Below are positions 1-64,000 of a stretch of 64,000 nucleotides of DNA, one piece after another (position 1 is the stretch's first letter; each line of letters starts with the position of its first letter). The stretch spans positions 2,542,001 through 2,606,000 of the forward strand of contig OX328109.1 of the NCBI GenBank assembly GCA_946811185.2, given 5' to 3'. The stretch is from Hippopus hippopus. Taxonomy: Eukaryota; Mollusca; Bivalvia; Cardiida; Cardiidae. The notes under the pieces are model-generated. The model had not been told where the DNA came from, ran no database searches, and was given only the letters and a program-made list of their open reading frames with translations. The translations under genes and the position numbers were made by a program.

Positions 1-204
<204 letters not shown>

Positions 205-383
205 TAGTTTGATCTTGGTCTACATTTTTGCATATGGTCTTGGAAAGTTGATAATTTCATTTTCATATCCCACATTCCTTCTTTTCTGAAAATATATCTC
301 ATATTCATTTTATAATACTTCTTTTTTGTTCCAAAAAAGTCTGCTATAACTGTTTAACCTTATTGTGTACTACATGTCTATGG

Positions 384-1010
384 TCTTACGAACAAAGTCT
401 GTATCCCCGTGGGGTCCCGGGTTTTTTTAATTTATAGAATAGGACCTCGGCCTTTCTCTATGGCATGTCGTAGAAGGCGACTAAAATTAGAGACAAACGG
501 CTGCTTTCCTCGTAATTCGTAGGATTGCAGCAGGCTGGGTAGTTCTTATTCCAAATCCTGTATTTTTTTCTCGATGTAAATAGGGTTTGGAATGGGAATC
601 AATTGGCCTGTGGGACCCCGTGTGGTTTAATCGGGGGTATAAGAATAAACCACTGCAGTCCCGCGATCGTCACATCTGCCATTTCATCTGGCGGAACAAA
701 AGTGACAGCATGCATGTCGTAAAAGGCGACAAAAGGGGCATCATTTTGTGTTTTGTCCATTCCTCATTTATCATGTTTGTCTTATGTTGTTGCATTTTCA
801 CCTCGCATTATTGTTTACTAAGTAAGTGCGCCCAATATGACCTAAGTTGTCGACGGGCCTTAAAACGCTATTCATCTATTCATCTAACAAAGTCTGTAAC
901 AAAGAAACAAATGAACAAATGCATAGCAGAAATACAGGGACCGGGCAGGATTCGAACCTAGAACGCCCGGACGAAAGGCCAACACCATAACCACTGAGCT
1001 AATGAGAATT
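384..1010 (-). mobile_element. LTR/SINE-like element related to the TRIM at 43.6 kb
   Basis: Read on the minus strand, it begins with a tRNA-like module. The A-box TAGCTCAGTGG is at 1001-991 and the B-box GGTTCGAATCC at 958-948, 33 nt apart as in a real tRNA. Then comes the same ATGCATTTRTTCATTTG...ACTTTGTT tail as the TRIM LTR (886-935). After ~460 bp of other sequence, a second CAGACTTTGTT copy ends in CGTAAGA at 384, the LTR terminus sequence. The intervening part carries two copies of a GTCGTARAAGGCGACWAAA motif (~467 and ~717). It may be a longer, diverged solo LTR or a SINE that shares modules with the TRIM. Confidence 0.55.
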
Positions 1011-1016
1011 CTCCTA

Positions 1017-1095
1017 ACTTTTTGCCACATTTAAATTGTCCACAAATGCTGTCAGTTTGGACAAGTTCAAAATTTTATCATGTGATACAGAATCC
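1017..1095 (-). mobile_element. Family A MITE fragment (L arm)
   Basis: Only the outer part of one arm is left: TTTAAATTGTCCACAAATGC through a TTTTATCATGTGAT end. It abuts the LTR relative, which may have truncated it. Confidence 0.6.
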
Positions 1096-1099
1096 ATTT

Positions 1100-1308
1100 C
1101 CTGATGCATTAAACCAAGCTAGTCATCACATATTTACTGATCCATAAAATCCATTTTGTCTAACAACTAGCCAAATCCTAGGGTAGAATGGTCCTAGAAA
1201 ATTGATCTTTAGCAAAAAGTTTCAACCCAGGTAAGCCTGCAAAAGGCTGACCTCGGTCGATACTTTTTGCAGATGGGGTAACCCATTTTTCACCGAGTAT
1301 GACTCATA
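1100..1308 (+). mobile_element. Family C MITE, diverged copy
   Basis: Contains CTGATGCATTAAACCAAGC, CCATTTTGTCTAACAACTAG and the stem AAAAGTTTCAACCC / GGTCGATACTTTTT seen in other C copies. Its left GAGCCATG end is missing. Confidence 0.65.
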
Positions 1309-1410
1309 ATAAATCAACGATAATGCAGGTCAGTTTAAGTTGATAGTTCAAAAATAATTGTATAACAAGGTAGAATGACCACTTTTCATACAGAAAATAT
1401 CATAAAAGCG

Positions 1411-1478
1411 AAAAGTGTCAACCCTGGTCAGCCTGCACAATTTGTGCAGTCTGACCAGGGTTGACACTTTTCGCAGTT
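1411..1478. repeat. Near-perfect 68-nt palindrome
   Basis: GCGAAAAGTGTCAACCCTGG pairs with CCAGGGTTGACACTTTTCGC around CAGCCTGCACAATTTGTGCA. It resembles the central stem of family C but differs in sequence. Confidence 0.8.
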
Positions 1479-1599
1479 CCCAGATGGTCCCTTTTTGCGT
1501 GACGGGTCACATATCAGTACATTACTTCTTGTTTAGCTGGAAATCATTACATCTGATGTCATTGCAATTGCATTTCAGGCTATTTTGGCCCTTATTTTC

Positions 1600-1974
<375 letters not shown>

Positions 1975-2569
1975 TGAAAACACCTTGATTGGTGGTACTC
2001 TGAAACCGCTGGCTTAATTGGTATGTTGGTTTACTTCAGTCTTTTTCGCATTTTGGATCTTCACTCTGCTTATTTGGTCAAGCCTATAAGATAAAAATCT
2101 TTATCACATTTAAACCTCCTCCAGCAGTGTATTAAACCCATGACTTATTTTCGATGATATACCAGTGTATTATTGTTTTTTAGTTATGGTTAACTTTCAG
2201 TTATAAGCATGTGAAGCAGGCGAAACCAGTACAGCATGTGACAGAACTAGAACTACTTAGCCATTTCCCAAGAAAATGACGTCATACTTGCTAAGATGCG
2301 TGGAAAGTTTTATGGTTTTCATGTTTAATAATAACAAGAAATGCAGAGAATGATATTTAAAACCAATAAATTCTTGAAATCTTTTGATTTACTCCCTCTC
2401 TAAACTGTTTCATTCTACTTTTGATGTAAATATCACAGATCTTTGTATTTACATATTTCAAACTGAACAACATCTGTAAACATGATATCATGAATGCCAT
2501 ATAGGCTTAAGGTGATGATGCAGAATACTTTTTTGTCTGTCATTGGTTTTATGTGATAAATAGAATCTC

Positions 2570-2700
2570 ACATTCATGTTAATGTATTATCATTTTTATC
2601 AAACTCTTTGACTAAAATGTATTTGACACTTGCCAGGGCTTGCATCACACAATATTAGTCAACTGGTTTGATAAAAATGACAATACATAAACATTCATGT
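2570..2700. repeat. 131-bp hairpin element
   Basis: About 35 nt at 2570-2604 (ACATTCATGTTAATGTATTA...) pair with 2666-2700 with only a few mismatches, around a ~60-nt loop. No second copy seen in the window. Confidence 0.7.
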
Positions 2701-2728
2701 AAAACCCTCTATTTCTGAGGATTTCAGA

Positions 2729-2867
2729 ATGTTTTTGAAAAGGTAGAAAACATTGTGGGAAAAGGAGAAAATGCTGGTTACTAGCATTTTCTCCTGTGCC
2801 CACAAGGTTTTAAAAAGCTTTCTTTTTCAGGGTTGTTACTAACTGGGATTGTTTGGTAAAAAGTTAA
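2729..2867 (+). mobile_element. Family A MITE, 5'-truncated
   Basis: Central palindrome and R arm kept (ends GTTTGGTAAAAAGTTAA). The outer L arm is lost. Confidence 0.85.
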
Positions 2868-3026
2868 AAAAGTCAAATTACTGCTTCATGTTATATTTTC
2901 ATTACACTTCCATGATGGTTTTGCTTAAAGCAGTTGCAGCCCATTGTTGACAACAGCGGTGCTCTTGAAATTTTTTTACATGTCTGTGTTGATATTGCAG
3001 ATTATATTGTCCAAAAGTACCCCTAA

Positions 3027-3606
<580 letters not shown>

Positions 3607-3692
3607 CAACAGCAAACAAATTTACAGCAGGTTATTTTGAAAACTATGAAATAAAATATTGATAATCAACGTTTGGTTACCAACCAATCACA

Positions 3693-3896
3693 AGTTTTAA
3701 TGACCCTGATGGAGAAGCCTTTTGAAAACATTGAGGGAAAAGGAGAAAATGCTGGTAACCAGCATTTTCTCCTTTTCCCACTATGTTTTCTCAAATTTCA
3801 AAGACAGAAATCATCTTTTGAGCTACATTGAATTTGTCATCTCCTTATGCTTTGATTTTAGACAAGTCTAGCATTTTGTTGTGTGGTAAAGGGTTG
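3693..3896 (-). mobile_element. Family A MITE
   Basis: R arm leads (TTTTAATGACCCTGATGGAG) and the L arm trails (GACAAGTCTAGCATTTTGTT...GGTAAAGGGTTGA). The outer R end is missing. Confidence 0.9.
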
Positions 3897-4286
3897 AAAA
3901 GAGTCATATGTGAATAATTCAATGTTAGTTTTTTACATGAACATTGGCGAGTTTTGATTGGCTGAAAAATTTTTTTCATAGCTCCATGAAAAAAAAAATC
4001 AAGCAATGCCAGAACTACTTTTGTTGTCAAACTAATGTAAACAAACATGTATAAGAGATTTCATAATGTTTTTCTCTCTGATTTTAGATCTATATCGAGT
4101 CCAAAGTTCATATTGCTAGCTGAATATATTTTCTCTGAATATTGAAAATATCCAACAGTAAATTAAGAGAGAGAGCTTAAAACTCATTGTCACTTTGCTG
4201 GGTTTAAACAATCTTATTTTCAACTTAATTCTAGCGTATTGAACCACTAATAATAAATCTACTAAATCTGTAAATGTTCAATACTA

Positions 4287-5638
4287 CAGTAAAACCTCGA
4301 TAATTCGAAGTCCCAAGGGGACAAGCAAAATGCTCGAGTTTTTGCGGTGCTTGAATTATCCCAAATGTCCATGAAAAAAAAATGCACTGCTTTCAAGATC
4401 GGCGATCAAAGTCTACTTCTCGAGCAGTACAACTTTGTATCTGTCCCCTTTTGATTCATTTATTTATAGCATTTGAACAACATCAGATTGAAAGGGTTAT
4501 TTTCTGTAAATGTTCCTGTTTTGATCATATGAGTTCTTGGATTTTCAATTAAATATTTTAAATAATCTGGCCTTTCTTTCGATAGTTTTTGGAAAAGTAG
4601 TGTACTGTAATTTTTACAAAATCATAATATCTGCCCTATTATATGCGCCCCCTATAACTTTCGCCCCATAGAAAGCTTGTGCACCGAGTTGTTTTTTGTG
4701 AGAAAACAGAAACTGTTGCAGGTTTTTGCTTGCTCTATTTCATAGAAAAATAAGAGAATTTACATGTACATGGAAATAGATTAAGTTCTTTGGATACTGG
4801 TGTTGCACTGAAGTATCGTTTGATACGGCGCCATGCAACTAGAAAAAGTTGTTGAAAATGATCGAAGAATGCAAGCGAGAAAGATGACAAAAGTTTGAAT
4901 CACAAACGGTTCTGTGTAATTGAGGTGCTGTTGAATGGTTCATAGAAGAGTAAATTACTAAAAGTATAGAGCTGAGCTAATGAGAAATAAAAAGAAAAGA
5001 GTATTACGACTTTTCTCATTACCAATGTCTTCAACACAAAAACACACCAGACCATCTACACACCCTGTGAAAAATGACATTTGCCTTTGTCAAAGGTAAA
5101 TTTCTACGACATGAAAAGGTACCAGTGATACTCACACAAACCCGAAATATGACGTAAGCATAACAAGACGGACAAAATTTGTGTGATCAAACGGGTCTTA
5201 ATCTGTGGCGATGCAACTTAGAAAAACCTGATGCTATAAATAGATTGACACGAAAACTGATAAAAATTAGACATTGTCTGATCACAAATGCTTTAAATTG
5301 TCTTTTCAGGATCAACAATGATTTTGAAGGGTTGTTGTTACAATTAGCCACTCATCACAAATTAACGTCAATACCCTCTCAAATCATATTGTGGTATGAA
5401 TCCCCCGTAGTAATTATCATAGTTTGCGAAAAAATTGTATTCGAATAAACAATCAATGTAAAGAAGGAAAATGATAACAGGGACCAACACCTGTGTTTGA
5501 ATTATCGACTTATCGAGACTCGAAATTACCGAGCTACTTTTGGTACAATAAAATAGAGTTTTTGCCTGGACTATCGGAATTCCTCGAAAAATGCAGGGTT
5601 CTCGAATGTTCGAGACTCGAAATATCAAGGTTTTACTG
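4287..5638. mobile_element. pogo/Tigger-like DNA transposon remnant, 1.35 kb
   Basis: Ends are CAGTAAAACCTCGATAATTC on the left and the inverse of CAGTAAAACCTTGATATTTC on the right, flanked by TA on each side (4285-4286, 5639-5640). CAGT-ends with this AAACCTCGATAATTCGA subterminal sequence and a TA duplication are typical of pogo/Tigger elements. No transposase reading frame is left inside, so it is either a non-autonomous deletion derivative or heavily decayed. Confidence 0.8.
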
Positions 5639-5794
5639 TATAATGATAATAATCATTTTTACATCACGAACAAGCAGATTTACTGCTCTATGAAATATCA
5701 ATGAAATGGACATTAAATAAATACGCAATGTTGGACTTACAACAAAAAAGCAGTTAGAATTATTTAAGTGCAGATTTGTTGTCTCTGATATTAT

Positions 5795-5951
5795 AAGGGA
5801 TTAAGAGAACTTTTTTTTTGTTTTCATGGAGGTATGAAAAAAAAACGTAATCACACTGTTGTATGAAACGGCTTCGCGGTTTCATACAGTGTGATTAGGG
5901 TTGTTTTTTTCATGCCTCCATGAAAACAAAAAAAGTTCTCTTCATTCCTTA
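5795..5951. repeat. 157-bp foldback element
   Basis: Arms AGAGAACTTTTTTTTTGTTT...CATGGAGGTATGAAAAAAAA pair almost end to end with the 3' half. The tip is CGGCTTCGCGG between TTTCATAC/GTATGAAA stems. No second copy seen. Confidence 0.85.
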
Positions 5952-6128
5952 AATAGAAAAACATTGTTATGAAAGGAGAATATGGCTTGATATGAACTAT
6001 ATCTTCCTTTGTCACATTGTTTCAACAGTGAACTGTTGTAGGGAAAAAAAATTGTTTGCTATGGTTATATTGTACACAAAGTCAAACAAATTCAAAATAA
6101 GTAGATGTAGGCTTTAGTTCTAAGATTA

Positions 6129-6368
<240 letters not shown>

Positions 6369-6392
6369 TAACTGTTTCGTTTTATTGCAATT

Positions 6393-6651
6393 AAGCCATG
6401 CTCTGGCAAAAGGGGGTTTAATGCATCTTTGTGATGCAATACAACAAGCAGGTTATCACATAATTATGGATCCATATTATCTTTGGCTAACAACAAGCTA
6501 AATCCTGAGGTAGAACGGTCTAGGAACTTGCAGAAAACTTTTAATTAGTAAAAAGTTTCGACACATTTCCGACTGTCCGGACTGCACGGGCTGACATGGA
6601 TTGATACTTTTTGTAGATGTATCAAACCCCCTTTTCACAGACCATGGTACA
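6393..6651 (+). mobile_element. Family C MITE, near full length
   Basis: Starts GCCATGCTCTGGCAAAAGGG and ends CCCCCTTTTCACAGACCATG, imperfect terminal inverted repeats. The internal stem is AAAGTTTCGACAC...GGACTGCACGGGCTGACATG. Confidence 0.85.
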
Positions 6652-6976
6652 TTTATAATGCATGTCTCGGAGAAATTGTTGAATTGGATTCTGTTCTAAT
6701 TAAAAAACTTTCAAAATTAAATTTTTGAAACTTTTTTATGTCTAACTCAATCATATGTTGGGAACTCAGTGCTGACATTCTCATCAAGTAAATGAAAAAG
6801 GTTACAGATGCTAGTTCCATTGAATGGCATTCTAGGCTAGTCCTTTAGGAACCGGCTACTAGTCTCATAGTAAGTGCAAGAAAAATACTGCTAAGTGCAG
6901 CAACATCATGAAAGAGTTAATGCTTTCATTTTGTAGGAAAATTATTTACTTGAATAAATTTAATGTTAGCTAAGTG

Positions 6977-7205
6977 TTAAATTTTTGCCAAAGGACAAAA
7001 TTTTGGACTCAACAAAATTGAAAACATTTGCCGAGGACAAAATAAATGTGGCTCAAGTGATTATTTCTGTCTTTGACAGGGTAGAAAACGTTGTGGGAAA
7101 AGGAGAAAATGCTGGTTACCAGCATTTTCTCCTATTCCCACAATGTTTTCAAAAGGCGTCTTCTTTAGGGTCATAAAAACTCAGGATTGTATGGTATAGG
7201 GTTAA
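6977..7205 (+). mobile_element. Family A MITE, full length
   Basis: TTAA at both ends (6977-6980, 7202-7205) with a near-perfect central palindrome at ~7085-7150. Confidence 0.92.
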
Positions 7206-7314
7206 TATGGATAAAAATTTCATTGTTGTAAATTACGGCAATCCAGGCACTGAATTTCCTTTATTTGAAATGAACTGCCAGAGAAACATGCTACTCTGGA
7301 CAGGATAATGAACA

Positions 7315-7792
7315 TTAACCCTGAAAGTGCCTTTCATAACTGTAGTTGCCTTTGTGGCCAGTGGCCTAGCTGGATAGCTCAGGAGTTAGCGTATTTGACT
7401 CTTGATAGGTCTGGTGGTTGCAGATTTGATATCTGGTTGAGGCAAAACTTTCTTTCGGGCGATTTTTCACCTTTTTAGCTCTGACGCATCTGAGAAAAGT
7501 AGCAAGTTGTCATCAGTACTGGTTTGACAGCCAGGAAACACATGAGTAGGTACACTGGTCGCTGTGATATAATGTAAGCTGTCTAAGCAGCATTAAACTC
7601 CAATACAAACAAACAATTGTGGCCAGCATAGATAAAGATCAGACTGCACCAAATGTTCAGTCTGATATTTAATCTACTACACTGTAAGCTTTGCTGAGAC
7701 ATGAGCAAAAGCAAACCTAAAATTGCAACTACTTTAGTTACATTTCTGTACTGAAAATGGCCGTCAGGTCTTTATGGCGCTCTAAAGGTTAA
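7315..7792 (+). mobile_element. Family B MITE split by a SINE
   Basis: TTAACCCTGAAAGTGCC at the left end and GGCGCTCTAAAGGTTAA at the right. The central stem (GATCAGACTGCACC / TTCAGTCTGATATT) lies right of the nested SINE. TTAA at both ends. Confidence 0.88.
7352..7626 (+). mobile_element. tRNA-derived SINE inside family B, 10-bp duplication
   Basis: TTGTGGCCAG at 7352-7361 and again at 7617-7626 flanks the body 7362-7616. The head is GGCCTAGCTGGATAGCTCAG, tRNA-like with an A-box. The body includes CTTTCGGGCGATTTTTCACC and the tail ends in CAAACAAACAA. The duplicated bases are family B sequence, so the SINE came second. Confidence 0.88.
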
Positions 7793-7885
7793 CATTTCTA
7801 GGGAGTTACGAGAGTTATTTATTTATTTGAAAAAAATACCGCTAGATATGGTTTTGTCATGGTATAGCTTAAATCTTTTTATTAG

Positions 7886-8020
<135 letters not shown>

Positions 8021-8349
8021 TAAACCTAGTGTATAAATTTTACAGAGCTCAGGCATGTATAAATTGATGGTTTATACTTGCCTAAGGAGGTGTTTATTCA
8101 GCACTGGTGGAGGTTTCATTCTTAACATTGTTGTATTTTTTTCGATTTTGAATCATTGTACATTGCACCACATGATAGCAAAATGTCGAGAATATCAACG
8201 AAAAATTATTGACAGTTTGCTTCAGTTTTGATTTTCTCAGTCATAAGAAGCAATTATTTCACTAAATTTTCATCAGTTTTGGGATTCATTTTGATTTCAA
8301 ATGGAGAAAGACAATTTCGGTACTGATTTACAATAAAGAATAAAAGCCC

Positions 8350-8539
8350 AATACCAGATGACAAAATGATTAGACACAAATTCATTGTGGCTCACATTAA
8401 GAGACTTGTTTTTGAAAGGTTAGAAAAAACATTGTAGGAAAAGGAGAAAATGCTGGTTCCCAGCATTTCTCCTTTCCCCACAATGTTTTCAAAAGCTTTC
8501 TTTCTCAGGATGGTTACTACTTATTTGGTAAAGGGCTAA
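8350..8539 (+). mobile_element. Family A MITE, diverged
   Basis: L arm starts AATACCAGATGACAAAATG; right end GGTAAAGGGCTAA. The core has indels. Confidence 0.85.
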
Positions 8540-8693
8540 TACAAGAGATGATAGTGACTGATATACTCTTCTTTATATGAAAATTACTTTTGAATTAAAA
8601 ACTTTTAAGAAATATTTGTTATATATCTGCTCTTAATGCTTATTTTGGCCTTTCCAGTTATTTTGGTGAAAATGTCTGAGAAAATCATCGCAT

Positions 8694-8893
8694 TCAACTC
8701 TTTGCCAGACGACAAAATTTTCAACTAAATTTAATTTGGCTCATATGGATAGATTTAGCCTTCAAAGCATAGAAATTGGTATAAGGAAAGAGAAAAAATG
8801 ATGCTAGTTACCAGCTTTTTGGCCTTTCCAGCTGTTTTCAAAAGCGGTCTTCTTCAGTATGATAGAAATTTGGGTTCTTTTGGCAAGGGGTTA
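8694..8893 (+). mobile_element. Family A MITE, old copy
   Basis: The ends are recognisable (CAACTCTTTGCCAGACGAC; GGCAAGGGGTTA) but the core palindrome is broken (GATGCTAGTTACCAGCTTTT). Confidence 0.75.
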
Positions 8894-8942
8894 GTTCTCG
8901 TGGGTCATCTGACATCAACATTTTGTCACTTATAAATCTATT

Positions 8943-9270
8943 TTATTACCTCATAGTGGGTCTGTAAACAACAATTTTGTAATTTAAAAGGTCTCAGTTT
9001 CTGTGCACTTTGTGTATTATTCTAATACTGTCGTACTTTCACTTTTGGCATGATATGAATTTGCAGTCCACAACTTTGAAAATGCCTGTGTAAGATAAGG
9101 ATGCTTTATATGAATCATTTCTGCATATAAATCACTTTGGCAAAAGAAGACCCATAATGCTTGCTGTTATGTTTAAAGTTGTGGCCAAAACCACCCTAAA
9201 ATTGCAATGTTTAGGTCTTTTTTACAGTAAAGTTAATTTCAGGCTAAAGCATAGCACTATGAGGTAATAA
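8943..9270. mobile_element. MITE with 16-bp perfect terminal repeats
   Basis: TTATTACCTCATAGTG at the left and its exact inverse at the right; 328 bp, no coding potential. Single copy in the window, unrelated in sequence to families A-C. Confidence 0.75.
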
Positions 9271-9288
9271 GAGACAGTGTTTGTATTC

Positions 9289-9453
9289 ACCAACCATTCT
9301 TAAGAACAGTCTTAATCTTATTCTCGAGAATTTTATAAATTTGAAAGTAACACAACTTCTGATTGGCTAAACCATTTAGTTTAGCCAATCAGAAGTTGTG
9401 TTACTTTCAAAATCTGGAATAAGACTAAGAATGAAACTAAGAATGGTTGGTGG
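9289..9453. mobile_element. Family E foldback element, copy 1
   Basis: TATTCACCAACCATTCTTAAG at the left and its inverse at the right. The long internal arms TTACTTTCAAA and CAACTTCTGATTGGCTAAAC meet at a short TTTAG tip. Confidence 0.88.
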
Positions 9454-9832
9454 ATACGGACCCGGCACTCATTTTTCATCATTACACCCAATCACATGTC
9501 ATACAGAATCCACCAGTCTATATCTCTCATGGTGTAAAGACCTTCATTCCTCTGTAAAAAATTCAGAAAAATCAGTGAATAGAGCATTCTGTTCTTGTTC
9601 TCTTTTTGTTGTGAAGTTTGGGGTCATCACACAATCCAGTTATTGCAAAATGACACTCTCAAAAGATGAAATACCGTAATGGGATTAAAAAATTACATTT
9701 CAGCAACATTACTCTTTCTTTAGATTTGTTAAATGTTAAAGTACAGCAAGTGTCATCTCCCTATTGTGAAGTTTAATCAAATCTTGGCCTTATTATGATC
9801 CATTCAGAGAGGAAAGTTAAAGTGACTAAAGG

Positions 9833-10215
9833 AAATTCTATTCTTAAAGTGCCTTTTACAACTATAGTTGCCTTTGCAGCCAGTGTAGATTAATATCAGG
9901 CTGCACAGAACGTGCAGACTGGGTCCACATTCACCAATCATTCTTAAAAGCGTTCTTACTCTTATTCTCCCAAATTTTCTGAATTTGGAAGTAATACAAC
10001 TTCTGATTGGCTCAACCATCTGGTTTAGCCAATCAGGATGTTGTGTTACTTTCTAATATTGAAAATCTTGGAGAATAAGACAAAGAATTTTCTTAATAAT
10101 GGTTGGTGAATACAGATCTTTAGATCTACACTGTTCACTTTTATTAAAACACTGTAGGCAAAAGCAAATATAAAATTTAAAATTATTTGGGTTGTGCTCC
10201 ATGAGTAAACATATG
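9833..10215 (+). mobile_element. Family B MITE split by a family E foldback
   Basis: Left half CTTAAAGTGCCTTTTACAAC to GTGCAGACTG. The right half resumes with GATCTACACTGTTCAC and runs to GTGCTCCATGAG; the outer end is degraded. Confidence 0.75.
9926..10115. mobile_element. Family E foldback element, copy 2
   Basis: CATTCACCAATCATTCTTAA at the left, AATAATGGTTGGTGAATAC at the right, and the CTGATTGGCTCAACCA / TGGTTTAGCCAATCAG stem in the middle. Confidence 0.88.
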
Positions 10216-10396
10216 CAAATAATTTTATCTCGGTCCTATGCATCGAAATAAGAAGTTGACAAATACAGTATGAATGCTATTTTGGAAATAAGCAAAGTTT
10301 TTGTGACCACTGCAAGATGGAATGAAGGTTGAATACGATAACAAAACAAAATCAGATATAAATATAAACCACTAGTATATCTCCTATGTACACTAG

Positions 10397-10531
<135 letters not shown>

Positions 10532-10734
10532 TAAGGGGTCAACAATGTCAGCTGTGGTATCCTGTACTTTGACTCGTCCTTTCTGCTTTCCCCCTTTTCT
10601 CTCGAATCGTATATATATTCAATATATACAGTATCTACTTTGTAGAAACAGATTTGTTTAGCTTACAGATATTAAAGATTACATAAGTTACATAAGTAAC
10701 ACATTATACTCTGCAACAAACTTGTAGCAATGTG

Positions 10735-10883
10735 TAACTCTTTACCAAATGGCAAAATTTTGGACCAGACCAAATTGAAAGCAATTGCAGACAACAAATT
10801 AAATGTGGCTTAAATAATTGATTTCTGTCTTTCATAGGGTAGAATTATTGTGGGAAAAGGAGGAAATGCTGGTAAAGGGTTAA
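10735..10883 (+). mobile_element. Family A MITE, internal deletion
   Basis: Full L arm, then a jump from GGAGGAAATGCTGGTAA straight into the terminal GGTAAAGGGTTAA. Half of the palindrome and the R arm are gone. Confidence 0.85.
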
Positions 10884-10891
10884 ACCATCCA

Positions 10892-11328
10892 CTAACCCTT
10901 TGCTACACAATCCTATGTTTTAAGAGCCCTGAGGAAAAAGGCTTTTGAAAATGTTTAGGGAAAAGCATAACCAGTATTTTCTCCTTTATCCCACGTTTTG
11001 TACTCTATCCAAGACAGCCCATCATTTAAGCGATATTTAACCCTTTACCAGATGACAAAATTTTAGCCCTGTCCAAATTGAAAGCATTTGCAGACGACAA
11101 TTTCAGTGTGGCTCAACTGGTGCAATTGTTTATTGACAGGGTAGAAAACATTGTGGGAAAAGGAGAAAATGTTACCAGCATTTTCTCCTTTTCCCACAAT
11201 GTTTTCAAAAGGCTTCTTTCCAAGGGTCGTCAAAAGTTGTCATTGTGTGGCAATGGGTTAACTTGTTGTCTGCAAATGCTGTCATTTTTTAACAGAGTAA
11301 TATATCGTTGTTTGGTAAAAAGTTTTAA
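10892..11328 (-). mobile_element. Family A MITE (outer) carrying a second A copy
   Basis: R arm CTAACCCTTTGCTACACAATCC to CATTTAAGCGATATTTAA, interrupted at the internal TTAA. It resumes after 11261 with TTGTTGTCTGCAAATGCTGT and ends GTTTGGTAAAAAGTTTTAA. Confidence 0.85.
11037..11261 (+). mobile_element. Family A MITE (inner) nested in another A copy
   Basis: TTAA at 11037-11040 and 11258-11261. Complete L and R arms; the central palindrome lacks the GCTGG tip. Confidence 0.93.
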
Positions 11329-12399
11329 AAAAAACTGAATGTTACACCCTTGGAATATCTCACAAAATTACAGTGTAGATCCAAGAGCAGACTGCATTTT
11401 CTTTGCAGCCTGAACTTGTTCTCTAATGTTTACAAAACCACCTGAAGTCTTGTCTAGTAGGCTACAAGTTTATTGTAGCTGCGTATTGGCTTGCCACACA
11501 TTTTTGAAAACTTTTTAATGCTTTCCCTTCATTTATTTTCGTAGACTAAAGTTAGGGTTTTAAAATTTTCACCTACCAAAAGTAAACTAAAACGTATAGA
11601 ACTCTAACTCTACTGTATGTGGTAAGCAATTCTTCATGTTGTTTGGTGATAGTTTGGTTACCCTTTTGGTGATATCCTTTTTGTTTTATATAGAAAAAAA
11701 GCCATTTCCAGAGGAATGTTGAATATCAATAAAACCTTAATTTTCCATACATAAATAGTAGGGAAAAAAAAGCACTCAGAAATTGGTCCTTTTGTGGCAC
11801 AGTTTGTGTTAACCGGATACCTCAGTCTCTGCATGAAGGAAGTGTGCTGACTGACTTCTAGGGTCAGCAGTCATGTGATCTTTGTAGACTGGTTTGCATG
11901 GTTACCCAATCTTTGAAGGGGTGTGAACACAGGACAGACAAAATAAAATTTTGAACCCTTCCATTTTGTTGCATGTCAACAAACAGCAAGGGGGGAAACT
12001 GGACTAAGCTTTCAAATCACAGGCAGAGAAAAGATGTACAGTGGAAACCATACGATGACGTAGCGCCCATTATGCACCATATGCTCTTGTGTAATGTAAA
12101 ATCTTGCCAACAAGTCGATGTTTCCTTCAGTTGCAATTCTCAAGTGATATTTTATGGATTTAATCTTATAAAATTGCCTCAGATGCAAAGCTCTCCAGAT
12201 TTGTAAATTCTCATGTTTTGTAAATATAGTCTGTGTCAATGAAGTCACTATCGATTTCGGTGCTTGTACTTGCCTTTGGCATGCATAATACTTAAAAATT
12301 TTTGGCTATGCCCCTGCTATACACAGTGGAAACCATTCCTGCTGGTTGGCTGTTAGGCAGATAGTGACTATCATAATTATTAAATATAGAAAAGATAAT

Positions 12400-12656
12400 G
12401 AGTCATGCTCTGGGAAAATGTGGTTTAAAGCAACTGCAAAAAGTATAAACCCATGTCAGCCTGCACAGTTGAAGCAGGCTGACATTGGTCGAAACTTTTG
12501 CCTATGGGTAAATTTTTTACATGTCCAAGGACATTCTACCTCATAATTCAGTCAGTTGTTAGACAAAATGGATTTTATGGAATTATGATTGTGTGATGAT
12601 TTGCTTGATATAATGCATCACAGAGATGCATTAAACCCCCTTTTGCCAGATTGAAC
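12400..12656 (-). mobile_element. Family C MITE, inverted
   Basis: The hairpin side leads (AAAAAGTATAAACCCATGTC...GGCTGACATTGGTC). TGATGCATCACAGAGATGCA and TTAAACCCCCTTTTGCCAG trail. Confidence 0.85.
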
Positions 12657-13329
12657 AAATATAAATTTTCTTGACTAAGGACAAAGCAATTGGAGCTCTT
12701 TCTATTTGCAGGGATCTAAATATCTAACTGATTAGAATAGCTATGACTAGCTTTCATTAATACTTTATGTCAAAGATATTCATAATACAGAATGTCAGTC
12801 CAGACGCACCCCCTTGTTGATTGGAAAGCTGTGTAGCCCGGTCTTGTCACTCACAAGACCTTCCTTAGTGCATTAATACATTGTTTCCTCCTTATCTGTT
12901 TGCAAGTCTTTGAAATCTTATCACAGTTTGTTCTTTTACTTATATCTTACTATTTTGTCAATGTAACCTAACCACTGCTTGTTCTTTTGTTTTGTTAAAA
13001 CTTGTATTTCACCTGTTTAGCTCAGCTGTTTTTGAAGAAAACATGCTCCTTTTTTGACTTAAAATTTTCACTGAAAATCAAGCAACTGCAGTCGAGTGTT
13101 GGCAACTACATGCAGTGCTCTAACATCTTATTGTTTTGGAAGCTTCTGTGCAACAAAATCACTGCCTGTTCTCTTGTTTTAATTTTACTTGTATTTCACC
13201 TTGTTATGAGCTACCTAAGTTTTGTCTTCATGAAATAGATGCCAGCTTTATGTTATGTCTGTTTGATTAGCTTTTGCGTAATCTTGATAACAGCTTTGTT
13301 AGTGTGGAGGCTAGCTTAGCTCACATATT

Positions 13330-13385
13330 TTTAGCTCACCTGAGCATAAAATGCACGTTTTGTGCACTTTAGAGCCCACATTTTC
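13330..13385 (+). repeat. Fragment of the TTTTTAGCTCACCTGAGCA repeat
   Basis: Matches the first ~20 bp of the repeat at 36606, then a GCACGTTTTGTGCACTTTAGAGCCC hairpin. Too short to classify. Confidence 0.5.
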
Positions 13386-13469
13386 AGTCAGATACTCATG
13401 ATAATATCTTGGACAAGTTTAAAATTTAGTCATTTCAAGTCAAAAAGAAGGTCACTTTGACAAATAATT

Positions 13470-13735
13470 TGACAACAGGAGGTCCAGGGTTCGATCCCCG
13501 GCTCGACCAAGTTCTTTCCTTGGATTGATGACAGTCATTGGGACAGGATTCATTCCTCTCCCACAGCTGCCATTGTTTCGACAATGGATAAGTTGGAAAG
13601 CAGCCAGTGGCTTGGAAAAAATATTGTGCGGAGTACTGGTAACAGAAACTCCAGGAAATTATTCACTGGCCGCCACAATATAATTGAAATAATGTTGAAA
13701 CCAGCATTAAACACCAAACAATCTATCAATGGATA
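13470..13735 (+). mobile_element. tRNA-derived SINE, 5'-truncated
   Basis: B-box GGTTCGATCCCC, then the same body as the SINE at 3278: GATTGATGACAGTCATTGGG, AAAGCAGCCAGTGGCTTGGA, AATAATGTTGAAACCAGCAT. The A-box is missing. Confidence 0.82.
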
Positions 13736-13764
13736 AATAATAGAAAAACCTTGTGTGCCCTTTA

Positions 13765-13855
13765 GTGGTTACCAGCATTTCCCCTTTTTCCAGCATATTT
13801 TCAAAAGCCTTCTTAGTCACGGTCATTCAAAGGTGGGATCATGTGATAAGGGGTT
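13765..13855 (+). mobile_element. Family A MITE fragment (R half)
   Basis: Starts inside the palindrome (TGGTTACCAGCATTTCCCC) and ends GTGATAAGGGGTT. Confidence 0.8.
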
Positions 13856-13880
13856 CAGCCTATTACTGCATAATCATAAG

Positions 13881-14085
13881 TTTTTATGACCCTGACAGAG
13901 AGAGTTTTTGAAAACATTATGGAAAAAGGAGAAAATGCTGGTGTAACCAGCATTTTTTCCTTTTTGCACAATGTTTTCTGTCCTTTCATAGACAGATCCC
14001 ATAATTTGAGCCACATTTGATTTGTCATCTGTAAGTTCTTTCATGGCAGACAAGCTCAAAAAACTTTTTCTATGTTAAAGGGTTA
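13881..14085 (-). mobile_element. Family A MITE
   Basis: Core tip expanded to GGTGTAACC. L arm ends GTTAAAGGGTTA. Confidence 0.88.
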
Positions 14086-14161
14086 CTAGTATATGATGAA
14101 ATTTTTCAACAGCAACCTTCTATTAGCAATCTTATACATAATTGCAAATTGATACCCCAGG

Positions 14162-14395
14162 GGTCTTGCATGACTCAGTGGTAAAGTGAATGACTTGTAA
14201 ACCTGGAGGCCCAAGGTTTTAGCCTCACCAGAAGCACTGGATTTTTTTTTGAGGTAGTAACCTTTGGCAAGACTCTGCAGTGCCCTAGCCTAGTACTTGT
14301 AAAACCCATGACATACATGAAAGTGTGATCTGTTGCCATGATATAACTGAAATAATGTTGAACGTGGTGTAAAACACCATTCAATCAATCAGTCT
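14162..14395 (+). mobile_element. tRNA-derived SINE, second subtype
   Basis: Head GGTCTTGCATGACTCAGTGG (A-box), degenerate B-box AAGGTTTTAGCCTC, body ending GATATAACTGAAATAATGTT and CAATCAATCAGTC. It shares its 3' tail with the 3278 subtype but has a different head. Confidence 0.8.
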
Positions 14396-14703
14396 ATGAG
14401 CAGTCTTATATATCATAGCAAATTGCTCCTCATTTTCCCTGGAACATTTTCTATTACAGTTCAAGAAAAGCATGTTCCTTTCCTTCACCTGTCTCTTTGT
14501 ATCACATTAAGAATTTGGTTGATCTAAAAATGGCATGTACAGTCATGTGTCAACAAATAACACCGTTTATCATTGCTTGGACTTGATTTGGAAGTTATTA
14601 GTGTATCTATCATTTCAAATTGAAGTGTTATCCAAAATTTATTTTGTAAATAACTCATGGCTTTTGTGAATGTATTTTGTTAACTGTAAGGTTATATGTG
14701 TGT

Positions 14704-14941
14704 TTAGCTCTTTACCACACAACCCAGAGTTCTGAGTACCTTAAAAGAGAAGGCTTCTGAAAACGTTGTGGGAAAAAGAGAAAATGCTGGTAACCAGCAT
14801 TTTCTCCTTTGCCCACAATGTTTTTTTAGAAGCCTTCTCTACATTATCAAAGACAAATTTTATCATTTTAGCCAAATTTAAATTGTTGTCAGTAAGTTTC
14901 AATTTAGGCAAGTCTACTTTTGAGTCATGCGGTAAAGCGTA
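14704..14941 (-). mobile_element. Family A MITE, full length
   Basis: R arm with ACCACACAACCCAGAGTTCT, perfect GCTGGTAACCAGC tip, L arm to GCGGTAAAGCGTAA. Confidence 0.9.
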
Positions 14942-15281
14942 ACTGTAGGGTTAGAAATACATTTGAGAAATAATCTTTTGTTGGTAAGGACTGCCTGCTG
15001 CTTTAAGTAAACTGTTATTGCTGATGTTTCTGTTGAAGGAATGATAAATAGTAACTGGTGATACTTTCTAATAATTATGTTTATATGAGTGTGTATGTTG
15101 CACATATTTTGATAGATTTTCTGAAAAAATTAATCAGCTTTCTTACTGTAAATATTTTTGTATAATCATTGTCACTGTATATGTTAAACAAAAGTGTAGA
15201 CAGTATACTTCGGAATAGAATCAGCAGACTCTTCTATTACCCTTTATGAAATGATAGAGACTCTGCTATACCGAGAGCTTT

Positions 15282-15438
15282 TGCAAAATATTGAATGTGG
15301 CCCAATTAATGATCTTACTTTTGAGCGGTTAGAAGACATTTATGGAAAAGGAGAGGAAGCATTTTCTCCTTTTCCTGCAATGATTTGAAAAGTTGTTTTG
15401 CTGAGGGTCATTAAACATGTTATTGTTTGGTTGTAGGG
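15282..15438 (+). mobile_element. Family A MITE, degraded
   Basis: The inner L arm (ATGTGGCCCAATTAATGATC) and R arm survive. The central tip is deleted (GGAGAGGAAGCATTTTCTCC). Confidence 0.75.
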
Positions 15439-15804
15439 ATTGTTTTATATAGGGTAAATACACAATGCCTTTTGATATAGATCATGTTCTCTTATGACAT
15501 TATTTGTAAAATAATTAAACTAAAACTGTTGAACAGTTATTAAATTCTGAATCATAATTTTCTAAATACCTCTTTATTTAATTATGAATGATACCCTTAT
15601 TGGAATTCTAGTTAAGCAGATGTATTCCAATCCTGAATTTTCTTACTTAAACCCATGTTGAAGAGGATTCATTTGACTTGTCTCATTGAGACAATCTTAA
15701 TGTCTACCAAAAGCATAGGCTTTTAAGAAATTCCTAAAAAACTCAAGAAAATATTATTCTTCACACCTCAATATACCACCTTTGTTTGTCTGTATGTCTG
15801 GTAA

Positions 15805-16131
<327 letters not shown>

Positions 16132-16296
16132 TAATATTCATCCGCCATTCATAAAAACAAAGTTAATACCAACTATTTATGGTACTTCATGGCGGTAGGT
16201 CTTTATAATAATTATATATAAGAAGTTTTGTGATGTAAATATTGACAACTTTACAGCTGTCACAAGTCAGAGACATGAAATACTGTACTATTAAGT

Positions 16297-16525
16297 TTAA
16301 CCCTTTACCAAACGACAAAATTTTAGCCTCTATCAAATTGAAAGCATGTGCAGACGACAATTCAAATGTGGCTCAAATGATGAAATTTGTCTTTGATAGG
16401 GTGGAAAACATTGTAAGAAAAAGAGAAAATGCTGGTAACCAGCATTTTCTCCTTTTCCCACAATGTTTTCAAAAGCCTCTTTGCTCAGGGTCGTTAATAT
16501 TCGGGATTAAAGGTTTAATGGTTAA
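16297..16525 (+). mobile_element. Family A MITE, full length
   Basis: TTAA at both ends; right end altered to GTTTAATGGTTAA. Confidence 0.93.
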
Positions 16526-16721
16526 AATTTCTAATTACTTGTTCATTGACAGTGTTGGCCATAATTTTGTGGAGGAAATTTTTTTTTACTTTCCTTCAAA
16601 TGTAGATCTATAGAAAAGAAGAAAATTCTGGTGATCACCATTTTCTCTATTTCAAGGACATTTTTAACATTTGATTAGCATTTTGATCTTTCATCTTCAT
16701 TGCTTTCAATGATATGGAGCC

Positions 16722-16950
16722 TTAACTCTTTGCCAAACAGCAAAATTTTGGACTTGTCCAAATTCAAAGCATTTGCAGACGACAAATCAAGGGTGGCTCA
16801 AATGATGAAACTTGTCTTTGATAGGGTAGAAAACATTGTGGGAAAAGGGGAAAATGCTGGTTAGCAGCATTTTCTCCTTTTCCCACAATGTTTTCAAAAG
16901 CTCTCTTCTTCAAGGTCGTTAAAAGTTGGGATTGTGTTGTAAAGAGTTAA
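16722..16950 (+). mobile_element. Family A MITE, full length
   Basis: TTAACTCTTTGCC to GTAAAGAGTTAA. The tip is GCTGGTTAGCAGC. Confidence 0.93.
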
Positions 16951-16965
16951 GTTTTTTTTTTTCTG

Positions 16966-17195
16966 TTAACTTGTTCCTAAATGACAAGATTTTTGACTAG
17001 ACCAAATTGAAAGCATATGCAAACAATTAATTAGATATTCCTTAAATGATGATTTCTCTCTTTTATAGAAGTAGGAAACATTGTGGAAAAAGGAGAAAAT
17101 GCTGGTTACCAGGATTTTCTCCTTTTTCCACAGTGTTTTCAAAAGCCTTCTTCCATCGGGTTGTAAAAAGACGGGATTGTGTGCTAAAGAGTTAA
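16966..17195 (+). mobile_element. Family A MITE, full length
   Basis: Begins only 16 bp after the previous copy; ends GTGCTAAAGAGTTAA. Confidence 0.9.
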
Positions 17196-17230
17196 AAGAG
17201 CATTTGTCAAGGTTTTGACCACAGATGGGA

Positions 17231-17371
17231 TTTGCATGTGAAAAGTTAGAAAATATTGTGGGAAAAGAAGAAAATGCTGGTAACCAGCATTTTCTCCTTT
17301 TCCCATAATGTTTTCAAAAAGCTTCCTGTCTCAGGCCTGAAAAAAAATCATTATTGTTTGGCAAATGGTTA
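17231..17371 (+). mobile_element. Family A MITE, L arm truncated
   Basis: Starts at GCATGTGAAAAGTTAG, with a perfect core tip and R arm to GGCAAATGGTTA. Ends 46 bp before the next exon. Confidence 0.85.
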
Positions 17372-17390
17372 CTTATGTCAAGCAGTCTAA

Positions 17391-17615
<225 letters not shown>

Positions 17616-17807
17616 GGACCCGAACTGTCCGCCCTGGATTGAGGGAGAAAAATTTATAAAACCAAAGTAGACCCGAAGTTGAATCAGAATTTTTTTGACT
17701 CGGCGACTGCTAAAAATATATACAGGTAATTTTTTATGTTGGCAATAAGGATAAACCGAAGTAGACCAATAAGTTAAATCAGAATTTTTGACTTGAAGAA
17801 TGCTAAA

Positions 17808-17813
17808 AATAAA
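17808..17813 (+). promoter_or_regulatory. Candidate polyadenylation signal for the long-tail transcript
   Basis: AATAAA 193 bp after the read-through stop. Such hexamers occur by chance in AT-rich DNA, so this is weak. Confidence 0.3.
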
Positions 17814-17938
17814 TACAGGTAACTTTTATAAAAGTCAGCAATAAGGATAAAATGTCAGTTAGAAAAATGTTGTTCCGGGGATATAAGAATTTGAGGAATC
17901 TTTGTGACCAATTATCATAAGAAAAGTTTTAACCCTCT

Positions 17939-18103
17939 CACAGAATTCAGAGTTTTTAACGTCCTTGAAGAAGAAGGCTTTTGAAAACATTGTGAGAAAA
18001 GGAGAAAATGCTGGTAACCAGCATTTTCTCCTTTTCCCACAATGTTTTCCAAAGACTTCTTTCTGAAGGTCAATGAAACTTGGGATTGTGTTTAAAGGGT
18101 CAG
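17939..18103. mobile_element. Family A MITE, two R arms
   Basis: Left arm reads CAGAGTTTTTAACGTCCTTGA and the right arm AAGGTCAATGAAACTTGGGA. Both are R-type, so the element is a complete foldback lacking any L arm. Confidence 0.85.
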
Positions 18104-18299
18104 CTTACGCAAGTTACACAAAGAAATATTTCAAAGACAGGAGGATGTCTCATATACAGTGTGGAAAACCTGGTGGGGAAAGGATTCATTGCTTGTAATA
18201 TGCAATTGCTCCTTTCCCTGCAAGGTTTCAAAAGCTTTGACAAAATAGTGGTGCAAAAGAGGTATATGTATTTGTATGGTACTGGTTTCAAATTTAATG

Positions 18300-18515
18300 C
18301 TGATAGAACACGAAGAAAAAGGTTGCAACAGGATAGATGCCTCTCTTGGTGCTGATCATTGTTTTGACTATGGTTATGTGGGAAAGCAGCCAGAGGTGTG
18401 GGAGGAATATTTTGCGAAGTACTGGAAAAAGGAAATTCCAGGAAAGCCTGGATAGGTTCACTAACTGCAGCAGTATAACTGAAATAATATTGAAAATCAG
18501 TCAATACATCAATAA
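18300..18515 (+). mobile_element. SINE 3' body
   Basis: GCTGATCATTGTTTTGACTA, AAAGCAGCCAGAGGTGTGGG, AGTATAACTGAAATAATATT and CAGTCAATACATCAAT match the 3278-type body. The tRNA head is not recognisable; 18104-18299 is a degraded stretch with weak family A core similarity. Confidence 0.7.
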
Positions 18516-19082
18516 AAAGGAATGGTCGGATAAGATACTAAGCGTTATCTTTTTTTTATTTTTAAACTTTAGAAATGTATGAAAAAGAAAAAAGAATTGG
18601 CATTAAAATAGATGAAAAAATAAAGGATGAATTACATAGATGTTGCTAGGTTGAGGATTTCTCAATAAGATTTTGAGGTTCACATACGCACTTCTTTAAA
18701 GGTATCAAGAATCACTTTAAAGAGGTTTTTTTTCGCGATTCTAAGTTATCACCATTTACTTTTAACATTTAAAAGAGAAAAAGAATCTGCTTAGCATTTA
18801 CAAGGAAAAAAAATATTTGCATTTTGACGTTTTAATTGAAGACTAGTTCGAGTTGCCAAATATCATAAAGTTCCGTTTGCTGTGCCCGTGTGGCCAAGAG
18901 TGCAATACTCATGGAAGTTACGAATTATTCCCGTTTTTTGACCCCCCCAACCCCCGGTGTGTCCAAGATTTTTTCTCAGTGTTACATCTCCCTTGTTGAG
19001 TTATTCCAAAACCACTAAATCTTTCTCTCTCTAACAAAGGTGATATAAGTTCATGTTACATGTTAATTAGATTGAATTTGAT
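18516..19082. other. No recognised feature
   Basis: AT-rich with scattered short homopolymers and a C/G-rich patch (ACCCCCCCAACCCCCGG at ~18940). No coding signal seen. Confidence 0.5.
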
Positions 19083-19310
19083 TCTTGACCAAAGGAAAAC
19101 AATTTTTACTGGTCCAAAATGAAAGCATTTACAGACTATAAATAAAATATCGCTAAAAAGCTGAAATTTGCCATTGTAAGGGTAGAAAACATTGTGGAAA
19201 AGCAGAAAATGCTAGTTACCAGCGTTTTCTCCTTTTCCCCCCACAATGTTTTCTTTTACCTTCTTTGCCAAGGTTGTTAAGACTCGGGGATTGTGTGGTA
19301 AACTATTTAA
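19083..19310 (+). mobile_element. Family A MITE
   Basis: L arm diverged; core with an extra CCCC run; ends GTGTGGTAAACTATTTAA. Confidence 0.85.
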
Positions 19311-21249
19311 ATTCTCAGTTTTCTACAAACATGTTGCCATGTTATACACTTTCACTACCTATAGGACTGCGTAACATCAGCATAATCACGAGGAGTAGAT
19401 GTCTTTTCTGTCTTGTGGAAGACTGCTTTTGAAAACATTGCGGCTTAAGGAAAAATTGCTACTCATCAGCATTTTCTGTCTTTGAAATAAGGTTTTCACT
19501 TGTTAGCCTTTTTGTGCTCCTCGATTTTTAGATCTCTGTTTCAATTTTGAGTTGGCATTTTATAAATTTTCAACAATAAAAGAAACTATGATTTCACATG
19601 ATAGAGTAAACCATATTTTATGTATGAGAAAATGTTTAAGAGCTGTGTACATTCAAGATAACCATATTTTGGTGATGGTTTTAAGCTAAAATAACTGCAA
19701 AGGTTGGGTTACAAACTGTGTTCATGAATTGTGTCGATTTATTGCACATAGTATCTTTCTTAGTATTTTAACTCTTGTAGTGCCTGATCAGACTGAACAG
19801 AGAGTGCAGTTTGATCTTGAATCAATTCTGAAAAGTATTTTGTGAGATGGAGGGCAGGAAATAGCCCTGAAATTGCAATATTTAGACCTTTACTACTAAG
19901 TGAAAGGATTTAATTTTATTTTTTGGGCACTTTAAAGCTTTAACGATATAAAAATATTTGTGGAATAGAGGGGTACCGGTATTTATTTTTTTTGATATCT
20001 AATCAATTCACATCCAACAAAAAATGTGGGGAATGGTGGTGTGTTAACATGGTGAGATGTTTGTAGAAAATGGTGTACTTATTGGTTATTATATTTATAG
20101 ATAAATTATACATAGATAAGTGCAAAGGTAAAAGGAGCGTTTGACAGTACAGACTTAATGATGGAGTTTTGTCTACATGAATAAAGAAAATTTTTTGACA
20201 GTTGTAATACCTGGCTTTGAAGAACATAGTGAGATGTATTTTCAAGCATTACAATGATTCTATAAATGTATAAATGAATAAAAAGATAAATAGATAAGTA
20301 AATCTCAGACTGTGATATACAAATTTTCTTGCTATACACATTGTGGAGAGTGTAGAACACAATCATATTGTACATAATTCTGGTTTGGGATCTTCATCGT
20401 TTTGCATTTTCTTAGATGCTCTGACCTAAATTTTTATGTTTGGTCAAGATTAAAGGCACTGATGTTACTACAGTCCGATATACTGTCAAAGGCTCTTTCT
20501 TGCTTTCCTGCACTATTTACTTGAGTTATTTAAGCAGAATTAGATGACTATATAATGATTGTATACAAACAACATGGTACAAGCTCTAGTTTCTTATACA
20601 ACCAGAAAATAGTTATTAATCTCTCTGTCAGTGTAACAGAAGAAAATTTTATGGTTCTAAAACTAAATTTTATAATTTCTCTATAAGATACATAAAGAAA
20701 AGATAGGCTTGCAGTAACAATGAACTTTGTAAACAGCTTATAATGTTAAATTTTAACAACTTGTAAGGCATAAAGATGAATTTTGTGTAGAATTTCCATG
20801 GTTTAAATAATTTCAAGATTTAACTTATACATAGATACGAAGATGTTTTTTTTTTTATTCTTATTTTTTTTTTCTTATCTTTCAATGATGTCTTTGAACT
20901 GTATTACTGAACCTTGTTATTTGAACTGAGGAAAGGGAAAATGGCAATAATTAAACAATCTAGATAATGCAGAAAACTTTATCTTTTCTAGTAGTTTGTT
21001 TTTGGAAAAAAATAGAAGAAATTTAGACTTTTTTTTTTTTAAAGAAATCAGCAACATTAAAACAAAAAAATCAGTACAGAAATGGTGTAAATATAAATAC
21101 TGTGTGTGTTCCGTTTAGAATCAGGGTTTTCGTATGTGTCTATTTTTCCCGTCACTAGCGTCCTTGTAAACTACCTGTAAAGATGTGACAGTGAGCTCTA
21201 TGTACGTGTGTACATGTGTGTGTGTGTATGTCTGATATGTCAGTGCGTT
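19311..21249. other. AT-rich stretch, a diverged family B piece
   Basis: 19430-19500 shows a faint family A core. 19765-19943 resembles family B (TTAACTCTTGTAGTGCCTGA...GGGCACTTTAAAGC...TTTAAC). The rest is AT-rich, with T-runs at 20845-20875 and a short TG repeat at 21214-21230. No coding signal. Confidence 0.5.
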
Positions 21250-21473
21250 TTGACCCTTTACCAGATGACAAAATCTTGGATCCGTCCAAATTGAAGGCAT
21301 TTTCAGACAACAAAAAAAAAGTCACTCATATGATGTAATTATTCTCTGAAAGAGTAGAAAAACTGAGGGAGAAAGAGAAAATGCAGCATTTTCTCCTTTT
21401 CCAGCAATGTTTTTAAATGCTTTTTTTTTCTACAAGGGTTGTTTAAACTCAGGTCTGTTTGGTGAAGGGTTAA
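21250..21473 (+). mobile_element. Family A MITE, full length
   Basis: TTGACCCTTTACCAGATGAC to GGTGAAGGGTTAA. The core tip is shortened to ATGCAGCAT. Confidence 0.9.
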
Positions 21474-21550
21474 TATGGGGCCCATTCCAAATCCCAGTGT
21501 CTCATCCCATCATTCTCTGACTCATAAACTTTTTACCTTTCATCAAATAG

Positions 21551-21722
21551 TCCCGAGTTATGACAACCCTAAAGAAAAATGGTTTTGAAAACATTGTAGG
21601 GAAAGAAGAAAATGCTGGTAACAAGTGTTTTCCACTTTACCCACAAAGTTTTCGACCAGTCCAGCCACATTTATTTTGTTGTCTGCAAATGCTTTCAATA
21701 TGGACAAGGCTTAAATTTTTCA
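21551..21722 (-). mobile_element. Family A MITE, ends missing
   Basis: R arm CCCGAGTTATGACAACCCT and L arm TTTTGTTGTCTGCAAATGC are clear. Both TTAA termini are lost. Confidence 0.82.
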
Positions 21723-24700
21723 CACAGGCATCAGGAACTAGTTAAAATGATTCATAGGAAAGGAATTTTAAGTAAAGGAAAAAAAAAAATTATTTTTTTT
21801 AATTTTCTTCAAAAAAGGATTAATTAGAAATATGACCAGGTTTTTTTTTGTCAGCATAGGAAGCTTTAAATGTAAACAGTGTTGTATCTAGACAATTTTG
21901 TGGCTTTTTGTTCAAATTTGTGAGCAGTAGATATTACTATTTTCTGATCCATTTTGTTTGAGCCCCTGATCTACACTGTTTGTGAAAAAGACCTGAAGTT
22001 ATGCAAAGCCAGCTAGAGGCTGTCATTGGTTACCCATAGAACCAGACAAACTCATTACGCTTAAAGTCTGAATTTTTGTTGTACATGTATAGATTTTTTA
22101 AAGGATAATAATTTGTTGCTTATTTCATGGAAACAAAAAGAAACTAAAAAAAGCATCTAGTTTATATGTAAATTTTAATTTATTTGTGTTTCAAACACTT
22201 GTAAGAAGATCAACTTCCAAACCACTGTAAATACAAAAGCTAGGTTTTGTAGATACATTGGTTTATCCTCTGTCCAGTTGTAGACCAAATTGACAGTGAA
22301 AAAAATTGTAATTCAGTCTAGTTTTTTGTATACACTTATTGTTTTATTTAAAATTGGTCAAAAACCATGTTCATGAATCTAAAGAAAAAAATATATTTTG
22401 GACCTGTTACCTTGTACCTGTCTACAGCAAATATCAAAGCACTGACGTTCCTGAAAGTCAAAATTAATCAATTCTGTTAATCAAGCAACAAAACATGTAA
22501 AATATTGAAGATACCTCTGAATTTTTTATGACACTTAAAGATATCACTGAATTTTAGTAGATTGTATTTATCTCAAATTGCAAAATAGACTGAAGAGTCA
22601 TCAGTATCAGTGAATGCTGTAAGAAACTTACTGTACACAGTTTGAAAATATTGTGTATATATATATCTGTTTAAAAAACTAAATATTAAAATGCATCAAA
22701 AGAAATCATAATTTTCTTATTTGTAGTACAAATATTACTCTGCCTGCACCTGATTTCTTCACCTAGAACATTTAGATATATAAAATGTTCCATGTCAAAG
22801 CTATTCAGGCTATGAAAAATAAGCTGGAATTTTGCAAATTTATTGTTATTTGGCTGAGGGTATTTTGCTAAATACTGGACAGTGTGAATATTAGATAAAC
22901 ATATCACAATTTACCTTCCTCTTATTTCCTTTTCCTTGGCAGTATTGAAATGCAAGTTATGGATAATTTTGTCAATGTCTCTAGGCATAGATAGTAGGGG
23001 AGACAAATAGAGAGTCTTATATAAAGTGGTGTTTTATTCACTGTCAACTTGGTTATTTGTATTTTTGTTACAGAGAATACTCTAGGTTTAAAGAAAAATT
23101 GTACTTTTGGTTTACAGCACAACTGGCAGCTTTAGAAATGAAATAGGTCAGATTTTTGTACAACATAGAATGGTGTAGATTTTGTATGAAAACTGTATTT
23201 GGAAAATTTGATATTTATTCTTTTTTGAATGATCAGTTTTTTTGTTTATTTTACAACATTTGTAGTGATAGAATTAACAATGACAACACTTTCACAAGCA
23301 AAAATGCATTGCTTTCAAATTTGGCTTTTCACACTTTTATAGAATTGTCAAACAAGATGGTTTTTTTGATGTTTATTCCCTCCAAGAATTTTACTTTACA
23401 TATTAAACTTTTTACAGTATGATGATTATTTATCTTTATTTCATTCTGGTATATTAAAGGGCACAAGTTTGATGGCAATTGCAAATTTTGTCTGAGAAGG
23501 AATAATTTATTGCTATGTTAGATATGTCTTACTGTGTTGGAAACCATTCTCTGTGGATTAAGCTATCTAGGTTTTCTTAGCTGTATTATTTTTTAAATTT
23601 ATTAAACATGCTTTTTAAGTTAGCGTGATGTCTAGAGACTAAAACCAAGTTGAAGAATCTTGCGCATAAAAATAATGCATACATTATTATAAAAAATGCA
23701 TAAAATATTCTTTGGTTTGAAAATAATATGGCGTGTTTTCCCGTTCAATTCTGTTGAGATAAATGTCTTATTTTTACCCTGTTTATAAGCTCCCTGAGTT
23801 ATTTATTTTATTTTATTTACGTTTTGGCCCATGACCTGCATGAAATGTTTCATTACATTATTGTTTCAGAAGAGGCATGCCATTCACCATCACTAGATGT
23901 AGTTGCTTTTAGTTGGCAAATATTATTTTGTGGGGAATTTCGTTTTTCTGTAAGATAAGTAAGACCAGTAGAATTTCTATATTTGAAAAGGACACATCAA
24001 AATACCAACCCCTTTCCTAATAAAGAAATCTGGACGTCAAGAATATTTAAAAACAGCATTTATGAGCAGAGGGATGGGATAAACAAGAGAAAAAATGTGA
24101 AAGGCAAAATCTGTGGTTGATTGAAACTGTTAGTAGTCTGCCCTTATCATTTTCACCTCATGACATTAACCAGCCATCATACATAGACTATACAGACAAC
24201 TACTTGTACTGGCTATTTATAGGCCTAGTACTATCCTTATTGTGAGTGACCCACTGAAATAATGGATAGAAAGGAAATTATTGATTCTGAATTACACTGA
24301 AAGCATTCTGAGAAAAAGAGGGATTACTTGTGAAAAGCAAATCACTATTTTTTCCACAATATTGTAATGGCTACATGTATAGACTGCAGGGGATTAAAAG
24401 TTTTAATTGTCAGTTATGATACAGGAACACCCAACTTGGACATAAATGGATTAGCATCAATCATGTGAATTAGTTAAATCCTTTGACATTGTCCGAATTT
24501 CCTTAACTACCTTTGGTAAATTTTGGAGTCTGACCTCAAAGAGAAATGAAATGAAATATTAATTTTTTTTAGTTTAACTGCATGCTTTAGGATGAAAAAT
24601 TTTTTGACTCTGAAATTCGGAGCTTTCATAAAAAACAATGATCCTGAATGCCAGATAGGCAGCAACGCAAAATGATTCAACTTGGTTTTAACCTCCGATA

Positions 24701-24844
24701 ACTTTGTCATGACTTTGATTGATAGTTAACATACATTCCACTGCACAGCTTTTGAGAAATTTGCCTGCAATGCTGTAAACCAGTGTAAATTTTTTGTGAA
24801 ATGCGTGTTTGTATCCTACAACCAAACAATTCTTTTTTTTTTTT
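21723..24844. other. Longest MITE-free stretch of the window
   Basis: About 3.1 kb of AT-rich DNA with no family A, B or C copy and no coding signal. It lies inside the putative terminal SERCA intron or 3' untranslated region. A short TATATATATC run is at ~22656. Confidence 0.5.
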
Positions 24845-25034
24845 AAACAAAGATGAAGAAGTAGGCTTTGAAAACAACGTGTAAAAAAAGAGAAATTGCC
24901 GGTTACTGCCATTTCTCGTTTTCACACAATGTTTTCTACACCATCAAAGACAAATTACATCTTTCATCATGAGCGCATAGAATTTGTTGGATGCAAATGC
25001 TTTCAAGCTTGACCAGTCTACACTTTGTCTGATG
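24845..25034 (-). mobile_element. Family A MITE, diverged
   Basis: Core GAGAAATTGCCGGTTACTGC, L arm with GATGCAAATGCTTTCAAGC; ends eroded. Confidence 0.8.
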
Positions 25035-25038
25035 TTGA

Positions 25039-25274
25039 TTACACTCTATACAAGATAACAAAATTTTAGAGTTGTCCAAATCAAACACATTAGCAGACTA
25101 CAAATTGAATGTTGCTCAAATGATGGTCTTCAAAGATGTTTTTACGAGGGTAGAAAACATTTTGGGAAAAGGAGAAAATGCTTATTACCAGTATTTTCTC
25201 CTTTTCACACAGTTCTTATGGAAGCCTTTTTCCTTCAGGCTGTGAAAACTGGGGATGGTATGGAAAAGGGTTAA
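25039..25274 (+). mobile_element. Family A MITE
   Basis: Directly follows the previous copy, in opposite orientation. Ends GGAAAAGGGTTAA. Confidence 0.87.
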
Positions 25275-26831
25275 ATCCATATCAGGAGACCAAATCTTGC
25301 TTTAATGCAAAGGAAGTGGAGCCTTTATTATTTTGCAGAACTTGAGCATTGCACTGATGTAGCAAATTAAAAGAAAAATGTTATCGTCAAAAGAAGTATG
25401 AGTACATACTTTCATGAAAAATCAAACTTTACTTTGTCATTATTGAATTTGGTGAAAGAGGCAATCTTTGTTTAAGAATAGACTCAAAATATACAAAATT
25501 ATTCAAAAAAGCCTTTATAAGTGAAAAAAAAAGACACATTGTCATTGTAGCATAGAGTAGGAAAAAGATGACTTGGTTGTAAAAGCAACTGGGTGGGGTA
25601 AAATATGTTTTAGACCAATGCCATGAGTGTAAGCCATATGTTTTTGTTAAGCATTAATTTATGTTTTGCAGATCTGATTCATGTCATTTCCATGGTAATG
25701 TACAGGCATAATGGAACTATGCAGGAGCAATCTAGTCTTACTGTATTTCACTTCCCAACATTTGGCTTAATTTTGGAAAATACTGCAATTGATGGGATGA
25801 AAGAGGGACCCTAAATCATTAACTTTTTGTGACATAAATAAATGAGTTTTTAATACTTGCATTCTACAGCTTTAAGGAACAATGATACTACTTGCTAAAT
25901 ACTAGTTACTTTTGCCATGGAAATGGCTTTTGTTGCAGACCTGTATTTCACATTATCTTCATTAGTCTATGTACTTTTGATTTAAGTAAAGATCATCATC
26001 ATTATCATTATTATCATTATCAGTATATGTAATTTGATTTAGGTATTATTATGTAAATGTCATTATTTTGCTGGGGAATGTTTAAATGAGAATAGATTAT
26101 TTCATGTAGATCTTACTATGATTTTTCGGGTGTCATAGAGTCGATGTGAGTGTGTATGTATGTAACTTGAAAAGATGAAAAAAATTGTAGAAATTGTGTA
26201 AATTTATGAATTAAAAAAAGTTTTATATTAAAATTTACATTTAGCAAAAAATAAAGAGGCTTTCTTTCTTGTATGAACTCAAATCGCAAAAAAAAGATAT
26301 GAAAGCATGTTCTGAGGATGCTATTGTATGAGTGTGTGTTGTTCTGTGCAAGTGATGCAAGCAAGGTAGGAGAGTTGAACCTTTATGATGCAAGTTAATG
26401 CCATAGATGAGTTAATATAGTTTAAAAAAACATTGTGGCGAAGAGAGAAAAATCTCTACCTTCAAAGTGCTACCTAGGAAGTTGTGGAAAGAGACAGACT
26501 TAATTTGAGAGAGTGAGAGATGGGGCCGAGGAGAGAGATTGCCCTTTCAGAGGATATCAAAAAACTACCTGCGCTCACAAAGAACATGAAAAAAGTACGA
26601 GCAGAACCTGCACATGCTGCCAAGGCTTACTGTAAGATGCTCGTGAATGACCACTGAAATGACAAACCTAGCAAAATAAGTGAAATATGTGAACTAAATT
26701 TGATCGGACAAGCCAGTCACATGATCTAGATGTCTAAATATAAACACAATGAGCTAAATATAGACAGAATGAATGTTTCATAATAGTGGTATGAAGTGTT
26801 CAAGATATCAAGTTTGCATGCACTCCAGATG
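25275..26831. other. No recognised gene or element
   Basis: AT-rich. Holds a small ATC/ATT repeat (~25993-26022) and purine-rich DNA at 26440-26560. No coding signal. Confidence 0.5.
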
Positions 26832-27033
26832 TTAACTCTTTAAGCACCTTTCACATATATAGTTCCTCTTGTGGATTGTGTAGATCAAGATTGGACTGCA
26901 CAAAATGTGCAGTGTGTTCATTGATCTACACTGTCTGCTTTACTGAAACACTGCAGACAGAAGCAACCAAGAAATTGTCCATATTTTGGTTATACTTCGA
27001 GATTGAAACTGTTGGATTTATTCAGCGCTCAGA
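26832..27033 (+). mobile_element. Family B MITE
   Basis: TTAACTCTTTAAGCACCTTTC at the left; central stem GATCAAGATTGGACTGCAC / GTGCAGTGTGTTCATTGATC; right end decayed near TTCAGCGCTCAGATGG. Confidence 0.82.
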
Positions 27034-27573
27034 TGGAAGAGTTTGCTTGCTCTTGTTTTCAGAGATCATTTTGACTGAGCATAGAATCTTTGAAACAATT
27101 ACATGATAACACACTGGTAGTGGCCCTAACGTATAATTAAGACAGAGGCCATTATTTAGTCTTTGGAGGTACAGCCTCCCTCTTTTCAGAGGCTTTCATG
27201 AAATCTGCACCATGACTGTGTTATATCAAAGTGCTGCACAATGTTCTAGAGAGAGAAACCAGTTGAAAGAGGATAAAAGTTGATGATGAGAGAAGTTAAG
27301 AAGTAGTTTGGATGGATGAAGGTGAGACGTGAGAATGTGAGAGCTATACAAATATCCATGGCTACCAAGGATTCTCAAGTCAGTTGTAAGTTGAAATCCC
27401 AAGAGGAGCCATTTGATTGGGTGAAGCATTAGGCTGGGACATTGTTTCAGCCAATCATATGGCAAGCCTTGAAATCGAAATTCTGATCAATATTTAATGA
27501 TTTAGTAAATACTGAGACTGAGGCCATCAACCGTTCTAAAATGAATTTTATTTCTAAATTCCAAGATTGAATA
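27034..27573. other. No recognised feature
   Basis: AT-rich, no coding signal and no copy of the named repeat families. Confidence 0.45.
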
Positions 27574-27799
27574 TTAACTCTTTGCCACACAATGAAATTT
27601 TAGACTTGTCCAAATTGAAAGTGTTTGCAAACAACAAAATAAATGTGCCTGAAAAATTGAATTTTATTATGGAAAGCGTAAAAAAAAACATTGTGGGAAA
27701 AATAGGGTGCTGGTTACAAGCTTTTCTCCTTTTCTCACAATTTTCAAAATCCTTCTCTTTCAGGGTCTTTAAAAGTCTGGATTGTGTGGTAGAGGGATA
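27574..27799 (+). mobile_element. Family A MITE, broken palindrome
   Basis: TTAACTCTTTGCCACACAATG to GTGTGGTAGAGGGATAG. The core reads AATAGGGTGCTGGTTACAAG. Confidence 0.87.
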
Positions 27800-27889
27800 G
27801 CAATTACAGCCCCAAGAACAACTAAAATATGCATTCTAATATGACACGTGAATTCAGCTGTATAAACACAGTGCAACGAAAGCGTGGTA

Positions 27890-27955
27890 AAATCTACATT
27901 ATTCTATGTAGAGTGACGTCATTCTATATAGAGTGACGTCATTCTGTATAAAGTA
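27890..27955. repeat. 20-bp tandem repeat with two TGACGTCA sites
   Basis: TCTATRTAGAGTGACGTCAT is repeated; perfect CRE palindromes at 27914-27921 and 27934-27941. Confidence 0.7.
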
Positions 27956-28049
27956 AGTAAGTTATTCAATGGAATATGATCTGCATCCGCGTTTTTACTC
28001 TAAGTATGAACCTGTTTTCCTTTGATTAAGAGTTGGTCATGTTAGAATC

Positions 28050-28231
28050 GAAATAATCTTCTTTCTATTGTGGTTTATCGTTCAATAAACCACGATGTGA
28101 GTCATGAGATGCAATGTATAAACCACTCGGGCTATCGCCCTTGTGGATTATTTATTGTGCCTCATAACTCACAACTGTGGTTTATTGAACGTTAAACCAC
28201 GATAGAAAGAAGATTATTTCTTAAATCTGCT
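28050..28231. mobile_element. 182-bp foldback element (GATAAACCAC type)
   Basis: Arms AAATAATCTTCTTTCTATTG and GTTCAATAAACCAC recur inverted at the right end. The tip lies around ACCACTCGGGCTATCGCCC. About 75 nt per arm with few mismatches. Confidence 0.88.
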
Positions 28232-28514
28232 GTCTGCAAAGACCATAGAGTTAAGAGGCAAACTTACAATTATTGAGGTTGTTTTTCTAGACTTAAAATT
28301 TCTGTTACTGTAAAAAACTGGAAATGTTTGCTCCATGGAAACCTTTGCAGTTTTCACGTACTGATAAAAATTGCGAAGATATCTGCCAGTGTAAATTTGA
28401 CTTACATTAAGGTATATTTAACTAGACATAGGGTCATGTGGAAGCAGTTTGACTGGGACCCTTGTCGACATCAATGAGTGCCTTTTTCTTTTTATCAAAG
28501 TCGACTAGAATACA

Positions 28515-28575
28515 ATTGTGGGGAAAGGAGAAATGGCATTAATATGCATTTTCTCCATTTACTTCAATGTTTTTA
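28515..28575. mobile_element. Family A core fragment
   Basis: ATTGTGGGGAAAGGAGAAAT...GCATTTTCTCCATTTACTTC only; no arms. Confidence 0.65.
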
Positions 28576-28721
28576 TGCTAAAAAGTCCATTTTGGGAATA
28601 TATAGGGTCAAGTATCATTATCTCTTCACAGAAATTAACTCGCGTAAGGTCAGTATTTCGTAATTCGCGAAATTTTAGACCCGTGATAGTATCCTTTTTT
28701 ACAGTACTTTTAATTGACGCT

Positions 28722-28948
28722 TTAACCCTTTATCACACGACAATATTTTGGATTCTTCCTAATTAAAAGCATTTGTTGAAGACCAATCAAAAGTGTCCGA
28801 AATGATGAAATTTGTTTCTGAAAGGTTAGAAAACATTGTGGGAAAAGGAGAAAATGCTGGTTACCAGCATTTTCTCCTTTTCCCACAATGTTTTCAAAAG
28901 GCATCTTCCTCAGGGTTGTTAAAAGTCATCATTGTGATAAAGGGTTAA
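28722..28948 (+). mobile_element. Family A MITE, best-preserved reference copy
   Basis: TTAA ends (28722-28725, 28945-28948). L arm ACGACAATATTTTGGATTCT; uninterrupted palindrome GAAAACATTGTGGGAAAAGG / its inverse meeting at GCTGGTTACCAGC; R arm CAGGGTTGTTAAAAGTCATC. About 227 bp, no coding capacity; any translation of the core reads as the same short peptide on both strands because of the palindrome. Confidence 0.95.
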
Positions 28949-29029
28949 AGGCTAAGACAGGTAAAATGCCAGTTGCATGAAAGGAAAATAGGTTTTCATC
29001 ATTATGTCAATCTTATCATCTCCTTGCCC

Positions 29030-29240
29030 TTAAGCCTGTACCAAATGACAAACTTTTTGACTCACTCAAATTGAAAGCAAAATAATTGTTACTCAAAAAG
29101 AAAAAGTTTTCAGAAGGGAAGAAAACATAATGGGAAAAGAAGAAAATGCTGCTTACCAGCATTTTCTCCTTTTCCACAATGTTTTCAAAAGCTTCTTCCT
29201 GAGGGTTGTTACAAATTTGGAATGTGTGGTAAAGGTATTA
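29030..29240 (+). mobile_element. Family A MITE
   Basis: TTAAGCCTGTACCAAATGAC to GTGTGGTAAAGGTATTA. The L arm has an internal deletion. Confidence 0.88.
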
Positions 29241-29302
29241 CCCACACAGCTGATGTAGCCAAATGGACAACCTCAGTCAGAACAAAGGAGCAAATTCTTG
29301 GA

Positions 29303-29434
29303 CAGATGGATGGATGGATGAATGGATGGCAGACGGATGGATGGATGGACAAACAATCAAACAATTTGTTGATGGATGGATGGATGGATGGATTGGTGCA
29401 TGGGTTGATGGATGGATGGATGGATGGATAAAGT
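29303..29434. repeat. (GATG)n microsatellite, interrupted
   Basis: GATGGATGGATGGATG blocks separated by short non-repeat bases. Reading frames here (DGWMDG repeats) are artefacts. Confidence 0.9.
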
Positions 29435-29557
29435 GTGTGTTTTCAAAAGCTACCATTTGCTGAAGTAATAGATAAAAGTGAATTTTAGAAAGTATTAGCA
29501 TCACTTTAACAAATCCAAATGTGGACATCCAATTTGAATAACAGTGTCAAATGAAAG

Positions 29558-29560
<3 letters not shown>

Positions 29561-29597
<37 letters not shown>
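29561..29597. repeat. (GA)n microsatellite
   Basis: About 18 GA units, flanked by ordinary sequence. Confidence 0.95.
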
Positions 29598-29599
<2 letters not shown>

Positions 29600-29849
29600 A
29601 TTGGTCATCAGGAAAAGCAACTACCAGGAGAAAGTTTTTGATTGGTCAACAGCCATCCAAGAAGTGAAAGAGACCAGAAACTAACCAATCTGCATGGCTT
29701 TTAGAAGCATGGTGCTGGGACAAGTTATTGACTCATAGTATGTTGTAGATATTTATTCCTATATTAAGGATTCTGCAAGGATGAATAGGGCTTTAACCTA
29801 GATTTTAATCTTCAGTATCTCTGTTTAAGTTTACTCTTTAATGTTTTAC

Positions 29850-30053
29850 TTAACCCCTAAAGGACCTTTCTCAACTATAGTTGCCTGTGCAGCCAGTATA
29901 GATTAAGATCAGATTGCATAAAACATTCAGTCTGATCTTTGATCTACACTGTCCACTTTGCTGAGACATTCTGAACAAGAGCAGCCATGAAATTGCAGTT
30001 ATTTGGGTTTTATTTCTAGACTGAAAAGGTTTATTTGGTGTGCTTGGTGTTAA
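29850..30053 (+). mobile_element. Family B MITE, full length
   Basis: TTAACCCCTAAAGGACC to GGTGTGCTTGGTGTTAA with TTAA at each end. The central palindrome is GATCAGATTGCATAAAACAT / CAGTCTGATC. Confidence 0.9.
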
Positions 30054-30205
30054 GTTTACTTATCTTGTTTCCATAGCACATGAAACATATTTGAGCTTCG
30101 AACAGAAAAGAATGTAAAGTAATTTTATTGCAAAAGATATTGAACTTTTGGCTATTATGTCACAGGATCCAAACAACATGGCAATGATCCGTATCTTCCC
30201 TGCAG

Positions 30206-30231
30206 AGAACCTGGATATTTTGTGTTTGTAA
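30206..30231 (+). CDS. SERCA: Candidate distal terminal exon of SERCA (short tail)
   Basis: A good acceptor (CGTATCTTCCCTGCAG) precedes it. Joined to the M10 exon, the split codon G|AG gives E994 followed by NLDILCL and TAA at 30229-30231. That is an 8-residue hydrophilic-to-mixed tail, giving a protein of ~1001 residues, the size of short SERCA isoforms. An alternative acceptor at 30166 (TATGTCACAG) in the matching phase would give GSKQHGNDPYLPCREP and onward to a stop at 30245. The evidence is only a splice site, phase and short frame, so this could be chance. Confidence 0.4.
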
Positions 30232-30524
30232 ATTTAACGCTTTAGTTTTGAATATATAGACATTTGATATGCTGTCTGTGAAAGAATGCTTATTATTTCA
30301 TGCTTTCCGGTAGGTTATCGAGAAATACCAGTGAAATATTTTTTAAAGTCTTTTTGTCTGTTGGTAGTTATTCTTTAAAAGCTAATTAATTTTACAAAGC
30401 AGTTAGAGAGACATCATTATTACTTGAGCAATGACAATTGATTTACATTGTTCAATATTAAACTAGGAGATTGAAACCAACATACATCCACACACCCTGA
30501 AAACTGAAAATTAACAGTGATATG

Positions 30525-32250
30525 CCCTTAGGGTTTGGTTTCTGCATGCATCTAGTTTTTGGTTTCTAAGTGTACCTAGATTTGGGTTTCAAAAGTCCTT
30601 AGCTTTGGTTTCTACATGTGCCTAAATTTTGGTTTCTACATGTCCCTAGGTTTTGGTTTCTAAACATACCTAGGTTTTAGTTTCTAAATATCCCTAGGTT
30701 TGGGTTTCTAAATGTCCTTAGGCTTTGGTTTCTAAAAGTCCCTAGGTTTCGGTTTCTAAATGTTCTTGGATTATGGTTTCTAAATGTTCATAGGTTTTGG
30801 TTTCTAAAAGTCCATAGCTTTTGGTTTCTAAATGTCCTAAGGTTTTGGTTCTACATGTCCTTGGATTATGGTTTCTAAATGTCCATAAGTTTTGGTTCTA
30901 CATGTCCATAAGTTTTGGTTTCTAAATGGCCATAGGTTTTGGTTTCTAAATGTCCTAAGGTTTTGGTTTCTATATGTCATTGGATTATAGTTTCTAAATG
31001 TCCTTGGTTTATGGTTTCTAAATGTCCATAGGTTTTGGTTTCTATATGTCCCTGGATTATGGTTTCTAAATATCCTTAGGTTTTGGTTCTAAATGTCCTT
31101 AGGTTTTGCTTTCTAAATATTCTTGGTTTATGGTTTCTAAATGTCCATAGGTTTTTGTTTCTATATGTCCATAGGTTTTGCTTCTAAATGTCCTTGGATA
31201 ATGGTTTTCTAAATGTTCAAAGGTTTTTGTTTCTAAATGTCCTTGGATTATGGTTTCAAAATGTCCTAAGGTTTTGGTTTCTAAATGTCCTTAGGTTTTG
31301 GTTCTAAATGTCCTTGGACAATGGTTTCTAAATGTTCAAAGGTTTTTGTTTCTAAATGTCCTTGGATTATGGTGTCTAAATGTCCTAAGGTTTTGGTTTC
31401 TAAATGTCCTTAGGTTTTGGTTCTAAATGTCTTAAGGTTTTGGTTTCTAAATATCTTTGGTTTATGGTTTCTAAATGCCCATAGGTTTTGCTTTCTATAT
31501 GTCCATAGGTTTTGCTTCTAAATGTCCTTGGATTATGGTTTCTAAATGTTCACAAGTTTTGGTTTCTAAAAGGCCTTGGATTATGGTATCTTAATGTCCA
31601 TAGGTTTTGGTTTCTATATGTCCTTGGATTATGGTTTCTAGATGTCCATAGGTTTTGGTTTCTAAATGGCCTTGGATTATGGTATCTTAATGTCCATAGG
31701 TTTTGGTTTCTATATGTCCTTGGATTATGATTTCTAAATGTCCTTGGATTATGGTTTCTAGATGTCCATAGGTTTTGGTTTCTAAATGGCCTTGGATTAT
31801 GGTATCTTAATGTCAATAGGTTTTGGTTTCTATATGTCCTTGGATTATGGTTTCTGTATGTCCTTGGATTATGGTTTCTAAATGTCCATAGGTTTTGGTT
31901 TCTATATGTCAATAAGTTTTGGTTTCTAATTGGCCATAGGGTTTGGTTTCTATATGTCATTGGATTATGGTTTCTAATTGTCCTTGGATTATGGTTTCTA
32001 AATGTCCACAGGTTTTGGTTTCTATATGTCCATAAATTTTGGTTTCTAAATGTTCTTTAGTTTTGGTTTCTGTATGTCCTTGTACTATGGTTTCAAAATG
32101 TTCATAGGTTTTGGTTTCTAAATGACCTTGGTTTCTTAATGTCCATAGGTTTTGGTTTCTTAATGTCCATTGGTTTTGGTTTTTACATGTTGTCTGGTTA
32201 AGGTTTCTACATGTTGTTAGTTTTTTATTTCTTCATGTTATTAAGTTCAC
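30525..32250. repeat. 24-bp minisatellite, about 70 units
   Basis: Units alternate between GGTTTTGGTTTCTAAATGTCCATA-like and GGATTATGGTTTCTAAATGTCCTT-like forms (first 20 bases GGTTTTGGTTTCTAAATGTC). Between 31571 and 31860 a higher-order period of 96-120 bp (4-5 units) is visible. Because 24 is divisible by three, long open frames run through it (e.g. minus strand 31550-31960). They are repeats of an octapeptide, not a gene. Confidence 0.95.
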
Positions 32251-33459
32251 ATTTCTGAATGATGTGAGGTTGTTGCCTTGTGAATTTCTGTTCTAAAGAA
32301 AATGATAAATTATTTAAGTCAGAGATTAAACACTAGTGACAGCAAAATAAAGTCCCAAGAAATCTGTGTTAAATTTGTTGCGAATGTTGTTAAGTCCACA
32401 TTACTTTCAAAGAGGATGTCAGACTAAACTTATCATTGTTTCGTGAGGTTGTGTAGATGTCTATTTTGGTGAAACATCTCAGTAAGTGTGTGTTTAGGAT
32501 CCAATTGTTTGTTGTCAGTTAAATTCTGCACCTAGTGTGGTGGAATGTTTAAGGATGGTCAAACAATTTCACCAGTTTTGAACTGTACTTATATCCCTGA
32601 TTTCCAGCCAAAAGCATGACTCAAAAAGCCAAGATTATTTCTCTTGGTTTCAGATGTTACCAGCTCTTTCAATTGTAATTGTGTTTTTAGAATATTTTAA
32701 TGTTAAGTCTCATCCCTAATTTAAATACTGTTCTTGCCCATTCATGATGAAGTCATTTAGAATACCAGTAATTCAACAAGTACTTTTCACATCATTCAAA
32801 CCAATACAGAACATCACCTTTTTTCACTTACACCTAATACCATTAACAACATCATGTATTATACCTATCAGTATATCCTATCTATAAAGTTTTGCTTTAG
32901 TCACCAAATATAGATATATTTCACCATGCACTCTCCTTCAATACTGTGACCTTCAAAGACAGATACAGAACGAACTAAATGTTTAGTTTGAGATAAGGTT
33001 AGTTTATTTCTGTTGCTAATTTTTGCCTTCAGAAATCAGGTATGGATGCATGCTGATAATTCCAAAGCTTATGCTACCTGAAAACTTTCTTTAAAAAATC
33101 AACTGGAAAAATGAGCAGTTTACTATCAGCTCAGTGCTTTTTTTATCATCAAAGCATGTGTATTTTGCAATTAACTAAAGTATTTGGTGCCATGAAGTAG
33201 TTTGCATTCAGCTTAGTACCTTTTATCTTCAAAGTAAGGGTATTTTGCATTTGATAAAAGTATTTGGTGCTATGAAATCACATGTACATAGTACATGAAA
33301 TAAATAAGGCTATGGTTTATGGTTTAACAATGACAGGCAATATAGACTAGAAGGAGTCCCTTGATTTTAGTAGTTCACAGGTAATTTACTAAATCTTAAC
33401 CATCACTATAATTAAGTTGCTTTATGAATTTAATGACATTACCAGACATATTAAAAGAG
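32251..33459. other. No recognised feature
   Basis: AT-rich and MITE-free. A short duplicated phrase (TTTATCTTCAAAG...TATTTTGCA...AAAGTATTTGGTGC, ~33150 and ~33225) is the only internal repeat noticed. Confidence 0.45.
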
Positions 33460-33578
33460 CCATGCTTTGTGAGAATGGGGTTTAGTCCATTTGCAAATAG
33501 TATCAACCCATGTTATCCTGTGCTATTGGTCACTTTCCTGCATGTCAAAGGACCAGTCTACCTCATGACCCAGGAAGA
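33460..33578 (+). mobile_element. Family C MITE, truncated
   Basis: GAGCCATGCTTTGTGAGAAT, ATCAACCCATGTTATCCTG, CATGTCAAAGGACCAGTCTA; the second half is missing. Confidence 0.7.
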
Positions 33579-33674
33579 GGAAATGGATATGACACACTTT
33601 CAAAAGACATTTTCAGTGTAGAAAATGGACCCAATGAAGAGCAATTTCAAGGTTGCTTTCATCTATTTTGTGTT

Positions 33675-33987
33675 TCAGCAAAGCAGACAGTGTAGATCAA
33701 ACATCAAGTTCCATATTAACCAACCATCCTCAAGATCATTTTTAGTCTTATTCCTTAAGATTTTCTAAGGTTGAAAGTAACACAACTCCTGATTGGCTAA
33801 ACCAAATGGTTTAGCCAATCAGGAGTTGTGTTGCTGTCATATTTTAAAATTTTGGAGAATATGACTAAAAATGTACTTAAGAATGGTTGGTGAATTGAGA
33901 CCCAGACTGCATGTTTTGTGCAGTCTGATCTTGATCTAAACTGGCTGCAAAGACAATTAAAGTTGTGAATGGCATTTTAAGGACTAA
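33675..33987 (-). mobile_element. Family B MITE carrying a family E foldback
   Basis: GCAGACAGTGTAGATCAAAC on the left. The right part continues AGACTGCATGTTTTGTGCAG and TCTGATCTTGATCTAAACTG to GTGAATGGCATTTTAAGG. Confidence 0.78.
33713..33905. mobile_element. Family E foldback element, copy 3
   Basis: Stem ACACAACTCCTGATTGGCTA and its inverse, with TAAGAATGGTTGGTGAATTG at the right end. Confidence 0.88.
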
Positions 33988-34345
33988 TTGTTGATATTTG
34001 GGAAAAGAGAAATGGGGAATGAAAACTGCTTGCCTATGCCTATTTCAAAAATCTGTTCTTTTGGTTGCTTCAGCACCTGTCTCTTTTAAATAAGAATAAA
34101 AATAACTGATAAATGTTCTGCTATATGAATTAAAAAATAATGCTAGATTTTGTTTGACTTACTTGATTTCTGTCTTTAATTTGGTTCAGACAGACATTTC
34201 TTTGATTTAAGTTCTGTGTTTGTTACAAATTTGCTGAAACTTGAACACATTTTTTTAAGTTAATAGATATATATTTTCTATGCATTTATCACAGAGCGAA
34301 ATCTTGTTTTTTACTGAAAGTAAATGGTAGAGTGCAAAGAACAAC

Positions 34346-34540
34346 TTAACTGTAATTTGGTGCATTTACAGATTGTGAAGATCAGGATGAGATTGTACTA
34401 AACATGAAGCCTGATCTTAGATCTACAACGTCTGACGTCTGATTAGACAGTTGTAGCAAAATCAACCTTAAATAGCAGTTTTGTGGGGTTTTTTTACCTC
34501 ACAATCAAAGTGTCCATTTATTGATTTAGCACTTTGATGT
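34346..34540 (+). mobile_element. Family B MITE, old copy
   Basis: TTAACTGTAATTTGGTGCAT; stem GATCAGGATGAGATTGTACT / AGCCTGATCTTAGATCTAC; right end eroded. Confidence 0.65.
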
Positions 34541-34605
34541 TTTCAACTATGCCAGCTCTTACAGAGTCAATTAGTGAAATAGACCCCTTCAGTCAGGACA
34601 AACAT

Positions 34606-34762
34606 CCAGAATATTGATATTTCAAGCTTTCTTTGGCCAGAACATGTTAGGAAGAAGCGGACAGTGTAGTTTCAAGATCAGACTGCACTATTTGTGCAGT
34701 CTGATCTTGATCTACACTGTCATCAAAAACAACTTAAGTCAGTTTCAGCACATTATGGGTTA
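34606..34762 (-). mobile_element. Family B MITE
   Basis: Perfect stem CAAGATCAGACTGCACTA / TTGTGCAGTCTGATCTTG inside GTGTAGT...CTACACTGTC; the outer part ends at GGGTTAA. Confidence 0.82.
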
Positions 34763-34917
34763 AGAACTAGAAATTTGAACATTCACTGGTAAATTTTAAG
34801 CCTTAGAGCACTAGGTTTATGGAACATATCTATTACATGCAAATCATGAAGCTGATGTTCATTGTACCAGGTAACTAATTGAAGTAACCAAGACTGACTG
34901 AATGCTGGAATTTCAGA

Positions 34918-34944
34918 GGGGGCGGGGGATGGAAGGGGGGGGGG
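34918..34944 (+). promoter_or_regulatory. G-run cluster with G-quadruplex potential
   Basis: GGGGG-C-GGGGG-ATGGAA-GGGGGGGGGG allows four G-tracts with short loops. Isolated in AT-rich DNA. Confidence 0.5.
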
Positions 34945-35139
34945 CAAAGTATGGGAAGAACTATATGAAATGATATCCATGTACCATTATGGATGATATG
35001 AGCATAGAGCAGCAGGAGCCTCAGGAAGCCTGGGTTCAACATCAAAGTTGCAAGTAGCATGATGCCTTCCCAGGGAAAAAAAAAATGGCAGAAAAGAAAA
35101 AATAATCAGAATTCTCCATGGGCCTTATCCTCAGTTTTT

Positions 35140-35215
35140 CCCCTCTTTCCACAATTTTTTCAAAAGCCTACTTTCTAAAGATCATCAAAAAGTGGGATTA
35201 TTTGGTAAAGAGTTG
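35140..35215 (+). mobile_element. Family A R-arm fragment
   Basis: TTTCCACAATTTTTTCAAAAGCC to TTTGGTAAAGAGTT. Confidence 0.75.
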
Positions 35216-36605
35216 TTATATGGGAAGAAGAAGAGTTTATTCATTTGAAAAGTTTTAATACATGATTTTTAAAAAAGACGTAGAACACCATTGTAACAAA
35301 ACATGTGAAAAGAAAATTTAATAGATTCTGTCAATATAAAATTCTGATAATTCCAGCATTTTGTTTATACTGTCTTGATTTGCAACATTTCAATCACTCA
35401 AAACGAGAGATGAAAATAACTCTTATTGAAAAATCAAACAAGAACAAAATTTAATGTTTTGTTGGCCTTTCATTTATTCTGCTTCACTGAAAATTGTAAT
35501 GGAACACTTGTTTGAAATGTTGTCATTATAAGTTTTATTTTGTCGTTTTAACAGTGATAATGTCTTTTTGACTCTCATTTGTGGCTGATTTTATCAAGAA
35601 TATGTTGCATGCAGTTTCCTTGTTTTCTTAATAATATTTGTCATTAAAATGTTATTGATAGAACTGTTCAAATTGTGTTAATGAAATATTCAGAGAAGTT
35701 GCAAATTTGATTTTGTGCCATTAAACATAAAACTTACATTGTAGGCATTTGCAGTGCATCAAGTGGTTGCTGTTTTGAGTTTGAACCATTCAACATAATA
35801 TCTGCAGTGCATGATAGTCATATGATTTGATTTGTTGAAGGCAAAAGCAGAAGATAAACTGTGAAATTATTTATCATTAATCATTAGAGTGCCTTATAAA
35901 CGAAATGCACGATTTCATTGTAGGAAAAAGATCTGGATATTGCTTTTGAAGACTGTTTTGAGCCAGAATGTCTCAACAGAATTGTCAGAATAGATACTGT
36001 ACCAGAAGCACCTGCAGGTGCTTTGTGCTCCAAGAGTTCAAATTTTCAAACCTTCAAGCTTTTGCCATACTTTGTGGATGGCCATTATTTATTTTTCAGA
36101 TTTTTTTTGGGGGGTTAACATACCATTTTGTCAGATTCATATTACCAAAAACAGAACTTGCACATATCTGATGACACTTATCATCCTTTCTATTTTATAA
36201 CATGTTGTAAATATATTGCTTTCTGTATGAAAAGATATTGATAGATGTAAATTGCTTTCTGTATTTTTGTCCATGTAGCTGTACCCAATGTTACATCATT
36301 ATAGAGGATGCTTTCCATGTTGTATTGATGTGCTATATTGTTGCATAATGTATTGTAGCTTTAAAGTGAGTTTAATCATGATTATATATCCTAGTTGTGG
36401 TGATTGGACACGATAGCTACATAGTTTGATATTTGGGCATAATACTGGCAAACCCCCACCAATATACAGTTCCATGCTTAAATGTGGCTTATGGGGGAAA
36501 AATATAAGAAATTATGAAATTCTCAGCCTCATTCTATTGACAGATATTGTATTTGATGTATGCAGAATGAATCTGTAAAAATTTGGATTTTTTTTACCCA
36601 TAATT
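35216..36605. other. AT-rich stretch, possible distal SERCA 3' region
   Basis: MITE-free. Apart from the candidate terminal exon at 35924, nothing coding is supported. A 64-codon frame (35924-36118) is open in a phase that does not match the upstream SERCA exon. Confidence 0.45.
35924..35949 (+). CDS. SERCA: Second candidate SERCA terminal exon
   Basis: After GATTTCATTGTAG, the split codon G|GA gives G994, then KRSGYCF and TGA (35947-35949). The acceptor is weaker than the one at 30205. Shares CTGGATATT with the 30206 candidate, though read in a different frame. Listed only because SERCA genes often have more than one 3' end; may be chance. Confidence 0.22.
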
Positions 36606-37816
36606 TTTAGCTCACCTGAGCACAACGTGCCTGTGTCCGTCGCCTGTTATGAGTCGTCAACAATTCTTTAAACATCATCTCCTCCTAAACCACTGGGCCA
36701 ATGTCAACCAAATGTGGCAGAAATGTTCCTTGGGGGGTCCTCTTTAAAAGTTGTTCACAGAATTTGATTCCATCAAAAACTCTCATTGCCATGGCAACCA
36801 AATGGAATTTTCTAAGAAATTCTTTAGAAATCTTCTCCTCTGAAACCGCTGGTCAGATTTTGAAATAATTTCACAGAAATGTTCCTTGCATTACCCTTTT
36901 CAAAAAGTGTTCGCGAAATTTTGATCCGTCAAAAAGCGGGGGGGGGGGACTCTTTGCACTGTATGGACGTAAAGAAATTATTTGAAATTCTTCTTTTCTT
37001 AAACCACTCGTCAGATTTTTAAATAATTTCACAGAAATGTTCCTTGGGTGCCCCTTTTAAAAAACTGTTCGCGAAATTTTGATCCGTCAAGAAGCATGGC
37101 TGTGGTGGTGGGGGGCTATTTGCACTATACGGACATGAAGAAATTCTTAAAAATTCTTCTTCTCTGAAACCACTGGTCAGATTTTGAAATGATTTCACAG
37201 AAATGATCCTTATATTATGCCCCTTTTTTAGCTTGGCTGTTTTCGAAGAAAACATCGAGGTATTGTCATAGCCCTGTTGTCGTCGTCTGCATTGTTGTTG
37301 TTGTTGTGGAAAAACTTTGACATTTTGTTATATTTCGGCTTCCACTGAACACATGTACTTGAAACTTGGAATAATTGTTCACAAGTAAAAGAGCAACCCA
37401 TACAACAAGGGCAGATAACTCTAAAATCATTTTGTCCTAATTATGCCCTTTTTTCAACTTAGAATTTTAACTTACTATTCAGCACCCAACAGCCAATCGT
37501 TGGCATCCGCATGCGATGCTCTTGTTCGACTTAATATTTTTAGCCACTATTGGGCATGTGGTCTTGTTCAAGAAATGGTCCTTGGGTGACATATCCCAAA
37601 ATTTATTTGCAGAATTTTGATTCGTCAAAAAAATGGCTGTGGTGATGATTGTAGGGGTGGTGACAGATTTTGAAATGATTTTTACAGGTGACCTTTTCAA
37701 AATTGCTTGGCTAAATAATGATTTTGTTTCCAAAATTTCAATACTTCAAAAAAAATTGGCTATGGTCCTCTCAAAAATTCAGGTGAGCGATCCAGGGCCA
37801 TCTTGGCCCTCTTGTT
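36606..37816 (+). mobile_element. TTTTTAGCTCACCTGAGCAC repeat element with nested insertion
   Basis: Starts TTTTTAGCTCACCTGAGCAC and ends AGGTGAGCGATCCAGGGCCA...TTGGCCCTCTTG. The inside is a series of diverged tandem modules (AAATTCTTCTTCTCTGAAACC-type, TTTCACAGAAATGTTCCTTG, GCGAAATTTTGATCCGTCAA) at ~36838, ~36990 and ~37140. The repeated phrases resemble a dispersed bivalve repeat I recognise in style but cannot name. Interrupted at ~37221-37535. Confidence 0.75.
37221..37535 (+). mobile_element. Second repeat nested in the preceding one
   Basis: TTTTTTAGCTTGGCTGTTTTCGAAGAAAAC at the start; ends near CCGCATGCGATGCTCTTGTTCGAC. The flanking 36606-type modules resume on the right (TGTGGTCTTGTTCAAGAAATGG). 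Confidence 0.7.
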
Positions 37817-38312
37817 ATTTTCATGGGTTTTTTGCTATATAGCAGTGTGGAGTTGCCAGTATTATGTCGATATTTGATAGTATTGTATTTGGAGAGAAGA
37901 TGCTTGGTCTCACCTTGCTAGCTTTTCTAATCATGATTGTCTAATTTTTTTTTATAATAAAAGTATCAAAAAAGACATTATTGACTGAAACAAAGTGAGG
38001 GCTTATTGGCCCATTTTAGTCTTTTTTTTACTTGCTGTGCAAATTTTCATTTCTCTTTTTAACAAAAATGTCATGCAAAAAAAAAAATTAGGAATTAGCA
38101 AAGCAGCTTCTCTTGGGGATGTTTATGCTCACATAAATAATTATTGTACAAGTCTAATTATTTTACTGAAATTGTTTCTTATTGGCAAAAAGCATGTAAT
38201 GTAGAACTCACAATTCATTCCAAGTCATTTGATGAGATGAATGTAATTTTACAATGATGCATAATGGCTAGAGGCAAGTATCTTGCCTAAATTGATTTTG
38301 AAAGTAGAAATA

Positions 38313-38489
38313 CAGAGCTCCAGATAGAGGGTGGGATTTTGATTTCAAAACTGAAAAAATTAATTGTTCTCCTCTAAACCCTATGCTGTGGGTACTCATC
38401 GAGACGATTCTAATGAGTACCCACAACATAGGGTTTGGAAGAGAAATAATGGATTTAGAATACCAACACTCCCTCTTATCTGGAGCTCT
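38313..38489. mobile_element. 177-bp foldback element
   Basis: AGAGCTCCAGATAGAGGGTG at the left and its inverse at the right. The inner stem AAACCCTATGCTGTGGGTAC / GTACCCACAACATAGGGTTT has a short CATCGAGACGATTCTAAT loop. Confidence 0.88.
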
Positions 38490-38651
38490 AGAAATAGTAG
38501 TTTTTGGAGTTCTTTGTTGCATACATGTAGCTACACTGTTTTGTACAAATGTTGTGCTTTTATCTTGTCATACTATTAGGCATTGATATCACAGATATAT
38601 TACACGGTTTTGTGTGTGAGAAAGTAAAGCTAGAATGACAACTCCTTTATC

Positions 38652-38703
38652 CTTAAAGCTCTTTTCACAGCTATAGTTGCCATTGCGGCCAGCGTAAATC
38701 AAG
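38652..38703 (+). mobile_element. Family B left-end fragment
   Basis: CCTTAAAGCTCTTTTCACAG, CTATAGTTGCCATTGCGGCC only. It runs straight into a family A copy. Confidence 0.7.
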
Positions 38704-38708
38704 ATGAA

Positions 38709-38846
38709 GGGTTAAAAGGGTAAAAAACATTGTGAGAAAAGGAGAAAATGCTGGTGACCAGCATTTTCTCCTTTTCCTACAATATTTTTATACGGTATAT
38801 TTTTTAGGGTTGTAAAATCACAGGATCTTTTTGTAAAGGTGTAAAA
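38709..38846 (+). mobile_element. Family A MITE, L arm missing
   Basis: Core tip GCTGGTGACCAGC; R arm diverged, ends TTGTAAAGGTGTAA. Confidence 0.82.
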
Positions 38847-39584
38847 GTGTAATGTATAGGAACACATTTTACCTTATTATTTGTACCACACTATTATACA
38901 AGAACACATTTTATAACATATTTTATCGTCCATTGTCTTACAGAAAGTTATGTATTTTCTACAAAAGGATGAATGCATTGCCTGAATGACACACATTGTG
39001 AAACTTCTGCATCAGATAGATTTAGGAGCTTTTGTCAGGCTAATAGTTTAAATGTTGTAGTTAATTTGTGAGGTGTGCAGCATTATAGATATAGTATTTT
39101 ATTATGCATTTATTAATTCTAGTACTTTCAGACTCACATGATTTACCATAACTTTAAGAAAGAAAACAAATAAATTTCAAAGTTTTAGAATCTCGCTGAA
39201 AATTTTTTACTTTCGATTTGTACTTGTTTAATATTCAGTTTTTAATGGTGATCTGGGCTGTGTTTCAATAAACTGCAAAGGGTTAGGCAAATTATTTGGG
39301 ACTGTATATACTGGTACTCACATACTATCCATGCTTTACCCAAAGCTGGCATGAAGTAAAGCTGTCATTTACTCAAAATGTAAATTTATGTAGATTAGTG
39401 AAACTTGTTTTCAGACTTAATGCTTGCTTACCTAAACTGCGTAAGCAAATTTTGTGCGTACAGTTCAGTGAAAGGCAGCCCTGATATTAAATGTTGAAAG
39501 GTGAATAAAGCATGTTGACTTTATTCAGGATAATAAGGATGTTGTACATGGTACTGACATACAGGTGTATTCAAAAAATATAAA
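38847..39584. other. No recognised feature
   Basis: AT-rich DNA without coding signal or named repeats. Confidence 0.45.
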
Positions 39585-39735
39585 AGAGCATATAAAGGAG
39601 CATGTAAATGAACCAGATGATAAAAGTGAGCATGTAAATGAATCTGATGTATTTGAAAAAATATATAAAAGTGAGCATGTAAATGAACAAGATGTATTTA
39701 AACAAATATAAAAATGAGCATGTAAATAGACCCAG
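39585..39735. repeat. Short tandem repeat (~60-bp units)
   Basis: GAGCATGTAAATGAAYCWGATG recurs four to five times with AAAAATATATAAAAGT linkers. Confidence 0.8.
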
Positions 39736-39936
39736 AACTTGTTCCACCCATCCAACCATCCCAAATCCCACCTACCTCGACAGTCCTTCAGTTATATTGA
39801 CCAATCGACTGCAAGACATTTTTGTCTGCAGGAAACCCCCAGCAAGTGGCATGGATGTTCTTGCCAGAATATATATATCAATTACATGTATCAGGGTACG
39901 TTCAAGGCCAGCATGCATGGTCTGTGCTATCTGACC

Positions 39937-40166
39937 TTAACCCTTTACCTCACAATCTCAAGTTTAAATGACCCTGAGGAATAAGGCTTTTGAAAACATT
40001 GTGGGAAAAGGAGAAAATGCTGGTAACCAGCATTTTCTCCTTTTCCCACATGGTTTTCTTTTCTATCAAAGACAAAGCCCATCATTTTTGGCCGTCTCTG
40101 ATTTGTCGTTTTCACGTGTTTTTAGTTTGGGCAAGTCTATAATTTTGTTGTTTGGTAATGAGTTAA
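39937..40166 (-). mobile_element. Family A MITE, full length
   Basis: TTAACCCTTTACCTCACAATC to TTTGGTAATGAGTTAA. The right TTAA (40163-40166) is also the left TTAA of the next copy. Confidence 0.93.
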
Positions 40167-40603
40167 CCCTTTATCAACAAAATTTTGGTATAGTCTGAAT
40201 TGAAAGCATGTGAAGGCAATAAATTAACCCTTTATCACACGACAAAATTTTAGACCTGTCCAAATTGAAAGCATTTGTAGATGACAGTTTTAACGTGGCT
40301 CATATGAAATGATTTTTCTTTGATAGGGTAGAAAACGTGGGAAAAGGAGAAAATGCTGGTAACCAGCATTTTCTCCTTTTCCCACAATGTTTTCAAAAGC
40401 CTCCTCTTTCAGGGGCGTCAAAAGTCGTCATTGTGTGGTAAAGGGTTAAATGTGACTCAAATTATTTTTTTTTTTTGTAAAGGAAGAAAACATGGTGGGA
40501 AAAGAAGAAAACCCTGGTTACCAGCATTTTCTTCTTTCCCCACAATGTTTCAAAAGAGATCTTCTACAGGGTCTTTAAAACCAAGGATTGTGTGGTAAAG
40601 GAT
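40163..40603 (+). mobile_element. Family A MITE (outer) carrying a second A copy
   Basis: Left piece TTAACCCTTTATCAACAAAA to GAAGGCAATAAATTAA. After the inner copy it continues ATGTGACTCAAATTATTTTT with its own core and R arm to GTGTGGTAAAGGAT. Confidence 0.9.
40224..40449 (+). mobile_element. Family A MITE (inner), clean TTAA duplication
   Basis: TTAA at 40224-40227 and 40446-40449 flank a complete copy. Removing it together with one TTAA restores the AAATTAAATGTG phrase of the outer copy. Confidence 0.95.
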
Positions 40604-41093
40604 ATATGATATCAGCCAAAGCATCCAGCATCCCAGATTTAACTCAGCTTACTAACTTTTTAATTAAATCTTGATTAAAGATAAAAGAATATTATAACTT
40701 CATAACGAAAGAAGAAAATGCAATTAATTTTAATTTAGTTTCAATCCTCAAGTTTCTCTTAAAATCTTTTATTCATGTAAAGCTTTTAATTTTGTGATTA
40801 ATTTTCTCATATTAGATTATCTGTTTTTTTATGTGAAAATCTTCTCTTAAGAACATTAATAGTGATGTTCAAAACGTTTACTTCTTTCATGTTGTAGTTT
40901 AATTAGAATTTTCCTTTTTGTATTGGAATCTTTTATGTACACATGTTTTGTTTCAGGTAAACCTTCGTCTTTTCATAAGGGACACTTTCCCTTTGATCTG
41001 TCATGTAGAGGATATTTGTTTTATCATAAAGACTTAATTCATTGAATAATTCATTAAAATAGAGCATTTTGATGTTCACAAATGAACATACCT
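40604..41093. other. No recognised feature
   Basis: AT-rich, no coding signal. Confidence 0.45.
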
Positions 41094-41348
41094 GAGCCAT
41101 GCACTGGCAAAAGGGGGTTTAATGCATATCCGTGATGCATGAAACCAATATTCATATAATTATGGAACTGTAAAATCCATTTTGTCTAACAACCAACTTA
41201 GTCATAAGGTGTCTGGTCCTTTGACAAGCAGAAAATTGGCCAATAGCAAAAAGTTTTGGCCCGGATCAGCCTGTGCGTACTACACAGGCTGACCTTGGTC
41301 AATACTTTTTGCAAATGCATTAAACCCCATTTTCACAGAACATGGCTC
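41094..41348 (+). mobile_element. Family C MITE, full length reference copy
   Basis: GAGCCATGCACTGGCAAAAGG at the left end pairs with CCCCATTTTCACAGAACATG-GCTC at the right. Internal stem AAAAAGTTTTGGCCC and GTGCGTACTACACAGGCTGAC. 255 bp, non-coding. Confidence 0.92.
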
Positions 41349-41397
41349 ATCTGCAAGTTGATATCAAAATGAACAATTTCTTTCTTTCTTATACATG

Positions 41398-41657
41398 TGT
41401 AAATCTTTACCAGTTGATAAAATTTTTTACTTGTCCGAATTGAAAGCAAATTCAGTGTGTCTCAAATGATGGGTATGTCTTTGATAGGGTATAAAAGATT
41501 GCAGAAAAATGAGAACATGTTGGATACCAGCATTTACTCCTTTGCCAACAATGTCTTCTGTTATTTGAGAGAGAAATCCCATCATGTGCTCAGTGTTTTG
41601 ATCTGTTATCTACAAACACTTCCAATTTAGACGAGTCTTTACTTCTGTCTTCAGTAG
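41398..41657. mobile_element. Family A MITE, two L arms
   Basis: Left arm TACCAGTTGATAAAATTTTTTAC and right arm CACTTCCAATTTAGACGAGTC are both L-type, the converse of the R/R copies. Confidence 0.82.
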
Positions 41658-41792
41658 TTGTTTGTCGGGAAAAAAAGCTTTTTAATCGTAGGTAAATTTG
41701 GCCTCAAACCAAACTAACCTTGCCCTCGTTTATTTGTTAGCCATGGGACAAGCCTGATACCGTAAGCCCAGTCTTATAACTGCATGCTTCCT

Positions 41793-42019
41793 GTAACTCT
41801 TTATGAAAAGACAAAATTTTGGACACAACCATATTGAAAACATTTGCAGACAAGTCAGATGTGGCCTAAATGATGACATATGTGTCTGAAAGGGTAGAAA
41901 ACATTGTGGGAAAAGGAGAAAATGCTGGTTACCAGCATTTTCTACTTTTTCCCACAATGTTTTCAAAAGCTTTCTGTCTCAGGGTTGTTAAAACTCAGGA
42001 TTGTGTGGTAAAGGGTTAA
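41793..42019 (+). mobile_element. Family A MITE, full length
   Basis: GTAACTCTTTATGAAAAGAC to GTGTGGTAAAGGGTTAA. Confidence 0.92.
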
Positions 42020-42337
42020 CATAATTAACATAACATCTATCACTGCATGAAAAATAAGTTTGCATCTTATTTTCTTGAAGACTTTGTCTGATGAAATGGT
42101 TGGAAAAGTATGAAATATCTTAATTATTCGTGTTCCCCACAATGTTTCAAAAGCCTTCTTTGTATGGCTTGTCAAAACACAGTGATTTTTAGAGGAAGGA
42201 AAAGGAAGCCTAGAAAGGAAATTAAAAACTGTTGGTTTATAAAACACAACAAATTGCAGCATTTAGAATGTTTGCTCCTGACTGTTTATTCTACGCACCA
42301 AGGCTGAAAAAGGGTCATAACATTGGAAAAGAATTGT

Positions 42338-42516
42338 TTTACCCTTTAATAAATGACAGAATTTTATGGTGTAATTTGTTTTTGAATGAGTAGAAAACAT
42401 TTGTAGGAAAAGGAGAAAATGCTGGTCACCAGCATTTTCTCCTTTTTCCCATGATGTTTTAAAAAGCTTTCTTCATCAGGGTGGTTAAAACTCGGGATTG
42501 TGTGGTAAAGGGTTAA
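42338..42516 (+). mobile_element. Family A MITE, shortened L arm
   Basis: TTTACCCTTTAATAAATGAC leads straight into GTAGAAAACATTTGTAGG. R arm complete. Confidence 0.9.
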
Positions 42517-42936
42517 AAACTGTCGTAACATTGGGCAGGAGAATTGTTTCAATTTCTGACTGACTAATTTTATGTAGCATGCCTTGTTTCTGCTTTCATA
42601 TCATGTTGCTAATTTTTGTAGAAATGCTTGATAACACTGTAATCCTGCTATTTTAGTATGGATGTATGATACTATAGAACGTTTTTTTTTTCTCATAACG
42701 CTTTTGTTCGTTTGTAACTTCTGTTATTTGTGTAAACTGCCCTAAATCCAGAAAGCACTATAACAGTTTTGATCCAATTTCCATCACTGTTGCCTTTTTT
42801 TTGCTTGTATAATGGTTTTCCAGAAATGGTCTTACGGTCTCATGACCCATTACCTCCAGGTAAAAATATGCCCAAGAAAGCTATGAAAACTTTCCTTGTA
42901 AAACATTGCACCATTAAAATGAACTAAGGACCTCAC

Positions 42937-43110
42937 TGTTTACCACATAATACCCAGTTTAACAATCCTGACTGAAAGGGCTTTTAAAAACATTGAGGAA
43001 AAAGGAGAAAATGCTGGTTACCAGCATTTTCTCCTTTTCTGTCAATGTTTTCATAAGCCTTTTTTCCCCCCAGAGTTGTTAAAAGTCAGGATTGTGTGGT
43101 AAAGAGTTAA
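42937..43110. mobile_element. Family A MITE, two R arms
   Basis: Left TACCCAGTTTAACAATCCTG and right GTTGTTAAAAGTCAGGATTG are inverse copies of the same R arm. Confidence 0.87.
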
Positions 43111-43239
43111 AGAATCTTGTTTCCGCCATATCTCTACCATGTCCTTTGGACAGCCACAAGCTGCTGGAAAATATAAACCATAATGCCAAGCTTCCCTGTG
43201 GATAACTTGTTTTCTTGACATCATCTGGGTACTTTGATC

Positions 43240-43375
43240 CTCTGTCTTTGCCCTGTACTCTGTTCAGATCCTGGACTCTGTTCAAATCCTGCTTGTTGAA
43301 CATTTCTATCAACCTTGTACTTTGAAGCAATGTCTTTCACCAGTACTCTGTTCAGATCCCGCTTGCTTAACATTT
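43240..43375. repeat. Irregular short repeats (ACTCTGTTCARATCC)
   Basis: CTGTTCAGATCCTGGACTCT and related phrases with GAACATTTCTATCA occur two to four times over ~135 bp. Confidence 0.65.
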
Positions 43376-43567
43376 CTATCAGCTGTATTGTGATCTTACC
43401 ATAGACCAACCGTCTTTTGCCATTCTGTATGAAGAAGCTTTTCATTGTACAGGTACTTTTAGCCAGACTGTCGTAAGTCTATCCACTTAACCATCTTTTG
43501 TGATTCTTATGAACACAAACCTTTTCATTGTACATATGTACTGTTTGCTGCCCTGCCTGAAGTGTTT

Positions 43568-43788
43568 TGTTACGGGAGACCACTCCTTCATGCATGGCTT
43601 CGTCCCGATTTAAATACAATACCTAACAACTGCGTTAGAGAGATATCTCTTTAGCTCAGTGGTTATGAGGTTTTAAACCTCGAAAAACGAGGTTATTTGT
43701 CCGCCATGGGTTCGAATCCCGCCGGATGAGGTTTGTAGTGCCATGCATTTATTCATTTGTTTCTTTGTTACGGACTTTGTTCGTAAGA
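43568..43788 (+). repeat. TRIM 5' LTR with tRNA-like module
   Basis: A-box TAGCTCAGTGG at 43652-43662 and B-box GGTTCGAATCC at 43709-43719 both match RNA polymerase III internal-promoter consensus. Between them, GAGGTTTTAAACCTC forms a hairpin like an anticodon stem. No TTTT terminator follows within the LTR, so a Pol III transcript would run on into the interior. Confidence 0.9.
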
Positions 43789-43806
43789 TGGGGGCTCGTC
43801 CGGGAT
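43789..43806 (+). promoter_or_regulatory. tRNA-Pro primer-binding site
   Basis: TGGGGGCTCGTCCGGGAT, directly abutting the LTR, identical to the classic tRNA-Pro PBS of LTR retroelements. Confidence 0.93.
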
Positions 43807-43915
43807 TGGCCATTGAGCCATTAATCCCATTTGTTGTCCAAAAACGGACATTTGTTGTCTAAATAATAGACTTACTGCCTAATAAGGCTTTGAGTCATCA
43901 ATAAATGATGACTTT

Positions 43916-43924
43916 AAGAGGGGG
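43916..43924 (+). promoter_or_regulatory. Polypurine tract of the TRIM
   Basis: AAGAGGGGG followed by TG and the 3' LTR; the expected plus-strand priming site. Confidence 0.85.
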
Positions 43925-43926
43925 TG

Positions 43927-44147
43927 TGTTACGGGAGACCACTCCTTCATGCATGGCTTCGTCCCAATTTAAATACAATACTTAACAACTGCGTTAGAGA
44001 GATATCTCTTTAGCTCAGTGGTTATGAGGTTTTAAACCTCGAAAAACGAGGTTATTTGTCCGCCATGGGTTCGAATCCCGCCAGATGCGGTTTGTAGTGC
44101 CATGCATTTATTCATTTGTTTCTTTGTTACGGACTTTGTTCGTAAGA
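43927..44147 (+). repeat. TRIM 3' LTR with tRNA-like module
   Basis: Same layout as the 5' copy, with A-box at 44011-44021 and B-box at 44068-44078. Differences: G/A in CCC(G/A)ATTTAAA, C/T in ATAC(C/T)TAAC, and two in GCC(G/A)GATG(A/C)GG. Confidence 0.9.
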
Positions 44148-44400
44148 CTTTCCACTAAAACTTCTCGTGCAGTCTTTACAAACAGGAACCTTTTTGTTGT
44201 ACTGTTTGCTGCACTGTCTTAAGTCTATCCACTAAAACATCTTTTGCCATTCTTAAGAACAGGAACCTTTTCATTCTGCTTTAAGCCACATTGCCTTAAG
44301 TCTATCCACTAAATCATCTTGTGCCATTCTTTATGAACAGGTACTTTTTCATTGTACTGTCTGCTGCTCTGTCCTCAGTCTATCCACTGTCGTTCAAGTT

Positions 44401-45216
44401 ACCCATTCTCACTGTATAATTATGAAGGTCCCCATACCCTCAACACTTTAGTCACCTAGTATAGCTCGCACATGCTCATAGCCACTATTCTTCAGCCCAC
44501 CTATACCCAGTATGGTGTGCATTCTCACTTCACTTTGGGTGGTCCATACTGACTACTTTATAGCACCATCTTTACAGGACCCACTTAATCCTTGAAGCAC
44601 AAAGAAAATTAAATGGACATTCCGAGTAATATCTGAAGATGCAGAGACTGGATTTTTGTAAGAATATCTTGCAGAGAAACAGACAGTGTGATCTGATATC
44701 AGATTGCATGTTTTGTGCATTCTGATCTTGGATCTAGTCTGTCCTCATAAGCAGCTAAATCTGAGTTCATTACTTCAAGGTAGTTATATCAACTCCTGTA
44801 CATTATGCGTAAAGTTGTACTATTAATTTGTATTACAAAGTATGTGAACACCACAAAATTGGCATACCCCTTACCATTTTTTCTGTTGTTTCCTGCATTA
44901 CTTATATGGTTTTATCACTCCACCATGCACTGGGGATCTCAGCACAGTTTGTTTCCAAGCCACCATTTTCACTTGTCTTTATACGAGTCCCTGGTTTCCA
45001 GCATGACATTTTGTCCAATAGTACCAACCATTACATAATGTTCTCGGGCAATCATGGTATCTTTTGTCAGAGGTCTTGCAATTAAGTACTGAATGAATAT
45101 TCACGCCTGTCATGATGGCCACTCCTATGGAACTGCCAGTCTGTTTTAAGGGGCCAATTTTAGTATTTCCCAGACGTGAAAAAAAAAAATGAGAAAAAAA
45201 TTGAATTTCTGAATTT
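44401..45216. other. Mostly unique, one family B remnant
   Basis: 44640-44770 carries CAGACAGTGTGATCTGATAT...GTGCATTCTGATCTTGGATC, a decayed family B centre. The remainder is unremarkable and non-coding. Confidence 0.55.
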
Positions 45217-45440
45217 TCCCTTTACCACACAATCCCGAGTTTTAACGACCCTGAGGAAAAATCCTTCGGAAAACATTGTTGGAAAAGGAGAAAATGCTGG
45301 TAACCAGCATTTTCTCCTTTTTCCCACAATGTTTTCTATCCTATCAAAGACAAATTCCATCATTTGAGCCATAATTGAATTGTTGTCTGCATATGCTTTC
45401 AATTTGGACAAGTCTACATTTTTGTCGTGTGGAAAAGATC
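45217..45440 (-). mobile_element. Family A MITE, full length
   Basis: CCCTTTACCACACAATCCCG to GTCGTGTGGAAAAGATC; the right TTAA is lost. Confidence 0.92.
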
Positions 45441-46201
45441 ATTCACCTTTCAATCATCTCTTAGCTACTTGCTAAATACAGCACTAATTTTGTATAATTA
45501 ATATTGGTGGTGGAACCAAAAGAACTTTTTAATTAAAAATGCAAAGCATTTTGTATAAATAAGATGTATTTGAAATTTCAGAGTACCCCAATATATTTTG
45601 AAGGACGGAAGAAGACAGTAGAAAATAAATGTAGCTGACAATCTCAATTATCTCTCATTTGGTTCAACATGACATCTGATTGGACAGTGGTATCCTAGCA
45701 ACAGTTGATGGAACAGGGACAAAAAACATTATAACTCGTAGACGCAACTCACTCTCGGATGAAAAGTTGAAATTTTTCGGGCAATCAAGAAATTAGGGCT
45801 GAACTTTAAAAGAATGATATACATTAATTCAAAGAAATATGTATAGATCGTTGAATTAACAAAATATACCTTTAAACCAGGGGGAAAAAGAAGTAGAAAT
45901 CTTGCAATCTGACACTTGTTTTGAACAGAAAATGCTACATAGAAGCAGAGAGTGTAAATCCAAGATCAGAGTACATGTTCTGTGCAGTCTGTTTGTAATC
46001 TACACTGTCTGCAAAAAACCATAAGTTTTGCTTGGATCACTTAAGGTATTGCAGGAAAGAAAAATTTAGTAACTAAAGCAGACTTACTGTGGCAGTTTCG
46101 CTTTATTAAACATTTTTCTTTTGTGCTTGCAGTTTTGATAATTTGGCAAAATATTATTTCCTTATTTTTGCTTTGTATACATATATTCTGTTTAGTTTTT
46201 A
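45441..46201. other. No gene; family B remnant
   Basis: 45945-46015 has GAGTGTAAATCCAAGATCAG / CAGTCTGTTTGTAATCTACAC. Otherwise AT-rich. Confidence 0.5.
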
Positions 46202-46435
46202 TTAACCCTTTGACCAACCAATATTCTGTTCTTACTACCCTGTGTAGGACGGCTTTTGAAAACCTTGTGGGAAAAGGAGAAAATGTGGGTTACCTGCATT
46301 TACACCTTTTCCCACAGTATTTTCTGATCTTTCAATGATGAATCCTGTCAATTCAGTGAGTCACAATTATCATCTGCAACTTTTTTCAAGATGGACAAGT
46401 CTTTGAAAAAAATTTTGTCATCGGGTAAAGGGTAA
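46202..46435 (-). mobile_element. Family A MITE
   Basis: TTAACCCTTTGACCAACCAA to TCGGGTAAAGGGTAA. The core tip is altered to GTGGGTTACCTGC. Confidence 0.88.
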
Positions 46436-46746
46436 CGTTTTTCTTCCCTGGAGTTGCCAATGACTTTTTCGCTTTTATAGTAAGTGTAGAAAAAGATTAG
46501 AATGCTCAGAATGTGCTGTCTAATCTTGGATCATACAAGTAGATCTTGAGCAATTTTCAACACAAAGCAACTTTGAAAACAGAGCCTTGAGCTCTGTGTT
46601 TACCATTCTGAAATTATCCATTTTGACCGATTTGGCACACTAAGGGTGAATTTTTTACATTGTTTAGCAAACAAATTTTTCTTTCTTTAAGTTTCTTTTT
46701 TTTTTTTGTAGGAATGTACAAGTACATAATTATGTATATCAAATAA

Positions 46747-46980
46747 TCTCCCTACCAAACAATCCCACATTTTAAAAACCTTGTGGAGAAAAGCCTCTGA
46801 AAACATCATGAGAAAAGGAGAAAATGCTGGTGACCAGCATTTCCTCCTTTTCTCACAATGTTTTGTACCCTTTCAAAGAAGTATCCCATTAATTGAATCA
46901 CATTTAAATTGTTGTTTGCAAATTCTTAAAGCTTCGAATTCAGGCAAGTTAAAAATTTTGTTGTTTGGTAAAAAGATAAA
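46747..46980 (-). mobile_element. Family A MITE
   Basis: TACCAAACAATCCCACATTTT to TTTGGTAAAAAGATAAA; GCTGGTGACCAGC tip. Confidence 0.88.
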
Positions 46981-46999
46981 GCATGTATTTTACAAATAT

Positions 47000-47145
47000 C
47001 TGGGGCTGTATTCATCAACAATTCCAAACCTTGAATTTAAGACTAGCCATCCGATTGGCTGAGACATTCTTTCTCTTCCAATCAGATGATAAGTCGATCA
47101 TTCAGAACATAATTTGAAATTAGTGTGGAAAAAAGCAGTATTCAC
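47000..47145. repeat. Decayed foldback resembling family E
   Basis: GTATTCATCAACAATTCC at the left, AGTATTCACCAGCCATTTG at the right, and CCGATTGGCTG / CCAATCAGATG in the middle. Confidence 0.5.
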
Positions 47146-47320
47146 CAGCCATTTGTCATTCAGGTCTTTGGGGTATTGTCAGAGAAAATGTATTGATTTT
47201 TTTCCATCAAAACCAAGCTTTTCATCACTATTTGAATTATCTTATTGAGATTATTTTAAGAAGTTCCCACAACATAGGTTTAGTAAAAAAAAAAGGATGT
47301 TTGAACTCTACACCTGGAAG

Positions 47321-47526
47321 ACAAAATTTTTTAGCATCCACTTTGAAAACTTATGGAGACGACAAACCAAATGTGGCTCAAAAGATGGATTTGCCTTTGA
47401 GAGGGTAGAGAACATTGTGGGGAAAAGAAGAAATGCTTGAAACCAGCATTTTCTCTTTTTCCCAAAATGTTTTCAAAAGTCCCCTTTTTTCGGTTGTTAA
47501 AACTGGGGTAGTATGGTACAGGATTA
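47321..47526 (+). mobile_element. Family A MITE
   Basis: L arm begins ACAAAATTTTTTAGCATCCA; ends GTATGGTACAGGATTAA. Confidence 0.85.
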
Positions 47527-47954
47527 AAAATGATTTCCATCCCTTTTTTACTTACCTGTGTTTCTGTTTATTCAAATGTAAATTGTTTGGTAAGCTTTGA
47601 TTGGCTGTGAGGCATAATTTTAACCAATCAGAAGGCTGGTAAAGGATTGAATTGATTGGTGAAAAGAGGTCCCAGTCTGCCTTGCTAGTACAAGTAGTTT
47701 CTATTATGTAACAGTTTTAGTTACCGCATCTTAGTTTTAGGCAAGAGGTATAGAAAATATTTGTTGCTTAATGACTACATGTAGAATGAGTAGTTTTACA
47801 TAATTATGCATGATTTTTGTTGTTGTTCTTTAGAATTAATTTACGAACAGCTTCCCTAACCCTGTCTCAGGCCGGAATTTAGGATATCCGTGGGGAGAAC
47901 TAAACTGAATTTCATTTTTTGTTGATGTATGTGTACACTTGTATTCAGTAATAG
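47527..47954. other. No recognised feature
   Basis: AT-rich with a short GATTGGCTG/AACCAATCAG inverted pair; no coding signal. Confidence 0.45.
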
Positions 47955-48388
47955 TTTAGCTCTTTACTAAACAATCCTGTGTTTTAATGAGCCTAAGAAA
48001 GAAGGCTTTGGAAACCATTGTGTGGAAAAGGAGAAAATGCTGGTAACCAGCATTTTCTCCTTTTTCCCCACAATGTTTTCTACCCTTTCAAAGAAACATG
48101 CTATCATTTGCGACAGGTTTAACCCCTAAAGCGCCTTTTGCTACTATATTTGCATTTGGGGTCAGAGTAGATTAAGATCAGACTGCAGTCTGATCTTTCA
48201 TCTCCACTGTACACTTTGCTGAAACACTACAAACAAAAAGCAATCATGAAATTGCATTTATCTTGGTCTTATTCTAAACTGAAAATTGGTTTTGGTTTTA
48301 TTCGGCGCTTTAAGGGTCGAACATCATCTACAAATGCTTTCAATTTGGTCGAGACTAAAATTTTGTGGTTAATTTTGGTAAAAAGATG
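47955..48388 (-). mobile_element. Family A MITE interrupted by family B
   Basis: R arm and core at 47955-48118; the L arm resumes at 48323 (CATCATCTACAAATGCTTTC) and ends GGTAAAAAGATGAA. Confidence 0.88.
48119..48322 (+). mobile_element. Family B MITE inserted in family A
   Basis: TTAACCCCTAAAGCGCC at the left and GGCGCTTTAAGGGTCGAA at the right (TTAA mutated to CGAA). It occupies the internal TTAA of the host copy. Confidence 0.88.
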
Positions 48389-48865
48389 AAGGCTAAACAT
48401 TAATGGTGAACTCCCCGAACTTCTGATTGCAGTCATACCCATGGAAGTTACCAGCAGAAGGTTTTAAATTACCCGACATGAAATGGCCAAATTTATTTCC
48501 CAGAATGCCCTACATAAGAGACGGATGTGAGATTACGGACTGTGTATAGATACAGGAATCAACGATAGAAAATTAAAAAATTTGTTTTTAATATTTTGCT
48601 GAAATACGTAGTCATTAAACCTGCTGATAGATTTGTACACGTAGTAAATTTCGAGATTTTTGTGTTTTCGGAAAATAAACACAAGGATAATAGAAATCCA
48701 GTGATAGACTGTGTTTACAGAGGACATCTGAATTGATACCAGAAGCTTGAAACTTGTTACTCACTGGTTATATGTTGACCGCCAAACCAAAATTTACCAC
48801 AAGGGTCAAAAGACAGAAAGATGTGACAGGTGGGAAAAAAAAGCAATTTTTCCCCTCAATCTGTA
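48389..48865. other. No recognised feature
   Basis: AT-rich DNA without coding signal or named repeats. Confidence 0.45.
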
Positions 48866-49094
48866 TTAACTCTTTACCACATGACAAACTTTTATACTCA
48901 CACAAATTCAAAGCTGTTGCAAACAGATTAAATGTGGCTCAATTGATGATAAAACCTGACTCTAGAAGGGTAGAAAATATTGTGGGAAAAGAAGAAAATG
49001 TTGGTTACCAGCATTTTCTCCTTTTCCCACAATGTTTTCGAAAGGCCTCTTTCTTAGGGTGGTATAAACTCAGCATTGTGTGAAAAAGAGTTAA
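48866..49094 (+). mobile_element. Family A MITE, full length
   Basis: TTAACTCTTTACCACATGAC to GTGAAAAAGAGTTAA. Confidence 0.92.
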
Positions 49095-49360
49095 TAGAAT
49101 TTATTGAAAAAGGAGCAGTCACTTACAGCAAGCAATCGCTCTTTTTACTACAATGTTTTACAATGCCATATACTGCAGGGACAGCCTAGTAACTAGTTTG
49201 TGTAAGGAAAAAGATTGGTGAATTTAGGGCAGAGGTGATCTTGGCCATGAATTTCGATTTGTTTTTTCGGTAGGAGTGTGACACCGAAGAAATGTTACGG
49301 GGAAAAAAAACAAGACTTTTATTCAACAGAGTTGCTTAGATCTTTTTCCCTTGTTATAAG

Positions 49361-49589
49361 TTGAACTTTTACCAAACAATCTCATGTTTTAATGACTTTG
49401 AGGAGTAAGGCTTTTGAAAACTTTGTGGGAAAAGGAGAAAATGCTGGTAACCAGCATTTTCTCCTTTTCCCACAAAGTTTTCTACCCTTCCAATGACAAA
49501 TTTCATCATTTGAACCGCTTTCATTTTGTCGTCTGCAAATGCTTTGAATTTGGACAAGTCTAAATTTTTGTCGTTTGGTAAAGGGTTAA
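49361..49589 (-). mobile_element. Family A MITE, full length
   Basis: TTGAACTTTTACCAAACAATC to GTTTGGTAAAGGGTTAA; very regular core. Confidence 0.93.
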
Positions 49590-49762
49590 AACAAATTTAT
49601 GAACAATTTTGGAATCTGATAGAATTTTAATTATCAGGTCTTAACTGTGAGACTTGAGTCAGGATTTTAATCATCAAGTCTTAAGCCTGAGACTTGAGTC
49701 AAGAAACTCGTAAGTGTAGCGAGGATGCCCTTGAAATAAGCTGAAAATAAGAACCTATGATA

Positions 49763-49993
49763 CGTAACTCTTTACCAAGCGACTGAATTTGAGACTCGTC
49801 GAAACTGAAAGCATTTGCAAATGACAAAATAAATGTTTCTGAAAAAATGAAATATGTTTTTGGAAGGGTAGAAAACATTGTGGGTAAAAGGAGAAAATGC
49901 TGGTTACCAGCATTTTCTCCTTTTTCCCACAACGTTTTCAAAAGCATTTTTCCTAAGGGTTGTTAAAGGTAGGGATTGTTTGGTAAAAAGTTT
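49763..49993 (+). mobile_element. Family A MITE
   Basis: CGTAACTCTTTACCAAGCGAC to TTTGGTAAAAAGTTTC. Preceded by a short direct repeat (ATCAGGTCTTAACTGTGAGAC / ATCAAGTCTTAAGCCTGAGAC, 49632-49698). Confidence 0.9.
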
Positions 49994-50189
49994 CAATATT
50001 TTAGAGTACAAGTAGATAGATTGTTTAGTCTAATATCAAAATTTATTAAACTTGACGGGAAGATAATAAATTTGCTTGTTTTCGATTATAGAACTTCAAA
50101 TTGTTCTCTGGGAGTGACAGGCTATGTTTATCAAAGCACATGCATAGAAAAATGTTACTAGTAGATAAAAGCGGACAGAATAGGAGTGC

Positions 50190-50310
50190 TGCTCTGAGAA
50201 AAGAGGGTTTCAGTGATGCATTATACCAAACAAGTTATCAGATAATTATGGGCCCATAAAAACAATATTGTTTGACTAAGTCATGACATAGAATGGTCCT
50301 TGGTTATGTA
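50190..50310 (+). mobile_element. Family C MITE fragment
   Basis: TGCTCTGAGAAAAGAGGGTT, GTGATGCATTATACCAAACA, AATTATGGGCCCATAAAAAC; the second half is missing. Confidence 0.7.
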
Positions 50311-51740
50311 GTAAATTTACAAATATTTTGAAAACTTTCTTCGTACCCAAAGGGTTAAATGATTGCTTTGTTTCTATCAAGACACAGTTTGGAACAGCAT
50401 GGCCTACTTACGTCCATTACACAGACATGTAGGTTCTGAGATGAGTTGGCGTTTGAGATAAAATTGTATCGATTGAGTCTCGGGAAAATGTTATTAAGCG
50501 AGCCTTTGGAGAGCTTAATAATGTTTTTTCTTGACGAGTTTAATAATTTTTATCCCAAACACCTGCAACTGTCATATTCTTGTCACATAACAATACTTCA
50601 CAAATTATAGATCAGAAGATGTAAAACCATCTTTAGATGCACCCATGGTAATATCCATAAACCCATTCACTTCTATGAAATACGTACAAAATGACGTCAA
50701 AAACGATGTCACACAGTTGTGATATCAAACGCATATAAGATAAGGAAATTCATGATGGGTATAGTTCACTGAAAACAAAGGAGGTTATGTGATAAATAGT
50801 AATGGCTTCATGTGTTTTCTTTTACTGAAATTATTGGGTGTGCTTTACATAAAGAGTTGCTTTCTTAAGTCAGGCCTGAATCTTCCCACGGAACAGGATT
50901 ACCTCAATTGTGACCTGTGTTATTTGTATGAATTATGCAAAAGTGTGCTCATCGTTCATAGAAAACCATTTGTGTCGTATTGTGTGAAAAACCCAGTCAT
51001 AAAGTCAATAGTATCCTTTTTATGTGTTGTTGTATACAATGGCTGACTTGCTGACCAATCAAAATTCTACATGTGCTGAGGAAGACAGAGCATTGTTGTT
51101 TAAAATGTTTGAATGTTGAGAATGAACTTTGTGCACTGTTATTATACTTATAACGTGTATAAGCATGAACAAATGAAAACATTATAATGCGGGACTTCAC
51201 TTGTAAATTTTATCATTACCATCATAACATAATTGTGTATATATACTTCTTTCAAATGATTTGCATAACTTTGCTTTGTTTTTCCTTGGCATTTCAAAAC
51301 GGCCAGTCTTTGAAAAATAAAGTTAGCATCAAACGTAGTAGTAAAGGGTACAGTGAATTTCGAATGTCGTTTTTTACGGTATCTGGGCTTTGCATCGTCT
51401 CAGGTTGAGAACATTTTTTTTCAGCGTAGCTGAATGTGCTGGCTTTTGACCTACTGTTTGGTATTGATAACAAATGAATAAATAGAAATTTGTGATTGGT
51501 TAAAAATATAGACATGTTTATTTTGAGTGCCCCTGCCCATTTGCTGGCAAATTTACCCCATCCTATCTTTTTTGAAGATATTGCTTGTTTCCTATGAATA
51601 AGCCAGAGGTCAAAAGTAATTTTAGCTAATCAAAACGATGCTGTAACAATGAAAGGTAGGAATTGAATCAATTTCGTTGCCAAAGGAAAAAAAAAAGAAA
51701 AGATCACCAAACTTGGTTTATAATGTTTATAATGTTTAGG
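50311..51740. other. No recognised gene or repeat
   Basis: AT-rich; reading frames here show no recognised motif or splice-consistent conservation. Confidence 0.4.
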
Positions 51741-51973
51741 CTAATGTCTTTACCAAACAACAAAATCCTGAACAAGACAAAATTCAAAGCATTTGCAGAC
51801 GACATAAAAAATGTAGCTGAAATGATAGTTTCTGTCTTTGAAATGATAAAAAAATGTTTGTGGGAAAAGGAGAAAATGCTGGTTACCAGCATTTTCTCCA
51901 TTTTGCACAATGTTTCCAAAAGCCATCTTGTTCAGGGGTTGTTAAAACTAGGGATTGTGCCAGAAAGAGTTAC
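51741..51973 (+). mobile_element. Family A MITE
   Basis: CTAATGTCTTTACCAAACAAC to GTGCCAGAAAGAGTTA. The right half of the core ends CCATTTTGCACAATGTTTCC. Confidence 0.88.
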
Positions 51974-52225
51974 TGTAGCAAAAAGATAGAAGTAAGTCAG
52001 TCATATAAAAAAAAGTAAATCCATTCACTTCGAAAACCACATTTTAAATGAGAGATGAAGGCCGAGTGTTATGATTTTTTTACCCAGGAATTGTTAGTTC
52101 ATTGTATTTATTATTTCTCCAGTGAGTGAATATGTTGTTTTCCTCCATCTCTCTCTCTCTCTTACTCTGTTGTCCATTTTTTTCCTTCCTTCAGCATATC
52201 CATAGTGTGTTAGTTTTTTGCAGGT

Positions 52226-52457
52226 TTAATCCTTTACCAAGCAATACCTAGTTTTAATGACTCCGAGTTAAGAGGCATTTGAAAACATTGTGAAGAAAAA
52301 GGAGAAAATGCTATTAACCAGCATTTTTTCCTTTTCCCACAATGTTTTCTACCCTTTCTGATACAAATTCCATCAGTTTAGTGGCATTTTATTTGTCGGC
52401 TGCAAATGTTTTAAATTTGGGACTCGTTTGAATTTTTGTTGTATGGTAAGGAATTAA
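52226..52457 (-). mobile_element. Family A MITE, full length
   Basis: TTAATCCTTTACCAAGCAATAC to GTATGGTAAGGAATTAA. The right TTAA is shared with the next copy. Confidence 0.92.
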
Positions 52458-52672
52458 CACTTTACCAAACAACAAAGACTTTTCCACCTTGCTAGCATTT
52501 GTAGACAACAAATTGAATGCAGGAAGATAAAATTTGTCTTTAATAGGGCAGAAAACATTGTGGAAGAAAGGAGAAAATGATGGTAACCAGCATTTTCTCC
52601 TTTTCCCACAATTCTTTTTAAAAGCTTTTGTATTGGAAGTCGTTAAATAATGTTTGTTTGGTAAAGAATTAA
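52454..52672 (+). mobile_element. Family A MITE, full length
   Basis: TTAACACTTTACCAAACAAC to GTTTGGTAAAGAATTAA; shares 52454-52457 with its neighbour. Confidence 0.92.
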
Positions 52673-52999
52673 ATATGTATCTGGAGTTTTTATGCTTTGG
52701 TGTTTTATCTTTTCTCAATGACTATTATTATTATTATTATCATTATTATGATGATGATTGTTAGAAAGATGTATGGAACATAATTGTACGACAGGTTATT
52801 GTAAAATCGAAATTGTCTAATTACAATTTCTTTCAAAGACGGAATCAAATCATCGAATATTGCCATTTTGTTGAACATGTCCGTGTGTTAGTGTGTAGCA
52901 CGACGCTTTATTTCCCAGGCATTGAGAGAAAAAATTTATACTAGCGTTATATCCGAAAATAGGACAGATTTTTCAGTGTACTAGACTGTAGACAATCAT

Positions 53000-53134
53000 A
53001 AAAAAAGGATAGAAAACATTATGGGAAAAGGAAAAAAGGCTGGTTACCAGCATTTTCTCCTTTTCCCACAATGTTTCCAAAAGCCTTTCTACTCAGATTT
53101 ATTGTAAGTCCAGATTGTTTGGTAAAGCATTGAA
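53000..53134 (+). mobile_element. Family A MITE, L arm missing
   Basis: Starts AAAAAAGGATAGAAAACATT; ends TTTGGTAAAGCATTGA. Confidence 0.85.
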
Positions 53135-53154
53135 GGTTTTAGGTCACAAGTTGA

Positions 53155-53260
53155 GTACAAACTGAGAATCCAGCAGTTGACAGTGTAGATCTAAGATCAG
53201 ATATTCTGTGCAGTCTGCTCTTGTTCTACACTGTCTGGAGAAGCAACCTATGTTCCATCA
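53155..53260 (+). mobile_element. Family B centre
   Basis: GACAGTGTAGATCTAAGATCAG / CAGTCTGCTCTTGTTCTACAC without outer ends. Confidence 0.7.
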
Positions 53261-54549
53261 TGGTACCAGACAGGTAATAGCGTGAAAAACTCTTGTCTGA
53301 CTTCTGCCCGTGAAATAAAGCGTTTGTCGTGTCATTGGTATTTGGAGGTACAGTAGTTGTATAATATTTATTGTAGTTTATTTATAGGTCCACTGGCTGC
53401 CAAATTTGAACAATTCAGGGTTCAAAATCCAGACAAATTTAAGTTATACAATGTAAAAGTATTGATATTATTATAAGTCTGATAATGTGTTGCACTTGAA
53501 TCTGTAACAGTTAAAGTCGCTGGTAGAAAAATATATTGTAAAACTAGAATAAAAGTTGCCAACTTTCGTTCTAGTTTACCGATACATTTTTCTGCAAGTG
53601 ACTGAAACTATGGTAGATTGCACTGAAACACATTATCAGATTTATAGTAATATTCCTACTTTTAAATGGTATAAATAAGATTCATCTGCATTTTGAATTC
53701 GGAATTCATTACTTTTGGTTGGTAGTGTGCCTTTAAGAGATACTTACTTTGATAAGTTTGTTCCATTTCTTCATCCTGTAAATTATTCTTACCTTACTAA
53801 GCGGGAAGTTTTTTTTTTTTTCAAATTTTATGTGACTTTATTGTGTAAATACTGAGTGTGGTTTATTTAGATTGGCTGGTTGGTAAAATTGGTTATGTTG
53901 AGAAACTTCTGATTTGTTATATTTGCCTGATTTTATAAATTTTATACATGTACCTGCTGAATTTGCAATATGTGCTTTTAGAAGTTTCCTTCAAAAATTG
54001 GGATGATCAGCATTTTAAAAGGTTTGATTATAATGTATGGGAAAACATTCTGGCAAAAGGAAAAATTAGTTTTAAAGAAAGGCAACTGACTCAGTAAGTT
54101 CTGACACATGTTTGCCAATTTTACTAATTGTTCTTGTTTGCAGTTACTGGTCAGGTTTCAAATTCCATTGGAAAACTCAAACCTTGCATTTTCTATTCTT
54201 GTTAAAAAACATATTAGTCCTGCCTTTAGAGGCAAATCTTCTGATTGGTTGAAAACAGGCTCTTCAGATAATCAGAAAAGCTACCATTAGAGATGTGTCT
54301 TCTTATTGCTAGAAAACAAACTCCTCAGCCAATCAGAGGTTGCTATTGAATTGTAGAGGGAAAAACTGATGTGAATATGATTGGGGAATGTATGCCCTGA
54401 CCTGTAATTTCATTCATGAGAGAAAACGGGAAAAGTTATATTTTTTTTTTCCAATTTAGACAGTTTACTTGTATTGTCAGTTAGAGCTGAGAGCTCGTCC
54501 ACAAATATGTCTTAAGGTCTTGGTCGTTAAGCTCATTATGAGTTCTTCT
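53261..54549. other. No recognised gene; small inverted repeat
   Basis: 53515-53605: GTCGCTGGTAGAAAAATATA...AACTAGAATAAAAGTTGCCAACTTTCGTTCTAGTTT...CATTTTTCTGCAAGTGAC forms a ~90-nt imperfect hairpin. Otherwise AT-rich, with decayed GATTGG-containing fragments near 54240. Confidence 0.5.
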
Positions 54550-54780
54550 TTAACTCTTTTCCTAACGTCAAAATTTGGTACTGGACCATATTGAAAGCAT
54601 ATGCAGACAACAAAATAAACGTAGCTCAAATAATGTTCTCTGTCTTTGATAGTGTTAAAAAACATTGTTGGAAAAGGAGAAAATGCTGGTTAGCAGCATT
54701 CTCTCCTTTTCCAACATTGTTTTCCAAAGCCTTCTTTTTTCAGGGTCTGTAAAAGATGGGACTTTGTGGTAAAGGGTTAA
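54550..54780 (+). mobile_element. Family A MITE, full length
   Basis: TTAACTCTTTTCCTAACGTC to GTGGTAAAGGGTTAA. The right TTAA is shared with the next copy. Confidence 0.92.
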
Positions 54781-54935
54781 CCCTTCAACAAACAATCGCT
54801 AGTTTTAACAACCCTATTGGAGAAAGTCTTTAAAAACATTGTGGGAAAATGAGAAAATACTGGTTACCAGCATTTTCTCCTTTTTACAACAATGTTTCCA
54901 AAGTCTTTGTCCTCAGGGTCGTTAGAATTGTGACT
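54777..54935. mobile_element. Family A MITE, two R arms
   Basis: Left TCGCTAGTTTTAACAACCCT and right CAGGGTCGTTAGAATTG are both R arms; the outer right end is lost. Confidence 0.85.
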
Positions 54936-55545
54936 TTTGACATTTTGCAGAAAGTACAGTTTTTGAAGAATAACGAGTTTAATGATCCAATATCTTGAAA
55001 CTGTGTTAGTGTCACTCGAGGGACGTTACGTCAATGGGAAAATTCCGTGAATTTGTCGGTTCTAATTTCAGATTTTATGAAATAGATGCACGAAGGCAGA
55101 TTGTTAAACAGATTTAATTGCCCATTTTGATTGTGTTCGTTACCTTGGACTTGTGATTTTTTTTTATATTTTAAATCAAGTGTTTTTTTAGATAGTCTGG
55201 CAGCTGTAATATAGATAATGCTACGAGCGTGGAGAGACTTGTAATATGTACATGCAGGTTTTCCATATTTGCTTGATTCTAAATTGCTTAAATTTCAGTG
55301 GTCCTAAGCAATTTGATGGGATCATATTTTACATTCTTGCTTATATGAAAACCTGCCATGCATCATTACAAGTTTTTCACAGCTGAGGTCTGCCAAAATT
55401 ATTAAATAAAACACATTTTAAAAAAAAAAGCTTGTGTTTGTCTTGTTTTATAATCCATTGGAGAAATGTCTTCTTCAAATAATTGGTCTATTTACACTAA
55501 TGGCACAGAGGTTTACTCTGCATAAAAACAAAAAAATCTGGACTC
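54936..55545. other. No recognised feature
   Basis: Unique-looking, non-coding. Confidence 0.4.
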
Positions 55546-55888
55546 TTCCAGCTCTATCAAACAACAAAATTTTACTTTCACCCGAATTAAATTATTCATT
55601 GAATGGCCTCTTACACCATTTTCAATCATTCAGACAGATCATGGCGACAGCTCATAGGGCTATGGCTCTGGAATGTCTTGCGTAAGGACTCTCCCATGCT
55701 TCAAGTGTGGCTCAAACACAGGGTCTCTAGGTTACAAGTCCTACACATTGCCACTAAGCCACACAAGACCCCCACCCAAACTTAAAGCTGTTCCAAACTA
55801 CAAATTACAAATTTCTCCTTTTCCCACACTGTTTTCAAAAGGGTACTTCCACAGGGTTGTTAAAACACACAATTGTTTAGTAAAGGGC
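55546..55888 (+). mobile_element. Family A MITE split by a minus-strand SINE
   Basis: L arm CTATCAAACAACAAAATTTT to CGAATTAAA; it resumes at ~55786 with TTAAAGCTGTTCCAAACTAC, then half a core and the R arm to TTTAGTAAAGGGC. Confidence 0.78.
55600..55785 (-). mobile_element. tRNA-derived SINE (14162 subtype)
   Basis: The minus strand reads GTCTTGTGTGGCTTAGTGGC at the head, and the body includes CATGGGAGAGTCCTTACGC and GAATGATTGAAAATGGTG. Nested in the family A copy. Confidence 0.75.
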
Positions 55889-56129
55889 AAATTTGGAGTT
55901 ATCTCCCTTAAAACTGGTCCAGCAGTAATTGTTTTCCTTGTAATACTCTGTACACAGAGCGCTGCACATTGAAGAGACGGTTAATGTAAGATAGAGTAAG
56001 GGATATTGATGACTGCAACCTAGATGCATAGAGGCTCAAGGAATCATCATGGCAAATGGAGAAAATAATCTGCCATAGATTCTCAAACGCCTCATTTGGA
56101 ACATGCTACAAAATGTTTTCAAGACAACA

Positions 56130-56348
56130 GTAAGCTCTTTACCAAATGACATATTTTGTTCTCTACCAATTTGAAAGAATCTGGACAACAAATCAAATTA
56201 GTTAAAGTAATTATTTTTGTCTGTGATAGGGAATTAAACACTTTAGAAAAAGGAGAAAATGCTGGTAACCAGCATTTTCTTCTTTTCCCACAATGTTTTC
56301 TAAGGCCTTCCTCTTCAGGGTTGTAAAAACTTGGAATAATGTGGTTGA
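56130..56348 (+). mobile_element. Family A MITE inside array unit 1
   Basis: GTAAGCTCTTTACCAAATGAC to AATGTGGTTGA. Units 2-4 have uninterrupted GAGTTAAAT or AAGTTAAAC at this place. Confidence 0.9.
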
Positions 56349-56370
56349 ACACTCACACTTCCCAATCTCT

Positions 56371-56375
56371 CTCCC

Positions 56376-56451
<76 letters not shown>
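56371..56451. repeat. (TC)n microsatellite, ~80 bp
   Basis: Pure CT run followed by a C-run; equivalent tracts in later units at 57486-57521 and 58300-58325. Confidence 0.95.
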
Positions 56452-56453
<2 letters not shown>

Positions 56454-56683
56454 CCCCCCACCCCCCAAAGAAGATAGCTTCTAAAAATGTTGGGGAAAAT
56501 AGACAAAATACTGGTACCAGCATATTCTCCCTCTTCCACTATGTTTTCTACCCTTTCATATAGATATTCAATCATTTATGGCAAACCTAATTTGTTTTCT
56601 GCAAATGTTTTCAATATGAATTTTGGTAACAAGAAATCAACACAGAAACTGTATGACTTAGGAAAGAAAAACCATTATCATAT

Positions 56684-56952
56684 ATGGCTTACAACACGCG
56701 AGAAGGGGCATTCGGACATTTGCGTAAAGTGTTGTCTCGGATCAGCCTGCGCAGTCTGCGCAGGCTGATCCTAGACGACACTTTACATCAACATTAGTTT
56801 TTGTCCTACAGTAGACTTGCGTAAACAAGAAAATCACACACGATCAGAAAGTGTTGTCTCGGATCAGCCTGCGCGGACTGCGCAGGCTGATCCGAGATGA
56901 CACTTTACGCAAATGTCCGAATGCCCCTTTTTCGCGTGTTGCAGGCCATATA
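56684..56952. mobile_element. Family D MITE: double-hairpin terminal repeats
   Basis: Terminal inverted repeats of ~86 bp (ACACGCGARAAGGGGCATTC, GACATTTGCGTAAAGTGTT). Each repeat itself contains the palindrome GGATCAGCCTGCGCAGTCTG / CGCAGGCTGATCC. Flanked by ATAT on both sides. The matching position in units 2 and 3 (GTCATATCTGGTCACAC) is empty. Confidence 0.9.
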
Positions 56953-57481
56953 GTCACACTCAACCCTTGAAATTATCTCCCTTTGAAATTTATTAAAATT
57001 CCTATTTCAGCAAATTTTATGATTTCTTTTTACTTCCTTTAGTTTGGACGTCACTAACCATGACTAGAAGCTACTTTTCCTATAAAGAAATTGTTGAGAA
57101 ATGGCTTCTACATAAAACCTTGCAAATTTGGAGTTGTCTCCCTTAAAATTGGTCCGGCAGTCATGTCAGTAGAATGTTGAATTTTTGTTCCTTGTAATAC
57201 TCTGTAGACAGAGCACTGCATATAGAAGACATGAAGATGTAATATAAATGAACAGCAAAGGAAGAGATATTGATGACTGCAACCTGGATGCACAGAGGCT
57301 CGAGAAATCATCAGGGCAAATGGAGAAAATAATCTACCGGAGATTCACATATGCCCCATTTGGGAAATGCGACAAAATTTTTTCAAGACAAGAGTTAAAT
57401 ACACACCCTCAACAATCTCTCTGTCTATGGTTCTGTCTCTATTTTTCTCTGTCTGTCTGTCTGTCCGTCCATCCACCCCCC

Positions 57482-57525
<44 letters not shown>

Positions 57526-58360
57526 CAAAGAAGCCAGCTTCTGAAAATGTTGTAGGAAATGGAGAGAATGCTGATACCAGCATATTCTCGCTCTTCTACA
57601 ATCCTTTCCAAGATATTTTCAATCATTTATCATGCCAAACCAATTTTTTTGTCTGCAAATCTTTTCAATATGGATAATGATAGCAAGAAAACAAGACAGA
57701 CTCTGTATGATTTGAGGCATACAAGCCATTGTCATATCTGGTCACACACAACTCTTGAAATTATCTCCCTTTGAAAATTTACAAAATTTCATCTTTTGCA
57801 AATTTTATGATTTCTTTTAATTTCCTTTTACTTGGACATCACTCACCAGAAGTAGAAGTTTCTTTTCCTACAAAGAAATTGTTGCAAAGTAGCTTCTAAA
57901 TAAAACCTTGCAAATTTGGAGTTATCTCCCTTAAAACTGGTCCAGCAGTCATGTCAGTAGGTAGTGGAATCTTTTGTCCTTGTAATACCCTGTACATAGA
58001 GCACTGCACAGTAAAGACACAGTTAATGAAAGATAATTAAATTAGTTATTGATGAGTGCAATCTTTATGCATAATAGCTGAAGAAATCATCATGGCAAAT
58101 GGAGAAAATAATCTACCAGAGGTTCCCAAGCACGTCTTTTGAAAGATGCTACAAAATATTGTTTCAAGCCAAGAGTTAAATAACAATTTCTTAACAATTT
58201 CTCTGTCTGTCTCTCTATCTGTCTGTCACTCTGTCTGCCTGTCTGTCTGTCCATCAGTCCATCCATCCCTTTGTCTCTGTCTGTCTGTCTGTGCCTCTCT
58301 TGCTCTCTCTCTCTCTCTCTCTCTTGCTCTCACACTCTTACACAGAGGCCAGCTTCTGAA

Positions 58361-58678
58361 AATGTTGTGGAAAATGGAGAGAATGCTGATACCAGCATAT
58401 TCTCCATCTTCTACCATGTTTTCAATCCTTCCAAGATATCTTCAGTCATTTATGGCAAACCAAATTTATTGTCTGCAAATCTTTTCAATATACAAGTAGA
58501 TAATGAGGGCAAGAAAACAAATGTTGTGGAAAATGGAGAGAATGCTGATACCAGCATATTCTCCATCTTCTACCATGTTTTCAATCCTTCCAAGATATCT
58601 TCAGTCATTTATGGCAAACCAAATTTATTGTCTGCAAATCTTTTCAATATACAAGTAGATAATGAGGGCAAGAAAACA
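58361..58678. repeat. Exact 159-bp tandem duplication in array unit 3
   Basis: 58361-58519 and 58520-58678 look identical by eye, each starting AATGTTGTGGAAAATGGAGA. Absent from the other units. Confidence 0.9.
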
Positions 58679-59261
58679 AGACAGACTCTGTATGATTTGA
58701 GGCATACAACATATTGTCATATCTGGTCACACACAACTCTTGAAATTATCTCCCTTTGAAAATTTACAAAATTTTATTTTTTGCAAATTTTATGATTTCT
58801 TTTAATTTCCTTTTACTTGGACGTCACTCACCAGAAGTAGAAGCTTCTTTTCCTACAAAGAAATTGTTGCAAAGTAGCTTCTAAATAAAACCTTGCAAAT
58901 TTGGAGTTATCTCCCTTAAAACTGGTCCAGCAGTCATGTCAGTAGGTAGTTGAACCTTTTGTCCTTGTAATACCCTGTACATAGAGCATTGCACAGTAAA
59001 GACACAGTTTATGAGAGATAAAAGGAAGACGTATTGATGATGGCAATCTTGATGGGAAGAGACTCAAGAAATCATCATGACAAATGGAGAAAATAATCTA
59101 CCAGAGATTTCCAAATACCTCTTTTGGAAGAGGCTACAAAATATTTTTTCAAGACAAAAGTTAAACAACTTCCTGAGTCTCTCTCTCTCTCTCATTTTCA
59201 TTCTCTAACTAAAAGAAGACAGTTTCTGAAAACATTGAGGGAAATCTTAACCTCTCTCTCT

Positions 59262-59420
59262 TTGACCTTAAGAAGAAAGCCCCTGAAAACAATGTGGCAA
59301 ACAGAGAAAATGCTTGTATCAGCATTTTTCTTTTCTACCCTTTCCTAGACAAATGCCTTCATTTGAGCTAAACATAATTACTTTTGTTGTCTACAAATGC
59401 TTTCATTATGGATCAACCTA
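59262..59420 (-). mobile_element. Family A MITE, diverged
   Basis: CTTAAGAAGAAAGCCCCTGA, L arm with TTGTTGTCTACAAATGCTTTC; no intact outer end. Confidence 0.75.
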
Positions 59421-59448
59421 TAGACTTTGCAATAATTCTAGTATATAG

Positions 59449-59663
59449 TTAACCCTTTGTCATGAAACAAAAAAGTAGAATTGTCCAAATTGAAAGCAAT
59501 AATAGGAGACAATTCGGACCTGGTTCAAATGATGGAATTTGTCTTTGATAGGGTAGAAAACATTGTGGAAAAGGGAGAAAATGCTGGTTACCAGCATTTT
59601 CTCCTTTTCCCTCAATGTTTTCATAAAGTTTCCTTAAGGTTTAATTGAGTAGTAAAGGGTTAA
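59449..59663 (+). mobile_element. Family A MITE, full length
   Basis: TTAACCCTTTGTCATGAAAC to GTAGTAAAGGGTTAA. Confidence 0.9.
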
Positions 59664-59972
59664 ACCAGCCATTTTGACTGTGATGCAACAAAATGACTGT
59701 TTAAATAAGTTTTAAGGGAGGTAACTCTATTTTTGCAAGGTTTCAGATACAAGCTACTTATCAAGGGTTTGTTTAATGGAAAAGAAGCTTCTAATAATGG
59801 TTAGTAACGTCCAAGTCAGAAAAGTTACAGAAATTGTGTGATAAATGGAAAAAGGCCGATTTTGTTGATTTTCAAAGGGAGATAATCTGACCATTCTTTA
59901 TAAGCAGAAATATCACCAAAAATTAAATGATTTCTTTGACTGAAAAAAAGTTAACTTTGTGAAGTGTTCTTC

Positions 59973-60160
59973 ACAAAGTCCCCAGTTTTAATGACCTTGA
60001 GAGAAGAAGCCTTTTTGAAAACATTGTGGGAAAAGGAGAAAATGCTGCTAACCAGCATTTTCTCCTTCTCCCACTATGTTTTCAACCTGTTCTGGAAAAA
60101 TTCATCATTTGGGTCAAACCTATTTTGTTTTCTGCAAATGTTTTCATAGTGGATTAGCCT
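59973..60160 (-). mobile_element. Family A MITE
   Basis: CCCCAGTTTTAATGACCTTGA; core tip GCTGCTAACCAGC; L arm TTTTCTGCAAATGTTTTCA. Confidence 0.85.
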
Positions 60161-60189
60161 ATAGACTTTGCAATTATTCTAGTTAAGGC

Positions 60190-60403
60190 TTAACCCTTTA
60201 CCACATAACAAGAATGTAGACTAGTCGAAATTCAAAGTGATTACAAAGGACCATTTTAACTTGACTGAAATGATGGAATTTGTGTTTAATAGGGGAAAAA
60301 ACATTGTGGAAAAGGAGAAAAGGGTGGTTACCAGCATTTTCTCCTTTTCCCTCAATGTTTTCATAAGGTTTACCTAAGGTTTAATTGAGTAGTAAAGGGT
60401 TAA
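60190..60403 (+). mobile_element. Family A MITE, paralogue of 59449
   Basis: TTAACCCTTTACCACATAAC to GTAGTAAAGGGTTAA, sharing the unusual GAGTAGTAAAGGG end with the unit-1 copy. Confidence 0.92.
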
Positions 60404-60718
60404 ACCAGCCATTTTGACTGTGATGCAACAAAATGACTGTTTAAATAAGTTTTAAGGGAGGTAACTCCATTTTTGCAAGGTTTTAGATACAGACTACTTA
60501 TCATGAGTTTGTTTAATGGAAAAGAAGCTTCTTACAATGGTTAGTAACGTCTAAGTCAGAAAAGTTACAGAAATTGTATGATAAATGGAAAAAAGCTGAT
60601 TTTGTTAATTTTCAAAGGGAGATAATTTAAAAAGGCTATTTAAAGGGTCTTGTCCATTCTTTCTTGTCACCAAAGATTTATTTATTTATCTCTTTGGTTG
60701 AAAAAAGTTGATTTTTGT

Positions 60719-60905
60719 TAATGTTTTACCACACAGTTCCCAGTTTTGAATAACCTTGCAAGAAAAGGCATCTTTGAAAACATTGTGGGAAAAGGAGAAA
60801 ATGCTGGTTGCCAGCATTTTCTCCTTCTCCCACAATGTTTTCTGCCCTTTCCTGGAAAAATTCCATCATTTGAGCCAAATATTTTTGTTGTCTGCAAAGC
60901 TATTA
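60719..60905 (-). mobile_element. Family A MITE
   Basis: TACCACACAGTTCCCAGTTT; L arm TTTTTGTTGTCTGCAAAGC; right end lost. Confidence 0.87.
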
Positions 60906-61313
60906 ATACCAATTAACCCAAAAAACCTGTTAAAACCCTATACAAAGCTAAAACACACACTGACTTTCATGCAGTAAGATGACTGAAAAATAAGTTTTAA
61001 GGGAGGTAACTCCATTTTTGCAAGGTTTTAGATACAAGCTATTTACCCAAAAATTGTTTTATGGAAAAGAAGCCTGTAATAATGGTTAGTAACGTCCAAG
61101 ACAAAAAAGTTTCAGAAATTGCGTGATAAATGGAAAAAAGCTGATTTTGTTAATTTTCAAAGGGAGATAATCTGAAGAGATCATTTGAATCTGTGCTCAT
61201 TCTTTATGAGCAATGTCACTAGAAATTAATTCTTTTTTGATAGAATGTTTTTTTCTCTCTGATAGGGTGACAGAATGAGAGGTCTGTTCCCATTCTTTTT
61301 TGAATGGTATGGT

Positions 61314-61547
61314 TTAACTCTTCACCAGATAACAAAAATTCTGGTCTCGACCAAATTGAAAACATTTGCAGAATGATAACAAATTAATTATTGCTAAAAA
61401 GATGACTATTGTCTTTGATAGGTTAAAAAACATTGGGGGAAAAGGAGAAAATGCTGGTTACCAGCATTTTCTCCTTTTCCCACAATGTTTTCAAAAGCCT
61501 TCTTCATCAGTGTCATTAAAAGTCGGGATTGAGGGGTAAAGGGTTAA
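61314..61547 (+). mobile_element. Family A MITE, full length
   Basis: TTAACTCTTCACCAGATAAC to GGGGTAAAGGGTTAA; shares 61544-61547 with the next copy. Confidence 0.93.
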
Positions 61548-61770
61548 CTCTTTACAAGATGACAAAACTTTAGACATGTCCAAATTGACAGCATTTGTAA
61601 AAAGTTAACAGCATGAATCAAAGGACGAAGTTTGTTTTAAACAGGGTAAAAGAACATTGTAAGAAAAGCAGAAAAAGCTGGCTGTCAGCATTTTCTCCTT
61701 TATCCACAATGTTTGCAAAAGTCTTCTTTCTCAGAGTCGTTAAAACTCAAAATTGTTTGGTATAGGGTGA
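61544..61770 (+). mobile_element. Family A MITE
   Basis: TTAACTCTTTACAAGATGAC to GTTTGGTATAGGGTGAA; core tip GCTGGCTGTCAGC. Confidence 0.9.
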
Positions 61771-61879
61771 AACTTCATTTTTAATATGTTTTCTAGTTAC
61801 ATTGCAACAGCCTGTGCAATTTACCCATGTTTTCCTTAACTACACACAACATTCTTTTAAAGTCATTGGCTGCTTTTCT

Positions 61880-62005
61880 GCATAAAAATCTTCTGAACCA
61901 TATTCAGCAGTGATAGAGGAATGTATCCTGTTGCAATGACTATCATCAATCTTGGAAAGAAATTGACCAAGCTGAGAAATGAACCAGCGCCCCGGTAGGT
62001 TTTAG
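61880..62005 (-). mobile_element. SINE fragment (3278 subtype), inverted
   Basis: CCTGTTGCAATGACTATCATC is the inverse of the GATGATTGTCATTGCAACAGG body motif. The rest of the SINE is missing. Confidence 0.7.
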
Positions 62006-62118
62006 GAAATGTGCATAGTTCACTAAGTGAAATATCTTTGCAAAAAAAATGGCAGTCCTGCAATTATGTGGTCTTTTTTTTCTTTATTCCTTTTACAGGA
62101 AAAAAAAAAGAGATTTTT

Positions 62119-62172
62119 GAGAGAGAGAGAGAGAGAGAGAGAAAGTGACAGGGGGAGAGAGAGAGCAGGAGG
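62119..62172. repeat. (GA)n microsatellite
   Basis: GAGAGAGAGAGAGAGAGA, then interrupted GA/GGGGA repeats. Confidence 0.92.
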
Positions 62173-62209
62173 AAAGAAACCCGTCCTAACTTATGCATAA
62201 CTCTTGAAT

Positions 62210-62360
62210 GTGCTCAGTGCATAGCATGACCACATGGGACCCCATTTATTCATCTCATCGAAGCACTTTTTAGTAAGTTTAGGTGGCCAGCTGTGGGGAT
62301 CCAACCCACATCTTCCCAAGTTGCCCAAGATTTCACATTCACATTTCTCTTGCTCTACAA
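62210..62360 (-). mobile_element. Possible decayed tRNA-like SINE head
   Basis: GTGGGGATCCAACCCACATC resembles an inverted B-box region, and a CTCAGTGCATAGCATGACC stretch lies nearby. Weak. Confidence 0.35.
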
Positions 62361-62513
62361 TCTGAACTATTGGGGTTGATCTGCAGAGGAATGGGTTACA
62401 AATGATAAACAAAGTATACAAATAAATGCTGTCTCTTTATTCATTGTTTTAAAAAAAAATCAGTTTAAATACAAATCTTAACTAGAATATTGAAAGAAAT
62501 GCATTCAAAATAT

Positions 62514-62777
62514 GAGCCATGCCCTGGCTAAAGGGGGTTTAATGCATCTCTGTGATGCATCATATCAAGCAAGTCATAGTAGATCCATAAAATCTATTTT
62601 GTCTAACAACCAACTGAATCCTTATGTAAACTGGTCCTTCAACATGCAGAAAATTAATTGTTTGCAAAAAGTTTCCACCCACGTCAGCCTGCGCGGACTG
62701 TGCAGAAGTCCGCACAGGCTGACATGGGTCAAAACTTTTTGCAGATGCATTAACGCCCCTTTTCACAGAATAGGCTC
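62514..62777 (+). mobile_element. Family C MITE, full length
   Basis: GAGCCATGCCCTGGCTAAAG to CCCCTTTTCACAGAATAGGC-TC; central stem GTCAGCCTGCGCGGACTGTG / GTCCGCACAGGCTGAC. Confidence 0.92.
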
Positions 62778-63053
62778 ATATCTAATAACCAACCACTTGT
62801 AACTAAATGGTAAAAGATGGTAAAAACGGCAGCTAAGTGAAACTTCACTAAAGGGAGGTAATCATGCCACAACAGAAAGATGGGATTTCCTCTCTGCCAT
62901 GAAACAACTGTACTGATGTTAAAACTTGTAGCAGATACAGGGAGCAGAGCGAGTCAAGTTGAAAACTACATTCTTTATAGCAAAATTATGTTTATGGTAC
63001 TTTGATTCTACAGATAAAAAAATTCCATACTTTTTCCCTTAACAATTTGAAAA

Positions 63054-63094
63054 ATAAGTCTAGTCTAAAATTTTGTCGTTTCATAAAGAGTTAA
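63054..63094 (-). mobile_element. Family A L-end fragment
   Basis: AGTCTAGTCTAAAATTTTGTC to CATAAAGAGTTAA, abutting the next copy at a shared TTAA. Confidence 0.75.
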
Positions 63095-63322
63095 CCCTTT
63101 ACCACAACATCCCGAGATTTAACAACCCTGAGAAAGAAGTCTTTTGAAAACATTGAGGGAAATAAGAGATAATGCTGGTAAGCAGTATTTTCTCCATTTC
63201 CTGCAATGTTTTCTGCTACATAAAAGACAAATTCCATCATTTAAATATCAAATTGAAATTGTCATCTGCAAATGCTTTCAATTTTGACAGGTTCACATTT
63301 CTGTTTTGTAATAAAGAGTTAA
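63091..63322 (-). mobile_element. Family A MITE, full length
   Basis: TTAACCCTTTACCACAACAT to TTTTGTAATAAAGAGTTAA; the core tip is GCTGGTAAGCAGT. Confidence 0.92.
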
Positions 63323-63569
63323 ATGGTAGTTTTAAGGGAGTATTACTGAACCCTAAAAAATGCATAATGATAGTTTAAAATCTTTGGTAAACTTAGTCTG
63401 AACATTTAAAGATCAGGTTGGTGGGAATATTATGCGTATATATCAAAAAAATCTTTTGATGTATCATATATTAAAAAAAAAAAAAATTGAAAATTAAAAT
63501 CTTTAATGACCTAAAATCCTGGTTTAAAAAAAACGGTGAGAGTTGTTACAAAAACGAAAGATATATAAA

Positions 63570-63766
63570 TTAACACTTAAAGCACCTTTTGTAACTATAC
63601 TTGCCTTTGCGGCCAGAGTAGATCAAAGACCAGAATGCACAAAACGTGCAGTCTGGTCTTTGATCTACACTGTCCACCTTGCACAGGCATTCTAGACAAT
63701 AACAACAATGAAATTGTAATTAGAATGAAAATGTTCACAAGGTTTATTCGACACTCCAATGATTAA
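63570..63766 (+). mobile_element. Family B MITE, full length
   Basis: TTAACACTTAAAGCACC to CGACACTCCAATGATTAA with TTAA ends. Nearly perfect stem GATCAAAGACCAGAATGCAC / GTGCAGTCTGGTCTTTGATC. Confidence 0.92.
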
Positions 63767-63873
63767 AGAAATATATGACTCACTCTGTCGAGTCTCAATG
63801 CTACAATAACAACAACAGCACATTTCATTTGGGGTCATACCTCCCTTATTGTATTAAAAATTTTATAAGTCCT

Positions 63874-64000
63874 TTAACCCTTCACCAGACGACAAAGTTT
63901 AGCCTTGTCCAAATTGAAAGCATTTGCAGACAACAATTTCAATGTTGCTTAAGTGATACAATCTTTCTTTGATAGGGTAGAAAACATTTTGGGAAAAGGA
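63874..64000 (+). mobile_element. Family A MITE cut by the window end
   Basis: TTAACCCTTCACCAGACGAC through GATAGGGTAGAAAACATTTT; the palindrome starts at the last bases. Confidence 0.9.

Follow-up and report, generated by a model that had tools for sequence, protein, structure and literature searches.

A complete miniature LTR retrotransposon with tRNA-like A- and B-boxes in both LTRs, probably a member of Helenus, in the genome of Hippopus hippopus

A complete TRIM with a tRNA-like module in each LTR

Positions 43568-44147 of the window, by which we mean the whole stretch of 64,000 nt that was analysed, hold a complete TRIM of 580 bp. Judged from its sequence, we take this element, with a probability of about 0.9, to be a complete and fairly young member of Helenus, that is, a non-autonomous miniature LTR retrotransposon with a tRNA-derived internal Pol III promoter in its LTR. 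Pol III probably transcribes it, and a Gypsy element probably provides the machinery for its movement.

The hallmarks of a TRIM listed in the first-pass annotation (paired 221-bp LTRs, a tRNA-Pro primer-binding site, a polypurine tract and a 138-bp interior) were all confirmed from the sequence (Table 1). Four differences over 221 positions separate the two LTRs (98.2% identity), none of which falls inside the A-box or the B-box, and the repeat finder reported the same pair as 230 nt at 97%. The usual final dinucleotide of an LTR is CA; here it is GA, because the LTR ends form an imperfect inverted repeat, TGTTACG...CGTAAGA. The primer-binding site starts directly at the end of the 5' LTR, and the PBS-Pro word had this single match in the window with up to 3 mismatches allowed and 0 matches in 100 shuffles. 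An identical word is contained in the MLV PBS-Pro probe given in PMC4587795; this was the only sequence word with literature matches, as the other words searched gave none. At the opposite end of the interior, the purine tract AAGAGGGGGTG abuts the 3' LTR. No stop-to-stop frame of at least 70 aa overlaps 43568-44147. Exact-pattern scans of viral contigs and prokaryote genome contigs returned 0 matches, which is expected because the element belongs to an animal.

Table 1 Features of the element and of its second family member in the window
Feature	Position	Strand	Remarks
TSD, left copy GTTT	43564..43567	+	joined flanks align ungapped to neighbouring ~77-bp units
5' LTR	43568..43788	+	221 bp, TGTTACG...CGTAAGA; 217/221 identical to 3' LTR
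TATA-like TTTAAATA, 5' LTR	43609..43616	+	LTR position 42
Imperfect palindrome	43624..43665	+	42 nt, 81% self-complementary; A-box region preceded by its own inverted copy
A-box TAGCTCAGTGG, 5' LTR	43652..43662	+	LTR position 85; surrounding 17-nt block identical in second family member
TTTT run, possible Pol III stop	43671..43674	+	between A- and B-box; no other T4 run in LTR plus interior
B-box GGTTCGAATCC, 5' LTR	43709..43719	+	LTR position 142; perfect
Primer-binding site (PBS), tRNA-Pro	43789..43806	+	18/18 match to the PBS-Pro word
Interior, non-coding	43789..43926	+	138 bp, between the two LTRs
Polypurine tract AAGAGGGGGTG	43916..43926	+	identified by reading, without statistical test; T is its one pyrimidine
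3' LTR	43927..44147	+	221 bp; from pairwise LTR comparison
A-box TAGCTCAGTGG, 3' LTR	44011..44021	+	LTR position 85
B-box GGTTCGAATCC, 3' LTR	44068..44078	+	LTR position 142
TSD, right copy CTTT	44148..44151	+	one of four bases differs from left copy
Diverged LTR of second family member, apparently solo	384 to ~1040	-	A-box, B-box and same 3' end; found by LTR search of the window
Insert in second LTR	404-885	-	482 bp; flanked by 13-bp duplication TACAGACTTTGTT

Insertion site and age

The element is surrounded by host repeat units of ~77 bp. When the element and one copy of the target site duplication (TSD) were removed, the joined flanks restored a ~77-bp unit with no gap at the junction, the comparison being with paralogous units and not with an empty allele. 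Against one neighbouring stretch the joined flanks were identical at 69/93 positions and ungapped throughout; another stretch aligned with gaps, though not at the junction. A 4-bp TSD with 3/4 bases identical fits an animal Helenus, the one mismatch being a point against this reading. The LTR divergence is 1.8%, which suggests a fairly young insertion.

The tRNA-like module

An A-box followed by a B-box occurred three times in the window (43652, 44011 and 1001 on the minus strand), each time in this family, and in 0 of 100 simulated windows. The A-box alone was non-significant, since the loose form TRGYNNARNNG matched 67 times in the window (38 on the plus strand and 29 on the minus strand). 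The B-box was rarer: five matches were found in the window with at most one mismatch against 1.07 expected, and the three perfect ones all belong to this family. The description of the module as perfect A- and B-boxes with tRNA spacing stood in part, as both boxes are present in both LTRs and the B-box is perfect. Both A-boxes, however, miss the stricter form TRGCNNAGYNGG by the last base, and the A-to-B distance is 57 nt, compared with roughly 44 nt in an ordinary tRNA. The distance in the second family member is 43 nt.

A functional tRNA gene was ruled out. ARAGORN called no tRNA at default and gave weak, mutually inconsistent calls at relaxed settings. Rfam gave no tRNA match at the gathering score; at E up to 10 there was no tRNA among the matches listed, from which two lower-scoring matches of the same clan were omitted. 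At the B-box the list had two weak matches to the T-arm of tmRNA (9.7 and 6 bits versus 47). Folds of the module consisted of separate hairpins with no cloverleaf, and folding of the module alone was not clearly above chance (z of -1.68 and -1.15 for the two LTR copies and -0.11 for the second member).

The palindrome of the 5' LTR, which overlaps the A-box start, has its counterpart in the 3' LTR at 43983-44024. A 122-nt RNA piece holding the first palindrome was predicted to form a hairpin with z of -3.95, and 0/200 shuffles were as good. Rfam matches to mir-9424 on the palindrome (23.8 and 23.3 bits versus a gathering score of 90) were taken as chance. At the corresponding place the second family member has a different yet also palindromic stretch, GAGAATTCTC.

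A diverged second family member

A second LTR of the family lies near the start of the window, and its similarity to the element stops at the same base as the 3' end of the element's LTR. In an alignment to the 5' LTR that left out the 482-bp insert, with segment bounds drawn post hoc from the alignment and position 84 counted twice, four blocks were kept: the TATA-like block (8/8), the A-box block (17/17), the B-box (11/11) and the 3' end (44/46), in total 80/82. The remaining segments matched at 17/40, 12/36, 12/41 and 10/23 positions, in total 51/140, with 32 gap positions among them; the match of the first 40 LTR positions is uncertain because the 5' end and the TSD of the second member are not fixed. 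In the second member, the linker that separates the A-box from the B-box is shorter than that of the 5' LTR by 14 nt.

From this pattern, the boxes appear to be of old origin and to have been kept, the two family members giving a footprint rather than a family alignment. A strongly diverged LTR carries the same module at the same LTR place, and thus the capture of the module would be old and common to at least these two. The 482-bp insert itself holds two similar stretches GTCGCCTTYTACGACATGC and looks like a LINE/SINE-type insertion.

Signals for Pol III and Pol II

The LTR plus interior holds one T4 run, where shuffled sequence had 4.0 on average (P of 0.025 for 1 or fewer), and in a milder control 4.9% of the same-length window stretches had equally few. 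A4 runs were not depleted over the same length (2 versus 1.6). Between 43680 and 44030, a span that covers the interior and reaches the corresponding place of the 3' LTR, there is no T4 run. Neither AATAAA nor ATTAAA is present in the LTR, a weak observation as few are expected, and the interior has one AATAAA. Taken with the boxes, we consider it likely that the LTR is used by Pol III.

Other features of the LTR bear on this reading from the other side. The TTTT between the A- and B-box, which is present in both LTRs, could stop Pol III ~30 nt after its start; the module of the second member lacks such a run. The A-to-B distance, longer than that of an ordinary tRNA, and the fold of the module alone, not clearly above chance, are further points against it. 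The TATA-like block could be used by Pol II as well. At LTR positions 41-48 this block (ATTTAAAT) is identical in the second member at 8/8 positions, and the next base differs there.

If Pol III does transcribe the element, the start would lie near LTR position 70-78 (~43637-43645), ~10 nt upstream of the A-box of the 5' LTR. The polymerase would pass through the interior, which is free of T4 runs, and would stop within or just beyond the 3' LTR, which would leave the RNA with redundant ends. Minus-strand synthesis would then be primed at 43789 by the host tRNA-Pro and the plus strand by the purine tract. Reverse transcriptase and integrase would presumably come from an autonomous Gypsy-type partner whose primer-binding site is likewise for tRNA-Pro, and the integrase would insert the copy with a 4-bp duplication.

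A more specific version of this scheme, which we consider quite improbable, treats the TTTT as a Pol III stop that leaks: the polymerase would pass it in the 5' LTR and end at it in the 3' LTR. The RNA would then have a terminal redundancy of ~30-40 nt (R from LTR position ~70 to 107), and the palindrome over the start of the A-box would help to choose between read-through and stop. In outcome this would resemble the 18-bp redundancy of Cassandra (introduction of PMC10886601) and, if true, would be a Pol III counterpart of the retroviral R region. The lack of a T4 run at this place in the second member stands against it.

Relation to Helenus

Helenus (TRIMp3) comprises TRIMs with a tRNA-like sequence in their LTRs and is known from fungi, six animal phyla and one plant (Kojima 2024, PMC10886601). 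In bivalves, 51 families were described, all from five orders of Pteriomorphia, with tRNA-Lys, His, Ile, Pro, Glu or Ser as primers (PMC10886601); a host among the heterodonts would extend that range. Helenus elements are 311-1263 bp long and non-coding, with a box A with TRGCY and YGG and a box B with GGTTC in the LTR, a primer-binding site that pairs with the 3' end of a tRNA and a polypurine tract; the TSD of the animal families is 4 bp (PMC10886601). The present element agrees with this description: it is 580 bp long with 221-bp LTRs at 98.2% identity and no frame of at least 70 aa, has TAGCTCAGTGG and GGTTCGAATCC in both LTRs, carries the tRNA-Pro word at 18/18 directly after the 5' LTR, shows by reading the polypurine tract AAGAGGGGGTG at 43916-43926, and is flanked by GTTT/CTTT (3/4 identical) with an ungapped junction against paralogous units. 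The absence of a recognizable tRNA also fits the report that Helenus modules, for the most part, do not encode functional tRNAs (PMC10886601). No difference in kind from Helenus was found in this comparison of described features. The palindrome upstream of the A-box and the T4 run in the module are absent from the main text on Helenus in PMC10886601.

The first-pass annotation was right about the anatomy, a TRIM in which both LTRs have a tRNA-like Pol III module with an A-box and a B-box. It had also proposed that the element would be an independent case of a Pol III-driven LTR element, with the plant Cassandra elements as the only known comparable design. This claim of novelty fails because Kojima (2024, PMC10886601) already described the design, bivalves with 51 families included, and published both Helenus, with tRNA-like LTRs, and Ajax, a 5S-based lineage of nemerteans. 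Among openly licensed PMC papers we found no publication on Helenus beyond Kojima 2024. The element would thus be a new member of Helenus, or possibly belongs to a family already among the published consensus sequences, and it opens no new class.

The likely helper of Helenus is Gypsy, and Gypsy-13_CGi uses tRNA-Pro (PMC10886601). Cassandra is the only validated TRIMp3 lineage so far, Pol III transcription of Helenus being unvalidated (PMC10886601). A complete copy with a tRNA-Pro site, together with an older relative in which blocks of the LTR have been kept, offers a test case for Pol III drive in Helenus and for the Gypsy partner. Pol III-promoted LTR elements of the TRIMp3 kind would represent a convergent solution, one that they share with SINEs.

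Three other lineages were compared with the element. Like Cassandra of plants, it is a TRIM whose LTRs each carry a Pol III promoter derived from a small RNA (PMC10886601), but Cassandra carries 5S rRNA in its LTR and the present element has tRNA-like boxes. Rfam gave no 5S match in the element, either at the gathering score or among the matches listed at E up to 10, and membership in the 5S-based Cassandra was ruled out accordingly. Ajax of nemerteans is likewise an animal TRIM in whose LTR a Pol III promoter is presumed, but differs in its 5S-derived promoter, its 5-bp TSD and its tRNA-Leu primer (PMC10886601). The third, biv-TRIM (Satovic et al. 2019, PMC6934838), is a bivalve TRIM whose LTRs of 202-218 bp are similar in length; in contrast, its interior is given as 77-80 bp without a clear primer-binding site, compared with 138 bp here. 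The terms 'Pol III', 'polymerase III' and 'box' do not occur in the main text of PMC6934838. The published biv-TRIM TDR primers F and R and its inner motif TGATCCCAAAGGAC matched the element with 9, 7 and 6 mismatches at best, compared with shuffled means of 8.2, 8.6 and 4.8 and minima of 5, 6 and 2; this is a limited test, because the divergence among TDR copies reaches 50% (PMC6934838). With an interior of 138 bp and with primer and motif matches within the shuffled range, the element appears to be different from biv-TRIM.

Alternative explanations

One alternative concerns the promoter and not the membership in Helenus. The element could be a conventional TRIM with the TATA-like block as its Pol II promoter, in which the tRNA-like part persists as a passive trace of a SINE that long ago inserted into the LTR. 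The conservation of ATTTAAAT in the second member and the T4 run within the module both speak for this account. Yet the A- and B-boxes are unchanged across two LTR types in which the linker and the upstream parts retain only 12/41, 12/36 and 17/40 identical positions, which a passive remnant would not predict, and the lack of a polyadenylation hexamer in the LTR counts weakly in the same direction. We therefore regard transcription by Pol II with a passive module as unlikely, and Pol III use of the LTR remains the preferred reading.

Two further alternatives concern the origin of the element. A SINE might have inserted by chance into a single ancestral TRIM copy, the rest of the family being without the tRNA-like part, and it was this trapped SINE that the first-pass annotation had named as the case against its reading. 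Kojima proposes SINE capture as the general origin of Helenus (PMC10886601), which lends the idea some plausibility, but the far-diverged second LTR, although one other copy only, has the same module with the same boxes at the same LTR place. The capture would accordingly be shared by at least these two, and its restriction to one copy is very improbable. That there is no retrotransposon at all, and that a 359-bp unit holding a tRNA pseudogene was duplicated locally in tandem, is hardly credible: although there are only two direct copies and the region is rich in tandem repeats, such a duplication does not account for an 18/18 primer-binding site exactly at the LTR end with a purine tract at the opposite end, for an ungapped empty site with a 4-bp duplication in the host repeat, or for a family LTR elsewhere in the window whose similarity stops at the same base.

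Other features of the window

Exons of a SERCA-type calcium pump lie at 1-3278 on the plus strand; 1636-1977 and 3027-3278 match Pfam, 3027-3278 also matches SERCA in the PDB, and, by eye only, another likely exon was recognized at the start of the window. A dispersed repeat occurs at many places and on both strands, for example at 11030-11338 (+), 16239-16613 (+) and 49369-49596 (-), with frames like NPLPNDKILALSKLKAFADDN...VENIVGKGENAGNQHFLLFPQCFQK. Two of these frames were tested and gave no Pfam match, and the repeat is probably a non-coding mobile element. A tRNA-like B-box with one mismatch (GGTTCGATCCC) is found at 13488-13498 (+) within GGTCCAGGGTTCGATCCCCGGCTCGACCAAG, possibly as part of a tRNA-derived SINE. 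A minisatellite of ~72 copies of a 24-bp unit occupies 30522-32232. At 58360-58679, a 159-bp unit is present in two tandem copies at 100% identity, the duplication being either very recent or an artefact of assembly.
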